Program-made: the position numbers and the translations under genes | Notes under the pieces: generated by a model | Database searches by the model: none | What the model was told of the DNA's origin: nothing | What the model saw: only the letters and a program-made list of their open reading frames with translations | NCBI RefSeq assembly: GCF_015709525.1 | Contig: NZ_JADNRA010000036.1 | Location: 124,001-188,000, forward strand | Reading direction: 5' to 3' | Length of the DNA stretch: 64,000 nt | Origin: Methylocystis sp. L43 | GTDB taxonomy: Bacteria > Pseudomonadota > Alphaproteobacteria > Rhizobiales > Beijerinckiaceae | In this document: positions 1 through 64,000 of the stretch, piece by piece | Layout: every line of letters starts with the position of its first letter | Position numbering within the stretch: position 1 is the stretch's first letter

Positions 1-2
1 CT

Positions 3-884
3 CTCTTCGCCTCGCTGGTCACCGCCATCTGCCAATCCGTCACCGATCTCGGCACAAAAGCCGCGACGCGGACGGCCGACGATCGCGCGATTCTCGCCGC
101 ACAATGGTGCGCGGGCGCTGTCCTGCTGAGCCTTGCTTGCGTCATCTTCTATCCTGGCCTTCTCGGCGCGCCGCGCGAGACCCTCGCGTCGCTGACGAGG
201 CCCGAATTCTCGAGTCTCCTCGCCTGGTCGGGCGCGCTCAATGTCGTCGCCTATGTGCTCTACATCCGCGCCTTTCGACTGTCAGACGCGTCGCTGGTCG
301 CGCCGCTCGTCCTGCTCACCCCTGTGTTGATGCTGTTCACCTCGCCGATCATGACCGGCGAGCACGCGCCGCCGATGGGCGTCTTCGGCGTGCTGTTCAC
401 GGTGCTCGGCGTCGGCTTGCTCGACGCCGATCGGGCAAACGGGCGCCGCTTCAACTTCCCTGTCTTCGCGCGCGACAAGGGCGCGCGGATGATGATTGGC
501 ACCGCCGTGATCTGGAGCGTCACCGCCAATATCGACAAGCTCGGCGTCAGGGCGTCGACGCCGCTCATCTGGATCGCGGCGGTGACGATCGTCATCGCGT
601 TTTGCGCCCTGCTCTACTGGCTTGCCGCGCGCCGCCCCGCGCCAAGCGCGTTCGATTTGCGTTACGCCATCGGCGCGGGGTCGGCGATGGCCTTCGGCAA
701 CACGTTGCAGATGTGGGCGCTCACCGTGCTGTTCACGCCTTACGTGATCGCCATCAAGCGATTGTCGGCGCTCTTCACGGTTGTCGCGAGCGGACGTGTG
801 CTGAAGGAGGAGTCAAGCGGCCGGCTGCTTGGCGCGGCGGTGATGCTGTTTGGCGCGGTCATGATCGCGCTGGCAAGGGAGTAA
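3..884 (+). CDS. EamA/DMT-family membrane permease, 5'-truncated by window edge
   Basis: The reading frame is open from the first bases of the window, so the start lies outside it; about 293 residues are visible. Repeated hydrophobic helices separated by short basic loops, with about 8 or more candidate membrane segments in two similar halves, match the EamA (drug/metabolite transporter) fold. The second half contains the typical Gly/Ala-rich helices (IGAGSAMAFGNTLQMWAL) and a short basic C-terminus. The protein should sit in the inner membrane and move small metabolites; the substrate cannot be read from sequence. The ATG at 255 is internal, because clearly coding hydrophobic sequence continues upstream of it. 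The gene stops at the edge of the AT-rich insert that follows. Confidence 0.8.
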   Translation, partial: LFASLVTAICQSVTDLGTKAATRTADDRAILAAQWCAGAVLLSLACVIFYPGLLGAPRETLASLTRPEFSSLLAWSGALNVVAYVLYIRAFRLSDASLVAPLVLLTPVLMLFTSPIMTGEHAPPMGVFGVLFTVLGVGLLDADRANGRRFNFPVFARDKGARMMIGTAVIWSVTANIDKLGVRASTPLIWIAAVTIVIAFCALLYWLAARRPAPSAFDLRYAIGAGSAMAFGNTLQMWALTVLFTPYVIAIKRLSALFTVVASGRVLKEESSGRLLGAAVMLFGAVMIALARE

Positions 885-892
885 ATATTTTT

Positions 893-1966
893 TCAAACCC
901 AATGGGTTGTCAACCACAAAAAAACGTAGTTGGAGGCAACGCCTACAGTAAGTGCTCCAATCATCGATAGAGTTGCATTCACCCAAGATCCTGAAATTGC
1001 GTTCTGACGTTGCTCATAGGCTTCCTCAGATTTAGTTGTAAGCAACAAAGCGCCCTTTGCTTCGTAATAAAGAATACTTTCAAATATAGCACAGAACACT
1101 CCTATTATCAGCGCCATAACTACCATATAAAGAATGACAGATACCATGTATATAGCGACGCTTCCTGATAAGCCCTGCTTAGCAATATAAGTTACGATGT
1201 CAACGACTCTATCGCTATTTGCCAGATTCGAGATATGCTCATTGAATGTGGCAAGCTGCAATCGCTCGTATGATTTGATCGCATGAAAGAGTCCGGCGTT
1301 CGCTACGAGAAACAACACCAGGGCTGTCCAAAAAATTATCCAGCCTTTGTTATTCGATACCCAAAGGAGTCGCTCAGAAATTTTTGCCTTTCTCGCCGTT
1401 TGTAGGTGTCCTTCGATAAGCGAGGCCAAATCCACACCCCAAGAGCGTGCTGTATGGTGAATTCTATAATAGAAACCCACGTAGCTTTCCTCAAAGCGCC
1501 CTCCAATTGGCTCTAAAGGCCGATAGCGTTTCCGCGAGTCACGGAAGTCAATCTCTATTGTTTGCTTCTCTGGCACATTTCTATCAATGAATTTGATGAG
1601 ATATGTCCAAGATAGCTGGAACCCGATGGACTCCCTCGGCCTTACCTCTGCATAATTATAAAAATCGTCAATAGAGTTGATAAGCACCGTTGTGCTATCG
1701 CTATATTCGATCAAAATTGAAAATTGAATAAGACGGGCTTCATTCTGTTGCGAGATTCGCTGATCGAGAAGCTGAAATATGTTTGCTATATCGTCTCGAT
1801 CAATCTCGAAAAAACCTTGAACATGGCCACTAATCGTTTGAGATTTACCTAGAAGCCCAGATATAAAATCGTAGAATGATGAAGGAGAGCAAGGCAGCAA
1901 AACAGCATAATCTTGTTCTTCTTGCTGACTCGGGGTCTTGCCGCTCATGAAAATCTCGTCAGTCAT
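893..1966 (-). CDS. hypothetical membrane protein in an AT-rich insert
   Basis: About 357 residues, not recognised. A soluble N-terminal domain of roughly 205 residues (charged, with aromatic-rich beta-like stretches and a motif PEKQTIEIDF near 135) precedes three or four hydrophobic segments at about 212-232, 268-300 and 330-355, giving a membrane-anchored C-terminus. Two ATG codons are adjacent; the second, at 1966, has the better spacing from an upstream GGAGAG. Base composition is strikingly AT-rich against the surrounding sequence, with codons such as ATA, AAT and TTA rare elsewhere here, which suggests recent horizontal acquisition. It sits where the toxin partner of the neighbouring Phd-type antitoxin would be expected, but shows no resemblance to a RelE/YoeB or PIN toxin. 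Confidence 0.6.
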   Translation of the reverse strand: MTDEIFMSGKTPSQQEEQDYAVLLPCSPSSFYDFISGLLGKSQTISGHVQGFFEIDRDDIANIFQLLDQRISQQNEARLIQFSILIEYSDSTTVLINSIDDFYNYAEVRPRESIGFQLSWTYLIKFIDRNVPEKQTIEIDFRDSRKRYRPLEPIGGRFEESYVGFYYRIHHTARSWGVDLASLIEGHLQTARKAKISERLLWVSNNKGWIIFWTALVLFLVANAGLFHAIKSYERLQLATFNEHISNLANSDRVVDIVTYIAKQGLSGSVAIYMVSVILYMVVMALIIGVFCAIFESILYYEAKGALLLTTKSEEAYEQRQNAISGSWVNATLSMIGALTVGVASNYVFLWLTTHWV

Positions 1967-2033
1967 CATTTCTCTCCAATCGTCATAATTGGCAGCAATT
2001 ACAGCTTATCCCTGTCAAAATTCAACATAGTTC

Positions 2034-2264
2034 CTATTTCCCTCCGTTTAACTTCTCGGTTGCAGCCATCAGCCGCTCGGCGTTTCGCGGGCTCCGTAAC
2101 AGGTAGCTCGTCTCCTCATAGGACGCGAAATCCTCGAGCGGGATCAACAGAGCCGCCGGCTCACCCTTGTCACGGGTAATGACGACGGGCTCGCGGTCTT
2201 CGGCGACGCGATCAAGCGTGGCGGCGAGGTTCTTGCGAAGATCGCTCTGAGAAATTTTGCGCAT
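2034..2264 (-). CDS. Phd/YefM-family antitoxin, without an adjacent toxin
   Basis: 76 residues with the classic N-terminal Phd/YefM pattern: a short DNA-binding segment (SDLRKNLAATLDRVAEDREP), a VVITRDKGEPAALLIPLEDF strand-turn-strand, and a C-terminal toxin-binding tail (YEETSYLLRSPRNAERLMAA). Such proteins neutralise a RelE/YoeB- or Doc-type toxin and repress their own promoter. The toxin normally follows immediately. Here the stop codon is followed only by a 9-codon frame (1999-2028) and then the AT-rich insert, so the toxin is missing or was displaced. No strong ribosome binding site precedes the ATG. Confidence 0.75.
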   Translation of the reverse strand: MRKISQSDLRKNLAATLDRVAEDREPVVITRDKGEPAALLIPLEDFASYEETSYLLRSPRNAERLMAATEKLNGGK

Positions 2265-2277
2265 GGCTTGATTTATC

Positions 2278-2387
2278 CGTCATGGCCGGGCTTGTCCCGG
2301 CCATCCACGCCGAGACGTTGCGCTCGCTTCGCAAGATTGGCGGCGGCGCTACCGCGTGGATGCCCTGCGACAAGCGCGGGCATTGCG
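2278..2387. repeat. REP-like doublet (two inverted palindromic units)
   Basis: Unit 1 (2278-2309) contains a 9-bp perfect stem with a 5-nt loop (ATGGCCGGG/CCCGGCCAT, 2282-2304) and ends CCATCCACG. Unit 2 (2355-2387) starts CGTGGATG and carries a similar GCCC..GCGACAAGCGCGGGC core in the opposite orientation. The pair resembles the bacterial interspersed mosaic arrangement of REP elements common in Rhizobiales. It lies between the 3' end of lepA and the antitoxin and could also stop lepA transcription. Confidence 0.65.
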
Positions 2388-2408
2388 CGGGAGAGCTTCG
2401 GGAACCCC

Positions 2409-4214
2409 CTACTCCTCCATCTTCAGCGCGGCGATGAACGCCTCCTGCGGAATCTCGACGCGGCCAAACTGGCGCATCTTCTTCTTGCCTTCCTTCTGCT
2501 TCTCCAGGAGCTTGCGCTTGCGGGTCACGTCGCCGCCATAGCATTTCGCGGTGACGTCCTTGCGGAAGGCGCGCACCGTCTCGCGGGCGATGATCTTGCC
2601 GCCAATCGCCGCCTGAATCGGCACCTGGAACATATGCGGCGGGATCAGCTCCTTTAATTTCTCGCACATCTGCCGGCCACGTCCGTCGGCGCGCGTGCGA
2701 TGCACGAGCATGGAGAGCGCGTCGACCGGCTCGGCGTTGACGAGGATGCTCATCTTGACGAGATCGCCGGCGCGATAGTCGGTGATCTGATAATCGAAGG
2801 ACGCATAACCCTTCGAGATCGACTTGAGCCGGTCATAGAAATCAAACACCACCTCGTTGAGCGGCAGATCGTAGACCGCCATGGCGCGCTTGCCGACATA
2901 GTTGAGATCGACCTGCACCCCGCGCCGGTCCTGACAGAGTTTCAGCACCGAGCCGAGATAGTCGTCGGGCGTCAGGATCGTCGCCCTGATCCAGGGCTCG
3001 TTGATCTCCTCGATCTTCACGACATCCGGCATGTCGGCCGGATTGTGCAGCTCGATCTCGTCGCCGTTGGTCATGCTGATCTTGTAGATGACCGACGGCG
3101 CCGTCGCGATGAGATCGAGATCGAACTCCCGCTGCAGACGTTCCTGAATGATTTCGAGATGCAGCAGGCCCAGGAAACCGCAGCGGAATCCGAAGCCGAG
3201 CGCCGCGGACGTCTCCATCTCATAAGAGAAGCTGGCGTCGTTCAGGCGCAGCTTGCCGATCGCCGCGCGCAAATCCTCGAAGTCGGCGGCGTCCACCGGA
3301 AAGAGTCCGCAGAACACCACGGGCTGCGCCGGCTTGAAGCCGGGCAGCGCCTCGGCGGTCGGCTTCTTGTCGTCGGTGATCGTATCGCCGACGCGGGTAT
3401 CCGCCACTTGCTTGATCTGCGCCGTGATGAAGCCGACTTCGCCGGGACCAAGCGCCGCGACATCCTGCATTTTAGGACGAAAGACGCCGATCTTATCCAC
3501 TTCGTAATGGGCGTCGGCCGCCATCATTTTGATCTTCTGGCCCTTCTTCAGGGTTCCATCGAAGATTCGCACCAGCACGACCACGCCGAGATAAGCGTCA
3601 TACCAGCTGTCGACGAGCAGCGCCTTCAAAGGCGCCTTCTCGTCGCCATTTGGCGGCGGCAGGCGCGTGACGATCGCCTCGAGCACGTCGGGAATGCCGA
3701 TGCCCGTCTTGGCCGAAATGAGCACCGCGCCCGAGGCGTCGAGCCCGATGACCTCCTCGATCTGCTCCTTGATGCGGTCGGGCTCGGCCGCTGGAAGGTC
3801 GATCTTGTTGAGGACGGGAACGATCTCATGGCCGGCGTCGATGGCCTGATAGACGTTGGCGAGCGTCTGCGCCTCGACTCCCTGGGAGGCGTCGACGACC
3901 AGCAGCGAGCCTTCGCAGGCCTTCAGCGAGCGGGACACTTCATAGGCGAAGTCGACGTGGCCCGGCGTGTCCATCAGATTGAGGACGTAATCCTTGCCGT
4001 CCTTGGCCTTGTAATTGAGGCGCACCGTCTGCGCCTTGATCGTGATGCCGCGTTCGCGCTCGATATCCATCGAATCGAGCACCTGCTCGACCATGTCGCG
4101 CGCGGCGACCGTCCCCGTCTCCTGAATGAGCCGGTCGGCCAGGGTCGATTTGCCGTGGTCGATATGCGCGACAATCGAGAAATTGCGGATGTTTTCGATC
4201 TTGTGGGCGGTCAT
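2409..4214 (-). CDS. lepA: translation elongation factor 4 (LepA/EF4)
   Basis: A 601-residue GTPase, the usual LepA length. The N-terminus shows [20 protein letters not shown] (P-loop), the DTPGH G3 motif and the NKIDLP G4 motif. LepA-type domains II-V and the LepA-specific C-terminal domain end with [22 protein letters not shown]4 binds ribosomes and affects elongation or assembly, notably under ionic stress. The frame extends 23 codons upstream, but family comparison favours the ATG at 4214 ([11 protein letters not shown]). In many bacteria lepA is followed by lepB; here it is followed by a REP doublet, so it looks monocistronic. Confidence 0.97.
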
Positions 4215-4326
4215 GTGCGCGGGGATAGCAGCGCCCGCCAAGGAATGAAAGGGCGCGCCGGCCCGCGCCCAGCGCCATTTCATTCCTAGCCGGGCGGCTT
4301 AGGGGCCGCCTGAGCCTTCTGGAAGG

Positions 4327-4920
4327 CTACTTCTTCTCCATCCGCGCCTCGAGCTCCGCCTTGCCCTTGTTAAAAAGCTCGATTGCCTTGGGCACGGCCC
4401 AGCGGATGAAGGCGTCCGCCGCCTTCACGGCCATGCAGCCGATCTGGGTCACGAGCGAGACCGTCTTGTCGAACCAGGGCAAAGCCGGGCTGTCGGCGGG
4501 GAATTTGCCCCTGACCCAGGCGACGCCGTCCCGGGTCTTTTCCGAGATGAGGCTCCACAGCACGACGGCGGGATCGGACGAAGGCGCGGTGGCGATCGCG
4601 TGGCGTAGCCGCACGACCTCCGCCGTAGCCTCATCGGCACGGCGATTGGCGGCTTCGAGCTGCCGAGACATCTCAAGCGCTTTCGTCGACGCTCCGGCGT
4701 TCTCCGCGGCGAGGCGGTCGCGCTCGGCGGTCATCGCCGCCAGGCTGTCGCGAACATCGTCGCGCTCCTTGGCGTAGGCGTTCGCCTTCGCCACGATCTC
4801 GGACTTCTCGAAAATCTGCCGGTCGCGCTCCATGCGCGTCGCTTTGAGCTGCTCCTGCAGATTGGTCAGTTCGGAGCGGGAAACCGTATCTTCGGGTTGC
4901 GATGAAGTTTCTTCGGACAT
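4327..4920 (-). CDS. hypothetical coiled-coil protein
   Basis: 197 residues. Residues of about 10-95 are strongly heptad-like and rich in E, K, R, A and Q (RSELTNLQEQLKATRMERDR onward), predicting a long coiled coil. A C-terminal amphipathic/hydrophobic part follows (PWFDKTVSLVTQIGCMAVKA) and the end is basic. No signal peptide is seen. The start at 4920 is chosen because it is preceded by an excellent AAAGGAGG; the frame extends 19 codons further without such a site. It is encoded upstream of lepA on the same strand with a gap of about 110 bp. The function is not recognised. Confidence 0.75.
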   Translation of the reverse strand: MSEETSSQPEDTVSRSELTNLQEQLKATRMERDRQIFEKSEIVAKANAYAKERDDVRDSLAAMTAERDRLAAENAGASTKALEMSRQLEAANRRADEATAEVVRLRHAIATAPSSDPAVVLWSLISEKTRDGVAWVRGKFPADSPALPWFDKTVSLVTQIGCMAVKAADAFIRWAVPKAIELFNKGKAELEARMEKK

Positions 4921-5112
4921 GGCCGCCTCCTTTAGGGAGAGGATGGCTCGCGATGTGCGAACGGGTCGCGCGAGCAAAAACGGAATGGCCTCGGTGGCGG
5001 TTCGGCCTCAAAATCGCGCGCCAAGCGCGAACATGTTTAGTGTCAAAAAACTGATTCTGCAAAACCGGCGTAGCGGCGCAGTTATTACACACTGCGCCAT
5101 CGTGGATTGGCC

Positions 5113-5472
5113 TTACTGCGCGCGACCGGCGGCCGATTGCAGTCGCTGCGCCGCCGAAAGGCACTCGCGCGGCGCCGCCAGGCATTTATCGCGCGCTGCG
5201 CCCGCGAGCGCGGCGCCGCCGGCGCGACTCAGCGAAGAGGCTCTCTCGATAACGTCCTGCACGAAACCGGACGCATTTTGTGGCGTCGATGCGCGGGCGG
5301 CTGCGCTTTTCGGCGCAAGCGGCGCGTGATCAGCGCGCCATTGCAGGGCGACGCAGACGAGGAGAATGCAGATCGCGCATTTGGCAAGAAAAACCAACTC
5401 GTCGTCTCCGTCAGGAAAGCGGTTTCTTGTCAGTGATGGCGCGGCGGGGTTGAGCCTTCGTAAACGCGCCAT
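5113..5472 (-). CDS. small membrane-anchored hypothetical protein
   Basis: 119 residues if started at the ATG at 5472; a longer frame reaches 5553. A basic N-terminus precedes one hydrophobic segment (LVFLAKCAICILLVCVALQW, about 28-47), then an Ala-rich tail with a Cys pair (DKCLAAPRECLSAA). The single anchor plus a C-x6-C pattern loosely recalls small Rhizobiales envelope proteins of the DUF5330 type, but the match is weak. Coding potential is supported mainly by the GC-rich third positions and by the lack of an alternative gene here. Confidence 0.45.
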   Translation of the reverse strand: MARLRRLNPAAPSLTRNRFPDGDDELVFLAKCAICILLVCVALQWRADHAPLAPKSAAARASTPQNASGFVQDVIERASSLSRAGGAALAGAARDKCLAAPRECLSAAQRLQSAAGRAQ

Positions 5473-5613
5473 CGGATTCTTTCCCCGAAAGCCATGGCAA
5501 TAAAATGCAAACCATGTCGATGCGTCGCCGAGTAGCTGTCGAAGCTTTCGCATCGGCTTAGCGGCTGCTTAAGGACGCCCTGCTATCGCTGTTGGCGATA
5601 AGGAGCGTACGCC

Positions 5614-7464
5614 TTGAGTAGCATTGCCGACGACAGCCATTACGAGTCCTGCGTGGACGCCGCCTTGCACGAGCGGGTCGCCGGACGACCGGTGGAAGAG
5701 GCGCGGCATCGGGCGTTCATCGTCGCTCGGCTCATCGTCGCCGCCTGTGTCCTGCTCTCGGCGCCGCTGTTTCTCTTCTTCCATGGCGCACCGACGGTAA
5801 GCGAGTTGGTCCTTTTCCTTTTCGCGCAGATCCCGCTCGCCTCCGTCATCGTATTGTCGCGCACGGGAGATTTGCGCATTGCGCGGAGCCTCTCGATCGG
5901 CGGCTGGATGGCGATGGCGACGGCCATTCACGCGCTGACGCCGGGCTACGACGCCTTTTCAGTCGCGCTGCTGCTCGTTGCGCTCATAGAGGCCGCTCTG
6001 ACGCCCGAAGCCGGCGCGGTCCTCGTCATAGAAGTGGTCGCCGTCGCCGCGCTTGCGCTGACCGCCGGCCTCAATCTGGGGGCGCCGCGCGAACTGCTGA
6101 CTGAACATGCGACGACAGCCATTCTTCTCGGAGCGCCGCTGTTTCTCTATATCGCCGCTCTCGTCTTCGGCGCTGTCCGGGTCGAGCAGGCTCGCGCCCG
6201 CGCCGAAGCGCGCAACGACCGCGAGCTCAAGCTTCTGACAGGCGCCGTCGGCGACATCCTGCTGCACCTCGATCGCGCCGGCTTCGTCCACGCGGTGCTT
6301 GGAGATGCGCGCCATACCTTTGATCTCAATCGGCGCGATCTGATCGGGCGCGAATTCTTCCAGCGCATTCACGTCGCCGACCGACCGAGCTTCCTCAAAG
6401 CCGTCTCCGACGCCGTCGACGGCGAGGCGCTGGCGACCGCAGCTGTTCGCGTTCAGATTGGCGTTGCGCGCAACGCGACCAGTGGATTCCTCGCGCCCGT
6501 TTTCAACTATTTCGAGGCGCGCCTGCGCCGCGCTCATTCAAACGACGAGGAATGCGCAGCGGAGGCCGTCGTCTGCGCCCTGCAAGACGTGCACGCCACG
6601 CTCGAAGCCGATATCGCGCTTGCGGCGGCTCACGCGGCGGCCGAGCGCGCGGCAACCAGCAACGTGCGCCTGCTCGCCAATGTCAGCCATGAGCTGCGCA
6701 CGCCGCTCAACGCCATCATCGGCTTCTCCCAGATGTTGGCGACCGACGAAATTGCGCCTTCCGAACCCGCCAAACAGCGGGAATATGCATCGATCATCAG
6801 CGACTCCGGCAACCATCTGCTTGAGATCGTCAACTCCATTCTGGATATGTCCAGAATCGAATCCGGCGCGATGGAAATCGCCGCTGAGTCCTTCACCCTG
6901 CCGACGCTCGCCGATCAGTGCTGCGATATGATGCAGCTGCAGGCCGATCAGTCTGGCGTGACGCTCGCGCGCGAATATGCCGAAAGCCTTGGCGAGATCG
7001 TCGCCGACAAACGCGGCTGCAGACAGATCTTGATCAATCTGCTCTCTAACGCGCTGAAATTCACGCCGCGCGGCGGCACGGTGAAGCTGGCGCTTCAGCT
7101 CGAAGGAAATCACGTCGCCGTCACCGTCGCCGACGATGGCGCAGGCATCGCCGCAGGCGATCTCGCACGGCTCGGCGATCCCTTCTTTCAGACCCGCGCG
7201 TCGCTCGACAGCGGGCGCGAGGGAACTGGCCTCGGCCTTTCCATGGTGTGCGGACTCGTGGGGCTGCACGGCGGTTCGATCACCATCGAAAGCGGCCTGC
7301 AGGTTGGCACGACGGTTTCCTTGCGCCTGCCGATCGACTGCCGCATCCACCGCGGCGCGACCAGCGGTCCGGCGAGAATTCAGGCGGTCGCGCGACTTGG
7401 CGCGCCGCTCAGCATGGCCGCGGTCGGCGGCGCAGAACCAGCAACGGTGAAGAAAATTGCGTGA
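5614..7464 (+). CDS. membrane sensor histidine kinase, DivJ/PdhS-like
   Basis: 616 residues from a TTG start with AAGGAG nine bases upstream. Five or six hydrophobic segments occupy about 40-190, followed by a PAS-like region (about 205-275). The HisKA motif ANVSHELRTPLNAIIGFS has the phospho-accepting His at residue 359. The N box (ILINLLSNALKF, about 473), G1 (DDGAGIA, about 506) and G2 (GREGTGLGLS, about 534) complete an intact HATPase domain. The combination of a hydrophobic N-terminus, PAS and NVSHELRTPLNAIIGFS matches alphaproteobacterial cell-cycle kinases (DivJ/PleC/PdhS) that act on DivK/PleD. No response regulator is adjacent. The last 8 bases overlap the next gene. Confidence 0.85.
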   Translation: MSSIADDSHYESCVDAALHERVAGRPVEEARHRAFIVARLIVAACVLLSAPLFLFFHGAPTVSELVLFLFAQIPLASVIVLSRTGDLRIARSLSIGGWMAMATAIHALTPGYDAFSVALLLVALIEAALTPEAGAVLVIEVVAVAALALTAGLNLGAPRELLTEHATTAILLGAPLFLYIAALVFGAVRVEQARARAEARNDRELKLLTGAVGDILLHLDRAGFVHAVLGDARHTFDLNRRDLIGREFFQRIHVADRPSFLKAVSDAVDGEALATAAVRVQIGVARNATSGFLAPVFNYFEARLRRAHSNDEECAAEAVVCALQDVHATLEADIALAAAHAAAERAATSNVRLLANVSHELRTPLNAIIGFSQMLATDEIAPSEPAKQREYASIISDSGNHLLEIVNSILDMSRIESGAMEIAAESFTLPTLADQCCDMMQLQADQSGVTLAREYAESLGEIVADKRGCRQILINLLSNALKFTPRGGTVKLALQLEGNHVAVTVADDGAGIAAGDLARLGDPFFQTRASLDSGREGTGLGLSMVCGLVGLHGGSITIESGLQVGTTVSLRLPIDCRIHRGATSGPARIQAVARLGAPLSMAAVGGAEPATVKKIA

Positions 7465-8224
7465 CGCCTCGCTCTACGCCTCTCGCTTTCAGGCTTCCCC
7501 CACCGATCGCGCCCCGCCGCGCGACACACGACGCAATGGGCGTCGCTCAGTCCTTGCGCGCATGTTCGGCGCGACGCCAATCGGCGTCACGCTCATCCTC
7601 GGCATCGCCGCCGTGGCGGCGATCGGCGTGCCCATGAACGCGCTGTTCCTCCAGGACGGAAGACATCCGGCGCCGCTCTTCTCGGCCCAGCCTTCAAATG
7701 CGGTCCTCGGCGCGCCGACGCCGCCGGCGCGCCCGCCGGCGATCGAAGCCCGCACAGAGCGAGACGCGAACGTCCCCGCGCGCCTCTCCCCGAAAGACCT
7801 CATCGCCAGCAAGATCGAAAAGCTTGACGCCGCCAAAAGCCTCGACGGGGGCAAGAGCGCGCCGGCGAAAGCAGATCCGCCGCACACAGCGGACAAGAAG
7901 CGGGACGCAATCGGCCTGCTGATCGTCGGCGATCCGCCGCCGATTAAGGCAAGCGCCAACAAAGCCGACAAGGCGGACAAGGCGGACAAGGCGGACAAGG
8001 CCGCTAGCCCCGACAAAACTGCATCTGTCGACAAAAACGTTCTTTATGCGCAGCGCGCGCTCCTCAAGCTCGGCTATGTGGTGCGCTCCGACGGCGTTCT
8101 CAACGGCGCGACGCGCCATGCTTTGGAGAAGTTCGAGGGCGACGCCGGCCTGCCGGTCAAAGGGCGGATCACGCCGAAATTGCTGCAGCAGCTCGCTGCG
8201 CGCTCCCGCCTCCCGCTCCCTTGA
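7457..8224 (+). CDS. peptidoglycan-binding domain protein with single membrane anchor
   Basis: 255 residues. A cytoplasmic basic N-terminus, one transmembrane segment (about 39-66), a long low-complexity Pro/Ala/Lys linker and a C-terminal PG_binding_1 domain (NVLYAQRALLKLGYVVRSDG, then ATRHALEKFE, about 195-250). It is therefore predicted to be inner-membrane anchored with its binding domain in the periplasm. The TTG start at 7457 overlaps the kinase stop by 8 bases, so the two are very likely co-translated, which suggests the kinase and this cell-wall protein serve one process. The linker has a KAD tripeptide repeat encoded by a 9-bp tandem DNA repeat (7961-8002). Confidence 0.7.
   Translation: MRDASLYASRFQASPTDRAPPRDTRRNGRRSVLARMFGATPIGVTLILGIAAVAAIGVPMNALFLQDGRHPAPLFSAQPSNAVLGAPTPPARPPAIEARTERDANVPARLSPKDLIASKIEKLDAAKSLDGGKSAPAKADPPHTADKKRDAIGLLIVGDPPPIKASANKADKADKADKADKAASPDKTASVDKNVLYAQRALLKLGYVVRSDGVLNGATRHALEKFEGDAGLPVKGRITPKLLQQLAARSRLPLP
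7961..8002 (+). repeat. 9-bp tandem repeat encoding (KAD)n
   Basis: About 4.7 copies of AAGGCGGAC; the first copy is slightly diverged (AAAGCCGAC). It encodes Lys-Ala-Asp triplets in the linker of the peptidoglycan-binding protein. Repeat number can change without shifting the frame, so linker length may vary between strains. Confidence 0.85.
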
Positions 8225-8271
8225 GTCGCGCGCGTTCGACAATCCCGCCGCTCAAGCGCTAGTTTGCGCCC

Positions 8272-8613
8272 ATGCGACTGAGGTCCGACATATTCGTCTC
8301 CGCGCTGATCCGCCGGGCTGAGGTGCAAGGCGCGGTCGCCATGCTGCGCCGGCGCGGCGCCGCTGAAGCCGGCGCGATCTTTGTTAAACTCGATCGGCTT
8401 GACGGGCGCGCCGCCGTCTATGGCCCTGCCCCGCAGAGCGAAGAGCCGCCGGAGGGAGTCGATCGGCTGTTCGCGCGCGTCCATGCAGGCGACTGGCTCG
8501 ATCCGGCGGAGGCCGAGCAGAGGCTCAAGCGCGAGATCATGTTCGACCCCGACCTTTGGATCGTGGAGATCGAGGATCCCGACGGCCGCGTGTTCGTCGA
8601 CCTCGCCGCTTAG
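8272..8613 (+). CDS. DUF1491 family protein
   Basis: 113 residues. The sequence MRLRSDIFVSALIRRAE, a VKLDRLDGRAAVYGPAP strand region and the C-terminal FDPDLWIVEIEDPDGRVFVD match the alphaproteobacterial DUF1491 family over its whole length. The protein is small, acidic and cytoplasmic with no signal peptide; its function is unknown. It starts 47 bp after the peptidoglycan-binding gene on the same strand and may share its transcript. Confidence 0.85.
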   Translation: MRLRSDIFVSALIRRAEVQGAVAMLRRRGAAEAGAIFVKLDRLDGRAAVYGPAPQSEEPPEGVDRLFARVHAGDWLDPAEAEQRLKREIMFDPDLWIVEIEDPDGRVFVDLAA

Positions 8614-8721
8614 CGCAAGCAGGTTTGCGAAAAAGCCGACAAACTTTTTCGATGAGAACCTGCTCTCTTTTGATGGAGCGATTCCTGTCGATCACATGAT
8701 CCCATGCGATCAGGAAGCGTC

Positions 8722-9825
8722 CTAAGCGGATTGATCGAGTTTGCGCGATGGCCGCGCCAGTGATTGCTGCGGCGCCGCGCGGCGGCGCGTCAGCGCGCCA
8801 GGATCTTCTCGCGCCGCACGGCGAGAATTCTCGCGCTCCGATCGCGCCGCGCCGGTCATGGCGCCCACGATGCGCGCCGCGGCGCGCTGCGGCGTCGAGC
8901 GCATCAAGCCGAGCAACGCCCGCACGACCTCGACGTCATGGGCGACTCCCGGCTCGGCGCAGCGAAAAATGCGCGTCGCCGATTCGAGCGGGACGCCAAT
9001 CGCATTGAGCGCCAAAGCGAGCGCCTCGCCAAGATGATCGACGACAAGCGCGCGCGCCCGATCCCTTCGGCATTCGAGCGCCTCCGAGAGGAGAGCGGCC
9101 ACCGCGTTGCGATCATGGCGTTGCGCCGCGGCTTCCAGTTTCTCGAGGAAAGCGTCGTCGGCGCGAAGCGGCGCTTCGGTCGCGCCGCTCGCCAATATTT
9201 GGCGGCAGGCGTTGAGCACGATCGCCGTGCGCTCGAGCCGGTTCGCCGCAAGGAAAAGCGGTTCTGGATCGAGATCAAGATCGTCGCGGTCGAGCAACAT
9301 GCGCGCAAGCGTCAGATCATCGCGCGCCGCCATGACCAGTGCGCGCCTGGACGCCGAATCGAAATGCGCAGCGAGATTGCCGGCGAGCGCGCGAAGCACC
9401 TCGCCCTCGGGACGCAACGCAAGCGCCAGCATCGTCTCCCGATCGAGGTCACGTCGGCGGGCGACAGCCGCCGCGAATTGCGCCGGCCCCTGCTCGACGG
9501 TGGCGATCATGTCCCGCTGCACAAGATTAGGCGCGAATTGAAAGGCAAGCGCGGCCGCAGCGCCGCCTTTGTCAAAAAGACGCGCAAAAATCGAGGCAGG
9601 CGTTTCGGGATGGAAGCAGAGCGGCAGCGCCGCGCGGGCCACTGTTTCAGCATCGACAATGTCGATGAGCCCGAGCGCGAGCTGCTCGAACTGCCGGATG
9701 TCGGCCGTCGGATGCATCGATCGCTCGACAAACTGATCGACGACCGCTCGAAGCAGCGAAGCGTCGACCATCCGACGCTGTTCCCTATCGGCGCCCATCA
9801 CTTCACCACTCGAACCCATACGCAA
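8722..9825 (-). CDS. DUF2336 domain-containing protein
   Basis: 367 residues at most; in-frame ATGs at 9798 and 9771 are also possible starts and no ribosome site is decisive. The body is alpha-helical with repeated short helices (HEAT-like appearance), containing the DUF2336 pattern (FVERSMHPTADIRQFEQLAL, later LCFHPETPASIFARLF and IATVEQGPAQFAAAVARRRD). DUF2336 proteins are common in alphaproteobacteria and poorly characterised. The C-terminal 45 residues are Arg/Ala-rich and look disordered. It is divergent from the small gene at 9936. Confidence 0.75.
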   Translation of the reverse strand: MRMGSSGEVMGADREQRRMVDASLLRAVVDQFVERSMHPTADIRQFEQLALGLIDIVDAETVARAALPLCFHPETPASIFARLFDKGGAAAALAFQFAPNLVQRDMIATVEQGPAQFAAAVARRRDLDRETMLALALRPEGEVLRALAGNLAAHFDSASRRALVMAARDDLTLARMLLDRDDLDLDPEPLFLAANRLERTAIVLNACRQILASGATEAPLRADDAFLEKLEAAAQRHDRNAVAALLSEALECRRDRARALVVDHLGEALALALNAIGVPLESATRIFRCAEPGVAHDVEVVRALLGLMRSTPQRAAARIVGAMTGAARSERENSRRAAREDPGALTRRRAAPQQSLARPSRKLDQSA

Positions 9826-9935
9826 CTGGCAGAAAATTTAACATCCGGTCGTTGACGGAGCATTAACCCTCGCCAATTCCTAATCGTTAAGGACGGCTGA
9901 TTCATCGTCGGCGGAACGAGCTTGGAGAAATCGCC

Positions 9936-10136
9936 ATGGGGAAGGTCATCGCCTTCCAGCCGCGCACGAGAGGGCGCAACGACGTGCAGCAGCGCGACGC
10001 GCAGATCCTGTTCTTTCTCGGCGTGCGCTATGTGCGGGTGGACGACGCTCTCGTCAATGAAGCAGCGAAGCCCGCCCCGGAGTCCTGCGGCGCCCCGCCG
10101 GGCGGCGGCAAGCGCAGAAGCCGTGTACGCCCCTGA
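9936..10136 (+). CDS. small hypothetical protein
   Basis: 66 residues starting MGKVIAFQPR and containing DVQQRDAQILFFLGVRYVRV. A GGAGAAATCGCC precedes the ATG, which supports translation. No signal peptide or membrane segment is present and the family is not recognised. It is convergent with the CAP-domain gene, with stops only 2 bp apart, and divergent from the DUF2336 gene. Confidence 0.5.
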   Translation: MGKVIAFQPRTRGRNDVQQRDAQILFFLGVRYVRVDDALVNEAAKPAPESCGAPPGGGKRRSRVRP

Positions 10137-10138
10137 CC

Positions 10139-10663
10139 TCAGTCGGCAAGAACGAGCGCCCAATAGACCTTATATTTCGCCCCGGCCGCGTACGCCGTCG
10201 CGATGCCCATCCGTTTCACGCGCTTATCCAGCATGCGCGCATTATGCGGCGCGGAATCGCGCCAGCCGGAAAAAGCTTCCGCCAGCGTGCGATAGCCCGC
10301 CGATACGTTCTCCACGGCGGCCGGCGTTTGAATGCCCGCGCCCACGAGGCGGTCGCCGAGTTCGCCGCGCGCCGCAAGATCCCCGCTCTGCGCCATGTCC
10401 CGCGCCTGCGCCTCCGCGACGCGCTGCAGTCCGTCATCCAGCGTCAGAGCGCCGAGCCCGCTGTTGCGTCGATAAAGCGAGATCATGTCGCGCGCCGTCA
10501 CCGGATCGACGCGCGCGCCGGCCGCCGCCAATGAGCGATACATCGGCGGCTCCGACCCGGTCACCCTAGGCGCAGGCTCTTGCGCGGCGTTGCAGCCGGC
10601 AAGCACGCTGAGCGCCAGGAGAGTGGCGGCGCGAGGGAGAAGCGAGGAAAACATCACGCGCAT
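10139..10663 (-). CDS. CAP (SCP/PR1-like) domain lipoprotein
   Basis: 174 residues from the ATG at 10663, chosen because GAGGAG lies five bases upstream. A hydrophobic leader with the lipobox LSVLAGC (Cys about 22) predicts a lipoprotein. The mature part is a short CAP domain: ARDMISLYRRNSGLGALTLD, QARDMAQSG, VENVSAGYRTLAEAFSGWRD and SAPHNARML correspond to the conserved CAP helices and the W..S..H/N..ML motif. It lies 40 bp after the MscS-type channel gene on the same strand, so a shared operon is likely. The role of bacterial CAP proteins is mostly unknown. Confidence 0.85.
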   Translation of the reverse strand: MRVMFSSLLPRAATLLALSVLAGCNAAQEPAPRVTGSEPPMYRSLAAAGARVDPVTARDMISLYRRNSGLGALTLDDGLQRVAEAQARDMAQSGDLAARGELGDRLVGAGIQTPAAVENVSAGYRTLAEAFSGWRDSAPHNARMLDKRVKRMGIATAYAAGAKYKVYWALVLAD

Positions 10664-10703
10664 CTCGCTCCTCATTCTTTGAGAAACAATGAATGGCGAG
10701 GAA

Positions 10704-13379
10704 TTACTTTGCTTGCGCATCGTCCGGCGTCGCAGCATCCTCCTTCGAGTCGTCAGACTGTTCGGTCCGCTCATCTTCGCTCTTGCCGCCCGCCAGATTG
10801 GCTTCGATCGCCAGCGCGCTCGCGGCGGCCGCTGCGGCCAGCTTGTCGAGGTCGGGAATGTTGACGATCGTTGGGGGCGGCGGCGCAGCAATAGGACCGA
10901 TCGAGATTCCGGCGTCCTTGAGGCGCTCATAGAGGTCGAAGTGCAGGTCGCTGCGCACGCGCGCGGACTGCTCGACATCCTCGACGTAGCACCAAAGCTC
11001 GAATTTGAAGATGTTCGCCTCCATGCCGAGGAACATCACCTGCGGCGCGGGTATCCGTAAAACGCTTTCCTGCGCGCGCGCCGCCGCAAGAAGAATGTCG
11101 CGCATTCTTTCCGGATCGACCCCAACATGCGGCGAAACGGCGATCTTGATGCGGCCGACCTTGTCGCCGCGCAGCCAGTTCTTCACGACGCCCGCGACGA
11201 GATTTGAATTCGGCACGATCATCGTCGCGCGATCGAAGGTCTCGATCTCGGTGGAGCGGACATTAATGCGTTTGACATAGCCCTGCTCGTCGCCGACCAC
11301 GACCCAGTCGCCGACACGAATGGCGCGCTCCCAGAGCAGGATGAGGCCGGAGACGAAATTGTTGACGATCGACTGCAGGCCAAAGCCGATGCCGACCGAG
11401 AGGGCGCCGGCGACGATCGCGAGTTTTTCGAAACCGAGCCCGACATAAGACAGTGCGAGCGCCGCGGCGAGAATGAAGCCGGCGTAGCCCAGCGTCGCGC
11501 TGATCGAGTTCCGCAAACCGAGATCGAGCCGGGTGAGCGGCAGAAAACGCGCGTCGAGCCAGCGCCGCAGCCCCTGCGTTGCGGCAAGCGCCGCGGCGAA
11601 GAGCAGCATCGCCACAAGCGCGCTCGAAGGAGAGATCGTGACGTCGCCGATCTTGAAGGAAACGAACGCCGAGCGAATATTGCCCAGGAAATCTCCCGAC
11701 TCGTAGCCCAGCGGCGCGAGCGCCACCAACGCCGCGGCGAGGAAACAGAGCAACGTGACAATGCCGGACAGGAGCACGGCGATGGGCGCGAGCTGTTCGC
11801 GGCGCACGCCAAGACCGCTGATCATTCTGCGACCGAGGAAACTTGTCGGCGCAAGCGCCGCCTCGATGCCGCCGCGCGAAAGGGTGACGACGACATAGAG
11901 GATGGCGATGACCGCCGCCGTCCAGCCGATCTGCAGGATGACGAAATTAGCGAAAGTGACATAGCCTGCCGCGCACGCCCCGACGAGCACGAGCACGATA
12001 AGCGCGCCGAAAAAACGCGCCGCGCTCATCCAGTCGCGGCCCTCGGGGGTGGCGACGGCGGCGCCCTCCTCGACTTCCACTCGGCTTGGCAGATTGAAGA
12101 GCGCGATAGCGATGAGCGCCGTGACGATCATAACGCCGAGGCCGCGCGTCACGATCACGAGCGAAAGCCCCCCCTGCACGGACTCTTCCAATTGCTCCAG
12201 GAAACGCGCCGCGGAAAGAGTCACCGCAGCCAGCGTGACGAGTTGCGTGAGACGTTTCGCAAGCCGATCGCCCGGATCAATCAGCCGCCAGTTCGGATGC
12301 GCGGGAGCAAGAACCGCGCGCGCGATGGCGTAGGCGAAGGCGATGCGCGCCACGCCCTCGACAAAGCGTCGCCAGATCGGTTCGAGCGCGGCGTCGATAA
12401 GATCATAGGCGTCGAAGGCGAGGCTTAACGCGCCGACCGCCGCAACCGGCGCGGCCACGATGACGAGCGCCGTCCATCCGGCCGCGGCCGCCTTGCGTAA
12501 AGGCGTCGGACCAGACTCGTCCTCCGAACGCCGGACGACGCGTCGGGCCATAAAGAGCGCCAAGGCGACGCTCGCTGCGATCGCAAAAAGCACGGCGAAA
12601 AACTGCGCGCGTCGGCCGCCGTTGACGCGATCGACGACATTCGCCGTTCGGTCGGAAAGAAAGGTCGCAGAATCGCTGATCGCGGCGGGCGCCCCGTCGA
12701 GCGCGGCGCGCCACAGCGAAGGCGAGAATAGACCATCCGTGCGCAGAAAGAGATTCTTCGCAAAGAGTCCGCGCTGGCGCGCGACAATCGTTACGGCGAC
12801 CTGCCGCGTCTCGAGCAACATGGCGCGCGCGCGTTTTAGAGTCGCGTCAACCGCGTCGTAAAGACGACGCTGCTCTTCGAGTTCGGCGTTGGCGCTGACG
12901 CGCGCAGCGGCATCGGCGGATTCGGGCCCGTTCGGCGTCGCTTCGGGCGCGGGGACCGGCGGCCCTCTCGCCGGCGGCGGCTTCGCGACGCTGTTCTTTA
13001 CAGCAGGTTTGGCCTGGGGCTTGGAATCCGCCGGCGTCTCGGGCGGTTTCGGAGCCTCTTTCGGCGGCTCCTGCGGTTTTGCGGCGGCGGGCGCAAGCTC
13101 CTTCAACCGCGCATCGATCGCGGCAAGACGCGGCGTCAGCTTTTCAATCGTTTCTTCCAACTCGTGCGGCAAGGGTTCGATACGCGCGCGCAGACTGCGC
13201 AGCGCGGCGTCGGAAAGCTCGGGCTGCTCAAGCGCCTTCTGCACCTCGTCCAGCGTGGCGCGCGCGCGATCGAGACGCGCGTTGAACTGTTCGATCGAAG
13301 CCGGCGCTTCGTCGGCGCGCAGTCCGGGGGCGGCGAGCGTCGCAATCAGGATGGCGATCAGGAGCGTCAGTTTGCGCAC
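10704..13379 (-). CDS. large mechanosensitive channel protein, DUF3772/MscS type
   Basis: 891 residues. A signal peptide (about 1-22) is followed by a helical periplasmic region (about 25-90), a Pro/Lys-rich spacer (about 98-150) and a further helical part typical of DUF3772. Then come around ten hydrophobic segments and the MscS core at about 650-840 (SVGIGFGLQSIVNNFVSGLI, then DWVVVGDEQGYVKRINVRST and IVPNSNLV). The C-terminus is acidic. Such MscK/DUF3772-like channels release solutes on hypo-osmotic shock from the inner membrane. The multi-domain length is normal for this class. Confidence 0.9.
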   Translation of the reverse strand: MRKLTLLIAILIATLAAPGLRADEAPASIEQFNARLDRARATLDEVQKALEQPELSDAALRSLRARIEPLPHELEETIEKLTPRLAAIDARLKELAPAAAKPQEPPKEAPKPPETPADSKPQAKPAVKNSVAKPPPARGPPVPAPEATPNGPESADAAARVSANAELEEQRRLYDAVDATLKRARAMLLETRQVAVTIVARQRGLFAKNLFLRTDGLFSPSLWRAALDGAPAAISDSATFLSDRTANVVDRVNGGRRAQFFAVLFAIAASVALALFMARRVVRRSEDESGPTPLRKAAAAGWTALVIVAAPVAAVGALSLAFDAYDLIDAALEPIWRRFVEGVARIAFAYAIARAVLAPAHPNWRLIDPGDRLAKRLTQLVTLAAVTLSAARFLEQLEESVQGGLSLVIVTRGLGVMIVTALIAIALFNLPSRVEVEEGAAVATPEGRDWMSAARFFGALIVLVLVGACAAGYVTFANFVILQIGWTAAVIAILYVVVTLSRGGIEAALAPTSFLGRRMISGLGVRREQLAPIAVLLSGIVTLLCFLAAALVALAPLGYESGDFLGNIRSAFVSFKIGDVTISPSSALVAMLLFAAALAATQGLRRWLDARFLPLTRLDLGLRNSISATLGYAGFILAAALALSYVGLGFEKLAIVAGALSVGIGFGLQSIVNNFVSGLILLWERAIRVGDWVVVGDEQGYVKRINVRSTEIETFDRATMIVPNSNLVAGVVKNWLRGDKVGRIKIAVSPHVGVDPERMRDILLAAARAQESVLRIPAPQVMFLGMEANIFKFELWCYVEDVEQSARVRSDLHFDLYERLKDAGISIGPIAAPPPPTIVNIPDLDKLAAAAAASALAIEANLAGGKSEDERTEQSDDSKEDAATPDDAQAK

Positions 13380-13437
13380 ATGCGTTCCTTAAGTGGAGCG
13401 AGCCGATCAAATCGGTTTCGAACACGCGGGCGAAAGG

Positions 13438-14502
13438 TCAATCTTGCAGCGGTTCCAGTTCATCGCGGTAGGACCGTCTGTCGCCATTCCGGTCGATCAC
13501 GGTCCATCCCCCCTGCCCGTCCGGCGCGGCGGCGCCCTCGGCGACCCGCGCCTTGCCGAACCCGCCGGGAATGTCGAGCGCATAGGCCGGCAGCGCAACG
13601 CTGGTCACGCGGCGCGAGAGCTCTGCGTAGAGTCGCCTGCCCGCCGCGAGGCTGAGCCGAAAATGCGCGGTCCCCGGCGCGAGATCTGGATGGTGCAGAT
13701 AATAGGGCCGAACGCCCAAACCTGCCAAATCGCGCATCAGCCGCTCCAAGACGTCGACGTTGTCATTGACGCCCTTGAGCAGCACGGTCTGGGAGAGAAG
13801 GACTGCGCCGGCCTCGCGCAGCCGAGCGATCGCCGCGCGCGCCGGTTCGGTCAGTTCGCGCGCATGATTGACATGCAAGGCGATGAAAAGCGTCTTGCCG
13901 CTTTCGCGAAGCGCGGCAAGCCGCTCGCGCGTCACGAGATCGGGCGCGACCGTCGGCGCGCGCGTATGGACGCGCAACAGCCGCACATGCGGGATATCGC
14001 TAAGCCGGCGCGACACGGCGCCGAGGCGACGCGCCGACAACATCAGGGGATCGCCGCCCGTGAGGATCACTTCGAAAATCTGTGGTCGCCGCGCGATGTA
14101 GTCGAGCGCCGCCACGACGTGAGGCTCGGGCAGCAGATCGCCTTTGCCGCGACCGACCGTCTCGCGCCGGAAACAAAAACGGCAGTAGACGGGACAGACC
14201 GACAGCAGCTTTAGGAGCACGCGGTCGGGATAGCGATGCACGAGCCCTGGCAGCGGCGAATGGGCGTCGTCGCCGATCGGATCGGCGCGTTCCTGCGGCG
14301 TCGTCGCGGCCTCGCGAAGATCGGGGATAAACTGTCGCGCAATCGGATCATTCGGATCGGCGCGGTCGATCAGCGCCACTATCTCCGGCGTAACGGCGAT
14401 GCTGTAGCGCTGCGCCACCTGATCGAGACCGTTGACCTCGCTCATGAGGCGCGCGTCGACCAGATCGGCGATCGAGGTAAGCGTGCGCGACGGCGCGCGC
14501 AT
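13438..14502 (-). CDS. KamA-family radical SAM protein (lysine 2,3-aminomutase-like)
   Basis: 354 residues from the ATG at 14502; the frame continues upstream through a REP-like repeat, which argues against the longer start. The radical SAM cluster motif CPVYCRFC gives Cys 103, 107 and 110. ILTGGDPLML, HTRAPTVAP and the C-terminal GGFGKA motif are characteristic of lysine-2,3-aminomutase and EpmB-type enzymes, which need an iron-sulphur cluster, SAM and PLP. EpmB beta-lysylates elongation factor P together with EpmA; neither epmA nor efp is in the window, so the substrate stays open between EF-P lysine and free lysine. It follows argG on the same strand. Confidence 0.85.
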   Translation of the reverse strand: MRAPSRTLTSIADLVDARLMSEVNGLDQVAQRYSIAVTPEIVALIDRADPNDPIARQFIPDLREAATTPQERADPIGDDAHSPLPGLVHRYPDRVLLKLLSVCPVYCRFCFRRETVGRGKGDLLPEPHVVAALDYIARRPQIFEVILTGGDPLMLSARRLGAVSRRLSDIPHVRLLRVHTRAPTVAPDLVTRERLAALRESGKTLFIALHVNHARELTEPARAAIARLREAGAVLLSQTVLLKGVNDNVDVLERLMRDLAGLGVRPYYLHHPDLAPGTAHFRLSLAAGRRLYAELSRRVTSVALPAYALDIPGGFGKARVAEGAAAPDGQGGWTVIDRNGDRRSYRDELEPLQD

Positions 14503-14554
14503 GAGCGCAGCTGCGTCTCGATCCAGCGGCACGCGTTTCTCCGCCGCGCAATCG

Positions 14555-14664
14555 CTCTCTCTCCCACGCAGCGGGGGAGAGTTGGAGAGGGGGCGATGCG
14601 GTGTGCGCTCGGCTCGAATATATTCCCCCTCGCTTACCCTCCCCCGCTGCGCGGGAGAGGGAGG
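14555..14664. repeat. REP-like inverted pair between argG and the KamA-type gene
   Basis: CTCTCTCTCCCACGCAGC then GGGGGAGAG at 14555-14581, and an inverse unit with CCCTCCCCCGCTGCGCGGG then AGAGGG at 14637-14664. Both are palindromic and resemble the CTCCCC..GGGGAG repeats widespread between genes in Rhizobiales. It may form a stem downstream of argG. Confidence 0.6.
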
Positions 14665-14702
14665 CGTCAAGCGTTCCGCGAAAAAATCATCCGCGCGGTT
14701 CG

Positions 14703-15941
14703 TTATTGCTTCGCCCCCCGCGCGGCGCGCTTGGCCAGCGTGCGCAGGCGCAGCGCGTTGAGCTTGATGAAGCCTTCCGCGTCGCGCTGGTCGTAGGTTC
14801 CGCCTTCCTCGAAGGTGACAAGGTCCTGATCGTAAAGCGACCAGGGGCTTTCGCGGCCGACAAGCGTCGCCGAGCCCTTGTAGAGCTTGATGCGCACCCG
14901 GCCGGTGACATGCTCCTGGCTCTTGTCGATCGCGGCCTGCAGCATCTCGCGCTCCGGCGCGAACCAGAAGCCGTTATAGATCAGTTCGGCGTAGCGCGGC
15001 ATCAACTCGTCTTTAAGATGCGCAGCGCCGCGGTCGAGCGTCAGGCTCTCGATTCCGCGATGCGCGACGAGCAGAATCGCGCCGCCGGGCGTTTCATACA
15101 TGCCGCGCGACTTCATGCCGACGAAGCGATTTTCGACGAGATCGAGTCGCCCGATCCCGTGAAGACGCCCCAGATCATTGAGCTTAGCGAGTAGCGCCGC
15201 AGGCGAAAGCTTGACGCCATCCACCGCGACCGCGTCGCCTTTCTCGAAGTCGATCGTGACATATTGCGCCGCGTCCGGCGCATCCTCGGGATTGCCGGTG
15301 CGCGAATAGACGTAATCGGGCGTCTCCTGAGTCGGATCTTCGAGCACCTTCCCTTCCGAAGACGTGTGCAGAAGATTGGCGTCGGTCGAGAACGGCGCTT
15401 CGCCACGCTTATCCTTGGCGATCGGTATCTGGTTCTTTTCGGCGAAGGCGATGAGATCGGCGCGCGAGACGAAGTCCCATTCGCGCCACGGCGCGATCAC
15501 GGTGATATCGGGCTCGAGCGCGTAATAGCCGAGTTCGAACCGCACCTGGTCGTTGCCCTTGCCGGTCGCGCCATGGCAGACCGCGTCGGCGCCCATTTTG
15601 CGCGCGATCTCGATCTGCTTCTTGGCGATGAGCGGGCGCGCGATCGAGGTGCCAAGCAGGTAAAGCCCCTCGTATTGGGCGTTGGCGCGGAACATCGGGA
15701 AGACGTAACCGCGCACGAATTCTTCGCGCAGATCTTCGATGAAGATGTTCTCAGGCTTCACGCCCAGAAGCAGCGCCTTCTCGCGCGCGGGCTCGAGTTC
15801 CTCGCCCTGACCGAGATCGGCGGTGAAGGTGATGACTTCCGCGCCATAGGTCGTCTGCAGCCATTTCAGGATGATGGAGGTGTCGAGCCCTCCGGAATAG
15901 GCGAGGACGACGCGTTTGATTTCTTTTTTCAGGCGGGTCAT
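14703..15941 (-). CDS. argG: argininosuccinate synthase
   Basis: 412 residues. It condenses citrulline and aspartate with ATP to argininosuccinate, the penultimate step of arginine synthesis, in the cytoplasm. The N-terminus has the PP-loop [19 protein letters not shown], followed by [22 protein letters not shown] and [23 protein letters not shown]-type motifs, all intact. Length and composition are normal for the family. It is divergent from the secreted protein at 16047 across a 105-bp gap that must hold both promoters. The KamA-type gene follows on the same strand. Confidence 0.98.
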
Positions 15942-16046
15942 TTTGGCTCTGGCTCGGCGGGAGGCGATTTGCGCGCGGACTATAGGCGCCGCGGGCCCGA
16001 GCGCAAGGCGGCGCGACGCGGCCCACGTCCGCGCAGGAGAAACGGC

Positions 16047-16532
16047 GTGAAGCGAACATTCGCCCTGGCGGGCGTCCTTTCTTTTCTGGGGCTATCGGGT
16101 CTCTGCGCGCAAACCGACCAGCGCGTCTGGACGCTTGGCGGATTGGAGGAGAAAAACGCCGACAGCATCTATCTTGGCTATGGGGTGCCGGAGAGCGACG
16201 ACAGCCTTGGGAGCTTCACCTGCGCGCCAGGCAGCGGCTTGGTCAAAATCTGGATCGCCGAAACCAGCGACAAGCTCAAAGCGGGAGGCAAGACGACGGC
16301 GATCCTTTCGGTTGGCGAAAAGACGGCGAAGGTCGCCGGCAAGCTCGTGCCCAATGAAGAAGCGGGCGTGCCGAGCTTCGAGGGAAGCCTGCCGGCGAAA
16401 GACCCGATCTTCGCGGCGATGGCCGGCGGGGAAACGCTCGACATCGCCGTTGGCGGAACAAAGCGATCGGCGCCCCTCGCCGACGCAGCGGAGAAATTCA
16501 AGAAATTCGCCGCGGCCTGCGCCAAACGCTAA
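16047..16532 (+). CDS. hypothetical secreted protein
   Basis: 161 residues from a GTG at 16047 preceded by AGGAGA. A signal peptide with a probable cleavage after LSGLCAQ (about 21-22) is followed by a small beta-rich domain ([20 protein letters not shown], later [14 protein letters not shown]). Two mature Cys residues are widely spaced (near 54 and 158) and might pair. The family is not recognised; it is expected in the periplasm. It lies 39 bp upstream of the zur-like gene. Confidence 0.7.
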
Positions 16533-16571
16533 AGCCTCGTTTTTTACGTCGGAGCCCCCTAAATTGGCGCA

Positions 16572-17003
16572 ATGAGCAGCCGTTCGATGAAAAACCCCAC
16601 AAGGCCCAAGGTCGCCGGTCTGACGCCGGCGCGCCGGCGCGCGCTCGATATTCTCACGCAAGCGAATCGGCCCGTCGGCGCATATGAGATGATCGATCTC
16701 ATGGCCGACGAAGAGGGCAAGCGCCCCGCGCCCGTGTCCGTTTATCGCGCGCTTGGTTACCTCATGGACAACGGCCTTGCGCATCGGCTCGCGTCAAAAA
16801 ACGCCTATATCGTCTGCGGCCATGCCCATGAAGCCGAGGAGCCCGTCGTTTTCATCATTTGCGAGCAATGCGGCGAGGTGAAAGAGGCGACGTCGCCAGG
16901 ATTCGCCCGCGAACTTGCGGCGCTTGTAGGCGCGGCGCATTTCAGCGCCCGCACGCGCGTCGTGGAAATCGCCGGGCGCTGCGCCCGGTGCGAAGGCAAA
17001 TAG
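16572..17003 (+). CDS. zur: Fur-family transcriptional regulator, probably Zur
   Basis: 143 residues. An N-terminal winged helix (LTPARRRALDILTQANRPVG, then PVSVYRALGYLMDNGLAHR) leads to a metal-binding/dimerisation domain with the sensory histidine cluster YIVCGHAHEAEEPVVFIICE. The CEQCGE and C-terminal CARCEG pairs give the structural zinc site. The CGHAHEAE-PVVFIICEQCG pattern is more like Zur (zinc uptake regulator) than Fur or Irr. No znu genes are adjacent, so the zinc assignment rests on motif only. The TPM-domain gene begins 2 bp after its stop. Confidence 0.8.
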   Translation: MSSRSMKNPTRPKVAGLTPARRRALDILTQANRPVGAYEMIDLMADEEGKRPAPVSVYRALGYLMDNGLAHRLASKNAYIVCGHAHEAEEPVVFIICEQCGEVKEATSPGFARELAALVGAAHFSARTRVVEIAGRCARCEGK

Positions 17004-17005
17004 CG

Positions 17006-17791
17006 ATGCGCGGGGCCGCGCGCTGGCTCGCGCCGCTCGTCTTTCTTGTCGCGTCGCTGGCCTTCGCGGCGGTGAACTATCCTCTGCTCACTGGTCGGGT
17101 GGTTGACCAGGCCGATGTCATTCCGCCGTCCACGAAAAGCGCGATCGAGAGCAAGCTCAGGGATCTTGAGGATAAATCCGGCATCCAGCTCGTCGTCGCG
17201 TCGGTCGATTCGCTTGAGGGATTGGACGTCGAAACCTACGCCAATGGCCTGTTTCGCGCGTGGAAGCTCGGCGAAGCAAAAAAGAACAATGGCGTTCTGT
17301 TTCTGGTGGCGCCGAACGAGCGCAAAATGCGCATCGAAGTCGGCTATGGCCTGGAAGGAACGCTCACCGACGCGCTGTCGAAGATCATTTTGACGAGCGC
17401 GGTGGCGCCGCGATTCAAAGCGCGGGACTACGGCACGGGGATCGAACGCGGCGTCGAGGGGATCATCGAGGTGCTCTCCGGCGATTCCGCCGAATGGACC
17501 AAACGGGCGCGCGGCCCGCAGTCCACGACCTTCGATGAGCTTTCCCCGCTCATTTTTTTCGCCCTGTTTCTGTTCATCGTGGTCTGGATGGCGCGTAGCG
17601 CGCGCGGCAGGCGACGGTACGACCCGCGTTACGGTCGTGGTGGCCCCCGTGTCATCGTATTGCCCCCGAGCGGCGGCTTCTGGGGGGATTCTAGCGGCGG
17701 GTGGGGAGGGGGAGGCGGTTTCGGAGACGGCGGCGGCTTTTCCGGCGGCGGCGGCTCATCCGGCGGCGGCGGCGCTTCGGGGGATTGGTGA
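17006..17791 (+). CDS. TPM-domain (YgcG-like) membrane protein
   Basis: 261 residues. An N-terminal signal/anchor (about 1-22) precedes a TPM domain at about 28-160 (LTGRVVDQADVIPPSTKSAI, GIQLVVASV, NNGVLFLVAPNERKMRIEVG, GYGLEGTLTD). A transmembrane helix lies at about 180-197 (SPLIFFALFLFIVVWMA) and a glycine-rich tail ends GGGGSSGGGGASGDW. This arrangement is typical of YgcG/psb32-type proteins often found beside LemA. It is encoded 2 bp after zur, and its stop overlaps the start of a second TPM protein by one base (TGATG), so the two are translationally coupled. No lemA is seen nearby. Confidence 0.85.
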   Translation: MRGAARWLAPLVFLVASLAFAAVNYPLLTGRVVDQADVIPPSTKSAIESKLRDLEDKSGIQLVVASVDSLEGLDVETYANGLFRAWKLGEAKKNNGVLFLVAPNERKMRIEVGYGLEGTLTDALSKIILTSAVAPRFKARDYGTGIERGVEGIIEVLSGDSAEWTKRARGPQSTTFDELSPLIFFALFLFIVVWMARSARGRRRYDPRYGRGGPRVIVLPPSGGFWGDSSGGWGGGGGFGDGGGFSGGGGSSGGGGASGDW

Positions 17792-18399
17792 TGCAGCTCA
17801 CGGCGGACGACTTCGAGCGCATCGCGCAAACCATCCGTCGCGCCGAAGAGAAAACCTCCGGCGAAATCGTCTGCGTGCTGGCGCGTCGCTCTTCCGATTA
17901 CGCGTTCGTGCCGCCGCTCTGGGGCGCATTTATCGCGCTAGCGTCGCCTTGGCCCATGCTGCTTTTCACCGACCTTTCGCCTCGTGAGATTTTCGCTGCG
18001 CAGATCGCCATCTTTATCGTTGCGACGCTCGTCGTTTCATGGGGACCGGTGCGCTTTTTCTTGACGCCGCGCGCCGTGAAGCGCGCCCGCGCCGCGCGCG
18101 AGGCGATTGAGCAATTTTTCTCGCGCGGCGTCTCCGCCACCAAGGCGCGCACGGGCGTGCTCATATTCGTCTCATTCGCCGAGCGTTACGCGCGCATCGT
18201 CGCGGATGACGCCATCGCCGAAAAGATCAGTAATGACGAATGGCAGGCAGCTCTCGATTTGCTGCTTGAAGACCTGAAACGCGAACGGCTGGCGGACGGC
18301 TTTGTCGCGGCGATAGAGGAATGCGCGCGCCTCCTGGCGCGGCATGCGCCGCCTGGAGCGGACGGCGACGAACTGCCGGACAAGATCTATGTAGTGTAG
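17791..18399 (+). CDS. second TPM-domain membrane protein
   Basis: 202 residues. The short N-terminal part (FERIAQTIRRAEEKTSGEIV) begins a TPM-type domain interrupted by two hydrophobic helices at about 40-90. The domain then resumes with ARTGVLIFVSFAERYARIVA and ends acidic. This pattern is common for the smaller partner encoded after a YgcG-like gene. It starts in the stop codon of the upstream gene. It probably acts at the inner membrane together with that protein; the molecular role of the pair is unknown. It is convergent with purD. Confidence 0.8.
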   Translation: MQLTADDFERIAQTIRRAEEKTSGEIVCVLARRSSDYAFVPPLWGAFIALASPWPMLLFTDLSPREIFAAQIAIFIVATLVVSWGPVRFFLTPRAVKRARAAREAIEQFFSRGVSATKARTGVLIFVSFAERYARIVADDAIAEKISNDEWQAALDLLLEDLKRERLADGFVAAIEECARLLARHAPPGADGDELPDKIYVV

Positions 18400-18438
18400 C
18401 GGGCCGCGCCTTGGCCGGCCCCCCATGCGCGTCTATGC

Positions 18439-19722
18439 TCAGGAAGCCTTTCGTTCGCGCGCGACTTCCCGCCAGCCGATGTCGCGGCGGCAAAACCCGC
18501 CCGGCCAATCGATGAGGTCGACCGCCGCATAAGCGCGCGCCTGGGCCTCGGCGACGCTTTCGCCTAACGCCGTGACATTCAGCACGCGACCCCCGGCGGC
18601 GAGCAGTCGTCCGCCTTCCTCGCGCGTGCCGGCGTGGGTGATGGCGACGCCCTCGACGGCTTCGGCGCATTCGACGTTGCGGATTTCCGATCCGGTCATC
18701 GGCGTTCCCGGATAGTTTTTCGCCGCCAGCACCACCGTCAGCGCCGCCAGCGGCGAAAACCGCAGTCGCTGCTGAGGCAATGCGCCCCGCGCGGCGGCAA
18801 GCATCAGCTCCAGAAGATCGCCCTCGAGACGGGGCAGAATGACTTGCGCCTCCGGATCGCCGAATCGGCAATTATATTCGATGAGCTTTGGCCCCTCTTG
18901 TGTCAGCATGAGTCCGGCGTAGAGCACGCCCTTGAAGGGCGCGCCCTTGTCGCGCATCGCGCGCATCGTCGGCTCGATGATCTCGGCCATCACACGCGCT
19001 TCTATTTCTGGCGTCACGACGGAAGCCGGCGAATAGGCGCCCATGCCGCCTGTGTTCGGCCCCGTGTCGCCGTCGCCGACTCGCTTATGATCCTGCGCCG
19101 TCGCGAACGGCAGCGCACAAACGCCGTCGCAGATCGCAAAGAACGACGCCTCTTCGCCTTCGAGACATTCCTCGATGACCACCTCCGCGCCCGAGAGGCC
19201 GAAAGCGCCCGCGAACATGGCCTGAACGGCGCGCTCCGCTTCCTCAAGCGTCCGAGCCACGACGACGCCTTTGCCGGCGGCGAGCCCATCCGCCTTGACG
19301 ACGATCGGCGCGCCCCGCTCACGCAGATAGCTTAGCGCCGGCTCAAGCGCGGCAAACCGCGCATAGCTCGCGGTCGGAATCCCGTAGTCGCGACACAAAT
19401 CCTTGGTGAAACCCTTGGACCCTTCGAGCTGAGCCGCCGCCTGCGTCGGCCCGAAGGCGAGGATCCCGTGCTTTTCCAGTTCGTCGACGAGACCGCCAAT
19501 CAGCGGCTGCTCGGGTCCGACAATAACGAGCGCAATTCCCGCATCGCGACAAAAGTCGATCACGGCGGGGTGGTTGGCGACGTCGAGATCGACGTTATCT
19601 CCCACGCGAGCCGTCCCCGGATTGCCTGGCGCGATATAGATCCGCGTCAGCATCGGGCTTTTTGTTAGCGCATTGGAGATCGCATGCTCGCGACCGCCCG
19701 ATCCGATCAGAAGAACATTCAT
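18439..19722 (-). CDS. purD: phosphoribosylamine-glycine ligase
   Basis: 427 residues starting [15 protein letters not shown] at 19722; the longer frame upstream lacks family similarity. GARS catalyses the second step of de novo purine synthesis, ATP-dependent ligation of glycine to phosphoribosylamine. The ATP-grasp core is visible: [41 protein letters not shown] and [11 protein letters not shown], and the FGDPEAQ motif is present. It is convergent with the TPM genes, 39 bp apart, and divergent from the membrane protein at 19862. Confidence 0.97.
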
Positions 19723-19861
19723 TAACGCTCGCCCGGTTGCTTCGTTTCCGCTTCTAGAGCGCGCGGACGCCAAAAGGCAATCCGCTCCTGAAATGCTGTG
19801 CTTGCCCATTGCGTAAGCGCCGCTAGCTATCGGTCGGGGGCTAGCGGCTGGAGTGTCCCAC

Positions 19862-20545
19862 ATGTCCATTACCCGAGATATCGCATCGCATGACAATGCG
19901 GTCGCCTATGGCGGCCTCATTGACGCCATTGGCGGCGTCGCCACCATCGTCCTCGTGATTTGCGGCTTAGTTGGAATAGCGCCCCCCATGATGGTCGCGA
20001 TCGCGACGATCGTGTTTGGCGTCGCATTGTTAATTCAAGGCGGAGCTATGCTGTCGGAATATATGCAGGTCGTGTTTCCCGGCGGCGTTCGCACCGCTTC
20101 CGCCGAGCAGATGGGCGGCAATAGTCTCGCGCTCGTCTTCCTCGTCGGCGCCGCCGGCATTGTGCTCGGCGTTTTGTCGCTCCTTGGAATCAGTGCGGCA
20201 ATCCTGACCCCGATCGCCGCGATCGCCTATGGCACCGCTCTGTTGCTGAGCAGCAACGCCGTGTGGCGCCTCTATGTGCTGCGGCGCGCCTCCGCTCAGA
20301 TGGAGACCGCGATCGGACAGTCGCAACATGTCGGCGCCGAAATGCTCGCCAGCGAAATGGCGTCTGGTTCAGCGGGCATTCAGGCGCTCGCCGGACTGGC
20401 GGCGATCGTCCTCGGCATTCTGGCGCTTGCCGGCAGTCCTAACGATTTGACCCTGAACCTGGTCGCGCTGCTCGCGCTCGGCTCGACGATCGTGCTCACG
20501 GGCAGCACCATTAGCGCCACAGTTCTGAGCTTTATGCGAACCTGA
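19862..20545 (+). CDS. hypothetical polytopic membrane protein
   Basis: 227 residues from the ATG at 19862, eight bases after GGAG. Six hydrophobic segments in three pairs ([98 protein letters not shown]) suggest an internally repeated helical-hairpin protein. Small Gly/Ala residues dominate, a little like HdeD/DUF308 proteins, but no diagnostic motif is seen. It is followed by a strong terminator. Confidence 0.65.
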
Positions 20546-20567
20546 GCGCAGCGCCCGGAAGACAAAT

Positions 20568-20596
20568 GCCCCCGACCGCCCGTCGGGGGCGTTTTT
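20568..20596 (+). terminator. rho-independent terminator after the membrane protein gene
   Basis: A perfect 8-bp stem GCCCCCGA/TCGGGGGC with a 7-nt loop (20568-20590) is followed by G and five T. It separates the membrane protein gene from ettA. Confidence 0.85.
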
Positions 20597-20678
20597 CTGC
20601 CTCGTCGAGGCCCCAGACGGCTTCCCTCCCGGAGGGAAAATGCTCTAAAGACAGCGCAATCTCTCTTTGCGAGGCGAT

Positions 20679-22331
20679 ATGGCGCGGCAGTTCATCTATC
20701 ACATGCAGGGCCTCAGCAAGACCTATCCGGGCGGCAAGAAGGTCTTGGAGAACATCAATCTCTCCTTTTATCCCGACGCCAAGATCGGCGTTCTGGGCGT
20801 CAACGGCTCCGGCAAATCGACGCTGCTGCGCATTATGGCGGGCGCCGACAAGGAATATTCCGGCGAGGGCTTCGTCGCCGAGGGCGCGCGGGTCGGCTAT
20901 CTGCCGCAGGAGCCGCAGCTCGACCCGACGCTCGACGTGCGCGGCAATGTCATGCTCGGCGTCGCCGACAAGAAGGCCATTCTCGATCGCTATAACGATC
21001 TCGCCATGAATTATTCGGACGAGACCGCCGACGAGATGACGAAGCTTCAGGACGAGATCGAGGCGAAAGGTCTTTGGGACTTGGACAGCCAGGTCGACCA
21101 GGCGATGGACGCGCTCGGCTGTCCGCCTGACGACGCTGACGTCACCAAGCTTTCGGGCGGCGAGCGGCGTCGCGTCGCGCTGTGCAAACTGCTGCTCGAA
21201 CAGCCGGAAATGTTGCTCCTCGACGAACCGACGAACCATCTCGACGCTGAAACCGTCAACTGGCTCGAAGGACATCTGCGCCAGTATCCCGGCGCGATCC
21301 TCATCGTCACCCACGACCGCTATTTCTTGGACAATGTCACCGGTTGGATATTGGAGCTCGATCGCGGCCGCGGCATCCCCTACGAGGGCAACTACACCAG
21401 CTGGCTGAAGCAAAAGCAGAAGCGACTGGCTCAGGAATCTTCCGAGGACAAGGCGCGCCAGCGCGCGCTCGAAGCCGAGAGCGAGTGGATCGCCGCTTCG
21501 CCAAAGGCGCGGCAGGCCAAAAGCAAGGCGCGCATTCAGCGCTATGAGGAACTCGTCGCCAAGCAGAACGACAAGGCGCCGACCACCGCGCAGATCGTCA
21601 TTCCGGTGGCCGAGCGCCTCGGCGACAATGTCATCGAGTTCGACCATCTGTCGAAAGGCTATGGCGACACGCTTCTGATCGACGATCTCTCCTTCAAATT
21701 GCCGCCAGGCGGCATCGTCGGGGTCATCGGGCCGAACGGCGCCGGCAAGACGACGCTGTTTCGCATGATCACCGGACAAGAGAAGCCCGACAACGGAACG
21801 ATCGAAATCGGCGACAGCGTGCAGCTCGGCTATGTCGACCAGTCGCGCGACGCGCTGCACGCCAACAAGTCCGTCTGGGAGGAAATCTCGGACGGCAATG
21901 AGGTGATTTATCTCGGCAAGCGCGAAATCAATTCCCGCGCCTATTGCTCGGCCTTCAATTTCAAGGGCGCCGATCAGCAAAAGAAGGTCGGGCAGCTTTC
22001 AGGCGGCGAACGCAACCGCGTGCACCTCGCCAAGATGCTGAAGAGCGGCGCCAATGTGCTGCTGCTCGACGAGCCGACCAATGATCTTGACGTCGACACG
22101 CTGCGCGCGCTCGAAGAGGCGCTCGTCGATTTCGCCGGCTGCGCCGTCATCATCTCGCATGACCGCTTTTTCCTCGACCGCATCGCGACGCATATTCTCG
22201 CCTACGAAGGCGACAGCCATGTCGAATGGTTCGAAGGCAACTTCGCCGATTACGAGGAAGACAAGAAGCGGCGCCTCGGGATCGACAGCGTCATTCCGCA
22301 CCGGCTGAAATATAAGAAGTTCGCGCGGTGA
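20679..22331 (+). CDS. ettA: energy-dependent translational throttle protein EttA (ABC-F)
   Basis: 550 residues with two ABC ATPase domains and no membrane segment. The first domain has [25 protein letters not shown] and [15 protein letters not shown]; the second has [28 protein letters not shown] and [15 protein letters not shown]. The linker and toe region (about 240-310) with [14 protein letters not shown] matches EttA among ABC-F proteins. EttA binds the ribosomal E site and gates entry into elongation according to ADP/ATP ratio. The start at 20679 ([12 protein letters not shown]) has GAGG just upstream and fits the family. The gene stands alone behind a terminator. Confidence 0.95.
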
Positions 22332-22414
22332 CTTAGCCTCCCGACGTCGCGAGTCAGGATTAGCGCGCGGGCGCGCTCGCGTGGCGCAGATGGGAGCCGC
22401 CCCGCCCTTCTCCG

Positions 22415-22840
22415 TCACTCCAGCGGAACCACCCGAACGCCCCTCATTGCCGCCGCAGCCGCCAGCCGCGTATCGAAAGTCGCCAGTCGATAGCCACGGT
22501 TCGAGGCCAGCGCGAGATGCAGCGCGTCGGGCGCGGCGAGTTTGGTCGCGAAATCGCGAACGAAACGATCTGCGAGCGCGAGGTCGGATGCGACCGTTTC
22601 AGTACTTGTAAATGCACGAGCCAACCAATCGTCGAGCAACGCCAGCGCGAGCGACGCCTGCTGTTCGGACATGCGCGCCGAACGAACCTGCCGAGAAATT
22701 ACTGCCGCAACTTCAAGTGCGGCGAAGTCGCTGACGACGAGCTCTTCGCGCGCATTGGCAAGCCATTGCTCCATGTTCATCGTATGCGCGTCGCGCAGAA
22801 TCAGTGGAACGATTGCGCTCGCGTCAAGATAAACGCTCAT
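22415..22840 (-). CDS. PIN-domain ribonuclease toxin, VapC-like
   Basis: 141 residues. The PIN acidic residues are all present: Asp6 (YLDASA), Glu43 (ALEVAA), Asp105 (APDALHLALA) and Asp123 (ATFDTRL). VapC toxins cleave tRNA or rRNA using Mg2+. The start codon overlaps the stop of the upstream antitoxin by four bases (ATGA), the classic coupled arrangement. The toxin appears intact. Confidence 0.9.
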   Translation of the reverse strand: MSVYLDASAIVPLILRDAHTMNMEQWLANAREELVVSDFAALEVAAVISRQVRSARMSEQQASLALALLDDWLARAFTSTETVASDLALADRFVRDFATKLAAPDALHLALASNRGYRLATFDTRLAAAAAMRGVRVVPLE

Positions 22841-23091
22841 TCTTCTTCGTCGCGCATCCGGCGGATGAGAGTGACGGCGTCCTCGCCCAGCGGCGGCAGC
22901 GCGTCGCGTCGCTTGCGCAGCCATTCGATGTCGGCCTTCGTCATTCGTTTGGGCGCTTCGTCGGGTGTGCTCGGACGCAGTTCGACGACGGGTTTGCCAT
23001 GACGGGTGATCGTCACCGTCTCGCCCGCCAGCGCCTCGTCGATCAGCCGGGACAATTGTTCCTTCGCCTTGGCGATGGGGTAGGAGGACAT
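22837..23091 (-). CDS. Phd/YefM-type antitoxin paired with the VapC-like toxin
   Basis: 84 residues from the ATG at 23091 (GAGG five bases upstream); an ATG at 23112 lacks a ribosome site. The N-terminus SSYPIAKAKEQLSRLIDEAL and VTITRHGKPVVELRP are the Phd/YefM DNA-binding fold. The charged tail (TKADIEWLRKRRDALPP) would wrap the toxin. It precedes and overlaps the PIN toxin gene, so the pair is a complete type II system. A short inverted repeat at 23101-23116, just upstream, is a likely autoregulatory site. Confidence 0.85.
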   Translation of the reverse strand: MSSYPIAKAKEQLSRLIDEALAGETVTITRHGKPVVELRPSTPDEAPKRMTKADIEWLRKRRDALPPLGEDAVTLIRRMRDEEE

Positions 23092-23100
23092 GGCCGCCTC

Positions 23101-23116
23101 AAAAATGGTCATTTTT
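23101..23116. promoter_or_regulatory. inverted repeat upstream of the vapBC-like operon
   Basis: AAAAATG-GT-CATTTTT: two perfect 7-bp arms with a 2-bp centre, in an AT-rich patch 10 bp before the antitoxin start. This is the position and size expected of an operator bound by the antitoxin or toxin-antitoxin complex. Binding is inferred, not shown. Confidence 0.45.
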
Positions 23117-23290
23117 TGAAAATTAGGACATAATTTCCGGCGACACAATGCGTTGCGGCGCCAGAGAGTTATTTCCATACGCTCCCAAATCCCGCATCAA
23201 ATTGGCGCGCTACGCCGGATGCGCGCCGATAAAGAATCCGTCAGCGCCTTCGTCTTGGCGCCGCCGCGGGCTCGCAATCTGCGGGCGCGC

Positions 23291-23620
23291 TCAATGGGGC
23301 GTTCGCCCAAACGCCTTCCGCAGCTCGTCCTTCGCCTGCTCCAGCACCTGTCGGCGCGCGTCGGGCAAATCCTTGCCGGCCCGGTTGATGTAGAAGGTCA
23401 GCATCGACATGGCGGAACGGAACGGGTCCGCTTTGCGCCGCTCGCTCGCTTCCGCCGAACGCTTAAGAGAGTGGGCGATCTTCACGGGGTCGTCCCATGT
23501 GAATACCCCCGCATCGAGATCGAGCGCGTTGCTGTGGCGCGTGACCTCTCCCGACCAGTAGTTGGTCGGCGTCTTTGAACGTTTTGCCGGCGCGCGGCTT
23601 TTCGGCTGCCTTTGCGCCAT
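23291..23620 (-). CDS. DUF3175 domain-containing protein
   Basis: 109 residues from the ATG at 23620, with GAGG upstream. After a basic, probably disordered N-terminus the sequence carries YWSGEVTRHSNALDLDAGVF, DPVKIAHSLKRSAEAS, RKADPFRSAMSMLTFYINRA and LEQAKDELRKAFGR, the full DUF3175 signature. The function is unknown; these proteins are small, basic and cytoplasmic. Confidence 0.9.
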   Translation of the reverse strand: MAQRQPKSRAPAKRSKTPTNYWSGEVTRHSNALDLDAGVFTWDDPVKIAHSLKRSAEASERRKADPFRSAMSMLTFYINRAGKDLPDARRQVLEQAKDELRKAFGRTPH

Positions 23621-23789
23621 CGTCCGCCTCATCTCGGGAGCGCTTGTCAGGAGCGCTTGTCACGAGCCTTGGCCAGGTAGTCGGCCGCCCACAGAAATCA
23701 ACGCGCCGAAGCGTGACCGCCACGAATTCGCCATTTGTGCATGGCGCATTTCCCAGCTGGGCCGTGGGCGGTCATGAGGGATTTTTTAG

Positions 23790-24287
23790 ATGAGACTATT
23801 CCGCCGAGCCGCTGCCTTTTTCGCCATCGGCGCTCTGCCGCTCGCGGGCTGTGCGCCGCAGGAGTCGCCCGTCGCGTCAGCCCCCGCCGCCTATGAAGAG
23901 GCCGCCAAGGCGACCGAGCTCACCGGCCAGGACGCGCTGCATGCGCGAATCTCCCATTACGCCCGCATCTATGACATTCCGGAATCGCTCATTCATCGCT
24001 CAATTCGCCGCGAGAGCAATTATAATCCCCACGCCCGGCATGGACCCTATTGGGGGCTGATGCAGATCCGTCACGACACGGCGCGACACATGGGCTATCA
24101 GGGCCCGGCGAGCGGTCTTCTCGACGCCGACACCAATCTTGCGTTCGCGGTGCCGTATCTCGCCAACGCCTATAAGGTCAGCGGCGGCGATGAAGGCCGG
24201 GCGATCAGGCTCTATGCCGGCGGCTACTACTACGAAGCGAAGCGCAAGCGGATGCTCGACGAGCTGGTGACGTCCGCGTCCCACTAA
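23790..24287 (+). CDS. lytic transglycosylase (SLT domain) lipoprotein
   Basis: 165 residues. The leader ends with the lipobox LPLAGC (Cys21). The SLT domain has the catalytic Glu75 in IHRSIRRESNYNP, followed by GPYWGLMQIRHDTARHMGY and LADANLAFAVPYLANAY-like motifs and the C-terminal AGGYYY. It cleaves the MurNAc-GlcNAc bond with 1,6-anhydro formation and is probably anchored in the outer membrane. The small single-domain size is usual for many alphaproteobacterial members. It is convergent with lptA (13-bp gap). Confidence 0.88.
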   Translation: MRLFRRAAAFFAIGALPLAGCAPQESPVASAPAAYEEAAKATELTGQDALHARISHYARIYDIPESLIHRSIRRESNYNPHARHGPYWGLMQIRHDTARHMGYQGPASGLLDADTNLAFAVPYLANAYKVSGGDEGRAIRLYAGGYYYEAKRKRMLDELVTSASH

Positions 24288-24300
24288 GTCTTAAGAAGCC

Positions 24301-24831
24301 TTATTGGTTTTTCGGTGTGAAGGTGCTGCGCACCCGGCCCCCCTGCGCCGCGCCGCCCTGCACGGTCGCCATGCCGGTCGTCACGTCATAGACGAGCTTG
24401 TCGCCCTTCACGATATTCTCGGCTTGGGTGAGCGTGACGTTGCCGATAAGATAAACCTTGTTTTCGGCCTTGTCGTAGCTGCCCCGATCGCCCGTGCCGA
24501 TCTGGTCCTTTGAAACCAGCGTCACCGGACCTTCGGCGTCGATATGTTTGACGCGGTCGTTCGTCGTCGCGGCGGGTTGTCCGGCGCCCTTTCCCTCGAG
24601 AAAAATGATGAGGCGCGAGGCCTTGAGCGTCGAGGGCCCATTCGTGACGATCACGCTGCCGGAGTAGATGAGCTTCTGCTCTTTCTCGAAATAATCGAGC
24701 TTGCCCGCGTCAATGTTGAGCGGATCCTTGGCGGAGGCGCCCGGCAGAATGCCGCCCGAGCGGCCCGCGGCGCTGGCCGGCGTCGCGGCGACGAGCGCAG
24801 CTAGGGAGAGAACGAAGAGGTGGCGGCGCAT
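24301..24831 (-). CDS. lptA: LPS transport periplasmic protein LptA
   Basis: 176 residues with a Sec signal peptide (cleavage near ATPASAAG, about 22). The OstA/LptA beta-jellyroll is recognised by PLNIDAGKLDYFEKEQKLIYSG-type repeats, TLKASRLIIFLEG, HIDAEGPVTLVSKDQ and NVTLTQAENIVKGDKLVYD. LptA bridges LptC and LptD, carrying lipopolysaccharide across the periplasm. Its start codon directly follows the lptC stop, so the pair is an operon. lptB, which often follows, is not here because a convergent transglycosylase gene lies downstream. Confidence 0.92.
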   Translation of the reverse strand: MRRHLFVLSLAALVAATPASAAGRSGGILPGASAKDPLNIDAGKLDYFEKEQKLIYSGSVIVTNGPSTLKASRLIIFLEGKGAGQPAATTNDRVKHIDAEGPVTLVSKDQIGTGDRGSYDKAENKVYLIGNVTLTQAENIVKGDKLVYDVTTGMATVQGGAAQGGRVRSTFTPKNQ

Positions 24832-25536
24832 TTAGTCCTTGGTCGCGGCGCCGGAAGTTTGCGAAGGCGCATCGCCCTCACCGTATAGCACCGAATGGAC
24901 GCCGCCCGCGAAACTCGCGTGACGGTCCTTTTGGGAAAATGCGACAGACTGCGCGGTGACCTCGCCGCCGTCGATCTTCAAGAGCACGGGCTTGTCGGAC
25001 GTCATCACGCTATCCTTGAAATCCATGACCGCCGACTCGAGCCGCATGTCGAAGTTGTTGTCTTCGTGGATATTGACGCCGCCAGTCATATCGGCCCGAT
25101 CGGCTTTCCTGTTGTAAACGCCCTTCGCCGCCGACAGGACTATGGAATTGTCCTTGGAGTTCTCGACCCGGACCTCGAGCTGATCGAGTTCAAAGACATC
25201 AGGCTTCGCCAGATCTTGCGTGCCCACAAGCGCGCGCACTTCATAGGGACGCCCGTCCTTGCGATAGCCGACGAGCTTGGGGCTCTCGATGACGATGCGG
25301 GAGCCTTTGAGCGCAACGCGCGCCAGGCTCAGATCGGCGGGCAGAAAGCGCAGCGAACTGATCAGCAGGCCGAGGCCGACGATTCCAACGACGCCGCCCG
25401 CCCCCCAAAGGATCCAGCGGCGCAGGTGCGCAACGCGCGTCGTGTGGCGCAGCGCCTCCGGAAAGGCGCTCTGGCGCGGCGCAACAAGGCCGCCCAGGCG
25501 ATCGCGGGCGCTGGGCGCCGGCAAGACGTCGGTCAT
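24832..25536 (-). CDS. lptC: LPS export ABC transporter periplasmic protein LptC
   Basis: 234 residues. One transmembrane helix (about 43-63, WGAGGVVGIVGLGLLISSL) precedes a periplasmic LptC domain (IVIESPKLVGYRKDGRPYEV, DNNFDMRLESAVMDFKDSV, TSDKPVLLKIDGG). It sits in the inner membrane with LptBFG and hands lipopolysaccharide to LptA, whose gene follows without a gap. The N-terminal 40 residues are cytoplasmic and basic. It is about 65 bp after the RNase D gene on the same strand, and that order (rnd-lptC-lptA) is familiar in Rhizobiales. Confidence 0.92.
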   Translation of the reverse strand: MTDVLPAPSARDRLGGLVAPRQSAFPEALRHTTRVAHLRRWILWGAGGVVGIVGLGLLISSLRFLPADLSLARVALKGSRIVIESPKLVGYRKDGRPYEVRALVGTQDLAKPDVFELDQLEVRVENSKDNSIVLSAAKGVYNRKADRADMTGGVNIHEDNNFDMRLESAVMDFKDSVMTSDKPVLLKIDGGEVTAQSVAFSQKDRHASFAGGVHSVLYGEGDAPSQTSGAATKD

Positions 25537-25602
25537 GACGTGATCATGAGGCGTGCAGGTGGCGAATTCGAGGCAAAGCCAAAGCCTGACTCGCCATGGC
25601 CC

Positions 25603-26217
25603 TTACTCATGGGCAAAAATATCCGTTTCCGGCCAACCGGCGAGGTCGAGTCGGGCGCGGGCGGGCAGAAAGTCAAAACAGGCCTGCGCCAGTTCGGCGC
25701 GGCCCTCGCGGGCGAGCATGGCGTCGAGCTTGTCCCTGAGCTGATGCAGATAGAGAACGTCCGACGCCGCATAGGCCTGCTGCGCGTCGGAGAGAACCGG
25801 GGCGCCCCAGTCCGACGACTGCTGCTGCTTCGAAATCTCGACGCCAAGAAGCTCGCGCACGAGATCCTTGAGGCCATGCCGGTCCGTATAGGTGCGCGCG
25901 AGCTTCGAGGCGATCTTGGTGCAATAGACCGGCGCCGGAACGAAGCCGAAGGTCTTGGCCAAGATGCCGATGTCGAAACGGGCGAAGTGGAAGAGCTTCA
26001 GAACGGCCGGATCGGCGAGCAGGCGCTCGAGATTGGGCGCGCGCGTCTGACCGCGCCCGAACTGGACGAGCTCGGCGTTGCCGTCGCCGAAGGAGAGCTG
26101 CGCCAGGCACAGACGGTCACGATGCGGATTGAGGCCCAGAGTCTCGGTGTCGATCGCGACAATGGCGCCAGCGCCGATCCCCTCGGGGAGATCGCCCTGG
26201 TGGAGGCGGATGGTCAT
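25603..26217 (-). CDS. ribonuclease D-family 3'-5' exonuclease
   Basis: 204 residues, comprising only the DEDD exonuclease domain without the C-terminal HRDC domains of full-length RNase D. The active-site residues are present: VAIDTETLGL (Asp23, Glu25), FHFARFDIGIL, and YAASDVLYLHQL with the final Tyr/Asp pair. It likely trims tRNA or other small RNA 3' ends. It is the first gene of a probable rnd-lptC-lptA transcription unit. The single-domain form is normal for many alphaproteobacteria. Confidence 0.88.
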   Translation of the reverse strand: MTIRLHQGDLPEGIGAGAIVAIDTETLGLNPHRDRLCLAQLSFGDGNAELVQFGRGQTRAPNLERLLADPAVLKLFHFARFDIGILAKTFGFVPAPVYCTKIASKLARTYTDRHGLKDLVRELLGVEISKQQQSSDWGAPVLSDAQQAYAASDVLYLHQLRDKLDAMLAREGRAELAQACFDFLPARARLDLAGWPETDIFAHE

Positions 26218-26379
26218 GCGGCTCGAATCTTTCGATGTGGAGCGGACAGTCTATCGCAGAATGCGCAAGGCTTGTCGAAGCGCCGCGGGGGGCGCCCGAC
26301 GCGCTCGCCTGCGCGGCGAATTGTGCTACCTAATGGCTGGGGCCTGGTCGATGGACCTCCTGGCCCAGGGAGTAACCCC

Positions 26380-26577
26380 ATGCGTTACATTCTTGCTTTG
26401 ATTGTCGCCTGCGCAATTGCTGCGCCGCCGGCCTCCGCGGCGTCCTCGAAATCCACCGCCAAATCCGTTTCGGCCTCGAAATCGGATCAATCGACAAAAA
26501 CCGGCAAACGCACTCGGCAGAACGCCGATCGCGGCGCCGGCGGCATCCATCCTTTGGTTGGCAGCGGCGACTATTAG
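26380..26577 (+). CDS. small secreted hypothetical protein
   Basis: 65 residues. GGGAG lies about eight bases before the ATG. A clear Sec signal peptide (MRYILALIVACAIAAPPASA) is followed by about 45 residues rich in Ser, Lys and Ala that look disordered and end GIHPLVGSGDY. The family is not recognised and there is no Cys in the mature part. Confidence 0.6.
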   Translation: MRYILALIVACAIAAPPASAASSKSTAKSVSASKSDQSTKTGKRTRQNADRGAGGIHPLVGSGDY

Positions 26578-26701
26578 GGCGCGGTGACGCCGCAGGGCTT
26601 CGCTGGCGTTCGGCAAGCGGTTCGCCCGGAATCTCCTCGCCCGATACCCTGCCAAAACTGCTCCTCTTGTCAGACGCCCGCCAAGTCTTCACTCTATTGC
26701 G

Positions 26702-27898
26702 ATGCAAACTTTGCGGGATGGCGAGAGTACGCCGGTGAACGATCAACCCAACGGCCTTAACGGCTCCGACCGCCGCTTCAACGCGCTGGTCATCGAACTG
26801 GCGATCCGCCTGTTCGCGATCGGCGCGCTGATCTACTGGACCTTCATCATCGTCCTGCCGTTCGCGGCGATTATTCTGTGGAGCGTCGTGCTCGCCGTGG
26901 CGCTCTATCCGATCTTTCGCGTGGTGGCGGAAATATTGGGCGGCCGGCCAATAACAGCCGCCGTTTTGATGACGATCGCCGGACTCGTGCTGATCATCGG
27001 GCCCGTCACCTGGATGGCGGTCGGCGCCATCGACCCCATCAAGGCAGTGATGGCGGGCATCGAGACGGGCGATATCGCGGTGCCGCCGCCGCCCGCCTCG
27101 ATCAAGGACTGGCCGTTCGTCGGCGAGCAGCTCTATTCCTTCTGGCTGCTGGCCTCGACCAATCTGCGCAGCGCCTTCACTCAAGTTTTGCCGCAGCTGA
27201 AGCCCGCCGGGGAATTCTTGCTCGACATGGCGAAGAGCGCAGGCGCAGGCACGCTCAAATTTCTCGTCTCCGTCCTGCTCATGGGCTTCATTCTCGCCGC
27301 CGCGCCGCAAATGCTCGCAGGGGCGCGCGCGCTATCGCGGCGCATCGACCCTTCCAGCGGCGAGAAATTCGTCGATCTCGCCGGCGCGACGATCAACGCG
27401 GTTTCGCGCGGCGTCATGGGGCTGTCGCTGTTGCAGGCCGTCGTTGGCGGCGCCGGCATGTATCTGGCCGACGTGCCGGGCGCGAGCCTGCTGACGATCG
27501 CCATTCTGGTTCTCGGCATTGTTCAGATCGGGCCGTTGATCGTCGTGGCGCCTGTCATCTTCTGGGCGTGGACGACCTTGGCGACCGGGCCGGCGCTGGC
27601 GCTGACGGTCTGCATGCTCAGCGTCAATTACGTGGACAACGTGCTGAAGCCCTTCATTTTCGCGCATGGGCTGTCGACGCCGATACCGGTGATTTTCGTG
27701 GGCGTGATCGGCGGCGTTCTGGCGCATGGCATCGCCGGCCTGTTCGCAGGACCGGTCGTGCTCGCCGTCGTTTGGGAGCTGACGAAGGCCTGGATCGCCG
27801 ACGACCTCAAATTGGTCAACGACCCAGCCGCCGAACCCGATTTCAACGTGGAGACGTCGCCGATCCTACCGTCCGCGCAAGGCGTTAAGAACCTTTAG
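26702..27898 (+). CDS. AI-2E family transporter
   Basis: 398 residues. After a polar N-terminus of about 28 residues come hydrophobic segments at about 30-78, 86-112, 183-202, 245-305 and 315-355, a layout matching the AI-2E/PerM/TqsA family. The family region with VNYVDNVLKPFIF and a glycine-rich following helix (GVIGGVLAHGIAGLFAGPV) is present. Members export small signals or act as Na+/H+ antiporters, so substrate is uncertain. The last 33 bases overlap the 3' end of the convergent transglycosylase gene. Confidence 0.88.
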   Translation: MQTLRDGESTPVNDQPNGLNGSDRRFNALVIELAIRLFAIGALIYWTFIIVLPFAAIILWSVVLAVALYPIFRVVAEILGGRPITAAVLMTIAGLVLIIGPVTWMAVGAIDPIKAVMAGIETGDIAVPPPPASIKDWPFVGEQLYSFWLLASTNLRSAFTQVLPQLKPAGEFLLDMAKSAGAGTLKFLVSVLLMGFILAAAPQMLAGARALSRRIDPSSGEKFVDLAGATINAVSRGVMGLSLLQAVVGGAGMYLADVPGASLLTIAILVLGIVQIGPLIVVAPVIFWAWTTLATGPALALTVCMLSVNYVDNVLKPFIFAHGLSTPIPVIFVGVIGGVLAHGIAGLFAGPVVLAVVWELTKAWIADDLKLVNDPAAEPDFNVETSPILPSAQGVKNL

Positions 27899-29041
27899 CC
27901 CGGCGCGGCCATTGCGCTGCAAGCCGGCGCGCGACTGAAAGTCGGCGATCGCCTCTTTGGTTTTCGTTCCGATCACGCCATCGGAGTCGCCGACGTCATA
28001 GCCGCTGCGGGTCAGAAGCGCCTGCAATTCGCGGCGCTCGGCGCGCGAGAGGCCCGGATCGTCGGTCGGCCATGGCGTTTGAATGCCCGGCCGTCCGCGC
28101 AGCCTGTCGGAGAGGACGCAGATCGCCAGCGCGTAAGATTCGGAGGCGTTATAGGCGTAGACCGCGTCGAAATTTTTCGTCACCAGGAACGCCGGGCCGT
28201 TCCGCCCCGCCGGCAGCAGCAGCGCCGCAGCTCCCTCGCCGAGGCCGCCGCCGTCGAGGCGCGTCACGCCGCGCGCCTGCCAGAAGCCCATGGATTGGCG
28301 TCCCTTGCGTCCGGAAGGTCCGGAATAGCCTTCCGGCAGACGCACCTCGAAGCCCCAGGGCATGCCGGCGCGCCAGCCGCTCTTGCGCAGATAATTCGCC
28401 GTCGAGCCGAGCGAGTCGGCCGCCGAGCTGGCGATATTGCGTCTGCCGTCGCCGTCGAGATCGACCGCCATGCCGAGAAAGGTCGACGGCATGAATTGCG
28501 TGTGGCCGAAGGCGCCCGCCCAGGAGCCGTAGAACTCCTCCGGCGCGATATCGCCGTGGTCGAGGATTTTGAGCGCGGCGATAAATTCCTTGCGCCAATA
28601 GTCATTGCGGCGCGGCGCTTCGCAGGCGAGCGTCGCGAGGCTCTGCACCACGGGGCGCTTGCCGAAGCTCTTGCCGAAGTCGGATTCGACGCCCCACACG
28701 GCGACGATGGTCGGGGCGTCGACGCCGTAGCGGCTTTCCGCGGCGTGCAGCGCGCGGGAATGCTGATGCAGCATCACGCGCCCTTCGTCCACGCGCTCCT
28801 CGTCGACGAGCCCGGCGACATAGTCCCAGACAGGCGTCGTAAACTCCGGCTGCTTATCCATGAAGCTGACGGCGTCGTTGGGGGCGAGCCCATTCGTCGC
28901 CGACGCGATCGTCTGCTGGCCGACGCCGGCGCCGGCCGCGGCGGCGCGCAGACTGGAGAGGCAGCTCGACCATTCGGCGCGGGCGGGCGCGGCCGTGAGC
29001 ATGAGCGCGGCAAGCGCCGCCAGAAGATGATGTGCCTTCAT
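27866..29041 (-). CDS. MltB-type lytic murein transglycosylase with peptidoglycan-binding domain
   Basis: 391 residues from the ATG at 29041. Signal peptide 1-22. The SLT_2 domain has the catalytic Glu119 in IVAVWGVESDFGKSFG and the AFGHTQFMPSTFLGMAVDLD motif. A C-terminal PG_binding_1 domain (LQALLTRSGYDVGDSDGVIG, TKEAIADFQ) occupies about 330-390. It cuts glycan strands in the periplasm. An upstream in-frame ATG at 29077 would only add a basic stretch before the signal peptide. Its 3' end overlaps the AI-2E gene by 33 bases. Confidence 0.92.
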   Translation of the reverse strand: MKAHHLLAALAALMLTAAPARAEWSSCLSSLRAAAAGAGVGQQTIASATNGLAPNDAVSFMDKQPEFTTPVWDYVAGLVDEERVDEGRVMLHQHSRALHAAESRYGVDAPTIVAVWGVESDFGKSFGKRPVVQSLATLACEAPRRNDYWRKEFIAALKILDHGDIAPEEFYGSWAGAFGHTQFMPSTFLGMAVDLDGDGRRNIASSAADSLGSTANYLRKSGWRAGMPWGFEVRLPEGYSGPSGRKGRQSMGFWQARGVTRLDGGGLGEGAAALLLPAGRNGPAFLVTKNFDAVYAYNASESYALAICVLSDRLRGRPGIQTPWPTDDPGLSRAERRELQALLTRSGYDVGDSDGVIGTKTKEAIADFQSRAGLQRNGRAGLKVLNALRGR

Positions 29042-29105
29042 GGCGCGAATTCTAGCGTAAGGACGCGGCTTTTTCATGAGCCGTATCGGTCGTGAAAAGA
29101 GCGCG

Positions 29106-29387
29106 TCACTCGCAAACGCGACGCGGGCGGGAGCCGATCACCTCGCCATATTCGTCAAAGACGGGACGGCGCTCGACCCAGCACACCGGCGGCGGCGCGA
29201 CATAGACGGGCGCGGGCGCATAGACCACGGGCGGCCCCGAATTGGCGAGCGCCCCGCCGGTGATGGCGCCTAGCGCAAACCCGCCAATGCCCGCCGCAAT
29301 GGCCGGGCCGGCTGAATCGGCGCGCGCCGGCGCAACTGCGGCGCCTAGAGCCAAAGCCGCCGAAAGCGTCGCAATAGTTCTGCGCAT
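29106..29387 (-). CDS. small secreted glycine/proline-rich protein
   Basis: 93 residues preceded by GGGAGAGTAAG. Signal peptide with cleavage after PARA (about 24). The mature protein has a glycine-zipper-like hydrophobic segment (AGPAIAAGIGGFALGAITGG) and a C-terminal part with two Cys (PPPVCWVERRPVF...RRVCE) that may form a disulphide. This pattern, a short Gly-zipper then Pro/Tyr and C-x-n-C, is frequent among small rhizobial envelope proteins of unknown role. Confidence 0.75.
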   Translation of the reverse strand: MRRTIATLSAALALGAAVAPARADSAGPAIAAGIGGFALGAITGGALANSGPPVVYAPAPVYVAPPPVCWVERRPVFDEYGEVIGSRPRRVCE

Positions 29388-29505
29388 CTTACTCTCCCAA
29401 GACGGGCGAGCCACATGTCCGCACGCGCTGCGCCGGCAAGCTCGCTCGATGGGACAATAGGAGCGATCCCGTAGACGAATCGTTAATGGCCCGGCAAGCG
29501 AGGCT

Positions 29506-32500
29506 TCAAAGCTGCGAGACCCGCGGCTTGCCGGAAGGCGACTTCGGCGCCGGCTTGACCGGGGTCTGCTCCCGGGCGCCTTGGCCGGCGCCCGTCCGGA
29601 TCGCCGGCGCGTCATTCGCCTCCGAGGTCGGAATTTTGGCGCGGAACGCGGCGGCCAGCGCCTTGGCCGCGGCAAGCTCTTTGGAATCGAGCCGGGCGCC
29701 GATTTCGTTGCGCTTTTTGGCCGCGTCTTCATCGCCCTGGTCCGCTGCGGCGGAAAACCACACGTAGGATTGCTGCAGATCGCGGCTAATGCCGAGGCCG
29801 CGGGCGTAGAGGATGCCGAGGTTGAACTGGCTGTCGCGGATGCCGTATTCGGCCGCCCGACGGAACCACTCCGCAGCGGCGGCGTAGTCCGGCTTGCCGT
29901 CGCCGCCCTCGGCGAGAAGCACGGCGACATTATGCATGGCGCGGGCGTTGCCGGACTCGGCCGCGCGCTCGTACCACTGCCTGGCGCGGGCGTAGTCGCG
30001 CGCGACCCCGACGCCCCTCTCATACATCGAACCCAGGCGGTATTGGGCGAGCGCCAGGCCCACTTCGGCCGCCTTTTGAAACCAGTGCGCGGCCGCCTTG
30101 GCGTCGCGCGCGGCGCCGCGTCCCTCGACCAGACGCGCGCCCATTTCGTATTGGGCGGCCGGGTTGCCCTCAACGGCGAGGCGCTCGATCGTCGCCAAGG
30201 CGTCGCCGGGCGACAGCGGCGGCGCCTCGATCGTTCCGGTGGGCGTCGGATCGATGTTCTGCTGCACGGCGACGGGTCGCGCAGCGGACGCCGCCGGCGC
30301 CGCGCCAGAGGGAAGCTCTTTGGTCGGGCGTTGCGCGATCGCCGGCGACGAGGCGCTGTTGGAGGCCAGCCGCTTTTCCGGCGACAACGCCGGCCGAACC
30401 GCCTTGGCTGGCGCCTTCGCCTCCTGCTGTCTGAGCGACGGCCCGAGCGTCAAGCCGCCCTGCCCCTCCATGCGCGCAATCTGATAGGCGCCGATCAGCA
30501 GCATGACCGCGGCAAGGCCTAAGAGCAGCGGACGCTTGCGGTCCTGAATGAGGGCGCTGAAATTGACCACGGCGGCGCCCTGCGGCTTTTCCTGGGCCTG
30601 TCCCGCGTGGCGCGCCGCTTCGTCCGACTGGGCGTCAGCCGCAGGCGCTTGCGCGGCGCGGCGCGCGGCGGCGATAAAGTCCGACTGAATGGAATTGCGA
30701 TGCGCGGCCTGATCGGCCTCCGGTCCTGGCGGCCCCATGAAGGGCTCGCGCCGTTCGACGCCCCCCTCGCCAACCGGCAGCAGGAACTCCATCGGATCAA
30801 TCGGCGCCAAGGCTTCGCCTTCAGCATCCTTGGCGTCAGCGGCGGCCGGCGCGCCGAGGCGCTCGCGCGTATCCTCGCCGCAACGTTCGAGCCCGAGTTC
30901 TGCATCGGTCGAGCGCCGCGCGGCGCCGCGGTTCTCGGTCACTTCGTCATCAGAAACACCCAAACATTTGACGACGCGCTCGAGCGTTTCATGGACCGCC
31001 GTCAGCATCTCATTCGTGCGCTGGCCGCTCGCGTCTTGCGTCCTGAGCAATTCGTTCAATTCGCGCTGCACAGCGACGCGCACGGCCGCCGGCTGAACGC
31101 CCGCCGCATCGCGGAGAACCTCCGTGGCGGCCCGGCGAACCGCCGCCTCCGCCGTTGCGGACCGCGTGTCCTCCAGGCGCGCGAAAAGATCGGTGATCTT
31201 CGATTCAAAGCCGATGAGCGCGCCGCTCCCTGCGTCGAGTCGTTCGAGCCGCTGCGCCAGCGCGCCGATCTGAGTTTCAAGCGATTTGAGCGCGCCGCCA
31301 TCGGCCATGGGATCAGCCGACTGCTTCATGCGGTCGGCGAGCGACCCGACGAGAGCCGCCAGTTCGCTCTCTCGTTTCTCGACGCGCGCGCCGTCTTCGA
31401 CCCGCTGCGCAAAGGCGGCGTGCATACGGTCGAGGCGCTCGACGATGTCGTCGAGTCGAGCGTTCTGTTCGCCAAATCTCGGCGCTGAGAAGGGATCGTC
31501 GAGCCGGTCGATCTTGAACGAGAGCTGCGCGAGCTGGCGCTCGACAGCCTGCAGATCGAGATCCCGCACATCGGCGGCGAACGCGGCGTCCATTTTTCTG
31601 TCGAGGCCGCGCACCAGATTCTCGAGAGCGGCGAAATGTTCGGAATCGCCGGCGCCGGCGGGGCCTGCCAATCGTTCGGCGATCGTCTGTCGAAGCTCAT
31701 CGATGCGCTGCGCGAGATCGGCGAACTGACGTTCAGCGTTCTGTTCGGCAAGCGTGGCCTCTATGCGCGCGAGCGATTCAGTCGGCGCGCTTTCCAGGAC
31801 GCGGGACTCGAACCGATCGAACCTGCGGCCGATCTCCTCGAACGCCGAGGCGTGATTGTCGCCGTCCAGCGCCGTATCGATTTTTTTGGCGAGCGATGTG
31901 ATGAGCGCTTCGAGGGGGGCCATGTTCGCGGCGCCGCGATCGATGCGCTGCGTCAGCGTCTTGCCGAGTTCGTCGATGCGCTCGCCGATTTCGTCGAACC
32001 GCGCCGCCGACGTTTGTTCGGCGACGACGTCAAGCTTGCGCGCGAGCCGTTCGAGCCGCTTGTTGAAGGTCTCCAGTCCCTTGCCTGTTTCCGCCGCGAC
32101 GATGGAACGGATCGCCTTGACCACTTCGCCAAGATCCGCGCCGGACGCGCCACGTGAAAGCGCCAGCGCGTCGACACGTTGCGTAACGTCGATGATGCGT
32201 GTTTCGATTCTCTCAAGCGGCAGCGGGCGGGCCAGAAGCGCCGACAGCTGTTCCTTGATCTCATGAGTTTCGTGCGCCAGGTCGCGCACGGCCGAAGCGT
32301 TCGCAACATCTCCCGTCTGCAGCTTCTCCAGCCTGATGCCGATGGTTTCGACGTCGGCGCGCAGGTTACGCACGATGGGAGTCGGATCGAGATCTTCGAT
32401 CACGGCGCGCAATTCGCCGATCATTCTTTCGGCAGGCGCGAGCGTCTCGTCTGGAACGCCGCGGCCGCGCTGCGACTCGATGCCCTGGCGGAGATCGCCC

Positions 32501-33102
32501 ATCGCCGTTTCGATCGCGGCGACGGATGCGCGCGGCGCGAGTTCGCCGATCGCTTGCGCCACGTCCTGGAGTTCGCGACGGACGTTCTCGATTTGTCGCA
32601 TCATCACGAGTTGCTGGTCGCCGCGCTCCGCGGCGTCCTCGCGAAAGCTGTCTAAACCCTGCGTGACGGAATCGATCGAGCGCTGCAGCGCCTCAAAGCG
32701 CGATCCGGCGGAAGCGCCCGACGTCAAGGCCGGCTTCGCTACGCGCCCGCGCGCCGCATTGTCGTCCAGCCGTCCTGCAATTTCGGCGAGATGCTGATCA
32801 AGGCCGCGCAACGTCTTCTCGACGTCGGCGCCGCGGTGTTCGCCCGACAGCCGCGCCAGCCGGGCTTCGAGCTCCGCCAGCGCGTTGCGAATCGGCCGCG
32901 CGTTTGCGGACGGCTGCTCGCCGAGCTGGCTCTCGATACGGCTTTTGGAGAGCGCGGCGATCGACCGCCAGATGGTGTCGTCGTCGCCACGGTTCTCATC
33001 GCGCGACTCTTCCGCGTCGGGAAAATTTCCTCCCCGATCGCGCTGATCTTCGAGCGACTTGGAACCTGGACGACCCTGATCAGGAAATTGCGCCTTGGTC
33101 AT
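29506..33102 (-). CDS. PodJ-like coiled-coil, membrane-spanning Sel1-repeat protein
   Basis: 1,198 residues from the ATG at 33102. Residues of about 60-780 are dominated by coiled-coil heptads with recurring IDELGKTL/LDRL/RIE segments. An acidic stretch follows, then one transmembrane helix at about 855-877 (LLLGLAAVMLLIGAYQ), a Pro/Ala linker, and four Sel1-like repeats at about 975-1130 (AAQYEMGARLVEGRGAARD, LAQYRLGSMYERGVGVARDY, RAMHNVAVLLAEGGDG, SQFNLGILYARGLGISRDL). A cytoplasmic coiled coil, one membrane pass and periplasmic Sel1 repeats are the layout of PodJ, the alphaproteobacterial polarity organiser. It lacks the C-terminal peptidoglycan-binding domain of some PodJ proteins. No operon partner is seen. 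Confidence 0.82.
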   Translation of the reverse strand: MTKAQFPDQGRPGSKSLEDQRDRGGNFPDAEESRDENRGDDDTIWRSIAALSKSRIESQLGEQPSANARPIRNALAELEARLARLSGEHRGADVEKTLRGLDQHLAEIAGRLDDNAARGRVAKPALTSGASAGSRFEALQRSIDSVTQGLDSFREDAAERGDQQLVMMRQIENVRRELQDVAQAIGELAPRASVAAIETAMGDLRQGIESQRGRGVPDETLAPAERMIGELRAVIEDLDPTPIVRNLRADVETIGIRLEKLQTGDVANASAVRDLAHETHEIKEQLSALLARPLPLERIETRIIDVTQRVDALALSRGASGADLGEVVKAIRSIVAAETGKGLETFNKRLERLARKLDVVAEQTSAARFDEIGERIDELGKTLTQRIDRGAANMAPLEALITSLAKKIDTALDGDNHASAFEEIGRRFDRFESRVLESAPTESLARIEATLAEQNAERQFADLAQRIDELRQTIAERLAGPAGAGDSEHFAALENLVRGLDRKMDAAFAADVRDLDLQAVERQLAQLSFKIDRLDDPFSAPRFGEQNARLDDIVERLDRMHAAFAQRVEDGARVEKRESELAALVGSLADRMKQSADPMADGGALKSLETQIGALAQRLERLDAGSGALIGFESKITDLFARLEDTRSATAEAAVRRAATEVLRDAAGVQPAAVRVAVQRELNELLRTQDASGQRTNEMLTAVHETLERVVKCLGVSDDEVTENRGAARRSTDAELGLERCGEDTRERLGAPAAADAKDAEGEALAPIDPMEFLLPVGEGGVERREPFMGPPGPEADQAAHRNSIQSDFIAAARRAAQAPAADAQSDEAARHAGQAQEKPQGAAVVNFSALIQDRKRPLLLGLAAVMLLIGAYQIARMEGQGGLTLGPSLRQQEAKAPAKAVRPALSPEKRLASNSASSPAIAQRPTKELPSGAAPAASAARPVAVQQNIDPTPTGTIEAPPLSPGDALATIERLAVEGNPAAQYEMGARLVEGRGAARDAKAAAHWFQKAAEVGLALAQYRLGSMYERGVGVARDYARARQWYERAAESGNARAMHNVAVLLAEGGDGKPDYAAAAEWFRRAAEYGIRDSQFNLGILYARGLGISRDLQQSYVWFSAAADQGDEDAAKKRNEIGARLDSKELAAAKALAAAFRAKIPTSEANDAPAIRTGAGQGAREQTPVKPAPKSPSGKPRVSQL

Positions 33103-33391
33103 GTGGCTGTCCGGCGGGGCCGACCCGTGGAAATTGGGACAAAAACGCGGTGGAACCAACGCGTGCGCGCGAATCGCGCGCTACTGTCGGCGCGGGCCGC
33201 CGACCGCCGTGACTTTCCGTCGATCGCAGTAAAGAAGCCGTTAAGAAACGGCTCTAAAGAGCCGTCGCGTTCACGATTGTCACACAGCGGCTCGCTTGCG
33301 CCCGCGCCGGCGCCTCTCTACCTATGACGCAGCCCGAGAGAATCGCGGCGCGACGGCTCGGCGCCAAGCGCCGGCTTGCAAGGAGGCGTTG

Positions 33392-35185
33392 ATGCCGAGC
33401 TACAAGGCGCCTGTAGACGACACCCTCTTCCTGCTAAATGATGTCTTGAATTTTCAGCGTTTCGGCAATCTGCCAGGCTTCGCGGACGTGACGCCGGACG
33501 TCCTGTCGCAAATCCTCCTGGAGGGGGGAAAGATCTGCGAGGAGGCGCTCGCGCCGCTCAACCAGATTGGCGACGAAAAGGGCTGCAAGCGCCACGACGA
33601 CGCCTCAGTCTCCACCCCGCCCGGCTTCAAGGGAGCGCATGACGCTTTCGCTCAGGGAGGCTGGATCAGTCTCGCCGTGCCCGAGGAATATGGCGGACAA
33701 GGCCTGCCCTATACGCTCGCCATGGCGATGAACGAGTTCGCCTCCTCGGCGAATATGTCCTTCGCCATGTATCCAGGTCTGACGCAAGGCGCGCTCGCCG
33801 CTCTGCTGCGCCACGGCGACGACAAGCAGAAGAAGCTTTATGTGCCCAAGATGGCCGAAGGCCGCTGGTCGGGCACGATGAATCTGACCGAACCGCAATG
33901 CGGCACCGATCTCGGCCTGCTGACGACCAAGGCGACGCCGCGTGGCGACGGCTCCTATTCGATCACCGGACAGAAGATCTTCATCTCCGCCGGCGAGCAT
34001 GATCTGACCGAAAATATCGTGCATCTCGTGCTCGCGCGCATCGAGGGCGCGCCCGCCGGCGTGAAAGGCATCTCGCTCTTCGTCGTGCCGAAGTTCCTGG
34101 TCGACGGCGACGGCGCGCTTGGACCGCGCAACGGCGTCAGCTGTGGCTCCATCGAGGAAAAGATGGGCATCCACGGCAACGCCACCTGCGTCATGAATTA
34201 CGACGGCGCGCAAGGCTTTCTGGTCGGCGAAGCCAATCGCGGACTGAACGCCATGTTCGTGATGATGAATGAGGCGCGGCTCGGCGTGGCGATGCAAGGT
34301 CTCGCCCAGTCCGAGGTCGCCTACCAGAACGCGGCGCAATACGCCAAGGAGCGTCTGCAGGGCCGCGCGCTCTCCGGTCCGAAAGACCCCGGAAAGCCGG
34401 CCGACCCGATCATCGTGCATCCGGACGTGCGGCGGATGCTGCTCGAGATGAAGGCCTTCAACGAAGCGGCGCGCGGCTTCGCGCTGTCGGCCGCGCTCGA
34501 CAGCGACATCGCGCACCGATCGGATGACGCGGCCTCGCGCCAGGCGGCGGAAGACCGGCTCGGCCTGCTGACGCCCGTGCTCAAGGGCGTGCTCACCGAC
34601 ATCGGCTTCGAAAACACCGTCAAGGCCCAGCAGGTGCTTGGCGGACATGGCTATATTCGCGAATGGGGCATGGAGCAGTTCGTGCGCGATGCGCGCATCA
34701 GCATGATTTACGAGGGCGCCAATGGCATTCAGGCGCTCGACCTCGTCGGCCGCAAACTGCCGCGCGACGGCGGCCGCGCGATCATGGCTTATTTCAAGGA
34801 CACCACGGAGCTGTTGGCGCCGCTCGCATCCGACGAAGCGATGAAGTCCTTCGCCGCGCCGGTGAAGGCGGCGCTCGACGATCTCCAAAAGGCGACGATG
34901 TGGCTGATGCAGAACGCCATGACGAAGCCCGACAATGCCGGCGCCGCTTCTTACGACTATATGCATCTCTTCGGCCGCGTCGCGCTCGGCGTGATCTGGG
35001 TGAAGATCGCGCAGGCGGCGATGGAGAAGAAGGCGCGCGAGCCTCATGAAGCGGCGCGCATGGACGCCAAGCTTCTCACCGCGCGCTTCTACATGGAGCG
35101 CATGCTGCCCGAAACGAGCCTGCGCCTGACGCGCATTTCAACCGGCGCCGACACGATGATGTCGCTCCCCGAGGAGATGTTTTAA
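33392..35185 (+). CDS. acyl-CoA dehydrogenase with C-terminal extension (FadE-like)
   Basis: 597 residues from the ATG at 33392, which has a perfect AAGGAGG. The acyl-CoA dehydrogenase core is evident: LAVPEEYGGQGLPYTLAMAM, MNLTEPQCGTDLGLL, ITGQKIFISAGEHDLTENI and GGHGYIREWGMEQFVRDARI followed by YEGANGIQALDLVGRKL. The C-terminal 110 residues form the extra helical domain of the 600-residue bacterial class. It oxidises acyl-CoA to enoyl-CoA with FAD. It heads a cluster with thiolase and a FadB-type enzyme, together a full beta-oxidation cycle. Confidence 0.94.
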   Translation: MPSYKAPVDDTLFLLNDVLNFQRFGNLPGFADVTPDVLSQILLEGGKICEEALAPLNQIGDEKGCKRHDDASVSTPPGFKGAHDAFAQGGWISLAVPEEYGGQGLPYTLAMAMNEFASSANMSFAMYPGLTQGALAALLRHGDDKQKKLYVPKMAEGRWSGTMNLTEPQCGTDLGLLTTKATPRGDGSYSITGQKIFISAGEHDLTENIVHLVLARIEGAPAGVKGISLFVVPKFLVDGDGALGPRNGVSCGSIEEKMGIHGNATCVMNYDGAQGFLVGEANRGLNAMFVMMNEARLGVAMQGLAQSEVAYQNAAQYAKERLQGRALSGPKDPGKPADPIIVHPDVRRMLLEMKAFNEAARGFALSAALDSDIAHRSDDAASRQAAEDRLGLLTPVLKGVLTDIGFENTVKAQQVLGGHGYIREWGMEQFVRDARISMIYEGANGIQALDLVGRKLPRDGGRAIMAYFKDTTELLAPLASDEAMKSFAAPVKAALDDLQKATMWLMQNAMTKPDNAGAASYDYMHLFGRVALGVIWVKIAQAAMEKKAREPHEAARMDAKLLTARFYMERMLPETSLRLTRISTGADTMMSLPEEMF

Positions 35186-35199
35186 GGGCGGTCGGATTT

Positions 35200-35252
35200 C
35201 GGCAGTCGGCAATGGTCATGTCCTACTGCGGAAGCCCAACCGCCGACTGCCG
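35200..35252. repeat. 11-bp inverted repeat between acyl-CoA dehydrogenase and thiolase genes
   Basis: CGGCAGTCGGC (35200-35210) and GCCGACTGCCG (35242-35252) are perfect complements separated by 31 bases. The RNA could fold into a long-looped hairpin that ends 14 bases before the thiolase ATG and thus affects its translation or partly terminates transcription. No T tract follows. Confidence 0.55.
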
Positions 35253-35266
35253 TTATAGGAGACGAT

Positions 35267-36475
35267 ATGGCCGACGCTTTTATCTATGACGCCGTTCGCA
35301 CCCCCCGAGGCCGCGGCAAGCCGGACGGCTCGCTGCATGAGGTCTCTTCGCTTGGCCTCGCCGTCACGGCGCTGCAAGCGATCCGGGAGCGCAACAAGCT
35401 CGCCGGCCCCGAGATCGACGATGTGATCCTCGGCTGCGTCGATCCGGTTGGGGAAGCCGGCGGCGACATCGCCCGCGCCGCGGCGATTTCATCAGGCTAT
35501 TCCTACAAAGTGCCCGGCGTGCAGATCAACCGCTTCTGCGCCTCCGGATTGGATTCGGTGAATTTCGCCGCCGGCGAAATCATGTCCGGCCAGCATGACC
35601 TTGCGATCGGCGGCGGCGTCGAGAGCATGAGCCGCGTCGGCATCGGCGCGTCGGGCGGCGCCTGGCCCGTCGATCCGACGATCGCCATTCCCTCCTACTT
35701 CATGCCGCAGGGCGTGTCGGCCGATCTCATCGCCACGAAATACGGCTTCTCGCGCGACGACGTCGACGCCTATGCCGTCGAATCGCAAAAGCGCGCGGCG
35801 AAGGCGTGGGAAGAAGGCCGCTTCAAACATTCGGTCGTTCCGGTGAAGGACGTCAACGGCATCACTCTGCTCGACCGCGACGAACATATGCGGCCGGGAA
35901 CCGACATGCAGTCGCTCGCGGCGCTAAAGCCATCCTTCGCCTTTTACGCCGAACAGGGCGGCTTCGACGCCGTGGCGATTCAGGCGCATCCGGAAGTCGA
36001 GAAATTGAATTACGTCCATCATGCCGGCAATTCTTCAGGCATCGTCGACGGCGCGGCGGCGGTGCTCGTCGGCTCGAAAGAGGCTGGCGAGAAGCTCGGC
36101 ATGAAGCCGCGCGTGAAGATACGCGCCTACGCCAATATCGGCTCGGACCCGGCGCTGATGCTGACCGGCCCTGTCGATGTGACGAAAAAAGTGCTGCATC
36201 GCGCCGGCATGACCGTCGACGACATCGACCTCTTTGAGGTGAACGAGGCCTTCGCGGCCGTCGTGCTGCGCTATCTCGAAGCCTTCGACCTCGATCCCGC
36301 CAAGGTCAACGTCAATGGCGGCGCCATCGCCATGGGCCATCCGCTCGGCGCGACGGGCGCCATGCTGATGGGAATTGCGATCGACGAATTGGAGCGCACG
36401 GGAAAATCGACCGCGCTGGTGACGCTCTGCATCGGCGCGGGCATGGGCACCGCGACGATCGTGGAGCGGGTATGA
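35267..36475 (+). CDS. acetyl-CoA C-acyltransferase (thiolase)
   Basis: 402 residues preceded by AGGAGACGAT. The nucleophilic Cys lies in [19 protein letters not shown] (about residue 90), the His in [16 protein letters not shown], and the second Cys in [15 protein letters not shown] near the C-terminus; all are intact. It releases acetyl-CoA by thiolysis of 3-ketoacyl-CoA. Position between the dehydrogenase and FadB-type genes indicates a degradative FadA-like role rather than PHB biosynthesis. It is 81 bp after the first gene, with a hairpin in the gap. Confidence 0.95.
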
Positions 36476-36487
36476 AGATGCAACGTT

Positions 36488-36591
36488 TCCTCGCCCTTCG
36501 AGACGCGAGCTTCGCTCGCTCCTCAGGGTGAGGCAACGTTATGAACCTCATCCTGAGGAGCCCGCGCAGCGGGCGTCTCGAAGGACGAGGT
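36488..36591. repeat. REP-like doublet between thiolase and FadB-type gene
   Basis: Two related units in inverse orientation: 36488-36533 (CCTCGCCCTTCGAGACGCG then GAGCTTCGCTCGCTCC) and 36546-36591 (CCTCATCCTGAGGAGCCCGC, ending TCTCGAAGGACGAGG). Each unit carries a small variable hairpin at its centre. A second doublet of the same family follows the FadB-type gene (38852-39019). Confidence 0.8.
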
Positions 36592-36625
36592 TCAATACAG
36601 CGCAAAATCTTTCGGAGACGAAACA

Positions 36626-38833
36626 ATGAACCTCGTCAATTTCCACTTCGAAACCGGCGCCGATGGCGTCGCGCTTGCGACCTGGGACATGCCCGAGCGC
36701 ACGATGAACGTCATCACGCCGGAGGTGATGGACGAGCTGGAGCAGCTCATCGACACAGTGGTCGCCGCGCCCGACGTCAAAGGCTGCGTGATCGCGTCGG
36801 GCAAGACCGCCTTCTCCGGCGGCGCCGATCTTTCCATGCTGCAGCATGGCGCCGCGCAATACGCCAGGGCGCTCAAGGAGCAGGGCGAAGACGCGGCGAA
36901 CAAGCATTTCTTCGAGTTTTCGCGCCGATTGTCGCTGCTCTACCGCAAGTTAGAGACCTGCGGCAAACCTTTCGCCGTCGCCATTCACGGCGTCTGTCTT
37001 GGCGGCGCCTTCGAACTCGCGCTCGCCTGCCACTACCGCGTCATGGCCGACGATGACAAGACAAAGGTCGGGCTGCCGGAAATCAAGGTCGGGCTCTTTC
37101 CGGGCGCCGGCGGCACGCAGCGTGTTTCGCGCATCATGCAGACGGGCGACGCGCTGCAGTTTCTGTTCAAGGGCGATCAGATCAAGCCGAGAGCCGCGCT
37201 CGGCGCCAAGCTCGTGCATGAGATCGCGCCGAAAGCCGAGATCGTCGAGCGCGCCCGCGCCTTTATCGTCAACGGCGGCAAGGCGCAGGCGCCGTGGGAC
37301 GCCAAGGAGTTCAAGACTCCGTCCGGCAGAGTGTTCTCGCCCACGGGCATGATGATCTGGCCCGCCGCCAACGCCATCTATCGCCGCGAGACCTACGACA
37401 ATTATCCCGCCGCCAAGGCCATTCTGCACGCCGTCTATGAAGGGCTGCAATTGCCGATGGACCAGGCGCTGACCGTCGAGTCGCGCTGGTTCGCGCATAT
37501 CCTGCGCTCGAAGGAAGCGGCGGCGATGATCCGCTCGCTGTTCCTCTCGAAGAACGAATTGGACAAGGGCGCGCATCGACCAAAGGACGTCGGCCCGACG
37601 AATCTCAAGAAGATCGGCATTATCGGCGCGGGCTTCATGGGCGCGGGCGTCGGCTATATCAGCGCGCTCAACGGCCTCGACGTCGTTCTCATCGATCGCG
37701 ATCAGGCGAGCGCCGACAAGGGCGTGGCGACGATCGACAAGCTCATCTCGAGCTCCGTCAGCAAGGGCCGCGCCACCGCCGCCGACAAGGACGCGCTGAT
37801 GGCGCGCGTCCTGGCCACCTCCGATTATGCGGCGCTCAAAGGGTGCGATCTCGTGCTCGAAGCCGTATTCGAGGATCGCGCCGTCAAGGCCGACGTCACC
37901 AAGCGCGCGCAGGAGGTTGTGGGCGCCGACGTGATCTTCGCCTCGAACACCTCGACGCTGCCGATCACCTCGCTCGCGGAAACCACGCAAAAGCCCGAGA
38001 ACTTCATCGGTATCCATTTCTTCTCGCCCGTCGAGAAGATGCTGCTCGTCGAAGTGATCGTGGGCGAGAAAACGAGCGATCGCGCGCTGGCGACGGCGCT
38101 CGACTTCGTCCGCATCATCAAGAAGACGCCGATCGTCGTCAACGACTCCCGCGGCTTCTTCGCCAATCGCTGCGTGCTCAATTATGTTCGTGAAGGGCAG
38201 ATCATGCTTGTCAACGGCGTGCCGCCGGCGATGATCGAGAATGTCGCCCGCATGGCCGGCATGCCGGTTGGGCCATTGTCGCTCAACGACGAAGTCGCGC
38301 TCGATCTCGGGTGGAAAATCCTGCAGGCGACGAAGAAAGATCTCGGCGAAGGCTCCGTCGATCCCGCGCAGGAGCGCGTGCTGCGCTTCATGGTTGAGGA
38401 AAACAGCCGCTTCGGCCGCAAGAACGGCAAGGGTTTTTACGACTATCAGGCCAATGGAACGAAAAGCCTCTGGCCCGGCCTCTCTGCACTGGCGCAGAAT
38501 GAGATCGACCCCGATACGCTCGACGTCAGCGAAATGAAGCAGCGCTTTCTCGTGACGCAGGCGGTCGAGGCGGCGCGCGCCATGGCGGAGGGCGTCGTCA
38601 CGGATCCGCGCGAGGCCGACGTCGGCTCCATTCTCGGCTTCGGCTTCGCGCCCTTCACTGGCGGCGTTATCTCCTACATCGACGGCATGGGCGCGAAGGC
38701 GTTCGTCGCGCTGTGCGATAAGCTCGCCGCGACATACGGCAAGCGTTTCGAGCCGCCGCAATTGCTGCGCGACATGGCGGCGAAAGGCGAAAGCTTCTAC
38801 GGACGCTTCATGCCGCAGAAAATGGCGGCGTAA
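36626..38833 (+). CDS. enoyl-CoA hydratase / 3-hydroxyacyl-CoA dehydrogenase (FadB/FadJ-type)
   Basis: 735 residues. N-terminal crotonase domain (1-200): VIASGKTAFSGGADLSML, GVCLGGAFELALACHYR and GLPEIKVGLFPGAGGTQR, with the conserved oxyanion Gly and catalytic Glu. The dehydrogenase NAD-binding domain begins KIGIIGAGFMGAGVGYIS (about 330), then IGIHFFSPVEKMLLVEVI with the catalytic His. The C-terminal helical domain is duplicated. It performs two steps of beta-oxidation and normally forms a complex with the thiolase encoded upstream. The gene is bracketed by REP doublets of the same family. Confidence 0.95.
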   Translation: MNLVNFHFETGADGVALATWDMPERTMNVITPEVMDELEQLIDTVVAAPDVKGCVIASGKTAFSGGADLSMLQHGAAQYARALKEQGEDAANKHFFEFSRRLSLLYRKLETCGKPFAVAIHGVCLGGAFELALACHYRVMADDDKTKVGLPEIKVGLFPGAGGTQRVSRIMQTGDALQFLFKGDQIKPRAALGAKLVHEIAPKAEIVERARAFIVNGGKAQAPWDAKEFKTPSGRVFSPTGMMIWPAANAIYRRETYDNYPAAKAILHAVYEGLQLPMDQALTVESRWFAHILRSKEAAAMIRSLFLSKNELDKGAHRPKDVGPTNLKKIGIIGAGFMGAGVGYISALNGLDVVLIDRDQASADKGVATIDKLISSSVSKGRATAADKDALMARVLATSDYAALKGCDLVLEAVFEDRAVKADVTKRAQEVVGADVIFASNTSTLPITSLAETTQKPENFIGIHFFSPVEKMLLVEVIVGEKTSDRALATALDFVRIIKKTPIVVNDSRGFFANRCVLNYVREGQIMLVNGVPPAMIENVARMAGMPVGPLSLNDEVALDLGWKILQATKKDLGEGSVDPAQERVLRFMVEENSRFGRKNGKGFYDYQANGTKSLWPGLSALAQNEIDPDTLDVSEMKQRFLVTQAVEAARAMAEGVVTDPREADVGSILGFGFAPFTGGVISYIDGMGAKAFVALCDKLAATYGKRFEPPQLLRDMAAKGESFYGRFMPQKMAA

Positions 38834-39144
38834 TTACATTCGGCATCACAGCCCTCGTGCTTCGAGACGGTCGCTTCGCGACCTCCTCAGCATGAGGGCT
38901 GCTTCATCGAGCATGCAAAAATGCGGAGCTGAGGCCCCTCATCCTGAGAGCCGCCCGCAAGTCGGGTTTTCGATCTCGGGCGCGCCCAAGATCGAAGCCG
39001 CGTCTCGAAGGACGAGGGGCCTCCTGAACGCACGCTGCGAGGGCGCTTCACCTTTAGGGGACATGACATCCGCAGGGCCGACGGGTAAAAGACAGGCTGG
39101 GCGTGTAGGTTTTAAACGCGCGCGCCCGCGCCCGGACCTGGTTA
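38834..39144. repeat. intergenic region with second REP-like doublet
   Basis: About 310 bp between the FadB-type gene and lgt. It holds unit A at 38852-38898 (CCCTCGTGCTTCGAGACGG, core hairpin TCGCTTCGCGA, then TCAGCATGAGGG) and an inverse, longer unit B at 38935-39019 (CCCCTCATCCTGAGAG then CGTCTCGAAGGACGAGGGG). Unit B contains an extra palindrome (GATCTCGGGCGCGCCCAAGATC, within 38971-38995). No protein-coding gene is supported here; the last 100 bp must carry the lgt promoter unless lgt is read from upstream. Confidence 0.75.
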
Positions 39145-39969
39145 ATGCCGATTTTTGTGCTTCCCTTTCCTGTGATCGATCCTGTCGCCGTCAACATCGG
39201 GCCCGTGCCGCTGCGGTGGTATGCGCTCGCCTATATCGGCGGTTTCATCTTCGGCTGGCTCGGCTTGCGCGCGCTCGCCGCCAACGACGCGCTCTGGGGG
39301 CGCGGCCAACCGCGACCAAGCCGAGAGTCTCTCGATGATCTTCTCGTCTTCGTCGCCTTCGGCGTCGTCATCGGCGGTCGCCTCGGACATGTGCTGATCT
39401 ACGATCCGGGCTTTTACCTCGCGCACCCGTTAGAAATTTTCCAGACCTGGAAGGGCGGCATGGCCTTCCACGGCGGCCTCGTCGGGGCGATCATCGGCAT
39501 GGTCCTTTACGCGCGTCGCAGCGGCGTGCCGCTGCTCACCGTGAGCGACATTTGCGCCACGGTCGCGCCGATCGGACTTTTCTTCGGCCGCCTCGCCAAT
39601 TTCATCAAGCCCGAGATGTGGGGGCGCGAAAGCGACGTTCCCTGGGCGATGGTCTTTCCCGGCGCGGGCGACATCTCGCGCCATCCCAGCCAGCTTTATG
39701 AGGCGGGGCTTGAAGGCGTGGCGCTGGGCCTGCTGTTGTGGCTCGCCGCGCGCCACGGCGCGCTCAAACACCCGGGGCTCGCCACCGGCCTTTTTGGCGT
39801 CGGCTACGGACTGGCGCGCATTTTCTGCGAGTTTTTTCGTGAACCCGATCCGGTGCAGGAAGCGCTGCCCAATGGATTGACCATGGGCATGGTCCTTTCG
39901 GCGCCGCTTGTTTTGATTGGCGCGGCGGCGATCCTGTTCGCGCTGCGCCCAAGGAGCGCGACGGCATGA
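39145..39969 (+). CDS. lgt: prolipoprotein diacylglyceryl transferase
   Basis: 274 residues, seven membrane helices. Transfers diacylglycerol from phosphatidylglycerol to the Cys of prolipoproteins in the inner membrane. Signature regions are present: VVIGGRLGHVLIYD, WKGGMAFHGGLVGAIIG, GLFFGRLANFIKPEMWGRES and HPSQLYEAGLEG. Length and order are normal. The stop overlaps the start of the next gene by four bases (ATGA), so lgt, the MidA-type gene and pgeF form an operon, an order well known in alphaproteobacteria. Confidence 0.97.
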   Translation: MPIFVLPFPVIDPVAVNIGPVPLRWYALAYIGGFIFGWLGLRALAANDALWGRGQPRPSRESLDDLLVFVAFGVVIGGRLGHVLIYDPGFYLAHPLEIFQTWKGGMAFHGGLVGAIIGMVLYARRSGVPLLTVSDICATVAPIGLFFGRLANFIKPEMWGRESDVPWAMVFPGAGDISRHPSQLYEAGLEGVALGLLLWLAARHGALKHPGLATGLFGVGYGLARIFCEFFREPDPVQEALPNGLTMGMVLSAPLVLIGAAAILFALRPRSATA

Positions 39970-41048
39970 GCGCCTTAAAGAGAGAGATCGTCGAGACGAT
40001 CGTTCATGACGGTCCGATGACGCTCGAGCGCTACATGTCGCTCTGTCTGACGCATCCGCGCTACGGCTATTACATGACGCGCGACCCGTTCGGCGCGGGC
40101 GGAGACTTCGTCACCGCGCCGGAGATCAGCCAGATGTTCGGCGAATTGCTCGGCGTCTGGGTCACCGAGGCTTGGCGCGCGGCGGGCGCGCCGACTGAGG
40201 CGAGGCTCATCGAACTCGGACCCGGCCGCGGCACGCTGATGTCGGACGTGCTGCGGGTGACGCCGATCGCGCCCAACTTTTTTTCCGCCGTCAGCGTGCA
40301 TCTCGTCGAAACCAGTCCGGTTCTGCGCGAGACGCAACGCCAGACGCTGGCTAGGGCCGCCAAGCCGGCGCAATGGCATTTGGATTTTGCCGAGACGCCG
40401 CCCGGTCCGGCCTTTATCCTCGCCAATGAGTTTTTCGACGCCCTGCCCGTCAGGCACTTCGTCAAGACCGCCAGCGGCTGGCGCGAACAACTTGTCGGGC
40501 TCGACGCTCAAGGCGAACTCGCCTTCGGACTGTCCGATCAGATCGAGCCGACGCTCAATGTTCCGGCGCGCGACGGATCGATCATCGAAGTCAGCGCCGC
40601 AAGCCAAAAGCTCATCGGCGACATCGCCACGCGCCTCGTCGCCGAGGGCGGCGCGCTGCTGCTCATTGACTATGGCTATGAGCAGACGTCGCTTGGCGAA
40701 AGTCTGCAGGCGGTGTCGCGCCACGCCTATGTCGATCCGCTCGCTACCCCGGGAGATGCGGATTTGACCGCGCACGTCGATTTCGCGGCTCTGGCGCGCG
40801 CCGCGCGCGCGCGCGGCGCCAAGGTGATGGGCCCGGTCACGCAAGCGCAATTTCTGCTGCAGCTTGGCATCGAACGCCGCGCCGAGACCTTGTCGAAAAA
40901 GGCGACGCCCGAACAGGCGCAGTCGATCATCGACGCTTTCGAACGTCTCACCGGCGTCGACGATGCGCGCCATCAGATGGGCGGACTGTTCAAAGTGATG
41001 GCGGTGACCCATCCCGACATGCCCGACCTGCCGGGATTTTTCGTGTAA
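39966..41048 (+). CDS. SAM-dependent methyltransferase, MidA/NDUFAF7 family
   Basis: 360 residues. MSLCLTHPRYGYYMTRDPFG, GGDFVTAPEISQMFGELLGV and the SAM-binding ELGPGRGTLMSDVLR identify the DUF185/MidA family; NEFFDALPV and LLLIDYGYEQ follow. The eukaryotic member NDUFAF7 dimethylates an arginine of complex I subunit NDUFS2. The bacterial target may be the equivalent NuoD arginine, but that is inference. It is translationally coupled to lgt and followed by pgeF 11 bp later. Confidence 0.93.
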   Translation: MSALKREIVETIVHDGPMTLERYMSLCLTHPRYGYYMTRDPFGAGGDFVTAPEISQMFGELLGVWVTEAWRAAGAPTEARLIELGPGRGTLMSDVLRVTPIAPNFFSAVSVHLVETSPVLRETQRQTLARAAKPAQWHLDFAETPPGPAFILANEFFDALPVRHFVKTASGWREQLVGLDAQGELAFGLSDQIEPTLNVPARDGSIIEVSAASQKLIGDIATRLVAEGGALLLIDYGYEQTSLGESLQAVSRHAYVDPLATPGDADLTAHVDFAALARAARARGAKVMGPVTQAQFLLQLGIERRAETLSKKATPEQAQSIIDAFERLTGVDDARHQMGGLFKVMAVTHPDMPDLPGFFV

Positions 41049-41059
41049 CATCTGACGCG

Positions 41060-41839
41060 ATGACGTTCGAAACGCCTGCGCTGACCGCGCAAAATCTCAG
41101 CCTGCCCGGCCTGCGCCACGCCTTTTTCACCCGCGACGGCGGCGTGTCCCAAGGCGTCTACGCCTCGCTCAATGGCGGCGTCGGCTCGCGCGACGCGCCG
41201 CCGCATGTCGAGGAGAATCGCGCCCGGATGGCGGCGCGTCTCGGCGTTGAGGCCGAGCGCCTGCTGGTGCCGTTCCAGATCCATTCCGCAGAGGCGCACG
41301 CCGTGCGCGAACCGTGGAGCGCTGACGCACGGCCGCGATGCGACGGCGTGGTGACGGCGGAAGTCTCGCTCGCACTCGGCGTCACCGGCGCCGACTGCGG
41401 CATGTTGCTTTTCGCCGACGCGAATGCGGCCGTCATCGGCGCCTGCCACGCCGGCTGGAAGGGCGCGCTCGGCGGCGTCATCGAAGCGACCGTCAGAGAG
41501 ATGGAGGCGCATGGCGCGCGCCGCGCCGACATCCATGTCGCGCTCGGCCCGGCGATCGGCGCGACGAGCTATGAAGTCGGGCCGGAATTCATCAATCAGT
41601 TTCGCGACGCCGACGCGTCCTTTTCGCGCTTTTTTACGCCGACGGCGCGCGAAGGCCATGCCACCTTCGATCTGCCGGGCTTCATCGCCTCACGCGTCGA
41701 GGCGCTCGACGTGGCCTCGTTCGAAGACCTCGGCGTCGACACTTATGCCGATGAAGCGCGCTGCTTCAGCTACCGCCGCAGCGTCCATCGCCGCGAGCCG
41801 GATTATGGACGGCTCGTCTCGGCGATCGCGCTGATCTAA
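41060..41839 (+). CDS. pgeF: purine nucleoside phosphorylase / laccase-domain protein (YfiH/PgeF)
   Basis: 259 residues. FFTRDGGVSQGVYASLNGGV, VTGADCGMLLFAD and GACHAGWKGALGGVIEATV are diagnostic of the YfiH/DUF152 family, with the zinc-binding His/Cys residues intact (HSAEAH, CHAGW, GP..G...YEVG). Family members are zinc enzymes with purine nucleoside phosphorylase/adenosine deaminase activity and edit cell-wall precursors in some bacteria. It is the third gene of the lgt operon. Confidence 0.93.
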   Translation: MTFETPALTAQNLSLPGLRHAFFTRDGGVSQGVYASLNGGVGSRDAPPHVEENRARMAARLGVEAERLLVPFQIHSAEAHAVREPWSADARPRCDGVVTAEVSLALGVTGADCGMLLFADANAAVIGACHAGWKGALGGVIEATVREMEAHGARRADIHVALGPAIGATSYEVGPEFINQFRDADASFSRFFTPTAREGHATFDLPGFIASRVEALDVASFEDLGVDTYADEARCFSYRRSVHRREPDYGRLVSAIALI

Positions 41840-41895
41840 CGCATGATTGAATTGAGCGGTTGGCGTGACAGGCGAAAGCCTGACCGGAATCCAGA

Positions 41896-42894
41896 CTACT
41901 TCGTCGCGTAGCTGAAGATCATCGAGTGCGGCAGGCCGCGCGGCGGCGCGGGGAAAGGCGCGGCGCGGCGCACGGCCGCAAGAGCGGCGGCGTCGAGATC
42001 GGGCGCGCCGCTCGGCTGGTGCACAGCCTGATGGGTGAGATTGCCCAACTCGTCGATGTAAAAAACAACCGCGCCCCTGCCGATCGCGCCGCTCCCGCGC
42101 ACGCGTGGCGGAATACGCATGTGCGGCATGATCAGGCCGTAGAGAATCGTCAGATAGGTCGTCTTCGCGTGGCCGCCGCCGACCGGCGAGAACTTGCGCG
42201 GCGCGGCAAGCTTGTAGTCGGGGATCGGCGCCAGCGCCGCGAGCTGATCGGCGATGGAGTTCGCCTCGCCCTTCTTCACTGACCCCTTTTCGTTCGGGTC
42301 GGGCTTTTCCTGCGGCTTCTTTTCGGGCGCGGCCTGCTCGATGATCTCGGCGTCGCTCTTATCCTCGAGCGGCGTATCTTTGGTCTCTTCCGGCGCCTTC
42401 GCCTTTCCGTCTTCGTCCTCGGCGTCCTTCATGCCCTGAGGCTTGTCGTCCTTGGGCGCGTCCTTCTCCTCCGCGTTCTTCGGCGTCTTTACGTCCTTCT
42501 CCTCCGGCGCGTTGACGTCGGACTTGGTCTTGCTCTCGGCCTCGGGGGCGTCGAAAGCCGGCTTTTCCTCTTCCAGCGGCGGCGGAGGCGGCGGCTTCTG
42601 TTGCTGTTTTTGCTGCTCCGGCGGCTTCTCCGGCTCGGGCGCAGGAGGCTCTTCCTGCTTCGGCGCGGGCGGTTCGGTGATCACCTCGACGGGAGTTTCC
42701 TCGTCGATGCGCGGCGCTTCGCGGGCGGAGCGCCAGTCCTCCCAGAGCAGGAACGCGAGGACGCTCAGATGCGCCAGCAGGCACAGCAGGAGAAACATGA
42801 GGAAGCGCGGGCGCACCACGAGCGCGCGGCGCCGCCGAAGGGCGTCCACGGCCAAGGTCGCGCTAAAGGCGCGTTGTTGGCTGCTGTCGTTCAT
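41896..42894 (-). CDS. TonB/TolA-like energy-transducing protein
   Basis: 332 residues from the ATG at 42894; a TTG at 42975 is an alternative, and neither has a convincing ribosome site. One N-terminal membrane helix (about 31-51, FLMFLLLCLLAHLSVLAFLL) is followed by a long Pro/Glu/Lys-rich spacer of about 170 residues. A C-terminal TonB-like domain (AVVFYIDELGNLTHQAVHQP, APDLDAAALAAVRRAAPFPA) ends the protein. It likely spans the periplasm to energise outer-membrane receptors. No exbB/exbD is in the window. It is divergent from the multicopper oxidase. Confidence 0.82.
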   Translation of the reverse strand: MNDSSQQRAFSATLAVDALRRRRALVVRPRFLMFLLLCLLAHLSVLAFLLWEDWRSAREAPRIDEETPVEVITEPPAPKQEEPPAPEPEKPPEQQKQQQKPPPPPPLEEEKPAFDAPEAESKTKSDVNAPEEKDVKTPKNAEEKDAPKDDKPQGMKDAEDEDGKAKAPEETKDTPLEDKSDAEIIEQAAPEKKPQEKPDPNEKGSVKKGEANSIADQLAALAPIPDYKLAAPRKFSPVGGGHAKTTYLTILYGLIMPHMRIPPRVRGSGAIGRGAVVFYIDELGNLTHQAVHQPSGAPDLDAAALAAVRRAAPFPAPPRGLPHSMIFSYATK

Positions 42895-43110
42895 TGCGAT
42901 GGAAAGCCGCGCTCCAGCGCCGCCGCTGCTTGCATAATCGATCTGGGTCGGTGAGCGGGGGGCGCCACTCTCCAATTATAACCGCCTTTGGGCAAAAACG
43001 CGCCCCCGCAAAAAACATGACGCGTTTTGCCGCAGTTATCAACGCCCTGAGACCGCATATATAAGCACTATCTAATTTAAGTGGCGAGCAAACGCCGCTC
43101 AGGGGGATGC

Positions 43111-44805
43111 ATGAAACGCTTTAGGCCTTTGACGCGCCGGGGACTTCTCATCGGCGCGGGCGCAGCGGCGACGTTCGGCGCCCCGGCCTTCGGCCAGGGC
43201 CATGCGATGCGCCGGATCGCGCCCAACCTGGCGTCCGACGCCTTCACGCCGGACGTTGAACTCGAATTAATCTGCAAGCGCGATGAGACGCCGATTTTGA
43301 CGGGCAAGCCGACGCGCGTGTGGCGCTACGTCGGCAATCTGATCAAAGGTCCGCCGAATGCGCTGACGGCGCTGCCTGACGCTTACCTCGGCCCCCTGCT
43401 GCGGTTCACCAAGGGACAAAAGGTTCGCATCCGGCTTCGCAACGAATTGCCGGAGGAAACCATCACACATTGGCACGGTCTGCATGTGCCGATGCTCATG
43501 GACGGCCATCCAACGGCGGCGATCGATCCGGGCGAAACGTATGTCTACGAATTCGAGATCCGCAATCGCGCCGGGATGTATTTCTATCATCCGCATACGC
43601 ACGAGAAGACGGCGACGCAGGTCTATCGCGGCCTGGCCGGCGCCATCATCGTTGAGGACGCGGAAGAGCGCGCGCTCGGACTGCCGTCCGGCGAATTCGA
43701 AATTCCGCTCGTCATCCAGGATCGCTCGTTCGACGACGACAATCAGCTCGCCTATGGCGGCGACATGCATACGAGCATGTTCGGCTTTTACGGCGACCGC
43801 GTGCTCGTCAATGGACGAAGCGACTTCACGCTCGACGTCGCGAGCCGCGCCTATCGTCTACGACTCCTCAACGGCTCGAATGCGCGCATCTACAAACTGT
43901 GCTGGGACGACCGGACTCCGCTCACCGTGATCGGCGTTGACGGCGGACTGCTGGAGAAGGCGGAGACGCGGCCTTATGTGATGCTCGCGCCCGCCGAGCG
44001 CCTCGATCTCATCGTCGATTTCAGCGGACGTCCGCAGGGCTCGAAGCTGACGATGCTGAGCGGAGAATTCTACGGTCTTATTCCGCCGATGGCGCAACGC
44101 ATGATGGGAAGCGATCTCGCCATGGGGGAAGAATTCCCCCTGTTTACGGCGCGGGTGACGAAAGCTTCAAACGACTCGTGGAAACTACCGGAAAAGCTCT
44201 CGACGATACGGCGTTTTCGCAAGGACGAGATCGCCAATCTCGACGATCCGATGCCGATCGCGATCACCATGGCGCATATGGCGATGTTCCTGAACGGACG
44301 ACCTTACGGTCACGACGACATCCAGCCGCGCGAGCGCATCCCCGTCGACACGACGCAGCTCATCGAAATTTTCCATGAGCACGGCGGCATGGGCGGCATG
44401 GGCATGGGCGGGATGGGCGGGATGGGCATGGGCGGGATGCAAGGTCGCGGCATGATGGGCGGCGGCATGATGCGCGGCCGCATGGGCATGGGCGGCATGG
44501 GCAGGGGCGGCATGGGTATGGGCGGCATGGGCGGCATGGGAATGATGTCGATGGCGCATCCCATCCATCTGCACGGCCAGCCTTTCGAAATTATCGAGCG
44601 CCGCTTTGAAGGCGACGAGGACGCCTACGCCTCGGTCCGCGATGGCTTCATCGACAGCGGCCTAAAGGACACTGTGCTCGTCACGCCGGGCGAGCGCCTG
44701 CGAATCATCAAGCCGTTCGGCGATTTCAAAGGCCGCTTCATGTATCACTGCCACAACCTCGAACATGAGGACGCAGGCATGATGCGCGAGTTTTCGGTGG
44801 AGTAG
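43111..44805 (+). CDS. multicopper oxidase with Met-rich loop (CueO-like), Tat-exported
   Basis: 564 residues from the ATG at 43111, with AGGGGG upstream. A twin-arginine leader (LTRRGLLIGAGAAATFG) directs a folded protein to the periplasm. All copper ligand motifs are present: HWHGLH (about 120), HPHTHE (about 160), HPIHLHG (about 483) and HCHNLEHEDAGM (about 545), giving type 1 and trinuclear sites. Between domains 2 and 3 lies a loop of some 55 residues made of GMGG/GMGM repeats (about 425-481), analogous to the Cu(I)-binding Met-rich segment of CueO but more repetitive. It probably oxidises Cu(I). It faces a Met/His-rich periplasmic protein, which supports a copper role. Confidence 0.9.
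   Translation: MKRFRPLTRRGLLIGAGAAATFGAPAFGQGHAMRRIAPNLASDAFTPDVELELICKRDETPILTGKPTRVWRYVGNLIKGPPNALTALPDAYLGPLLRFTKGQKVRIRLRNELPEETITHWHGLHVPMLMDGHPTAAIDPGETYVYEFEIRNRAGMYFYHPHTHEKTATQVYRGLAGAIIVEDAEERALGLPSGEFEIPLVIQDRSFDDDNQLAYGGDMHTSMFGFYGDRVLVNGRSDFTLDVASRAYRLRLLNGSNARIYKLCWDDRTPLTVIGVDGGLLEKAETRPYVMLAPAERLDLIVDFSGRPQGSKLTMLSGEFYGLIPPMAQRMMGSDLAMGEEFPLFTARVTKASNDSWKLPEKLSTIRRFRKDEIANLDDPMPIAITMAHMAMFLNGRPYGHDDIQPRERIPVDTTQLIEIFHEHGGMGGMGMGGMGGMGMGGMQGRGMMGGGMMRGRMGMGGMGRGGMGMGGMGGMGMMSMAHPIHLHGQPFEIIERRFEGDEDAYASVRDGFIDSGLKDTVLVTPGERLRIIKPFGDFKGRFMYHCHNLEHEDAGMMREFSVE
44384..44553 (+). repeat. GGCATG-type tandem low-complexity repeat in the multicopper oxidase gene
   Basis: Irregular tandem copies of GGCATGGGC/GGGATGGGC encode the Gly-Met loop. 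The same simple sequence recurs in inverted orientation in the opposite-strand gene at 44934-45908. Copy number may vary by slippage. Confidence 0.8.
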
Positions 44806-44890
44806 AGCGAACTCAGACGCGCGGCTGCCAAGCGCATTCTCAAATCTCAAAAGCCGCTTCTAATTCAATCTCAAAAGCCATTTAGGCGCA

Positions 44891-44920
44891 CTCCCGGTCG
44901 GGCCCGCGGCCCGCCGGGAG
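44891..44920. terminator. strong hairpin between convergent copper-locus genes
   Basis: CTCCCGG-T-CGGGCC loop CGC GGCCCG-CCGGGAG forms 13 base pairs with one bulged T. It sits 14 bp past the end of the Spy-like gene, between the two convergent stop codons. There is no T tract on either side, so intrinsic termination is plausible rather than certain. Confidence 0.45.
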
Positions 44921-44933
44921 CGATGTTGCCGGA

Positions 44934-45908
44934 CTAATGCTGCATGCCGCCCATGCCGCCGCCCGAATGCGACATGCCGCCCATACCGCCGCCCATCATG
45001 CCGCCGCCCATGCCCCCGCCCATCATGTCGCCCATGGACTTGCCGACCTTCATGATGCCGGTCAGCGTTTCATTTGCGGTCTTCTTCTGCTCATCGCTCA
45101 AACTGGTGAAGAGCGATTCGATCGCAGCCTTCTGGGCGCGCACGACCTCGAGATGGTCGACCATATGGTTCTCCATCATCGTGAGCTTATTCAACACTTC
45201 CGGCTTGGAATGGTCCATGCGCATGTCGGACGCGTCGCATTTTTGCTTCGCCTTTTGCGCCGCAGCGCGCCATGCATCGTCGAAGGCGCTCCAGGCGCCG
45301 GTTTGCGTCGCCGTGAGTTTCAACTCGGCCTTGAGATAGGCGAGCCGCCCATCGACATGTTCTGCGAAGCCGCAGACCATTTTGTTCATCATCCCGCCGC
45401 CGGCATGCGACATGCCGCTCATGCCGTCGGCGGCCTTGCCGCCGTCTTTGCCGCCGCCGTGGCTCATGCCCGACATGCCGCCCATCATCCCGCCCATGCC
45501 GCCGCCGCCCATGCCGCCGCCCATGCCGCCGCCGTGGCTCATGCCCGACATGCCGCCCATGCCGCCGCTCTGGCCGCCGCCTTGGCCCATGCCCGACATG
45601 CCGCCATGATGGCCTGCATGACCTTCGCCGGCCTTGCCCGCTTCGCTCTTCTGCTCGTCGGCCTTGCCGGATTCAGCGCCGCCTGATTGCGCCTTGCCGG
45701 GGTCCGCCCACTGCGCCGGGGCGCTGGCGCCGCCGTGGTCCATTTTGCCATGCTCCATGGCGCCATGGTCCATCTTGTTATGGTCCATGCCGCCGTGTTC
45801 GGCGCCGCCCTGCTGCGCCTGCGCCACCGAGACTCCAGCTGCGAGAAGCAAAGCGGCGGCGCTCGCCGCAAGCAATTTTCCGCGCGATGTTTGTTTTCGC
45901 GTCGTCAT
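44934..45908 (-). CDS. Spy/CpxP-like (LTXXQ) periplasmic protein with Met/His-rich repeats
   Basis: 324 residues preceded by AGGGAGGGCGCC. Signal peptide 1-31. Residues 38-60 are HGGMDHNKMDHGAMEHGKMDHGG-like, an MDH repeat with ligands suited to Cu(I)/Cu(II). Residues 97-176 are Gly/Met/Ser/His repeats (GGMSGMSHGGG). A helical Spy/LTXXQ domain spans about 178-290 with KLTATQTGAW at 197-206 and a second LSDEQ at 270-274. The C-terminus is again Gly/Met-rich. It is likely a periplasmic chaperone or metal buffer. Its opposite neighbour is the multicopper oxidase. The Gly/Met extensions are far longer than in E. coli Spy (about 160 residues). Confidence 0.78.
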   Translation of the reverse strand: MTTRKQTSRGKLLAASAAALLLAAGVSVAQAQQGGAEHGGMDHNKMDHGAMEHGKMDHGGASAPAQWADPGKAQSGGAESGKADEQKSEAGKAGEGHAGHHGGMSGMGQGGGQSGGMGGMSGMSHGGGMGGGMGGGGMGGMMGGMSGMSHGGGKDGGKAADGMSGMSHAGGGMMNKMVCGFAEHVDGRLAYLKAELKLTATQTGAWSAFDDAWRAAAQKAKQKCDASDMRMDHSKPEVLNKLTMMENHMVDHLEVVRAQKAAIESLFTSLSDEQKKTANETLTGIMKVGKSMGDMMGGGMGGGMMGGGMGGMSHSGGGMGGMQH

Positions 45909-46280
45909 GGCGCCCTCCCTTGAAATGTTTGTCGCGATCGCTCCTGTCGTCGCTGGCGCGACGAATCATTGATGGAGCTTCGCGCATGTTGAGCGCCTAA
46001 TCGAGCATCAGGCGCCGTTGAACGTCTGCAACTTTGTCACAGATCAAGCCGTGAGGCGATGGGCGAATCGTCACGCAGCCGCATGAATTTTGAAAGCGAA
46101 CTTTGCTTCTTTTGAACAGATCCCGCGACGCAAAAACGGACAGGCGCAAACCCATCGCGCATCTTTCACTCGGCCACGTCGGTTGCGCAACGCGCGCGAG
46201 GTTCGTTGTCGCAAATTCGTCGCGCTAACTTGCTTTTCTTCGCACAAGCGAAAAACGCCGCTGCGATGCGGCGCAAAGGC
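45909..46280. other. intergenic region, 372 bp
   Basis: Between the start of the Spy-like gene and the 3' end of mfd. The first 150 bp must contain the promoter of the Spy-like gene. A mfd terminator lies at 46251-46273. Short open frames here (for example 46090-46434) lack a ribosome site and family signature and run into mfd antisense. Nothing else was recognised. Confidence 0.5.
46251..46273 (-). terminator. rho-independent terminator of mfd
   Basis: On the minus strand CGCCGC-ATCGCA-GCGGCG is followed directly by five T. It is located 8 bp past the mfd stop codon. Confidence 0.75.
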
Positions 46281-49200
46281 TTACGCGGCCTTCTTCTTCT
46301 CCGCGATCTCGACGAGCGCCCGCAGAATTCGGCGCGTGCCGGCGAGCCGCTGTTTCGTGTTCTCGAACTCGCGGATGAACACCACGCGCATGTCGGGGCG
46401 CACCTTGGCGCTTGACCGCTGCTCCGCGACATAACGCACGAGCCCCGCCGGGTTTGCGAATTTGTCTTCGCGGAACGCGACGATGACGCCCTTGGGGCCG
46501 GCGTCGATCTTTTCGACGTGGGCGCGACGGCAGAGCGCCTTGATCGCGACGATCTCCAGCAATTGTTCCACTTCCGGCGGAATCGGGCCGAAACGGTCGA
46601 TCATCTCGGCGGCGAACGCTTCGATGTCTTGATCCGTTTCGAGCGTCGACAGACGGCGATAGAGCTGCAGGCGCAGCGTGAGGTCGGCGACATAATCTTC
46701 CGGTATCGTCACCGGCGCGCCGATCGCGATCGTCGGCGACCAGGCTTCCTCCTGCGGCTCCTCGATTCCAGCTTTCAACAGCGTGATCGCGTCGGCGAGC
46801 ATCTGCTGATACAGCTCATAGCCCACCTCCCTGATATGTCCCGACTGCTCGTCGCCAAGCAGATTGCCGGCGCCGCGAATGTCGAGATCGTGACTGGCGA
46901 GTTGGAAGCCCGCGCCAAGCGTATCGAGCGACTGCAGCACGTCCAGACGCTTTTGCGCCTGAGGCGTGATCGTGCGGTTGGCGGGCGTCGTGAACAGCGC
47001 ATAAGCGCGCAATTTGGCGCGCCCGACGCGGCCACGCAGCTGATAGAGCTGCGCCAAGCCGAACATATCGGCGCGCCAGACGATCAGCGTATTGGCGCGT
47101 GGGATGTCCAGGCCCGACTCGACGATCGTCGTCGACAGCAGAATGTCGAATTTGCCGTCGCAGAAGGCCGACATCTTGTCCTCGAGTTCGCTCGCGCTCA
47201 TCTGCCCATGCGCCAGGACGAATTTCGACTCAGGCACGTTTTCGCGCAGAAACGCCGCAGCCTCCTCGAGGTCCTCGATGCGCGGACAGACGAAGAAAGC
47301 CTGGCCGCCGCGATAGCGCTCGCGCAGCAGCGCTTCGCGCACAATGAGCGAATCGAAGGGCGAGACGAAGCTGCGCACCGCCAGCCGGTCAACGGGCGGC
47401 GTGGCGATGATCGAAAGCTCGCGCACGCCCGTCATGGCGAGCTGCAGCGTGCGCGGTATCGGCGTCGCCGAGAGCGTCAGAACATGCACCTCGGCGCGCA
47501 ATTCTTTCAGCCGCTCCTTGTGGCCGACGCCGAAATGCTGCTCCTCGTCGATGATGACGAGTCCCAGATCCTTAAAGCTCACCGTCTTGCCAAGCACGGC
47601 ATGCGTGCCGATCAAGATTTCGATTCGGCCGTCGGCGAGGTCCTTCTTCGTCTCGCGCGTTTCCGCGGCGCCCACCATCCGCGACAATCGTCCGATGCGC
47701 ACCGGCAGGCCCGCAAAGCGCTCGGTGAACGTCTTGTAGTGCTGGCGCGCAAGCAAGGTGGTCGGCGCGACGACGGCCACCTGCTTGCCATTGATGGCGG
47801 CGCAGAAGGCGGCGCGCAGCGCGACCTCGGTCTTGCCAAAACCAACGTCGCCGCAAACCAGTCGGTCCATCGGCCGGCCGGCGGCGAGATCATCGAGCGT
47901 CGCGTCGATGGCGGCGAGCTGATCCTCGGTTTCGTCATAAGGAAAGCGCGCGCAGAATTCGTCGTAGAGTCCTTCCGGCGGAACGAGCTTCGGCGCCTCG
48001 CGCAGCTGCCGCTGCGCCGCAATTTCGATGAGCCCTTTCGCCATTTCGCGGATGCGATTCTTCATCCTCGACTTGCGCGACTGCCAGCCGGCGCCGCCAA
48101 GGCGATCGAGCTGCGCTTCGGCGTCCTCGCCGCCGTAGCGCGTCAAGAGTTCGATGTTTTCGACCGGCAGATAGAGCTTGTCGCCGCCGGCGTAGTGGAG
48201 TTCGAGGCAATCATGCGGCGCGCCGGCGGCGGAGATCGTTTCGAGGCCGATGAAACGGCCGATGCCGTGATCGACATGCACGACGAGATCGCCGGCGGCG
48301 AGCGCGGCGACTTCGCCGAGAAGATTTTCGCTGGGCTTGCGTTTGCGGCGGCGACGAACGAAGCGGTCGCCAAGAATGTCCTGCTCGCCCAGAACCGCGT
48401 AGGCATCCGTTTCGAAGCCGTGTTCGATCCCGAGAACGGCTATGGAGACGGCCTTCGACAAGGCCTGTGGAAGCGACGCGACGCGCGGCAAGTCGGGCAA
48501 GCCGTGTTCCGCGAGCACATGGCCGAGCCGCTCGCAGGAGCCCTCGGACCAGCCGGTGACGATGACCGTTCTGCCCGCGTCGCGCAGCGCCTCGACATGG
48601 TCCGCGGCCGCCTGGAAGACATTGACGTCGGGCGTGTTGCGCTCGGGCGCAAAGTCGCGGCCGGGCCGCGCGCCGCAATCGATGACTTTCTCGCCCTCAT
48701 GCGCCGCGAAAGGAGAGAATTGCGCCGCCGCGCGCCGCTCGATGGCCGCGCGCCATTCCTCGAGCGACAGATAGAGCGCGCGCGGTTCGAGCGGCTTGTA
48801 GTTTGAGGCGGCGGGATCGAGATCATGCGCATGTTTGCGCGCGTCGTAATAATCCTCGATCTGCTTAACGCGCTCCGCCGCCGCATCCTCGACAAGCGGA
48901 TCGAGCACGACAGGCGCCTCGCCCAGATAGTCGAAGAGCGTATCCATCCGCTCATAGAACAGCGGCAGCCAATGCTCCATGCCGTGGAAACGCCGGCCTT
49001 CGCTGACAGCCTCATAAAGGGCGTCGCCGCGCGTCTGCCCGCCAAAGCGCGCGGCGTAGGACTGCCGGAAGCGGCGCATCGTCTCGCTCGTCAGCCGCAA
49101 TTCGCTCATCGGCGTCAGGTCGAGCGAACGAAGCTGCCCCGTCGCGCGTTGCGTATCGGGGTCGAACGAGCGGATCGACTCGAGCGTTTCGCCAAAGAAA

Positions 49201-49820
49201 TCGAGACGGATCGGGGCCGGCAGCCCCGGCGGATAAAGATCGACAATGCCGCCGCGCTGCGCATATTCGCCGGTCTCGCGCACGGTGCTCGCGCGCAGAT
49301 AGCCGTTCGACTCGAGCCAAAGCGCCAGTTCGTCGAGCTTCACGACATTGCCGGGCGCGGCGGCGAAGCTTTCCGCGGCGACCATCTTTTGCGGCGGAAC
49401 GCGCTGCAACAGGCAGTCGACGGTGGTCGTGACGACGCGCGGACGTTCGAATGAGGATTTTGCGCGCGTGAGACGCGAAAGCGCCGTCATCCGCCGCGCC
49501 ACGACGCCCGCATGCGGCGACACGCGATCGTAGGGCTGGCAGTCCCATCCCGGAATGTCGAGGATTTCGACGTCGGGATTGGCGAAACGCAGCGCTGTGC
49601 GAAAGGCCGCCGACCGCGCGCCGTCGCGCGCGACATGCACGAAAACCGCCGCGTGTCCTTCCGAATCGCGCGCGAGCGCGCGCGCAAGATCGGCGCTGAC
49701 GAAAGCGTCGAAGCCGTCCGGCGCATGGGCGAAAATCAGCCTTTCGCCTTTGACGAGGCCGGTGCGGGCCGCTTGAAGTCCCGCCGCCGCTTTCTTGAGC
49801 TTTGTCGCGGCGGCGCTCAA
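46281..49820 (-). CDS. mfd: transcription-repair coupling factor Mfd
   Basis: 1,179 residues. The UvrB-homology module (GERLIFAHAPDGFDAFVSAD at the N-terminus, then PGWDCQPYDRVSPHAGVVA), the RNA polymerase-interacting domain (LVVHVDHGIGRFIGLETI, about 505) and the helicase motor are all visible. Motor motifs are VCGDVGFGKTEVALRAAF (about 650), LVIIDEEQHFGVGHKERL (about 757) and TIVESGLDIPRANTLIVWRA. A TRG-type C-terminal module ends it. Mfd removes RNA polymerase stalled at lesions and recruits UvrA. Its start overlaps the stop of sdhE by four bases, a coupling conserved in Rhizobiales. Confidence 0.97.
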   Translation of the reverse strand: MSAAATKLKKAAAGLQAARTGLVKGERLIFAHAPDGFDAFVSADLARALARDSEGHAAVFVHVARDGARSAAFRTALRFANPDVEILDIPGWDCQPYDRVSPHAGVVARRMTALSRLTRAKSSFERPRVVTTTVDCLLQRVPPQKMVAAESFAAAPGNVVKLDELALWLESNGYLRASTVRETGEYAQRGGIVDLYPPGLPAPIRLDFFGETLESIRSFDPDTQRATGQLRSLDLTPMSELRLTSETMRRFRQSYAARFGGQTRGDALYEAVSEGRRFHGMEHWLPLFYERMDTLFDYLGEAPVVLDPLVEDAAAERVKQIEDYYDARKHAHDLDPAASNYKPLEPRALYLSLEEWRAAIERRAAAQFSPFAAHEGEKVIDCGARPGRDFAPERNTPDVNVFQAAADHVEALRDAGRTVIVTGWSEGSCERLGHVLAEHGLPDLPRVASLPQALSKAVSIAVLGIEHGFETDAYAVLGEQDILGDRFVRRRRKRKPSENLLGEVAALAAGDLVVHVDHGIGRFIGLETISAAGAPHDCLELHYAGGDKLYLPVENIELLTRYGGEDAEAQLDRLGGAGWQSRKSRMKNRIREMAKGLIEIAAQRQLREAPKLVPPEGLYDEFCARFPYDETEDQLAAIDATLDDLAAGRPMDRLVCGDVGFGKTEVALRAAFCAAINGKQVAVVAPTTLLARQHYKTFTERFAGLPVRIGRLSRMVGAAETRETKKDLADGRIEILIGTHAVLGKTVSFKDLGLVIIDEEQHFGVGHKERLKELRAEVHVLTLSATPIPRTLQLAMTGVRELSIIATPPVDRLAVRSFVSPFDSLIVREALLRERYRGGQAFFVCPRIEDLEEAAAFLRENVPESKFVLAHGQMSASELEDKMSAFCDGKFDILLSTTIVESGLDIPRANTLIVWRADMFGLAQLYQLRGRVGRAKLRAYALFTTPANRTITPQAQKRLDVLQSLDTLGAGFQLASHDLDIRGAGNLLGDEQSGHIREVGYELYQQMLADAITLLKAGIEEPQEEAWSPTIAIGAPVTIPEDYVADLTLRLQLYRRLSTLETDQDIEAFAAEMIDRFGPIPPEVEQLLEIVAIKALCRRAHVEKIDAGPKGVIVAFREDKFANPAGLVRYVAEQRSSAKVRPDMRVVFIREFENTKQRLAGTRRILRALVEIAEKKKAA

Positions 49821-50089
49821 TGGATCGGCCCGTCGTGTTGGTGAAAGGCGATGATCTGCCGGAGAAGCAACGTGTCATGCTCGGCCGGCGGCTGTTCAGC
49901 CCCCGACAGCCACCGGAACACCGCGGCGTCCGGCAGGTCGAGCAGAGTCTCGAGTTCGTCAAGCGCCTGCGCGGGAAGCGTCTCGACGCGCGCGTCGACG
50001 AAGCCTCCCAACAGGATGTCCATCTCGCGCATGCCTCGCCGCCAGGCGCGCACCCGGATGCGCCGCCTGCGCATGTCGTCGTCCAACAT
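49817..50089 (-). CDS. sdhE: FAD assembly factor SdhE
   Basis: 90 residues. RIRVRAWRRGMREMDILLGG carries the RGxxE motif required for covalent flavinylation of SdhA, and the four-to-five-helix small fold (LDELETLLDLPDAAVFRWLS) matches SdhE/SDHAF2. An ATG further downstream (RRR RIRVRAW region, residue 6) is possible. Its stop overlaps the mfd start (ATGA). The usual recG neighbour is not found upstream; the tRNA-Asp gene lies about 200 bp away instead. Confidence 0.92.
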   Translation of the reverse strand: MLDDDMRRRRIRVRAWRRGMREMDILLGGFVDARVETLPAQALDELETLLDLPDAAVFRWLSGAEQPPAEHDTLLLRQIIAFHQHDGPIH

Positions 50090-50287
50090 CTGTCTCCTTA
50101 TATGGCGCGAGGCTTAATGCAGGCGCAAAGGAAAGGCAAAGGAAGGTCAGGGAAAGACGCCAGCAGCCGGCCGCTCGCACGGCGTGCCCCGGCGCCGCGG
50201 CGCTTCGTCTGAGGTCCGCGACAGCGAAGTTCCTTGACCTCTAGATGCGGCTGCGCTATCTGGCGCCTCTCGCGTGCGCGCGCTCGC

Positions 50288-50364
<77 letters not shown>

Positions 50365-50680
50365 TCCTTCCATAGCATAGAGAAACCTCGCACATCGTCG
50401 GTCCGGCGCTTTTCGCGATCGTTCAAAAATCAGCGCGCTTTGTTCTGATCGCTCGCTCACGCAGCGCACGCCGTCACGGGCCGATCGAGTCTGCAAGCTT
50501 TCGATTGAGCGCGACGGAATTCATGGAATTTCCTCGCTGGAGCGCTGAACGAGGACGCCGAAAGCCTCGGACTCTGCAGGACAAAGCTCCCCCTCTCACC
50601 CTCGCGCCCGGAACAAGATAACTGCTGTCGCGTTAGGCGTGCTCGGGGGGCTCCTCACACGAGGACCTGGAGATTTTGGG
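50365..50680. other. intergenic region, about 316 bp
   Basis: Between tRNA-Asp and the glycine-rich secreted protein. No open frame with a ribosome site, repeat or clear hairpin was found. The right half should contain the promoter of the gene at 50681 (GGAG precedes its ATG). Confidence 0.4.
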
Positions 50681-51043
50681 ATGAAAAACTCACGCAAGTT
50701 ACTCACGACAGCGCTCGCCGCCACCATGCTCGTCGGCGCGTTGTCGGTCGCCACCCCGGCCTCGGCGTGGAGCCGTTGGGGTGGGGGCGGCGGATGGGGC
50801 CGCCAGGCTTGGGGCGGCGGCGGATTTGGCCGCAACTGGGGTTACGGTGGCGGTTGGGGCCGCGGGGGCTATTGGGGCTCAGGCGCCGGGCTGGGGCTCG
50901 GCGTGGCGGGCTTGGCCACCGGCCTCGCGCTCGGCGCGGCGACGAGCCCGTACGGCTATGGCTACCCTGGCTACTATGGCGCGGCCACTCCCGGCTATTA
51001 CGGCGCCGCCGTCCCCGCCTACGGCGGCTGCACGTGCTGGTAA
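50681..51043 (+). CDS. secreted glycine/tyrosine/tryptophan-rich protein
   Basis: 120 residues from the ATG at 50681. Signal peptide ending ATPASA (about 30). The mature part is rich in Gly, Trp and Tyr: WSRWGGGGGWGRQAWGGGGF and YGYGYPGYYGAATPGYYGAA. Between them is a glycine-zipper helix (GLGLGVAGLATGLALGAA). It ends GGCTCW with two Cys. This is a common rhizobial envelope-protein type with no known function. It stands alone, 280 bp upstream of the DUF2254 gene. Confidence 0.7.
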   Translation: MKNSRKLLTTALAATMLVGALSVATPASAWSRWGGGGGWGRQAWGGGGFGRNWGYGGGWGRGGYWGSGAGLGLGVAGLATGLALGAATSPYGYGYPGYYGAATPGYYGAAVPAYGGCTCW

Positions 51044-51326
51044 GCGTTTCAACTCCAAGCTGGTTGAATTGAGGTCTGAATAGTAAGACGGTGCAGCTGC
51101 GCAATGCGCGGCTGCATTCCAGCGCGAATGCGCCAGTGCGTCACCCCTCTCCGCCATACTGCTCCCGGTAAAGCGTACGGCTCCCAAAGGACCGCCTGCC
51201 TATACTCCTGGCCGCTGCGGCGCCCCTTAACAGGCCCTCTCGCCTGAAATAGCCTGCTGTGGCTCGGCGGCTGCCGCGCGCTATTTCCCTCTTGAGCTTC
51301 GACGCGGCGCTTCAGAGGGAATTGGC

Positions 51327-52613
51327 ATGCAAAGCAAGTGGGCCTGGCGGCTGTCCCATTTCTTCCAGCAACTCTGGGTGCGGGTGACGCTCTACGCGAT
51401 CGTCGGCTGCGTCACGGCCTTCGCCGCCTTCCTGCTGCGCACCTATGTGCCGGAATGGATCGACCAGGAGCTCGGCGCCGACGCCCTCGAAAGCGTGCTG
51501 ACGATACTGGCCTCCTCGATGCTGGCGGTATCGACCTTCTCACTGGGCATCATGGCGGCCGCGATCGCGAGCGCCGCATCGAGCGCGACGCCGCGCGCAA
51601 TACAGCTTCTGCTCGAAGAGAAGACCTCTCAAAAGGTCATCGCGACTTTTCTTGGCGCATTCGTCTTCAGCCTCGTTGGAATCGTCACGCTCAATATGGG
51701 AATCTACGGCGGCGCCGGACGGCTTCTGCTGTTCTTCGTCACGCTTGTGCTCATCGCGCTGATGTTCTGGAATTTCATTCGCTGGATCGATCTGCTGCGC
51801 GTCTTCGGCCGCTTTTCGGACCTTCTGCCGCGGGTGGAGAAGGCGACCGCCGAAGCGCTCGAGGAGCGGCTCGAATCGCCATACCTCGGATGTAACCCCT
51901 CGATCGAGCCTCCGCCCGAAAACGCGACGCCGATCCATGCGGAGCGGCCGGGCTATGTCCTGCACATGGACCTCACGGCGGCGCAGGAAGTGGCGGAAGA
52001 GACAGGCGCGACCGTGTGGATAGAGGTGAACCCCGGCTCCTTCGCGCTTCGCACCAAGCCCCTGTGTTACGTCGCATGTCCGAACATCGAGCAAGAGCGG
52101 CTCAAGGAGCTGACGGAGACTCTGCGAGGCGTTTTTTCCGTCGGCGACAATCGAACCTTCGAGCAGGATCCCCGATTTGGCCTGATCGTGCTTAGCGAAA
52201 TCGCTTCGCGCGCGCTCTCGCCGGCGATCAATGATCCCGGCACGGCGATCGACGTGCTCACGCGGGGCGCGCGCCTGCTCGCTCTATGGGAGACCCGCAG
52301 CGAAGCGGAAGTGAACTTTCCCAACATCTATCTGCCGCCCCTCGACATCGGCGACATGTTCGAGGATTTCTTTCGCCCCATCGCGCGCGACGGCGCCGCC
52401 TTGGTCGAAGTGCAGATCTGGCTGCAGAAAATCCTGCTCGGTCTGGCGCGCGATGATGAAACGACCTTCGGCAAGGCCGCCCTCCGCCAGTCCGCGGACG
52501 CCCTGGCGCGCGCGGAAGCAAAACTGACCCTCGAGTCGGAAAAGCAGCAGATACGCGCGCTCGCTGCACAGATCGACGAGGCCGCCCGCTTCGTCGAGGC
52601 GCCGACGATCTGA
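51327..52613 (+). CDS. DUF2254 domain-containing membrane protein
   Basis: 428 residues. The first 160 residues have four hydrophobic segments (about 17-38, 54-82, 108-128, 134-155), with SMLAVSTFSLGIMAAAIASA as the family hallmark, and the rest is soluble. LIVLSEIASRALSPAINDPG, followed by TAIDVL, near 295 is the second DUF2254 block. The family is of unknown function. Upstream 51044-51326 (283 bp) holds the promoter and nothing else recognisable. Confidence 0.9.
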   Translation: MQSKWAWRLSHFFQQLWVRVTLYAIVGCVTAFAAFLLRTYVPEWIDQELGADALESVLTILASSMLAVSTFSLGIMAAAIASAASSATPRAIQLLLEEKTSQKVIATFLGAFVFSLVGIVTLNMGIYGGAGRLLLFFVTLVLIALMFWNFIRWIDLLRVFGRFSDLLPRVEKATAEALEERLESPYLGCNPSIEPPPENATPIHAERPGYVLHMDLTAAQEVAEETGATVWIEVNPGSFALRTKPLCYVACPNIEQERLKELTETLRGVFSVGDNRTFEQDPRFGLIVLSEIASRALSPAINDPGTAIDVLTRGARLLALWETRSEAEVNFPNIYLPPLDIGDMFEDFFRPIARDGAALVEVQIWLQKILLGLARDDETTFGKAALRQSADALARAEAKLTLESEKQQIRALAAQIDEAARFVEAPTI

Positions 52614-52618
52614 CAGGC

Positions 52619-52810
52619 TCAGCGAACGTCGATCTCGCTTTCGACGATATGATTGAGCGGCGTGCCTTCCGCCGTCAGCGCCATGCGCAGCTTCAAACGG
52701 CCGTTATCGACCTTGTGCTCGCGCACGATTCGCTCGATCTCGCGCTGCGAGGTGACGCCCACTTCCTTGAGGAACTTTCGAACGGCCATATTGAAAGCGT
52801 CTTCGTCCAT
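52619..52810 (-). CDS. DUF6494 family protein
   Basis: 63 residues from the ATG at 52810 (AGGGAG upstream). MDEDAFNMAVRKFLKEVGVT then SQREIERIVREHKVDNGRLK matches the small cytoplasmic DUF6494 family, whose function is unknown. It is tail-to-tail with the DUF2254 gene (5 bp between stop codons). Confidence 0.75.
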   Translation of the reverse strand: MDEDAFNMAVRKFLKEVGVTSQREIERIVREHKVDNGRLKLRMALTAEGTPLNHIVESEIDVR

Positions 52811-52874
52811 CGCCCGGCTCCCTAGCTTACGTAAGAATAGATAGGACACGGAGAGGCGGCGTCATGCATGGAAG

Positions 52875-53051
52875 GCCCCCACCCGGTTCGCTTCGCGAAC
52901 CACCCTCCCCACAAGGGGGAGGGATTGGCGCTGCATCAGCGTCGCGCGTAACGGACGAACACGAAATTGCATTAACTCATCAAGGAGAGACGACGGCCTT
53001 CGTGTTCGATCACCTCCCCCTTGCGCGGCACAAGCCGCGCCGGGTGGGGGC
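52875..53051. repeat. REP-like inverted pair downstream of methylmalonyl-CoA mutase
   Basis: Unit 1 at 52875-52923 (GCCCCCACCCGGTTCGCTTC, ending CTCCCCACAAGGGGGAGGG) and inverse unit 2 at 53011-53051 (CACCTCCCCCTTGCGCGGCA, ending CCGGGTGGGGGC). Both belong to the CCCCACCC..GGGTGGGG class common in Rhizobiales. Together with adjoining spacer they fill the gap between the DUF6494 gene and the mutase stop. Confidence 0.7.
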
Positions 53052-53092
53052 GCCTACCGGCCTTCAATCACCCCCTGGAGATGCATGCTCGG

Positions 53093-55255
53093 CTAAACCG
53101 CTTTCGCCACTTCGCGCTGCGCAAAGCCCAGACGGATATTCAGCTCATACAGCAATTTCTCCGCCGCGAGCGGAATATTGGTGCCGGGCGGGAAGATCGC
53201 CGCGGCGCCAGAATCATACAGCGCCTGGAAATCGTCGGGCGGGATAACGCCGCCGACGACCATCATGATGTCGCCGCGCCCGGCACGCTTTAGCGCGTCG
53301 CGCAGTTCCGGCGTCAGAGTCAGATGGCCGGCGGTCATCGTCGAGACGCCGACGATATGCACGTCGGCTTCCGCCGCTTTCCTGGCGACTTCATCGGGCG
53401 TCGCGAAGAGATCGCCGATGACGACGTCGAAGCCCATGTCGGCGAAGGCCGAGGCGATGACCTTCTGGCCGCGATCATGGCCGTCCTGGCCCATCTTGGC
53501 GACGAGAATGCGCGGTTTGCGCCCGGTGTTATCCTCAAAGTCGCGCGTCATGCCGATGACGCGGCCAAGATGAACGCTCTCCTTGCCGGCTTCCTTCGCA
53601 TAAACTCCCGAAATCACATTGGCCTTGGGCTGATGCCGGGAGAATACTTTTTCGAGCGCGAAAGAGATCTCGCCGACACTGGCCTTCGCCCGCGCCGCCT
53701 TAACCGCGAGATCGAGAAGATTAGCGCCCGATGTGGCTCCGTCGGTCAGCGCGTCGAGCGCTGCTTGCGTCTTCGCTTCGTCGCGCTCTTCGCGCAGCCG
53801 CTTAAGCTTATCGAGCTGCGCGGCGCGCACGGCGGCGTTGTCGACCTTCAGCACATTGGGCTTGGCGTCGTTCACGGGCTGATATTTGTTCACGCCCACG
53901 ACGACCTGCGTTCCGCTGTCGATGCGCGCTTGCGTCTTCGCGGCCGCCTCTTCGATGCGCTGCTTGGGCACGCCCGCGGCGATCGCCTTCGCCATGCCGC
54001 CCAGCGTCTCGATTTCCTCGATATGTTTCCAGGCCCCCTTGGCAAGCTCCGCGGTCAGGCGCTCGACATAATAAGAGCCGCCCCAGGGATCGATGATCCG
54101 CGTCGTGCCGCTCTCCTCTTGCAGCACGATCTGCGTGTTGCGGGCGATGCGGGCGGAGAAGTCAGTCGGCAGCGCGAGCGCTTCGTCGAGCGCATTGGTG
54201 TGCAGCGACTGCGTATGCCCTTGCGTCGCCGCCATCGCCTCGACGCAGGTGCGGATGGCGTTGACGTAAACATCCTGCGCCGTCAGCGACCAGCCGGAGG
54301 TCTGGCAGTGCGTGCGCAGCGTCATGCTCTTCTCGGACTTGGCGCCGAGATCCTTCATCAGCCGCGCCCAGAGCAGGCGCGCGGCGCGCAGCTTCGCCAC
54401 CTCCATGAAGAAATTCATGCCGATGGCGAAGAAGAAGGAAAGACGCGGCGCGAAGGCGTCGATGTCGAGGCCCGCCGCGACGCCGGCGCGCACATATTCG
54501 ACGCCGTCGGCCAGCGTGTAGCCCAGTTCGAGATCGGCCGAGGCGCCGGCCTCCTGCATGTGATAGCCGGAGATCGAGATCGAGTTGAACTTCGGCATAT
54601 GCTTGGAGGTATAGGCGAAAATATCCGACACGATGCGCATCGAAGGATCGGGCGGGTAGATGTAGGTGTTGCGCACCATGAATTCTTTGAGGATGTCGTT
54701 CTGGATCGTGCCGGTCAGCTTTTCGGCCGGCACGCCCTGCTCTTCCGCCGCAACGATGAAGAGCGCGAGAACCGGCAGCACCGCGCCGTTCATGGTCATC
54801 GACACGGACATCTGATCGAGCGGAATGCCGTCGAACAGCGTGCGCATGTCATAGATCGAGTCGATCGCGACGCCCGCCATGCCGACGTCGCCCATCACCC
54901 GCGGATGGTCGGAATCATAGCCGCGATGGGTCGCGAGATCGAAGGCGACGGAGAGGCCTTTCTGTCCGGCGGCGAGGTTGCGCCGGTAGAAGGCGTTCGA
55001 GTCCTCGGCCGTAGAGAAGCCCGCATATTGGCGGATTGTCCAAGGCTGGGCGACATACATCGTCGGATAGGGTCCGCGTACGTAAGGGGCGACGCCGGGA
55101 TAGCCGTCGACGAAGGCGAGACCCTCGATATCCTGCGGGCCATAGGCGTTCTTCACCTCGATCCCTTCGGGCGTCAGCCAGCGGCGGGGCTTTGCCTCCT
55201 GCTCGGGCGCGACGGGCGCAAAGGGAATCGATGCAAAGTTCGGTATCGCGGACAT
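53093..55255 (-). CDS. scpA: methylmalonyl-CoA mutase, single-chain
   Basis: 720 residues. Interconverts L-methylmalonyl-CoA and succinyl-CoA with adenosylcobalamin. The barrel domain has [40 protein letters not shown] and [17 protein letters not shown]. The C-terminal B12 domain has the base-off motif [11 protein letters not shown] (His about 592). The single-polypeptide form is typical of alphaproteobacteria. In serine-cycle methylotrophs this enzyme ends the ethylmalonyl-CoA pathway; elsewhere it handles propionate. No meaB or epimerase gene is adjacent. A strong cobalamin riboswitch was not recognised upstream. Confidence 0.97.
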
Positions 55256-55478
55256 TCTTTCCTCGGCTATTTTACCGCTTTCTCTTAGACTAGAGCGGCC
55301 TGTCTCGCAAAGCCGTGGCCGCAGAGGGCGGAGCGCGGCGATTTGAAGCGCTGCGGGTCAGCCCCCGCTCGGCTCGCCACCCTCCCTCGCCGCCCTCTTG
55401 CCCTGATCGCGGCAAGCGGGCCACAATCCCACTCTCGGCCGATCGCCTTCGTCCCAACCCCAACCCAGGAAAAACTAC

Positions 55479-55712
55479 ATGCGCCATTCCGTATGCCTGT
55501 TGCTGATCGCCCTCTTCGCCAGCGTCGCGCCCGTGCAGGCCATGGCGGCAAGCGATATTCCCGACGACGTGAAGGTAAGATGCAAATCGGACTATTCGAG
55601 GCTGTGCAGCGGCATCATGCCTGGCGGCGGGCGCATCCTCGCCTGTTTTCAGGCGCATAAAGCCGAAGTCTCGCCGGACTGCGCCGATGCGCTGTCCAAG
55701 ATGAAGAACTGA
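55479..55712 (+). CDS. small secreted Cys-rich protein
   Basis: 77 residues. Signal peptide about 1-24 (MRHSVCLLLIALFASVAPVQ then AMA), with a mature domain of 53 residues bearing four Cys: VRCKSDYSRLCSGIMPGGGR, ACFQAHKAEVSPDCADAL. The C-x7-C-x10-C-x12-C spacing and PGGGRI(L)xCFxxH motif match the cysteine-rich repeat of GLG1-like small bacterial proteins. Likely periplasmic with two disulphides; role unknown. Confidence 0.75.
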   Translation: MRHSVCLLLIALFASVAPVQAMAASDIPDDVKVRCKSDYSRLCSGIMPGGGRILACFQAHKAEVSPDCADALSKMKN

Positions 55713-55767
55713 CCCCCCGTCTCCCGCGCTTCCGCCGCTACGGCGGAGGGGCGCCTCAGGGGCGCGT

Positions 55768-56223
55768 TCAGCCGTCCATTCCGTCCGACGCCTTGGAGGG
55801 AAATCGCGCCGAGGCGTAGCGAATCGTGAGGACGGCGAGCGAGAGAATGAGCGTCGCGCCCGCGAGGATCAGTATGCCAACGTCCGGGAGCGACTCCGTC
55901 TGCACATAGCCGATCATGTGACGGGTGAGCGCCGTGATGCCGACATAGAGGAGAAAGCGCACCGGCATGTGGTTGGTGCGGAAATAGATGCCGACCATCG
56001 AGCCGATTTCGAGATAGATGAAGAGCAGCAACAAATCTTCGATCGAAGCGTGCCCCTTCGTCGCCATTTCGAGAAACGCTTTCGCCGCCGCCCAGACCGT
56101 CGCGCCGCCGATCGCGAACAGTCCCAGAAGGTGAAAGACTTCGGTGAGCAGGTAGCCGATCGGATCCATCAGATCCAGCAATCGACGCACCGCCGGGTGT
56201 TGCTTCCTGTCCAAGTCTTTCAT
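55768..56223 (-). CDS. PsiE family membrane protein
   Basis: 151 residues from the ATG at 56223. Four hydrophobic helices follow a short polar N-terminus. LLTEVFHLLGLFAIGGATVW, DLLLLFIYLEIGSMVGIYF and FLLYVGITALTRHMIGY match the phosphate-starvation-inducible PsiE family. In E. coli PsiE is under PhoB and cAMP-CRP control; its biochemical role is unknown. No pho box was identified here. Confidence 0.85.
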   Translation of the reverse strand: MKDLDRKQHPAVRRLLDLMDPIGYLLTEVFHLLGLFAIGGATVWAAAKAFLEMATKGHASIEDLLLLFIYLEIGSMVGIYFRTNHMPVRFLLYVGITALTRHMIGYVQTESLPDVGILILAGATLILSLAVLTIRYASARFPSKASDGMDG

Positions 56224-56343
56224 CGCCTGCCTGCAAGGTATGTGCAGCGCCCGCATGGTTGAAGGCCGCAGCGTCAACGTCGCGCATGGCGACGCCCGGC
56301 GCAAACGACTTTGTCGCAAAGCTCCTTACGCTTGTCCGCCAAG

Positions 56344-57024
56344 CTACGCGCCGAGCCGCCGTCCCCAGTCTTCCACCTTGCGGCTTTCGAGTCGCCTGCG
56401 CGCGAGCGCCCGCCAGCTTTCCGCGAGCTCCGGCAGCGCGGCCATCTCAGTGAGTTCATCGAACGCGCGCAGCCGCACGTAGAGCAAGACGAAAAGGCGG
56501 GAGAGCGGCCAATCGGCACGCGGCCGCTCCAAAAGCCGCAGCGAGTCGCCCGGCTGCGCCGCGCCGGTTTCGAGAATGCGGTAATACCAGCCGCAGCGCA
56601 TCGTCTCCTGCGTGCGCCGCGCCATGTCGCGCCGGCCGAAGCGAAAATTGAGGGTCAGGCAGGGCTGGCGTCCCTGGCTCACCTGCAGGCGCGCGCCGCC
56701 GAGCGCGAAGACGTCGCCGACGCAGACCTCAGCTTCGGTGAGCCCGAACGTCGAGATGTTCTCGCCAAAGGCCGGCGCAACGAATTCGCTCGCAAGCTCC
56801 GGAAAATCGGCGCGCCAAGCATCGTAATGCTCGCGGGGATAGTGGTGCAGCGCTTTCTCGACCCCGCCATGATAACGCCGATCCGCCTGCCGATCGCCGA
56901 CGAGCCCTTCCGCCTCGATGCGCCAGGGCGGCGCCAGCGGCGCCTTGCGGATCGCGCTTTTGCGGCCCGGGGCGATCTCGCGCGGGCGCCCCGCGTAGAG
57001 CGTCTCGATTGGGAGTTCAACCAT
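56344..57024 (-). CDS. MOSC domain protein, YiiM-like
   Basis: 226 residues. The MOSC domain (GLVGDRQADRRYHGGVEKAL, FGENISTFGLTEAEVCVGDV) carries the conserved Cys in VSQGRQPCLTLNFRF, and a C-terminal helical 3-alpha domain ends it (about 170-226). YiiM proteins reduce N-hydroxylated compounds using molybdenum cofactor. The enzyme appears intact. It is encoded 34 bp after the cytochrome c gene on the same strand. Confidence 0.9.
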   Translation of the reverse strand: MVELPIETLYAGRPREIAPGRKSAIRKAPLAPPWRIEAEGLVGDRQADRRYHGGVEKALHHYPREHYDAWRADFPELASEFVAPAFGENISTFGLTEAEVCVGDVFALGGARLQVSQGRQPCLTLNFRFGRRDMARRTQETMRCGWYYRILETGAAQPGDSLRLLERPRADWPLSRLFVLLYVRLRAFDELTEMAALPELAESWRALARRRLESRKVEDWGRRLGA

Positions 57025-57058
57025 CGCGATTCATTCCCGCGCAAGCTGTCGCGCAGGT

Positions 57059-57400
57059 CTATCTCTGGACGGAGTTGAGATAGGCGAGCAGCGCTTCGAT
57101 CTGCGCGGCGCTGAGCCGGAACTGCGGCATCTCGACGCCTTCATGGCCGACGACGATGCCCTCGGCGAGCGCCTCTTCGAGATTGTGCAGCGGATATTTT
57201 CGCGCGAGATCGCGAAACGCCGGCGACCTGGGATTGGCGCTCTGGCCGCGCGGGCCGACCGCATGGCAGCGGCCGCAATTTGCTTGCGCGATCGCCCGCC
57301 CGCGCTTCAGCAATTGAGCGTCGACAGGCGCTTTCGCCGCGGCGACGCTCGCGGCGAGCAAAAGGCAAATCGTAATCGCTACAGCCGCGAATCGAAGCAT
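57059..57400 (-). CDS. monoheme c-type cytochrome
   Basis: 113 residues. Signal peptide about 1-22. One heme motif CGRCH (Cys42, Cys45, His46) and a C-terminal Met ligand in GVEMPQFRL define a class I cytochrome c of about 90 mature residues. It is a soluble periplasmic electron carrier; partner unknown. Adjacent to a MOSC/YiiM-type gene on the same strand, which might reflect redox coupling, but that is inference. Confidence 0.9.
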   Translation of the reverse strand: MLRFAAVAITICLLLAASVAAAKAPVDAQLLKRGRAIAQANCGRCHAVGPRGQSANPRSPAFRDLARKYPLHNLEEALAEGIVVGHEGVEMPQFRLSAAQIEALLAYLNSVQR

Positions 57401-57441
57401 AATTGAAGTCTAGCCGCGCGAGCGGCGCCTGTCACCGCGCC

Positions 57442-57870
57442 CTATTTGCGCACGACAAGCACCGAGCATTTGGCGTGACGCACGATGGTCTTGGCGTTGG
57501 AGCCGAGCAGATAGGTCGCCATCGTCGGGCGATGCGAACCGACCACGACAAGATCGGCGCCCCATTCCTCGGCTTCGGCGAGCACTTCCGGGTAGACGGC
57601 GCCGAAGCGCACGATCGAGGAGACGCGATCCGCCGGATAGGCGATCTTGCCACGCAGCACTGCGAGGTCCTTTTCGGTCGCCTCGCGCATCTCCTCGTCA
57701 AAATTGGGCGGGATGTAGTCGATGAAGGCCACCGGAACGAGCGGCTGGACATTGATGAGCCGAAGCTGAGCCTCATGCTCCACTTTTGCAAGCGCCACCG
57801 CCGCGTCGAGCGCGATCTGCGTGACCTCCTCCTCGCCGATCTCCACCGCCACCAATATTTTTTTATACAT
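57442..57870 (-). CDS. universal stress protein (UspA family)
   Basis: 142 residues from the ATG at 57870 (GGGAGGCGGGA upstream). MYKKILVAVEIGEEE, an Ala-rich helix, and the C-terminal DLVVVGSHRPTMATYLLGSN then AKCSVLVVR give the single-domain Usp fold; the nucleotide motif is GSH then GSNA, close to but not identical with the standard G-2x-G-9x-G(S/T). ATP binding is likely. It is expressed in stress in many bacteria. The gene lies between cytochrome c and the tail-tube gene, all on the minus strand. Confidence 0.92.
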   Translation of the reverse strand: MYKKILVAVEIGEEEVTQIALDAAVALAKVEHEAQLRLINVQPLVPVAFIDYIPPNFDEEMREATEKDLAVLRGKIAYPADRVSSIVRFGAVYPEVLAEAEEWGADLVVVGSHRPTMATYLLGSNAKTIVRHAKCSVLVVRK

Positions 57871-57962
57871 TCCCGCCTCCCGATGCGCGCGGCGTCGACG
57901 CCGACTCGCTCCTTCATAGCGCGGCTGGCGCCGCCGAGCCACAGCGCCGCATCCGGCGAAGG

Positions 57963-58478
57963 TCAATCGTAGGATGGCTCCGCCGGCTCGGTGACGGAAA
58001 GGTCTCGTTCCCAGCCCTCGTTTTCGAGCACGAGCCGCTGAATGGCGACGGCCGAGCCATTGGCGTCGAGCGTCGGCAGCGCCTCGAAGCAAGACGGCCA
58101 ACAGCGGCGGATGACATAGGCGATCGCCACCTGGCCAGCTTCGTTGAGAAGTTCGAGGACGACGTCCTTGCGGAAATCCTTGAGCGAAGATTCAACGCCC
58201 GCCGCGCCGTCAAGACTCCAGACCTTGTTCACCCAGCGCTCGAATTCAAGATCATGCGAGACGCCGCGTTCGATGACGATCGGCGCGAAGGTCGTCGCGC
58301 CCGGCAGCTTGCGCGCCAACGACGGGCTGCCGCCTTCCCGATATTCAATAACTTCAGTCGTGCGTCGCAACGGCCCGACGAGCGAGACGCCCGCGACATA
58401 GCGTCCGTCCCACTTCAATCGGAACTTGAAGTTTTTGTAGGGATCGATGCGGGCGGCGTTGACGGTGAATTGCGACAT
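57963..58478 (-). CDS. orphan phage tail-tube protein (T4 gp19 family)
   Basis: 171 residues preceded by GAGGGGATTTCA. MSQFTVNAARIDPYKNFKFR, LKWDGRYVAGVSLVGPLRRT and TEVIEYREGG, followed by a beta-rich domain (ATTFAPIVIERGVSHDLEFE), match the gp19/Afp1 tube subunit family of phage tails and contractile injection systems. These proteins stack into the inner tube. No sheath, baseplate or spike gene is nearby, and the gene lies among housekeeping genes with normal GC content. It may be a domesticated or remnant gene. Domain identity is fairly secure, function is not. Confidence 0.78.
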   Translation of the reverse strand: MSQFTVNAARIDPYKNFKFRLKWDGRYVAGVSLVGPLRRTTEVIEYREGGSPSLARKLPGATTFAPIVIERGVSHDLEFERWVNKVWSLDGAAGVESSLKDFRKDVVLELLNEAGQVAIAYVIRRCWPSCFEALPTLDANGSAVAIQRLVLENEGWERDLSVTEPAEPSYD

Positions 58479-58684
58479 TGAAATCCCCTCGAGCAATTCG
58501 CGCGCATGAGCCCTTTGATGGCCGCTTCACTCAAGCAGGCAAAGACGAAGCGCTGCGCTCTTTGTTAGATCGAACCACTCTCCAAAAAGTGGTGGAAAAG
58601 TGGATTTGTCACGGCGACCCTGTTTTTAAAAGCTCAGACTAAGTTAAGCTCGATAGCAGTTTCAGATAGTCTTTGGAGGAGTTT

Positions 58685-59641
58685 ATGAAGGCTTGGTTTG
58701 GAGCCGCCCTTGCGGCGTCACTCTTCGCGTCGTCCCACGCCTACGCCGCCGAGAACGGCGTCAACTACGATCCTGCGCACAGCGGCGCTTACGTGGCGGC
58801 GCAGAAGGCAAATGACGTCGCGACGATGAAGAAGGTTGTCGGCGACGATCTCACCCAGATCAGGACGCTGGGCTTTTCGCGGGTCAAGACATTCTACTCG
58901 ACTTATTGCACGATCAACGGGCAGCAATGCGTAAACATCGCTGAGCTGGCGACGGCGAGAAACATGCGCCTGATGCTGGGCGTTTTCGAATTTCCCGATC
59001 ATCCCGACTGGACGCAGTCGCAGATCAGCGCCGCCGTCGACGCTAATTTCCGTTACCCCGGAACGGTCGTCGCGATCGTCGTCGGCAATGAAGACATGTT
59101 CGATTGGCAAGGCAATCCGCAGCCAGCGATGCAGCAGCGAATCGTGGCCGACATGAACACGCTCAGGAGTAAGACCAATAACAAGGTTGTGGTGACGACG
59201 GCGCAACGCGCGCCGGATTGGATTCGCCTCGCCGCCAGCGATCCTCAAAAAGTGCTGCAGAATGTCCCCGTCATCGGCGCCAATATCTATCCGTTCTGGG
59301 GCGGCTCGCCCGAGAAGGTCAACGGCAGGAGCGTCGCAAACGATATTCAGGCCACTGTTACGGACTTAGCGAGCAAAACCACGAAGCCGGTCATCGTCAC
59401 CGAAGAAGGCTGGCCGAGCTGTGGAAACAACGCCGGCATGAAGGACATGAACATCGAGTCCGAAATTGATTATTTCAGCACGTGGAAAACGCGCCAGCAG
59501 AACTTCGACAGTTATTATTTCGCCGCTTACGACAAACAATCCGGCGGCGGCTGTCCGAACAACGACGACGCCGACAGGCATTTCGGCTTATGCAGCGAAT
59601 CCGGCTTAACGAAGGACGTCCGGCTGATGAAATGCAAATAG
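58685..59641 (+). CDS. secreted GH17-like beta-1,3-glucanase
   Basis: 318 residues from the ATG at 58685 (GGAGGAG upstream). Signal peptide about 1-21. RVKTFYSTYCTINGQQCVNI, VVGNEDMF (acid/base Glu136) and VIVTEEGWPSCGN (nucleophile Glu240) are the GH17 catalytic motifs best known from plant and fungal beta-1,3-glucanases. The length fits one (beta/alpha)8 domain. It probably acts outside the cytoplasm on glucans. Upstream DNA of about 200 bp is relatively AT-rich. No glycan-synthesis genes are adjacent. Confidence 0.8.
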   Translation: MKAWFGAALAASLFASSHAYAAENGVNYDPAHSGAYVAAQKANDVATMKKVVGDDLTQIRTLGFSRVKTFYSTYCTINGQQCVNIAELATARNMRLMLGVFEFPDHPDWTQSQISAAVDANFRYPGTVVAIVVGNEDMFDWQGNPQPAMQQRIVADMNTLRSKTNNKVVVTTAQRAPDWIRLAASDPQKVLQNVPVIGANIYPFWGGSPEKVNGRSVANDIQATVTDLASKTTKPVIVTEEGWPSCGNNAGMKDMNIESEIDYFSTWKTRQQNFDSYYFAAYDKQSGGGCPNNDDADRHFGLCSESGLTKDVRLMKCK

Positions 59642-59725
59642 CGCCGCTCCGGCGCCCGCCAAAGCGCGATGGCGATGCTTCGTCGCGGGGACGACGCCGT
59701 CCCCCGACAGCTGACGAATCGAAAC

Positions 59726-59917
59726 CTATTCGACCGCTTCGGCTTTGACGAAGTTCCAGGACGCCGTGTCGACGATCCTGTTTTCGCGACTCTCATTGCT
59801 GAGCTTGGCGCGGGTGCCTTCGACCGCTGTGACGGTCCACAGATCGATCTCTTCGTCCCAGGCGCCTTCGCAATTCACAAGCGTCGTGACTTTATAAATT
59901 TTGCCAGCCTCAAGCAT
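59726..59917 (-). CDS. small hypothetical protein
   Basis: 63 residues from the ATG at 59917, preceded by AAAGGA. MLEAGKIYKVTTLVNCEGAW then DEEIDLWTVTAVEGTRAKLS resembles a small SH3-like beta barrel. No signal peptide or membrane segment; acidic overall. Not recognised. A longer frame starting at 59968 lacks a ribosome site. Confidence 0.55.
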   Translation of the reverse strand: MLEAGKIYKVTTLVNCEGAWDEEIDLWTVTAVEGTRAKLSNESRENRIVDTASWNFVKAEAVE

Positions 59918-60057
59918 ATTGCTGTCCTTTGCTGAACGATCCCCTCGGGCGATACGGCATTGGCTCAACGCGACGACTCTTCATCGTCGCCAACAAACGG
60001 GCAAAATTAGGGAAAGCTGCGGGCGACACGTAGGATAGCGCGCGCCAATTCTTAAGT

Positions 60058-60816
60058 TTACGGTATGTTAACGCCGCAGCGCATGTAAAGCGGGACGGAT
60101 AACGGCAGATCCGGCGGATGCGCGCGCCAGGCCTCCTCCAACTCGCGATCAACGAGCGCCAGCGGATCGCGGCCATAATGCAGTCTGTATTTTTCGACCG
60201 CCGACCAGGTCTTCAGAAAGCTCACGAACTCGCTTTTCGAGCGCGCGATGGGCGTCTGAAACCGCGGGCAGTCGATTTCCTTGAACGGAAACGGCAGGGT
60301 CTCGTAGCGATTGAAATAGAGCGCCGAATTCTCCGCCCAGAAGGGGCCGAGAATATCGTCCTTCAGCCTGCGCAGGATCGAATCGAGCGGCTCGATCTGC
60401 GTTCGCGGCCAGTCATAGGTCCATGCCGCGATGATCCCCTCGGGGCGCAAGGCGCGCCGCGCGTTTACATAAAAATTCGGCAGGTCGAACCAGTGGATCG
60501 AACAGGCGCAGGCGATGAGATCGACCTCGCCGCGCAGGCCGAGATCGTCTTCCGCGCGCGCCAGACGATAGTCGACATTGGGCTCCTTTGGCGCGAGCGC
60601 CAGCTGCCGGGGATCGGGGTCCGTCGCGAGCACGCGCGTGAAATGGCGCGACAGTCCGAGCGCCGCCTGCCCGCTCCCCGCGCCGCAATCCCAGGCGAGA
60701 CGATCCTGCGTCGCAACGCTCGCGAGCCACGCGAAAAGCGCGTCGGGATAATGCGGGCGAAAGGCGCGATAGTCGCCAGCGTTGTCGCCGAACACCATCG
60801 TCTGGCCTGCATTCAT
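60058..60816 (-). CDS. class I SAM-dependent methyltransferase
   Basis: 252 residues. AWDCGAGSGQAALGLSRHF is SAM motif I, VLATDPDPRQLALAP motif II, and CACSIHWFDLPNFYVNARRA with ALRPEGIIAAWTY is the post-motif region, close to UbiE/COQ5-like and yeast TMT1/trans-aconitate methyltransferase-type enzymes. The substrate cannot be assigned. Its ATG lies 10 bp after the YheT-type stop, so the genes are likely co-transcribed. Confidence 0.88.
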   Translation of the reverse strand: MNAGQTMVFGDNAGDYRAFRPHYPDALFAWLASVATQDRLAWDCGAGSGQAALGLSRHFTRVLATDPDPRQLALAPKEPNVDYRLARAEDDLGLRGEVDLIACACSIHWFDLPNFYVNARRALRPEGIIAAWTYDWPRTQIEPLDSILRRLKDDILGPFWAENSALYFNRYETLPFPFKEIDCPRFQTPIARSKSEFVSFLKTWSAVEKYRLHYGRDPLALVDRELEEAWRAHPPDLPLSVPLYMRCGVNIP

Positions 60817-60826
60817 TGCGGCGGTC

Positions 60827-61852
60827 TCACTTCGTCTCGAACATGCGTTGCGGGCCGAGACCTTTTTGCCCCAGCCAATGCGCCGTTGCGCGATCATGCC
60901 AGGGCGTCAGGCTGCCGACGCCATGGAAGCCCATGTGTCCCCCGCCCTGCGTCAACGCCGCCTCGATCATCGGCAGATTCGACCAGTCGATCGCCGCGTA
61001 ACTCTCCGCCGGCACCCAGGGGTCATCGAGCGCGTGCAGGATCAGCGTCGGCAGCGTGGCGCCGGCGAGGAAATTCTTCGCGGCGTTGGATTCATAATAG
61101 TCCGGCGCGCCCCGGTAGCCGAAATGCGGCGCGACGAAACGATCGTCGAATTCGTACAGCGTGCGGGCGCCGGCGATCGCGGCGCGCTCGGCAGTGGTGA
61201 GCGCGGCGCTCGGCGCCAGCGCTTCGCGTTTCATCTCATCGAGCATGTAGCAATGATAGATGAAATTGCGCGGCGCCATCAGGCGGGCGCAGGACGCGGC
61301 GAGGTCGATCGGCGTCGATACGGCGACGGCGGCGAGAAGCGGCAACTCGTGGCCGCCCTCGCCGATGAATTTCAGCACGAGATTGCCGCCGAGCGAATTG
61401 CCGATGAGCACGATGCCGCGACTGACGCGTTCCGCCGGCAGGCCGCGCAGCGCCGCGACGAGATCCTCGGTCTTGCCGGCGTGGTAGCGCCCGCCGGAGG
61501 TGGCGCGCGAGGGCGCGGCGCCGCGCAGATTGAGGCGCAGCACCGGCCAGCCTTGGCTCACGAGATAGCGCGCCGTGGCCATTCCATGCCGGCTGGATTC
61601 GGAGCCGGCGAGCCCATGCGTCAGAACGATGAGCGGCGCGTTCGTTTCCGTCACCGGCCGATCGAGCCGCGCCGCGAGACGGTCGCCATCGGGCATGGCG
61701 AGCAGCAGCCGCTCGCCGCCGGGGAGCTCCGGCGGCCCGCCGACGATGATGTTGCGCAGCGTCTGCAGATCGCCGCCGAGCCACGGCGCCCGCTCGCGAA
61801 AGGTGGGAAGCGGGGGGAGTGAGGGGGAGGGTTTATCGGGCATCCGTTTCAT
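60827..61852 (-). CDS. YheT-type alpha/beta hydrolase
   Basis: 341 residues from the ATG at 61852, which overlaps the stop of an upstream short frame (ATGA). ATGs at 61876 and 61843 are alternatives. The fold has PLIVLTHGLAGSESSRHGMA, the nucleophile elbow GNSLGGNLVLKFIG and a late HALDDPWVPAESY Asp. C-terminal GGGHMGFHG supplies the catalytic His. The family (UPF0017/YheT, AbhD1-3 in animals) comprises esterases of uncertain substrate. Length is normal. Confidence 0.88.
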   Translation of the reverse strand: MKRMPDKPSPSLPPLPTFRERAPWLGGDLQTLRNIIVGGPPELPGGERLLLAMPDGDRLAARLDRPVTETNAPLIVLTHGLAGSESSRHGMATARYLVSQGWPVLRLNLRGAAPSRATSGGRYHAGKTEDLVAALRGLPAERVSRGIVLIGNSLGGNLVLKFIGEGGHELPLLAAVAVSTPIDLAASCARLMAPRNFIYHCYMLDEMKREALAPSAALTTAERAAIAGARTLYEFDDRFVAPHFGYRGAPDYYESNAAKNFLAGATLPTLILHALDDPWVPAESYAAIDWSNLPMIEAALTQGGGHMGFHGVGSLTPWHDRATAHWLGQKGLGPQRMFETK

Positions 61853-61998
61853 CGCACTTCTAATAGCTTTCTCCATGCGCCACGCAGCTCATCATTCGTA
61901 AGCCAAACTAATAATCCAGTAAGCTGATGTCCTCCACGAACAATAAAGGGTCTTATGCACTTTACATAACGCAAATGTTCAGGTAGAGTTCTCGTCAT
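61849..61998 (-). pseudogene. short frame coupled to the hydrolase, possible 3' remnant of a gene cut by the IS-like element
   Basis: About 49 codons. Its end (DELRGAWRKLLEVR) overlaps the hydrolase start by four bases, the arrangement of genuine operon neighbours. Its first third, however, reads through the left inverted repeat at 61953-61971. The likeliest reading is a larger upstream gene interrupted by the cassette, leaving its C-terminus. The missing 5' part was not found beyond the right repeat. Low confidence. Confidence 0.3.
61953..61971. repeat. left terminal inverted repeat of the cassette
   Basis: TTATGCACTTTACATAACG. It matches the reverse complement of 63854-63872 at 18 of 19 positions. 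Confidence 0.75.
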
Positions 61999-62011
61999 TG
62001 GAGCTAAGGCA

Positions 62012-62806
62012 ATGACGAATCTGACCGACCCGCTTTTCACGAACGAAGACGCCGCCCGCGCGCATTTCGAGAAAATCCGCTGGCCCGACGGCAAGCCCGT
62101 CTGCCCGCACTGCGGCGTTGTCGATCAGGCGACGCGCCTTGAAGGAAAGTCGCATCGCCCCGGCTTATTCGTCTGCCGCGCTTGCCGCGAGCACTTCACC
62201 GTGACGGTCGGAACCGTCATGGAGTCCTCTCACGTCCCGCTCCATAAATGGGCGCTCGGCTTTCACCTGATGGCGTCCAGCAAGAAAGGCATTAGCGCTC
62301 ACCAGTTGATGCGCAATCTTGGCCTCGGCTCCTATCGGACGGCATGGTTCATGGCGCATCGCATTCGCGAGGCGATGGCGGACCGCGACCCGGAGCCCCT
62401 TGGAGGCAAGGGAAAGACGGATGAGGTCGACGAAACCTATATTGGCAAGCCGGACTCAACTTTCGTCAACGGCAAGGGATGGGTGGGCAAGCGCGGCACG
62501 GCGACGAAGCGAAAGGTGCTGACGATGGTTGAGCGCGGCGGTCGCTGCGTCTCTATCAAGGTCGACGATCTCACCATCCCGACGATTAAGAAGATTTTGG
62601 GCGCGCATATCGTGCTCGACTCAACTCTCAACACGGACGAAGCGCAGTTCTACAAGCAGCCCGGCAAAGCGTTCGCAGCGCATGAGGCGGTCAATCAAGG
62701 CAACGGCGAATATGCGCGCGGCGAAACGACGACGAACAAGTTGAAGGATATTTCGGCATTTTCAAACGCGGAATGCGTGGCGTGTATCACCACTGTGGAA
62801 GCTTAG
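62012..62806 (+). pseudogene. IS1595-family transposase, frameshifted and truncated
   Basis: Open for 264 codons. The N-terminal zinc ribbon (CPHCGVV, CRACREHF), GTVMESSHVPLHKWALGFHL and the catalytic region (DEVDETYIGKP, later IVLDSTLNTDEAQFY) match IS1595 transposases. At about 62738 one base is missing: after AAC the frame reads NKLKDIS, while the +1 frame restores EGYFGIFKRGMRGVYHHCG, the conserved third catalytic block with its Glu. Sequence then diverges, so the normal last 30 or so residues are absent. The protein as encoded should be inactive. Confidence 0.88.
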
Positions 62807-62967
62807 GCGTCTTTTGGCTTGGCTCGAACTCTTCGACGCGCTTTAGTCTCGGCTTGCGGCTGAGCGCGCTCCGCCTTACCGACAATTTCCCTGCTCGGCT
62901 TTGGCGGCGTGTTCAGCGCGCGGCGGATCGCGTCATCACGCCTTGCGTCAATTTCATCGTCTCTCAT
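62803..62967 (-). CDS. small basic protein, IS1595-associated
   Basis: 54 residues from the ATG at 62967. MRDDEIDARRDDAIRRALNT then PPKPSREIVGK resembles short proteins commonly annotated beside mobile-element genes in Rhizobiales (RRDEAIRRALNTPPKP type). The C-terminus is Arg/Lys-rich. Convergent with the transposase remnant, overlapping it by four bases. Function unknown; possibly a DNA-binding accessory or antitoxin-like protein. Confidence 0.5.
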   Translation of the reverse strand: MRDDEIDARRDDAIRRALNTPPKPSREIVGKAERAQPQAETKARRRVRAKPKDA

Positions 62968-62989
62968 ATTACAGGCCTCGCCCTTCGCC

Positions 62990-63814
62990 ATGCCCAAAAC
63001 CCCAGATCACAAACAACGTTGTATCTTCTGCGACGTCATCTATACGCCAGAAAACAAGCGGTCAGGCGAGCATATATGGCCCGAGTGGATGCATCCGCTT
63101 CTCTCAGGCAAGCGGAAAAGCCATATGGGCTCAAAAATAAAAGGCCGGCGGGACATTCAGAACCGCAAAGTTTTCATTTGGCCTTCGTCAAAAAAGCGCG
63201 CCGGCGATCCAGTGAGCAAGCGCATGAACGTCGTGTGCAGCGGCTGCAACTCCGGGTGGATGTCTCGCACTGAATCATCTGTAAAACCTATATTGTCCAG
63301 GATGATTCTAGGCACACCATGCATTATAACTGAAGATGAACAGACAATACTGGCAAGATGGTCAACGCTAAAAGCGATTATCGCGGAATTTGATGATACT
63401 GAACACATGGCAATTTCTGGTTCTGATAGAAACATGTTCTATCAGAAACAAGAACCGCCGCCTAAATTCAAGATATGGATCGGCTACTACATGGGGAACG
63501 ACTTATTACCTACATACTATAACCACCAAGGAATTCAAGTTACGAAAAAAGGATCATCTATACCTTTCAGTGAAAGCCCAATGTTCAACACACAGGCAAC
63601 CACGATCATCTGTGGAAAATTCTACCTTTATCTCGTTTCGTCTTCGTTCGAAGGTTTCGAAATTAGCTTTCAAGGCTTTGTAAGCCTGCAAATGCGCAGA
63701 ATCTGGCCTGCCCTCGATCGAGTGATCGAGTGGCCTATCGTCCCCGAGATGAACGACGATGACGCTCGACTCGTCTCGAACTCGCTTATGCCTTCGCTCA
63801 TTAAAAACGGGTGA
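62990..63814 (+). CDS. putative HNH/treble-clef nuclease-like protein in the cassette
   Basis: 274 residues. CIFC (Cys11, Cys14), GEHIWPEWMH (His28) and CSGCNSGWM (Cys83, Cys86, Asn87) form the CxxC...EH...CxxCN arrangement of zinc-bound HNH-like domains. The remaining 180 residues are not recognised and have alternating beta/alpha character (FKIWIGYYMGNDLL, TIICGKFYLYLVSS). The 3' two thirds are clearly AT-rich, unlike the window average. No strong ribosome site precedes the ATG at 62990. Catalysis is inferred only. The gene lies inside the inverted-repeat cassette as cargo. Confidence 0.6.
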   Translation: MPKTPDHKQRCIFCDVIYTPENKRSGEHIWPEWMHPLLSGKRKSHMGSKIKGRRDIQNRKVFIWPSSKKRAGDPVSKRMNVVCSGCNSGWMSRTESSVKPILSRMILGTPCIITEDEQTILARWSTLKAIIAEFDDTEHMAISGSDRNMFYQKQEPPPKFKIWIGYYMGNDLLPTYYNHQGIQVTKKGSSIPFSESPMFNTQATTIICGKFYLYLVSSSFEGFEISFQGFVSLQMRRIWPALDRVIEWPIVPEMNDDDARLVSNSLMPSLIKNG

Positions 63815-63853
63815 TTTGCCGGCCTGTCCTTTTTTGCTTGTCATTTTTGTCCT

Positions 63854-63872
63854 CGTTATGTCAAGTGCATAA
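63854..63872. repeat. right terminal inverted repeat of the cassette
   Basis: CGTTATGTCAAGTGCATAA, the inverse of 61953-61971 with one mismatch. It is itself flanked by an outer 9-bp pair TTTTTGTCC (63844-63852) / GGACAAAAA (63877-63885) that could form a hairpin. The sequence from 63886 to the window end shows no gene. Confidence 0.7.
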
Positions 63873-64000
63873 TTGGGACAAAAAAAGAACTTGGCAAAAA
63901 GAACAAATCGTGCACACTGAGGTCAGGGTCAAGCGCGCCGTCCCCTTCTCGCCTTGGCGCGTTTGGCCCCGCCCCTCGCAGCCGCATTGCCGCGCCTAGC

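What the first reader, a model, noticed from the sequence alone, without database searches (positions are those of the whole stretch)
57963..58478. Orphan gp19/Afp1-type tail-tube gene with no phage or injection-system neighbours
Tube subunits normally sit next to sheath and baseplate genes. Here the gene is between a UspA gene and a glucanase, with normal composition and a good ribosome site. It may be a domesticated tube protein, a part of a dispersed contractile system, or a prophage relic.
Basis: partly seen in the sequence, partly recalled or inferred. Interest (0 to 1): 0.55.

Follow-up and report, generated by a model that had tools for sequence, protein, structure and literature searches.

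The report
Lone injection-tube gene without its machine
Some methane-eating Methylocystis bacteria keep, under natural selection, one gene for the inner tube of a phage-tail-like injection machine although no other gene of that machine was found, and similar lone copies occur in unrelated bacteria and on one phage fragment.

Summary
Confirmed: window 57963-58478 (-) is an intact 171-aa gp19/Afp1-type tube gene (PF06841, 2e-35), the only PF06841 match in its genome, with a good ribosome site and no phage or injection genes beside it. It is not a T4-phage relic: its relatives are inner-tube genes of extracellular contractile injection systems (eCIS). 75 of the 80 best genome loci have an eCIS-type sheath gene just upstream. 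In Methylocystis the lone gene sits at the same UspA locus in 5 of 39 genomes. Profile searches find no eCIS-type sheath or Pvc16 gene in those 5. It is under purifying selection (omega about 0.07-0.14 in two independent pairs, weaker against G604). Relatives show empty sites and two decayed remnants: a useful but dispensable gene. Lone tubes recur in other lineages and once as an extra gene on a viral contig with its own sheath and tube. 'Domesticated tube' is the best-supported reading; 'dispersed machine' is not supported; 'relic' fails for this copy but fits two relatives. Function is untested; I favour a self-assembling ring used without a machine, perhaps as a decoy.

The parts
57963..58478 (-). 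lone eCIS-type inner-tube gene, 171 aa (stop included in the coordinates)
58485..58490 (-). Shine-Dalgarno-like GAGGGG, 6 nt before the start codon
   Evidence: a similar sequence is seen in G593
57967..58591 (.). segment (625 bp) that holds the gene and its leader; replaced by 25 bp in G580 and G581, and (left border 7 bases off) by 29 bp in G190; in G582 the left border is the same but the gap is larger
57442..57870 (-). UspA-family gene 92 bp downstream, same strand; present with or without the tube gene in the genus

Best explanation
The gene encodes an Afp1/Cis1-type inner-tube subunit of an extracellular contractile injection system that has become a lone gene and has been kept for its own sake (domesticated) in a Methylocystis clade. 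Shown: identity of the family, lone state, conserved locus, purifying selection, more than one loss. Inferred: the subunit still folds and probably still makes six-membered rings, perhaps short tubes, without sheath or baseplate. Least certain: what the rings do. My first choice is interference, a decoy subunit that spoils or blocks assembly of tail or eCIS tubes made by an incoming phage or a rival element (about 25%); next an orphan-Hcp-like carrier or adaptor (about 20%) or a structural or stress-linked role with the adjacent UspA gene (about 15%); the rest is something else.
For: Relatives are eCIS tubes: 75 of the 80 best genome loci carry an eCIS-type sheath 19-357 bp upstream; 67 of these 75 also have Pvc16 and AAA+ matches and 52 DUF4157 as well within the stretch held. 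Annotated clusters in Streptomyces and Paracoccus plasmids show the same. Best solved relatives are the Algoriphagus and Anabaena tubes, and the AlphaFold model (mean pLDDT 79.5, pTM 0.72) finds them first. Same UspA locus in 5 of 39 genus genomes; 5 of 5 lack PF17482, PF04984 and PF14065 matches. Selection: G000/G601 6 synonymous and 2 nonsynonymous changes (P 0.0096), G593/G589 22 and 4 (P 6.6e-9), against a neutral expectation of 71% nonsynonymous. Remnants in G578 and G595 and empty sites in others show an old, dispensable resident. Lone copies recur elsewhere, and one is an extra gene on a viral contig that has its own sheath and FII tube, a place where accessory genes travel.
Against: No expression or biochemistry. 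Against G604 the constraint is weaker (10 synonymous, 10 nonsynonymous with G000, omega about 0.41, P 0.04). Lone tubes have longer branches and break more eCIS-conserved positions (8 of 85 here), which also fits relaxed constraint. No defence model matches, so the decoy role rests on context alone. G601 is a 90% complete, 7% contaminated assembly in 490 contigs. Both Pfam sheath models miss a P2/Mu-type sheath that the genome does contain, in a Mu-like prophage, so absence is shown for eCIS-type genes only.
Confidence: 0.62

Rival explanations
1. Relic of a lost eCIS: the cluster was once in the ancestor and only the tube gene is left, on its way out.
For: Remnants in G578 (last 29 codons, 90% identity) and G595 (67 bp, 78%; 49.1 bits against at most 25.6 in 200 mononucleotide shuffles). 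Lone tubes have longer end branches than eCIS tubes (Mann-Whitney P 0.012, 7 against 16 rows). In G895 a Pvc16_N gene stands beside the lone tube, and in L084 and L131 a PF19266-like gene does, as if clusters had been worn down.
Against: Five intact frames at the same place with synonymous changes in excess; no other eCIS remnant found in the window; the two genus mates with a full eCIS (G587, G588) have it elsewhere with a tube only 60.6% identical.
Confidence: 0.22
2. Part of a dispersed contractile machine whose other genes lie elsewhere in the genome or come from a resident prophage.
For: A contractile Mu-like prophage lies on contig 18 with sheath, FII tube, tape measure, baseplate J and Tail_P2_I genes, and on viral contig L237 a lone tube stands next to a phage sheath and FII tube.
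Against: The prophage has its own FII-type tube (PF04985, 2.8e-17). No eCIS-type sheath or Pvc16 match in any of the 5 genomes. I did not test whether the other four carry the same prophage.
Confidence: 0.06
3. Horizontally moving accessory (moron-like) gene with no lasting host function, caught between gain and loss.
For: Patchy: 5 of 39 genus genomes at this locus, 9 of 199 family genomes with any match; one copy on a viral contig; unrelated neighbours at the lone loci compared.
Against: Within Methylocystis it stays at one place in several species with purifying selection.
Confidence: 0.1

Closest known systems
eCIS inner tube Afp1/Pvc1/Alg1/Cis1 (PF06841, TIGR02241)
   Same: Sequence family, length, predicted fold; nearest solved chains are 7adz and 7b5h.
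   Different: No sheath, cap, baseplate or AAA+ gene beside it and no eCIS-type sheath or Pvc16 in the genome by profile; far below the CIS1 (41.8 of 220) and CIS5 (57.1 of 260) equivalog cut-offs; eCIS-conserved residues changed at 8 of 85 positions. I did not run eCIS-embedded relatives against those two equivalog models.
Orphan Hcp genes of type VI secretion
   Same: Tube-protein gene standing apart from its machine (papers seen in a search listing only).
   Different: Another protein family (PF05638, recalled). Orphan Hcp, as I recall, usually serves a T6SS encoded elsewhere in the genome; no machine was found here.
T4 gp19 phage tail tube
   Same: Pfam family name and fold (5w5f at rank 21).
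   Different: Best phage-genome match is 32% identity (6 Streptomyces phages); no phage genes beside it.

Membership tests
PF06841 / TIGR02241 tube family | score over the curated cut-off along the whole model | tested here: met
   121.9 against 28.2 bits, 1-134/134; 123.2 against 62.4
eCIS (extracellular contractile injection system) | at least four linked structural genes of three kinds (criterion of PMC8213781, passage read) | tested here: not met
   only the tube matched in the window (36 queries; 39 queries) and nothing in the next 20 kb
eCIS (extracellular contractile injection system) | eCIS-type sheath gene in the genome | tested here: not met
   PF17482 and PF04984 find none in the 5 lone-tube Methylocystis; PF17482 finds the sheath beside the tube in G088, G105, G154, G180, G587 and G588. 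A P2/Mu-type prophage sheath in G000 escapes both models.
eCIS (extracellular contractile injection system) | Pvc16 cap gene in the genome | tested here: not met
   PF14065: 2 of 39 genus genomes (G587, G588), not the 5 lone-tube ones
eCIS (extracellular contractile injection system) | CIS_tube (Afp7-like) gene in the genome | tested here: inconclusive
   PF19266 finds none in the 5, but also none in the eCIS-bearing G587, so its silence says little
CIS1 / CIS5 equivalogs (NCBIfam NF053769, NF053770) | score over the equivalog cut-off | tested here: not met
   41.8 of 220 and 57.1 of 260 bits
domesticated single-gene derivative | purifying selection while the machine is absent | tested here: met
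   weaker against G604
domesticated single-gene derivative | expression and a function of its own | not testable with these tools
   no transcript or protein data
prophage gene | phage neighbours or phage-level similarity | tested here: not met
   neighbouring ORFs read by eye, UspA by Pfam, 32% best phage match

The most novel reading that the evidence does not exclude
Lone eCIS-type tube proteins form a lineage or recurrent class that lives without any machine, spreads between phyla and on phages as a single gene, and works as a self-assembling ring, for example as a decoy against tail or eCIS assembly. Tube positions K33, K85, N16 and N142, near-invariant in eCIS tubes, are repeatedly changed in lone tubes (the window copy changes K33 and N142), which would mark a surface freed from sheath or neighbour contacts.
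Probability: 0.25. Interest if true: 0.75.

Novelty: new variant of a known kind. Interest (0 to 1): 0.5.

Why it matters
Surveys of contractile injection systems demand several linked genes (PMC8213781 and PMC12210884, passages read), so lone tubes are discarded by design. If lone tubes are functional, part of the phage-tail toolkit has a second life without sheath or baseplate, and the Methylocystis locus, with intact, decayed and empty states in close relatives, is a ready test case. Searches for papers on such genes listed none that I could recognise as about them (listings of open-licence PMC papers only).

Tried and rejected
Rejected: T4-type phage remnant (32% best phage match); stray duplicate of the resident prophage tube (FII family); assembly-edge artefact (410-kb contig); a shared partner gene at lone loci (ORFs of 8 lone loci plus G604 compared all against all: apart from the tube and its antisense frames only the L084/L131 PF19266-like pair and two other two-locus similarities appear, G198 with L084 and G632 with G895); a known defence family (PADLOC, no match); a sigma-70-type promoter before the gene (none found; the one hit lies downstream).

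Inconclusive: one clade of lone tubes. Label changes are fewer than in shuffles (4 against a mean of 7.8, 0 of 500 as low, one Methylocystis row). Against it: the careful 68-row tree needs 4 changes, 0% of 200 bootstrap trees have one group, and one clade is merely not rejected (p-AU 0.29); the nearest rows to the window protein outside Methylocystis are eCIS tubes; one eCIS tube (L015) falls among the lone ones. In the 98-row quick tree the constrained tree scored better than the free one (p-AU 0.92), so that free search was incomplete. Long branches may drive the grouping. Rows left out: one search used 68 of 112 tubes (57 eCIS rows picked by me, 11 lone ones); one search left out 4 Methylocystis near-copies; one search left out 15 of 112 (those 4 and 11 distant rows, among them the G636 lone tube) and added L237; searches left out 11 distant rows and used one Methylocystis row.

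Errors made and repaired: UspA was read in a wrong frame and redone (there with one codon too many at the start). One search's alignment mixed strands and was used only for the ribosome site of G593. In one search protein alignment rows got into a nucleotide database by mistake and caused warnings; the rows taken from it (names) are loci only. 'No sheath in the genome' was my reading until one search showed a P2/Mu-type sheath that both Pfam models miss; I now say eCIS-type sheath. The tblastn component queries are not fully sensitive: they missed the Pvc16_N gene of G895 that Pfam found.

Full report
Observation. It matches PF06841 along its whole length (2.1e-35), TIGR02241 over its cut-off and PHROG 4542 'tail tube protein' (7.3e-17). 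GC (61.6%) and GC3 (76%) are like those of six neighbours (57-69%, 75-83%). It is the only PF06841 match in the 4.06-Mb genome and lies 182 kb into a 410-kb contig. Of 36 eCIS component proteins taken from three annotated plasmid clusters, only the tube matched the window at 1e-3; with 39 queries at 1e-2 again only the tube did, and the next 20 kb gave nothing.

What it is. Contig names and lengths of near-identical loci (94-99%) place the genome in Methylocystis. The other 77 of the 80 best loci in a scan of GTDB genomes are 63-68% identical. Of the 80, 75 have an eCIS-type sheath match 19-357 bp upstream (median 37); 67 of the 75 also have Pvc16 and AAA+ matches, 52 DUF4157 as well, within the stretch held. 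The 5 without a sheath are 3 Methylocystis loci and L084 (Verrucomicrobiota) and L131 (Pseudomonadota). Annotated plasmid records of Streptomyces and Paracoccus show the cluster. The nearest solved chains are the Algoriphagus (7adz, 1.5e-14) and Anabaena (7b5h) tubes. The AlphaFold model (51 rows, pLDDT 79.5, pTM 0.72) finds the same chains first, then PVC and AFP tubes. TM-scores there are only 0.55-0.66 with rmsd above 5, so the fold is recognisable but the model is not exact. Phage genomes give at best 32% identity (6 Streptomyces phages).

The lone state in the genus. A 2.2-kb probe (MOSC to tube) matched 37 of 39 genus genomes; it matched in full at this locus in 5: G000, G601, G593, G589, G604. 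PF06841 finds 7 of 39: these five and G587 and G588. G587 and G588 have an eCIS cluster at another place with a tube 60.6% identical. The five lone-tube genomes have no match to PF17482, PF04984, PF14065 or PF19266. PF17482 found the sheath beside the tube in all six close eCIS-bearing genomes it was run on (G088, G105, G154, G180; G587, G588). PF19266 found nothing in the eCIS-bearing G587, so its silence says little. G601 is only 90% complete with 7% contamination. Four other genus genomes (G089, G578, G585, G603) have a PF17482 match that I did not follow.

A correction to my own claim. The genome does hold another contractile apparatus. The single GPW_gp25 match led to a Mu-like prophage on contig 18 with a Mu-type transposase, baseplate J, Tail_P2_I, a sheath (PHROG 23, 1.2e-34, on the 320 aa read; no Pfam match), an FII tube (PF04985, 2.8e-17), tape measure and a hub-like protein. 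Its tube is of another family. So the lone gene is not a stray copy of it, and the absence shown is of eCIS-type genes.

History of the locus. In G580 and G581, window 57967-58591 (625 bp) is replaced by 25 bp; in G190 nearly the same segment is replaced by 29 bp; in G582 the left border is the same and the gap larger. G578 keeps the last 29 codons (90% identity) and G595 a 67-bp piece (78%) at the same place. The G595 piece scores 49.1 bits against at most 25.6 in 200 mononucleotide shuffles. On a tree of the flanking DNA (17 genomes) intact, remnant and empty states are interleaved (5 changes in all, the least possible being 2; 20 of 200 shuffles as low), so loss (or gain) happened more than once. 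Taken with the G595 remnant, I read the gene as an old resident lost several times.

Selection. Independent pairs: G000/G601, 6 synonymous and 2 nonsynonymous changes (omega about 0.14, P 0.0096); G593/G589, 22 and 4 (omega about 0.07, P 6.6e-9). G000/G589 gives 15 and 5 (omega about 0.14), G601/G589 17 and 5 (0.12). Against G604 the constraint is weaker: 10 and 10 with G000 (omega about 0.41, P 0.04), 17 and 9 with G593 (about 0.22, P 1.4e-4). UspA has 0.04-0.37 and five other neighbours 0.14-0.56 in the same pairs. These are counting methods, not a codon model. They indicate that the protein has been kept by selection while alone at this locus.

Lone tubes elsewhere. In 199 family genomes 9 have a match: 7 of the close type (59% or more, own genome included), of which G000, G074 and G198 are lone and G088, G105, G154 and G180 have a sheath. 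G198 is a single-contig genome; G074 and G198 have no PF17482 or PF04984 match. In 397 order genomes (12 matches including G000), 10 of the 11 others have a sheath match in the 1.5-kb flanks; L058, a 29% relative, does not. In 398 phylum genomes (24 matches), 8 others are of the close type (45% or more): G895, G632 and G636 have no sheath match nearby, 5 do. G895 and the genome of L084 (G957) have no PF04984 match; G632 and the genome of L131 (G958) have one elsewhere, G636 one below the cut-off. PF17482 was not run on these five. In G895 a Pvc16_N gene (1e-10) stands next to the lone tube. In L084 and L131 a PF19266-like gene does (1.3e-6, over the cut-off; 2.1e-5, under it). So two lone loci keep a CIS_tube-like partner and one a cap-like one; at the Methylocystis, G074, G198 and G632 loci I found none. 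Apart from this, neighbours differ between lone loci.

On a phage fragment. Of 10 viral contigs with a relative found in two scans, 9 have an eCIS-type sheath match on the contig; L237 (5.6 kb) does not. L237 carries the tube in the opposite direction between an endolysin side (PHROG 181) and a phage sheath (PHROG 23, 1e-39) with an FII tube (PF04985, 2.4e-17). It is thus an extra gene on a phage that has tail genes of its own. It is 71% identical to the lone tube of G198 and groups with it and L131 (SH-aLRT 97-98).

How the lone tubes differ. At 85 columns conserved in at least 95% of 90 eCIS tubes, the window protein differs at 8, six other lone tubes at 3 to 15; the eCIS median is 0 and the two most diverged eCIS tubes have 13 and 9. 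The columns were chosen on the eCIS rows, which favours those rows. With eight diverged eCIS tubes set aside as a control (97 columns, 82 rows), lone tubes change the same columns more often than random placement allows (6 columns hit in 4 or more of 7; 0 of 10,000 simulations as many). The control also clusters (4 columns in 4 or more of 8, P 0.0003); two of its columns (2 and 141) are the same. More typical of lone tubes are K33 (4 of 7 against 0 of 8), K85 (4 against 1), N16 (4 against 1), N142 (6 against 2), Y27V and S98A (3 against 0 each). I could not place them on an interface. End branches of lone tubes are longer (7 against 16, P 0.012); the 16 include plasmid rows picked by similarity, and the lone rows may share an origin.

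How it may work. Shown: family, lone state, selection, repeated loss or gain, recurrence. Inferred: the fold, ring formation, a role without a machine. The decoy idea rests on three things: it is a single gene, patchily held and lost, with one copy on a phage. No test speaks for it directly, and no defence model matches. An orphan-Hcp-like carrier is the nearest rival. The closeness to UspA (92 bp, same strand) allows co-expression, but UspA stands there without the tube in other species, so I give it little weight.

Literature. The 2021 eCIS survey (PMC8213781, passages) grouped genes within 12 kb and required at least four members, at least three with different Pfam annotations. The 2025 metagenome survey (PMC12210884, passages) excluded candidates lacking tube, baseplate or sheath-initiator classes. 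Both would drop lone tubes. From PMC8894135 (passages) I take that Alg1 forms 22 hexameric layers and that Alg16A caps the tube. PMC9230969 was searched for one word only. Searches for lone or orphan eCIS tubes and for Methylocystis with contractile injection listed nothing that I could recognise as relevant. The library holds open-licence PMC papers only.

Verdict. Real, and mildly surprising: a domesticated or at least selectively kept lone eCIS tube gene, one of several. Function open.

Noticed in passing
L221, L048, L222 (G000 contig 18, about 12.6-66.6 kb; outside the window): Mu-like contractile prophage with its own P2-type sheath and FII tube; both Pfam sheath models miss this sheath, so profile-based 'no sheath' claims need a PHROG check.
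   Followed up: partly
L237:2521-3036: Viral contig with a lone eCIS-type tube as an extra, oppositely oriented gene beside a phage sheath and FII tube.
   Followed up: partly
L227:9703-10803: Pvc16_N gene and tube gene together in G895 with no other eCIS match in 20 kb: a two-gene remainder.
   Followed up: partly
L084:10001-11056 and L131:10001-11102: Tube followed directly by a PF19266-like (CIS_tube) gene with no eCIS-type sheath within the locus; a possible two-gene tube cassette in two phyla.
   Followed up: partly
62012-63814: Low-GC stretch with an IS1595/ISXO2-type transposase (PF12762) and a following ORF that looks HNH-like by eye; a likely recent insertion.
   Followed up: no
58762-59548: Divergent neighbour gene almost wholly missing in G604 (M. 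suflitae) while the lone tube is kept.
   Followed up: no
L222:991-1518 and L237:261-794: PHROG 55, labelled 'head closure', matches proteins that Pfam calls FII tail tube; the label looks wrong.
   Followed up: no
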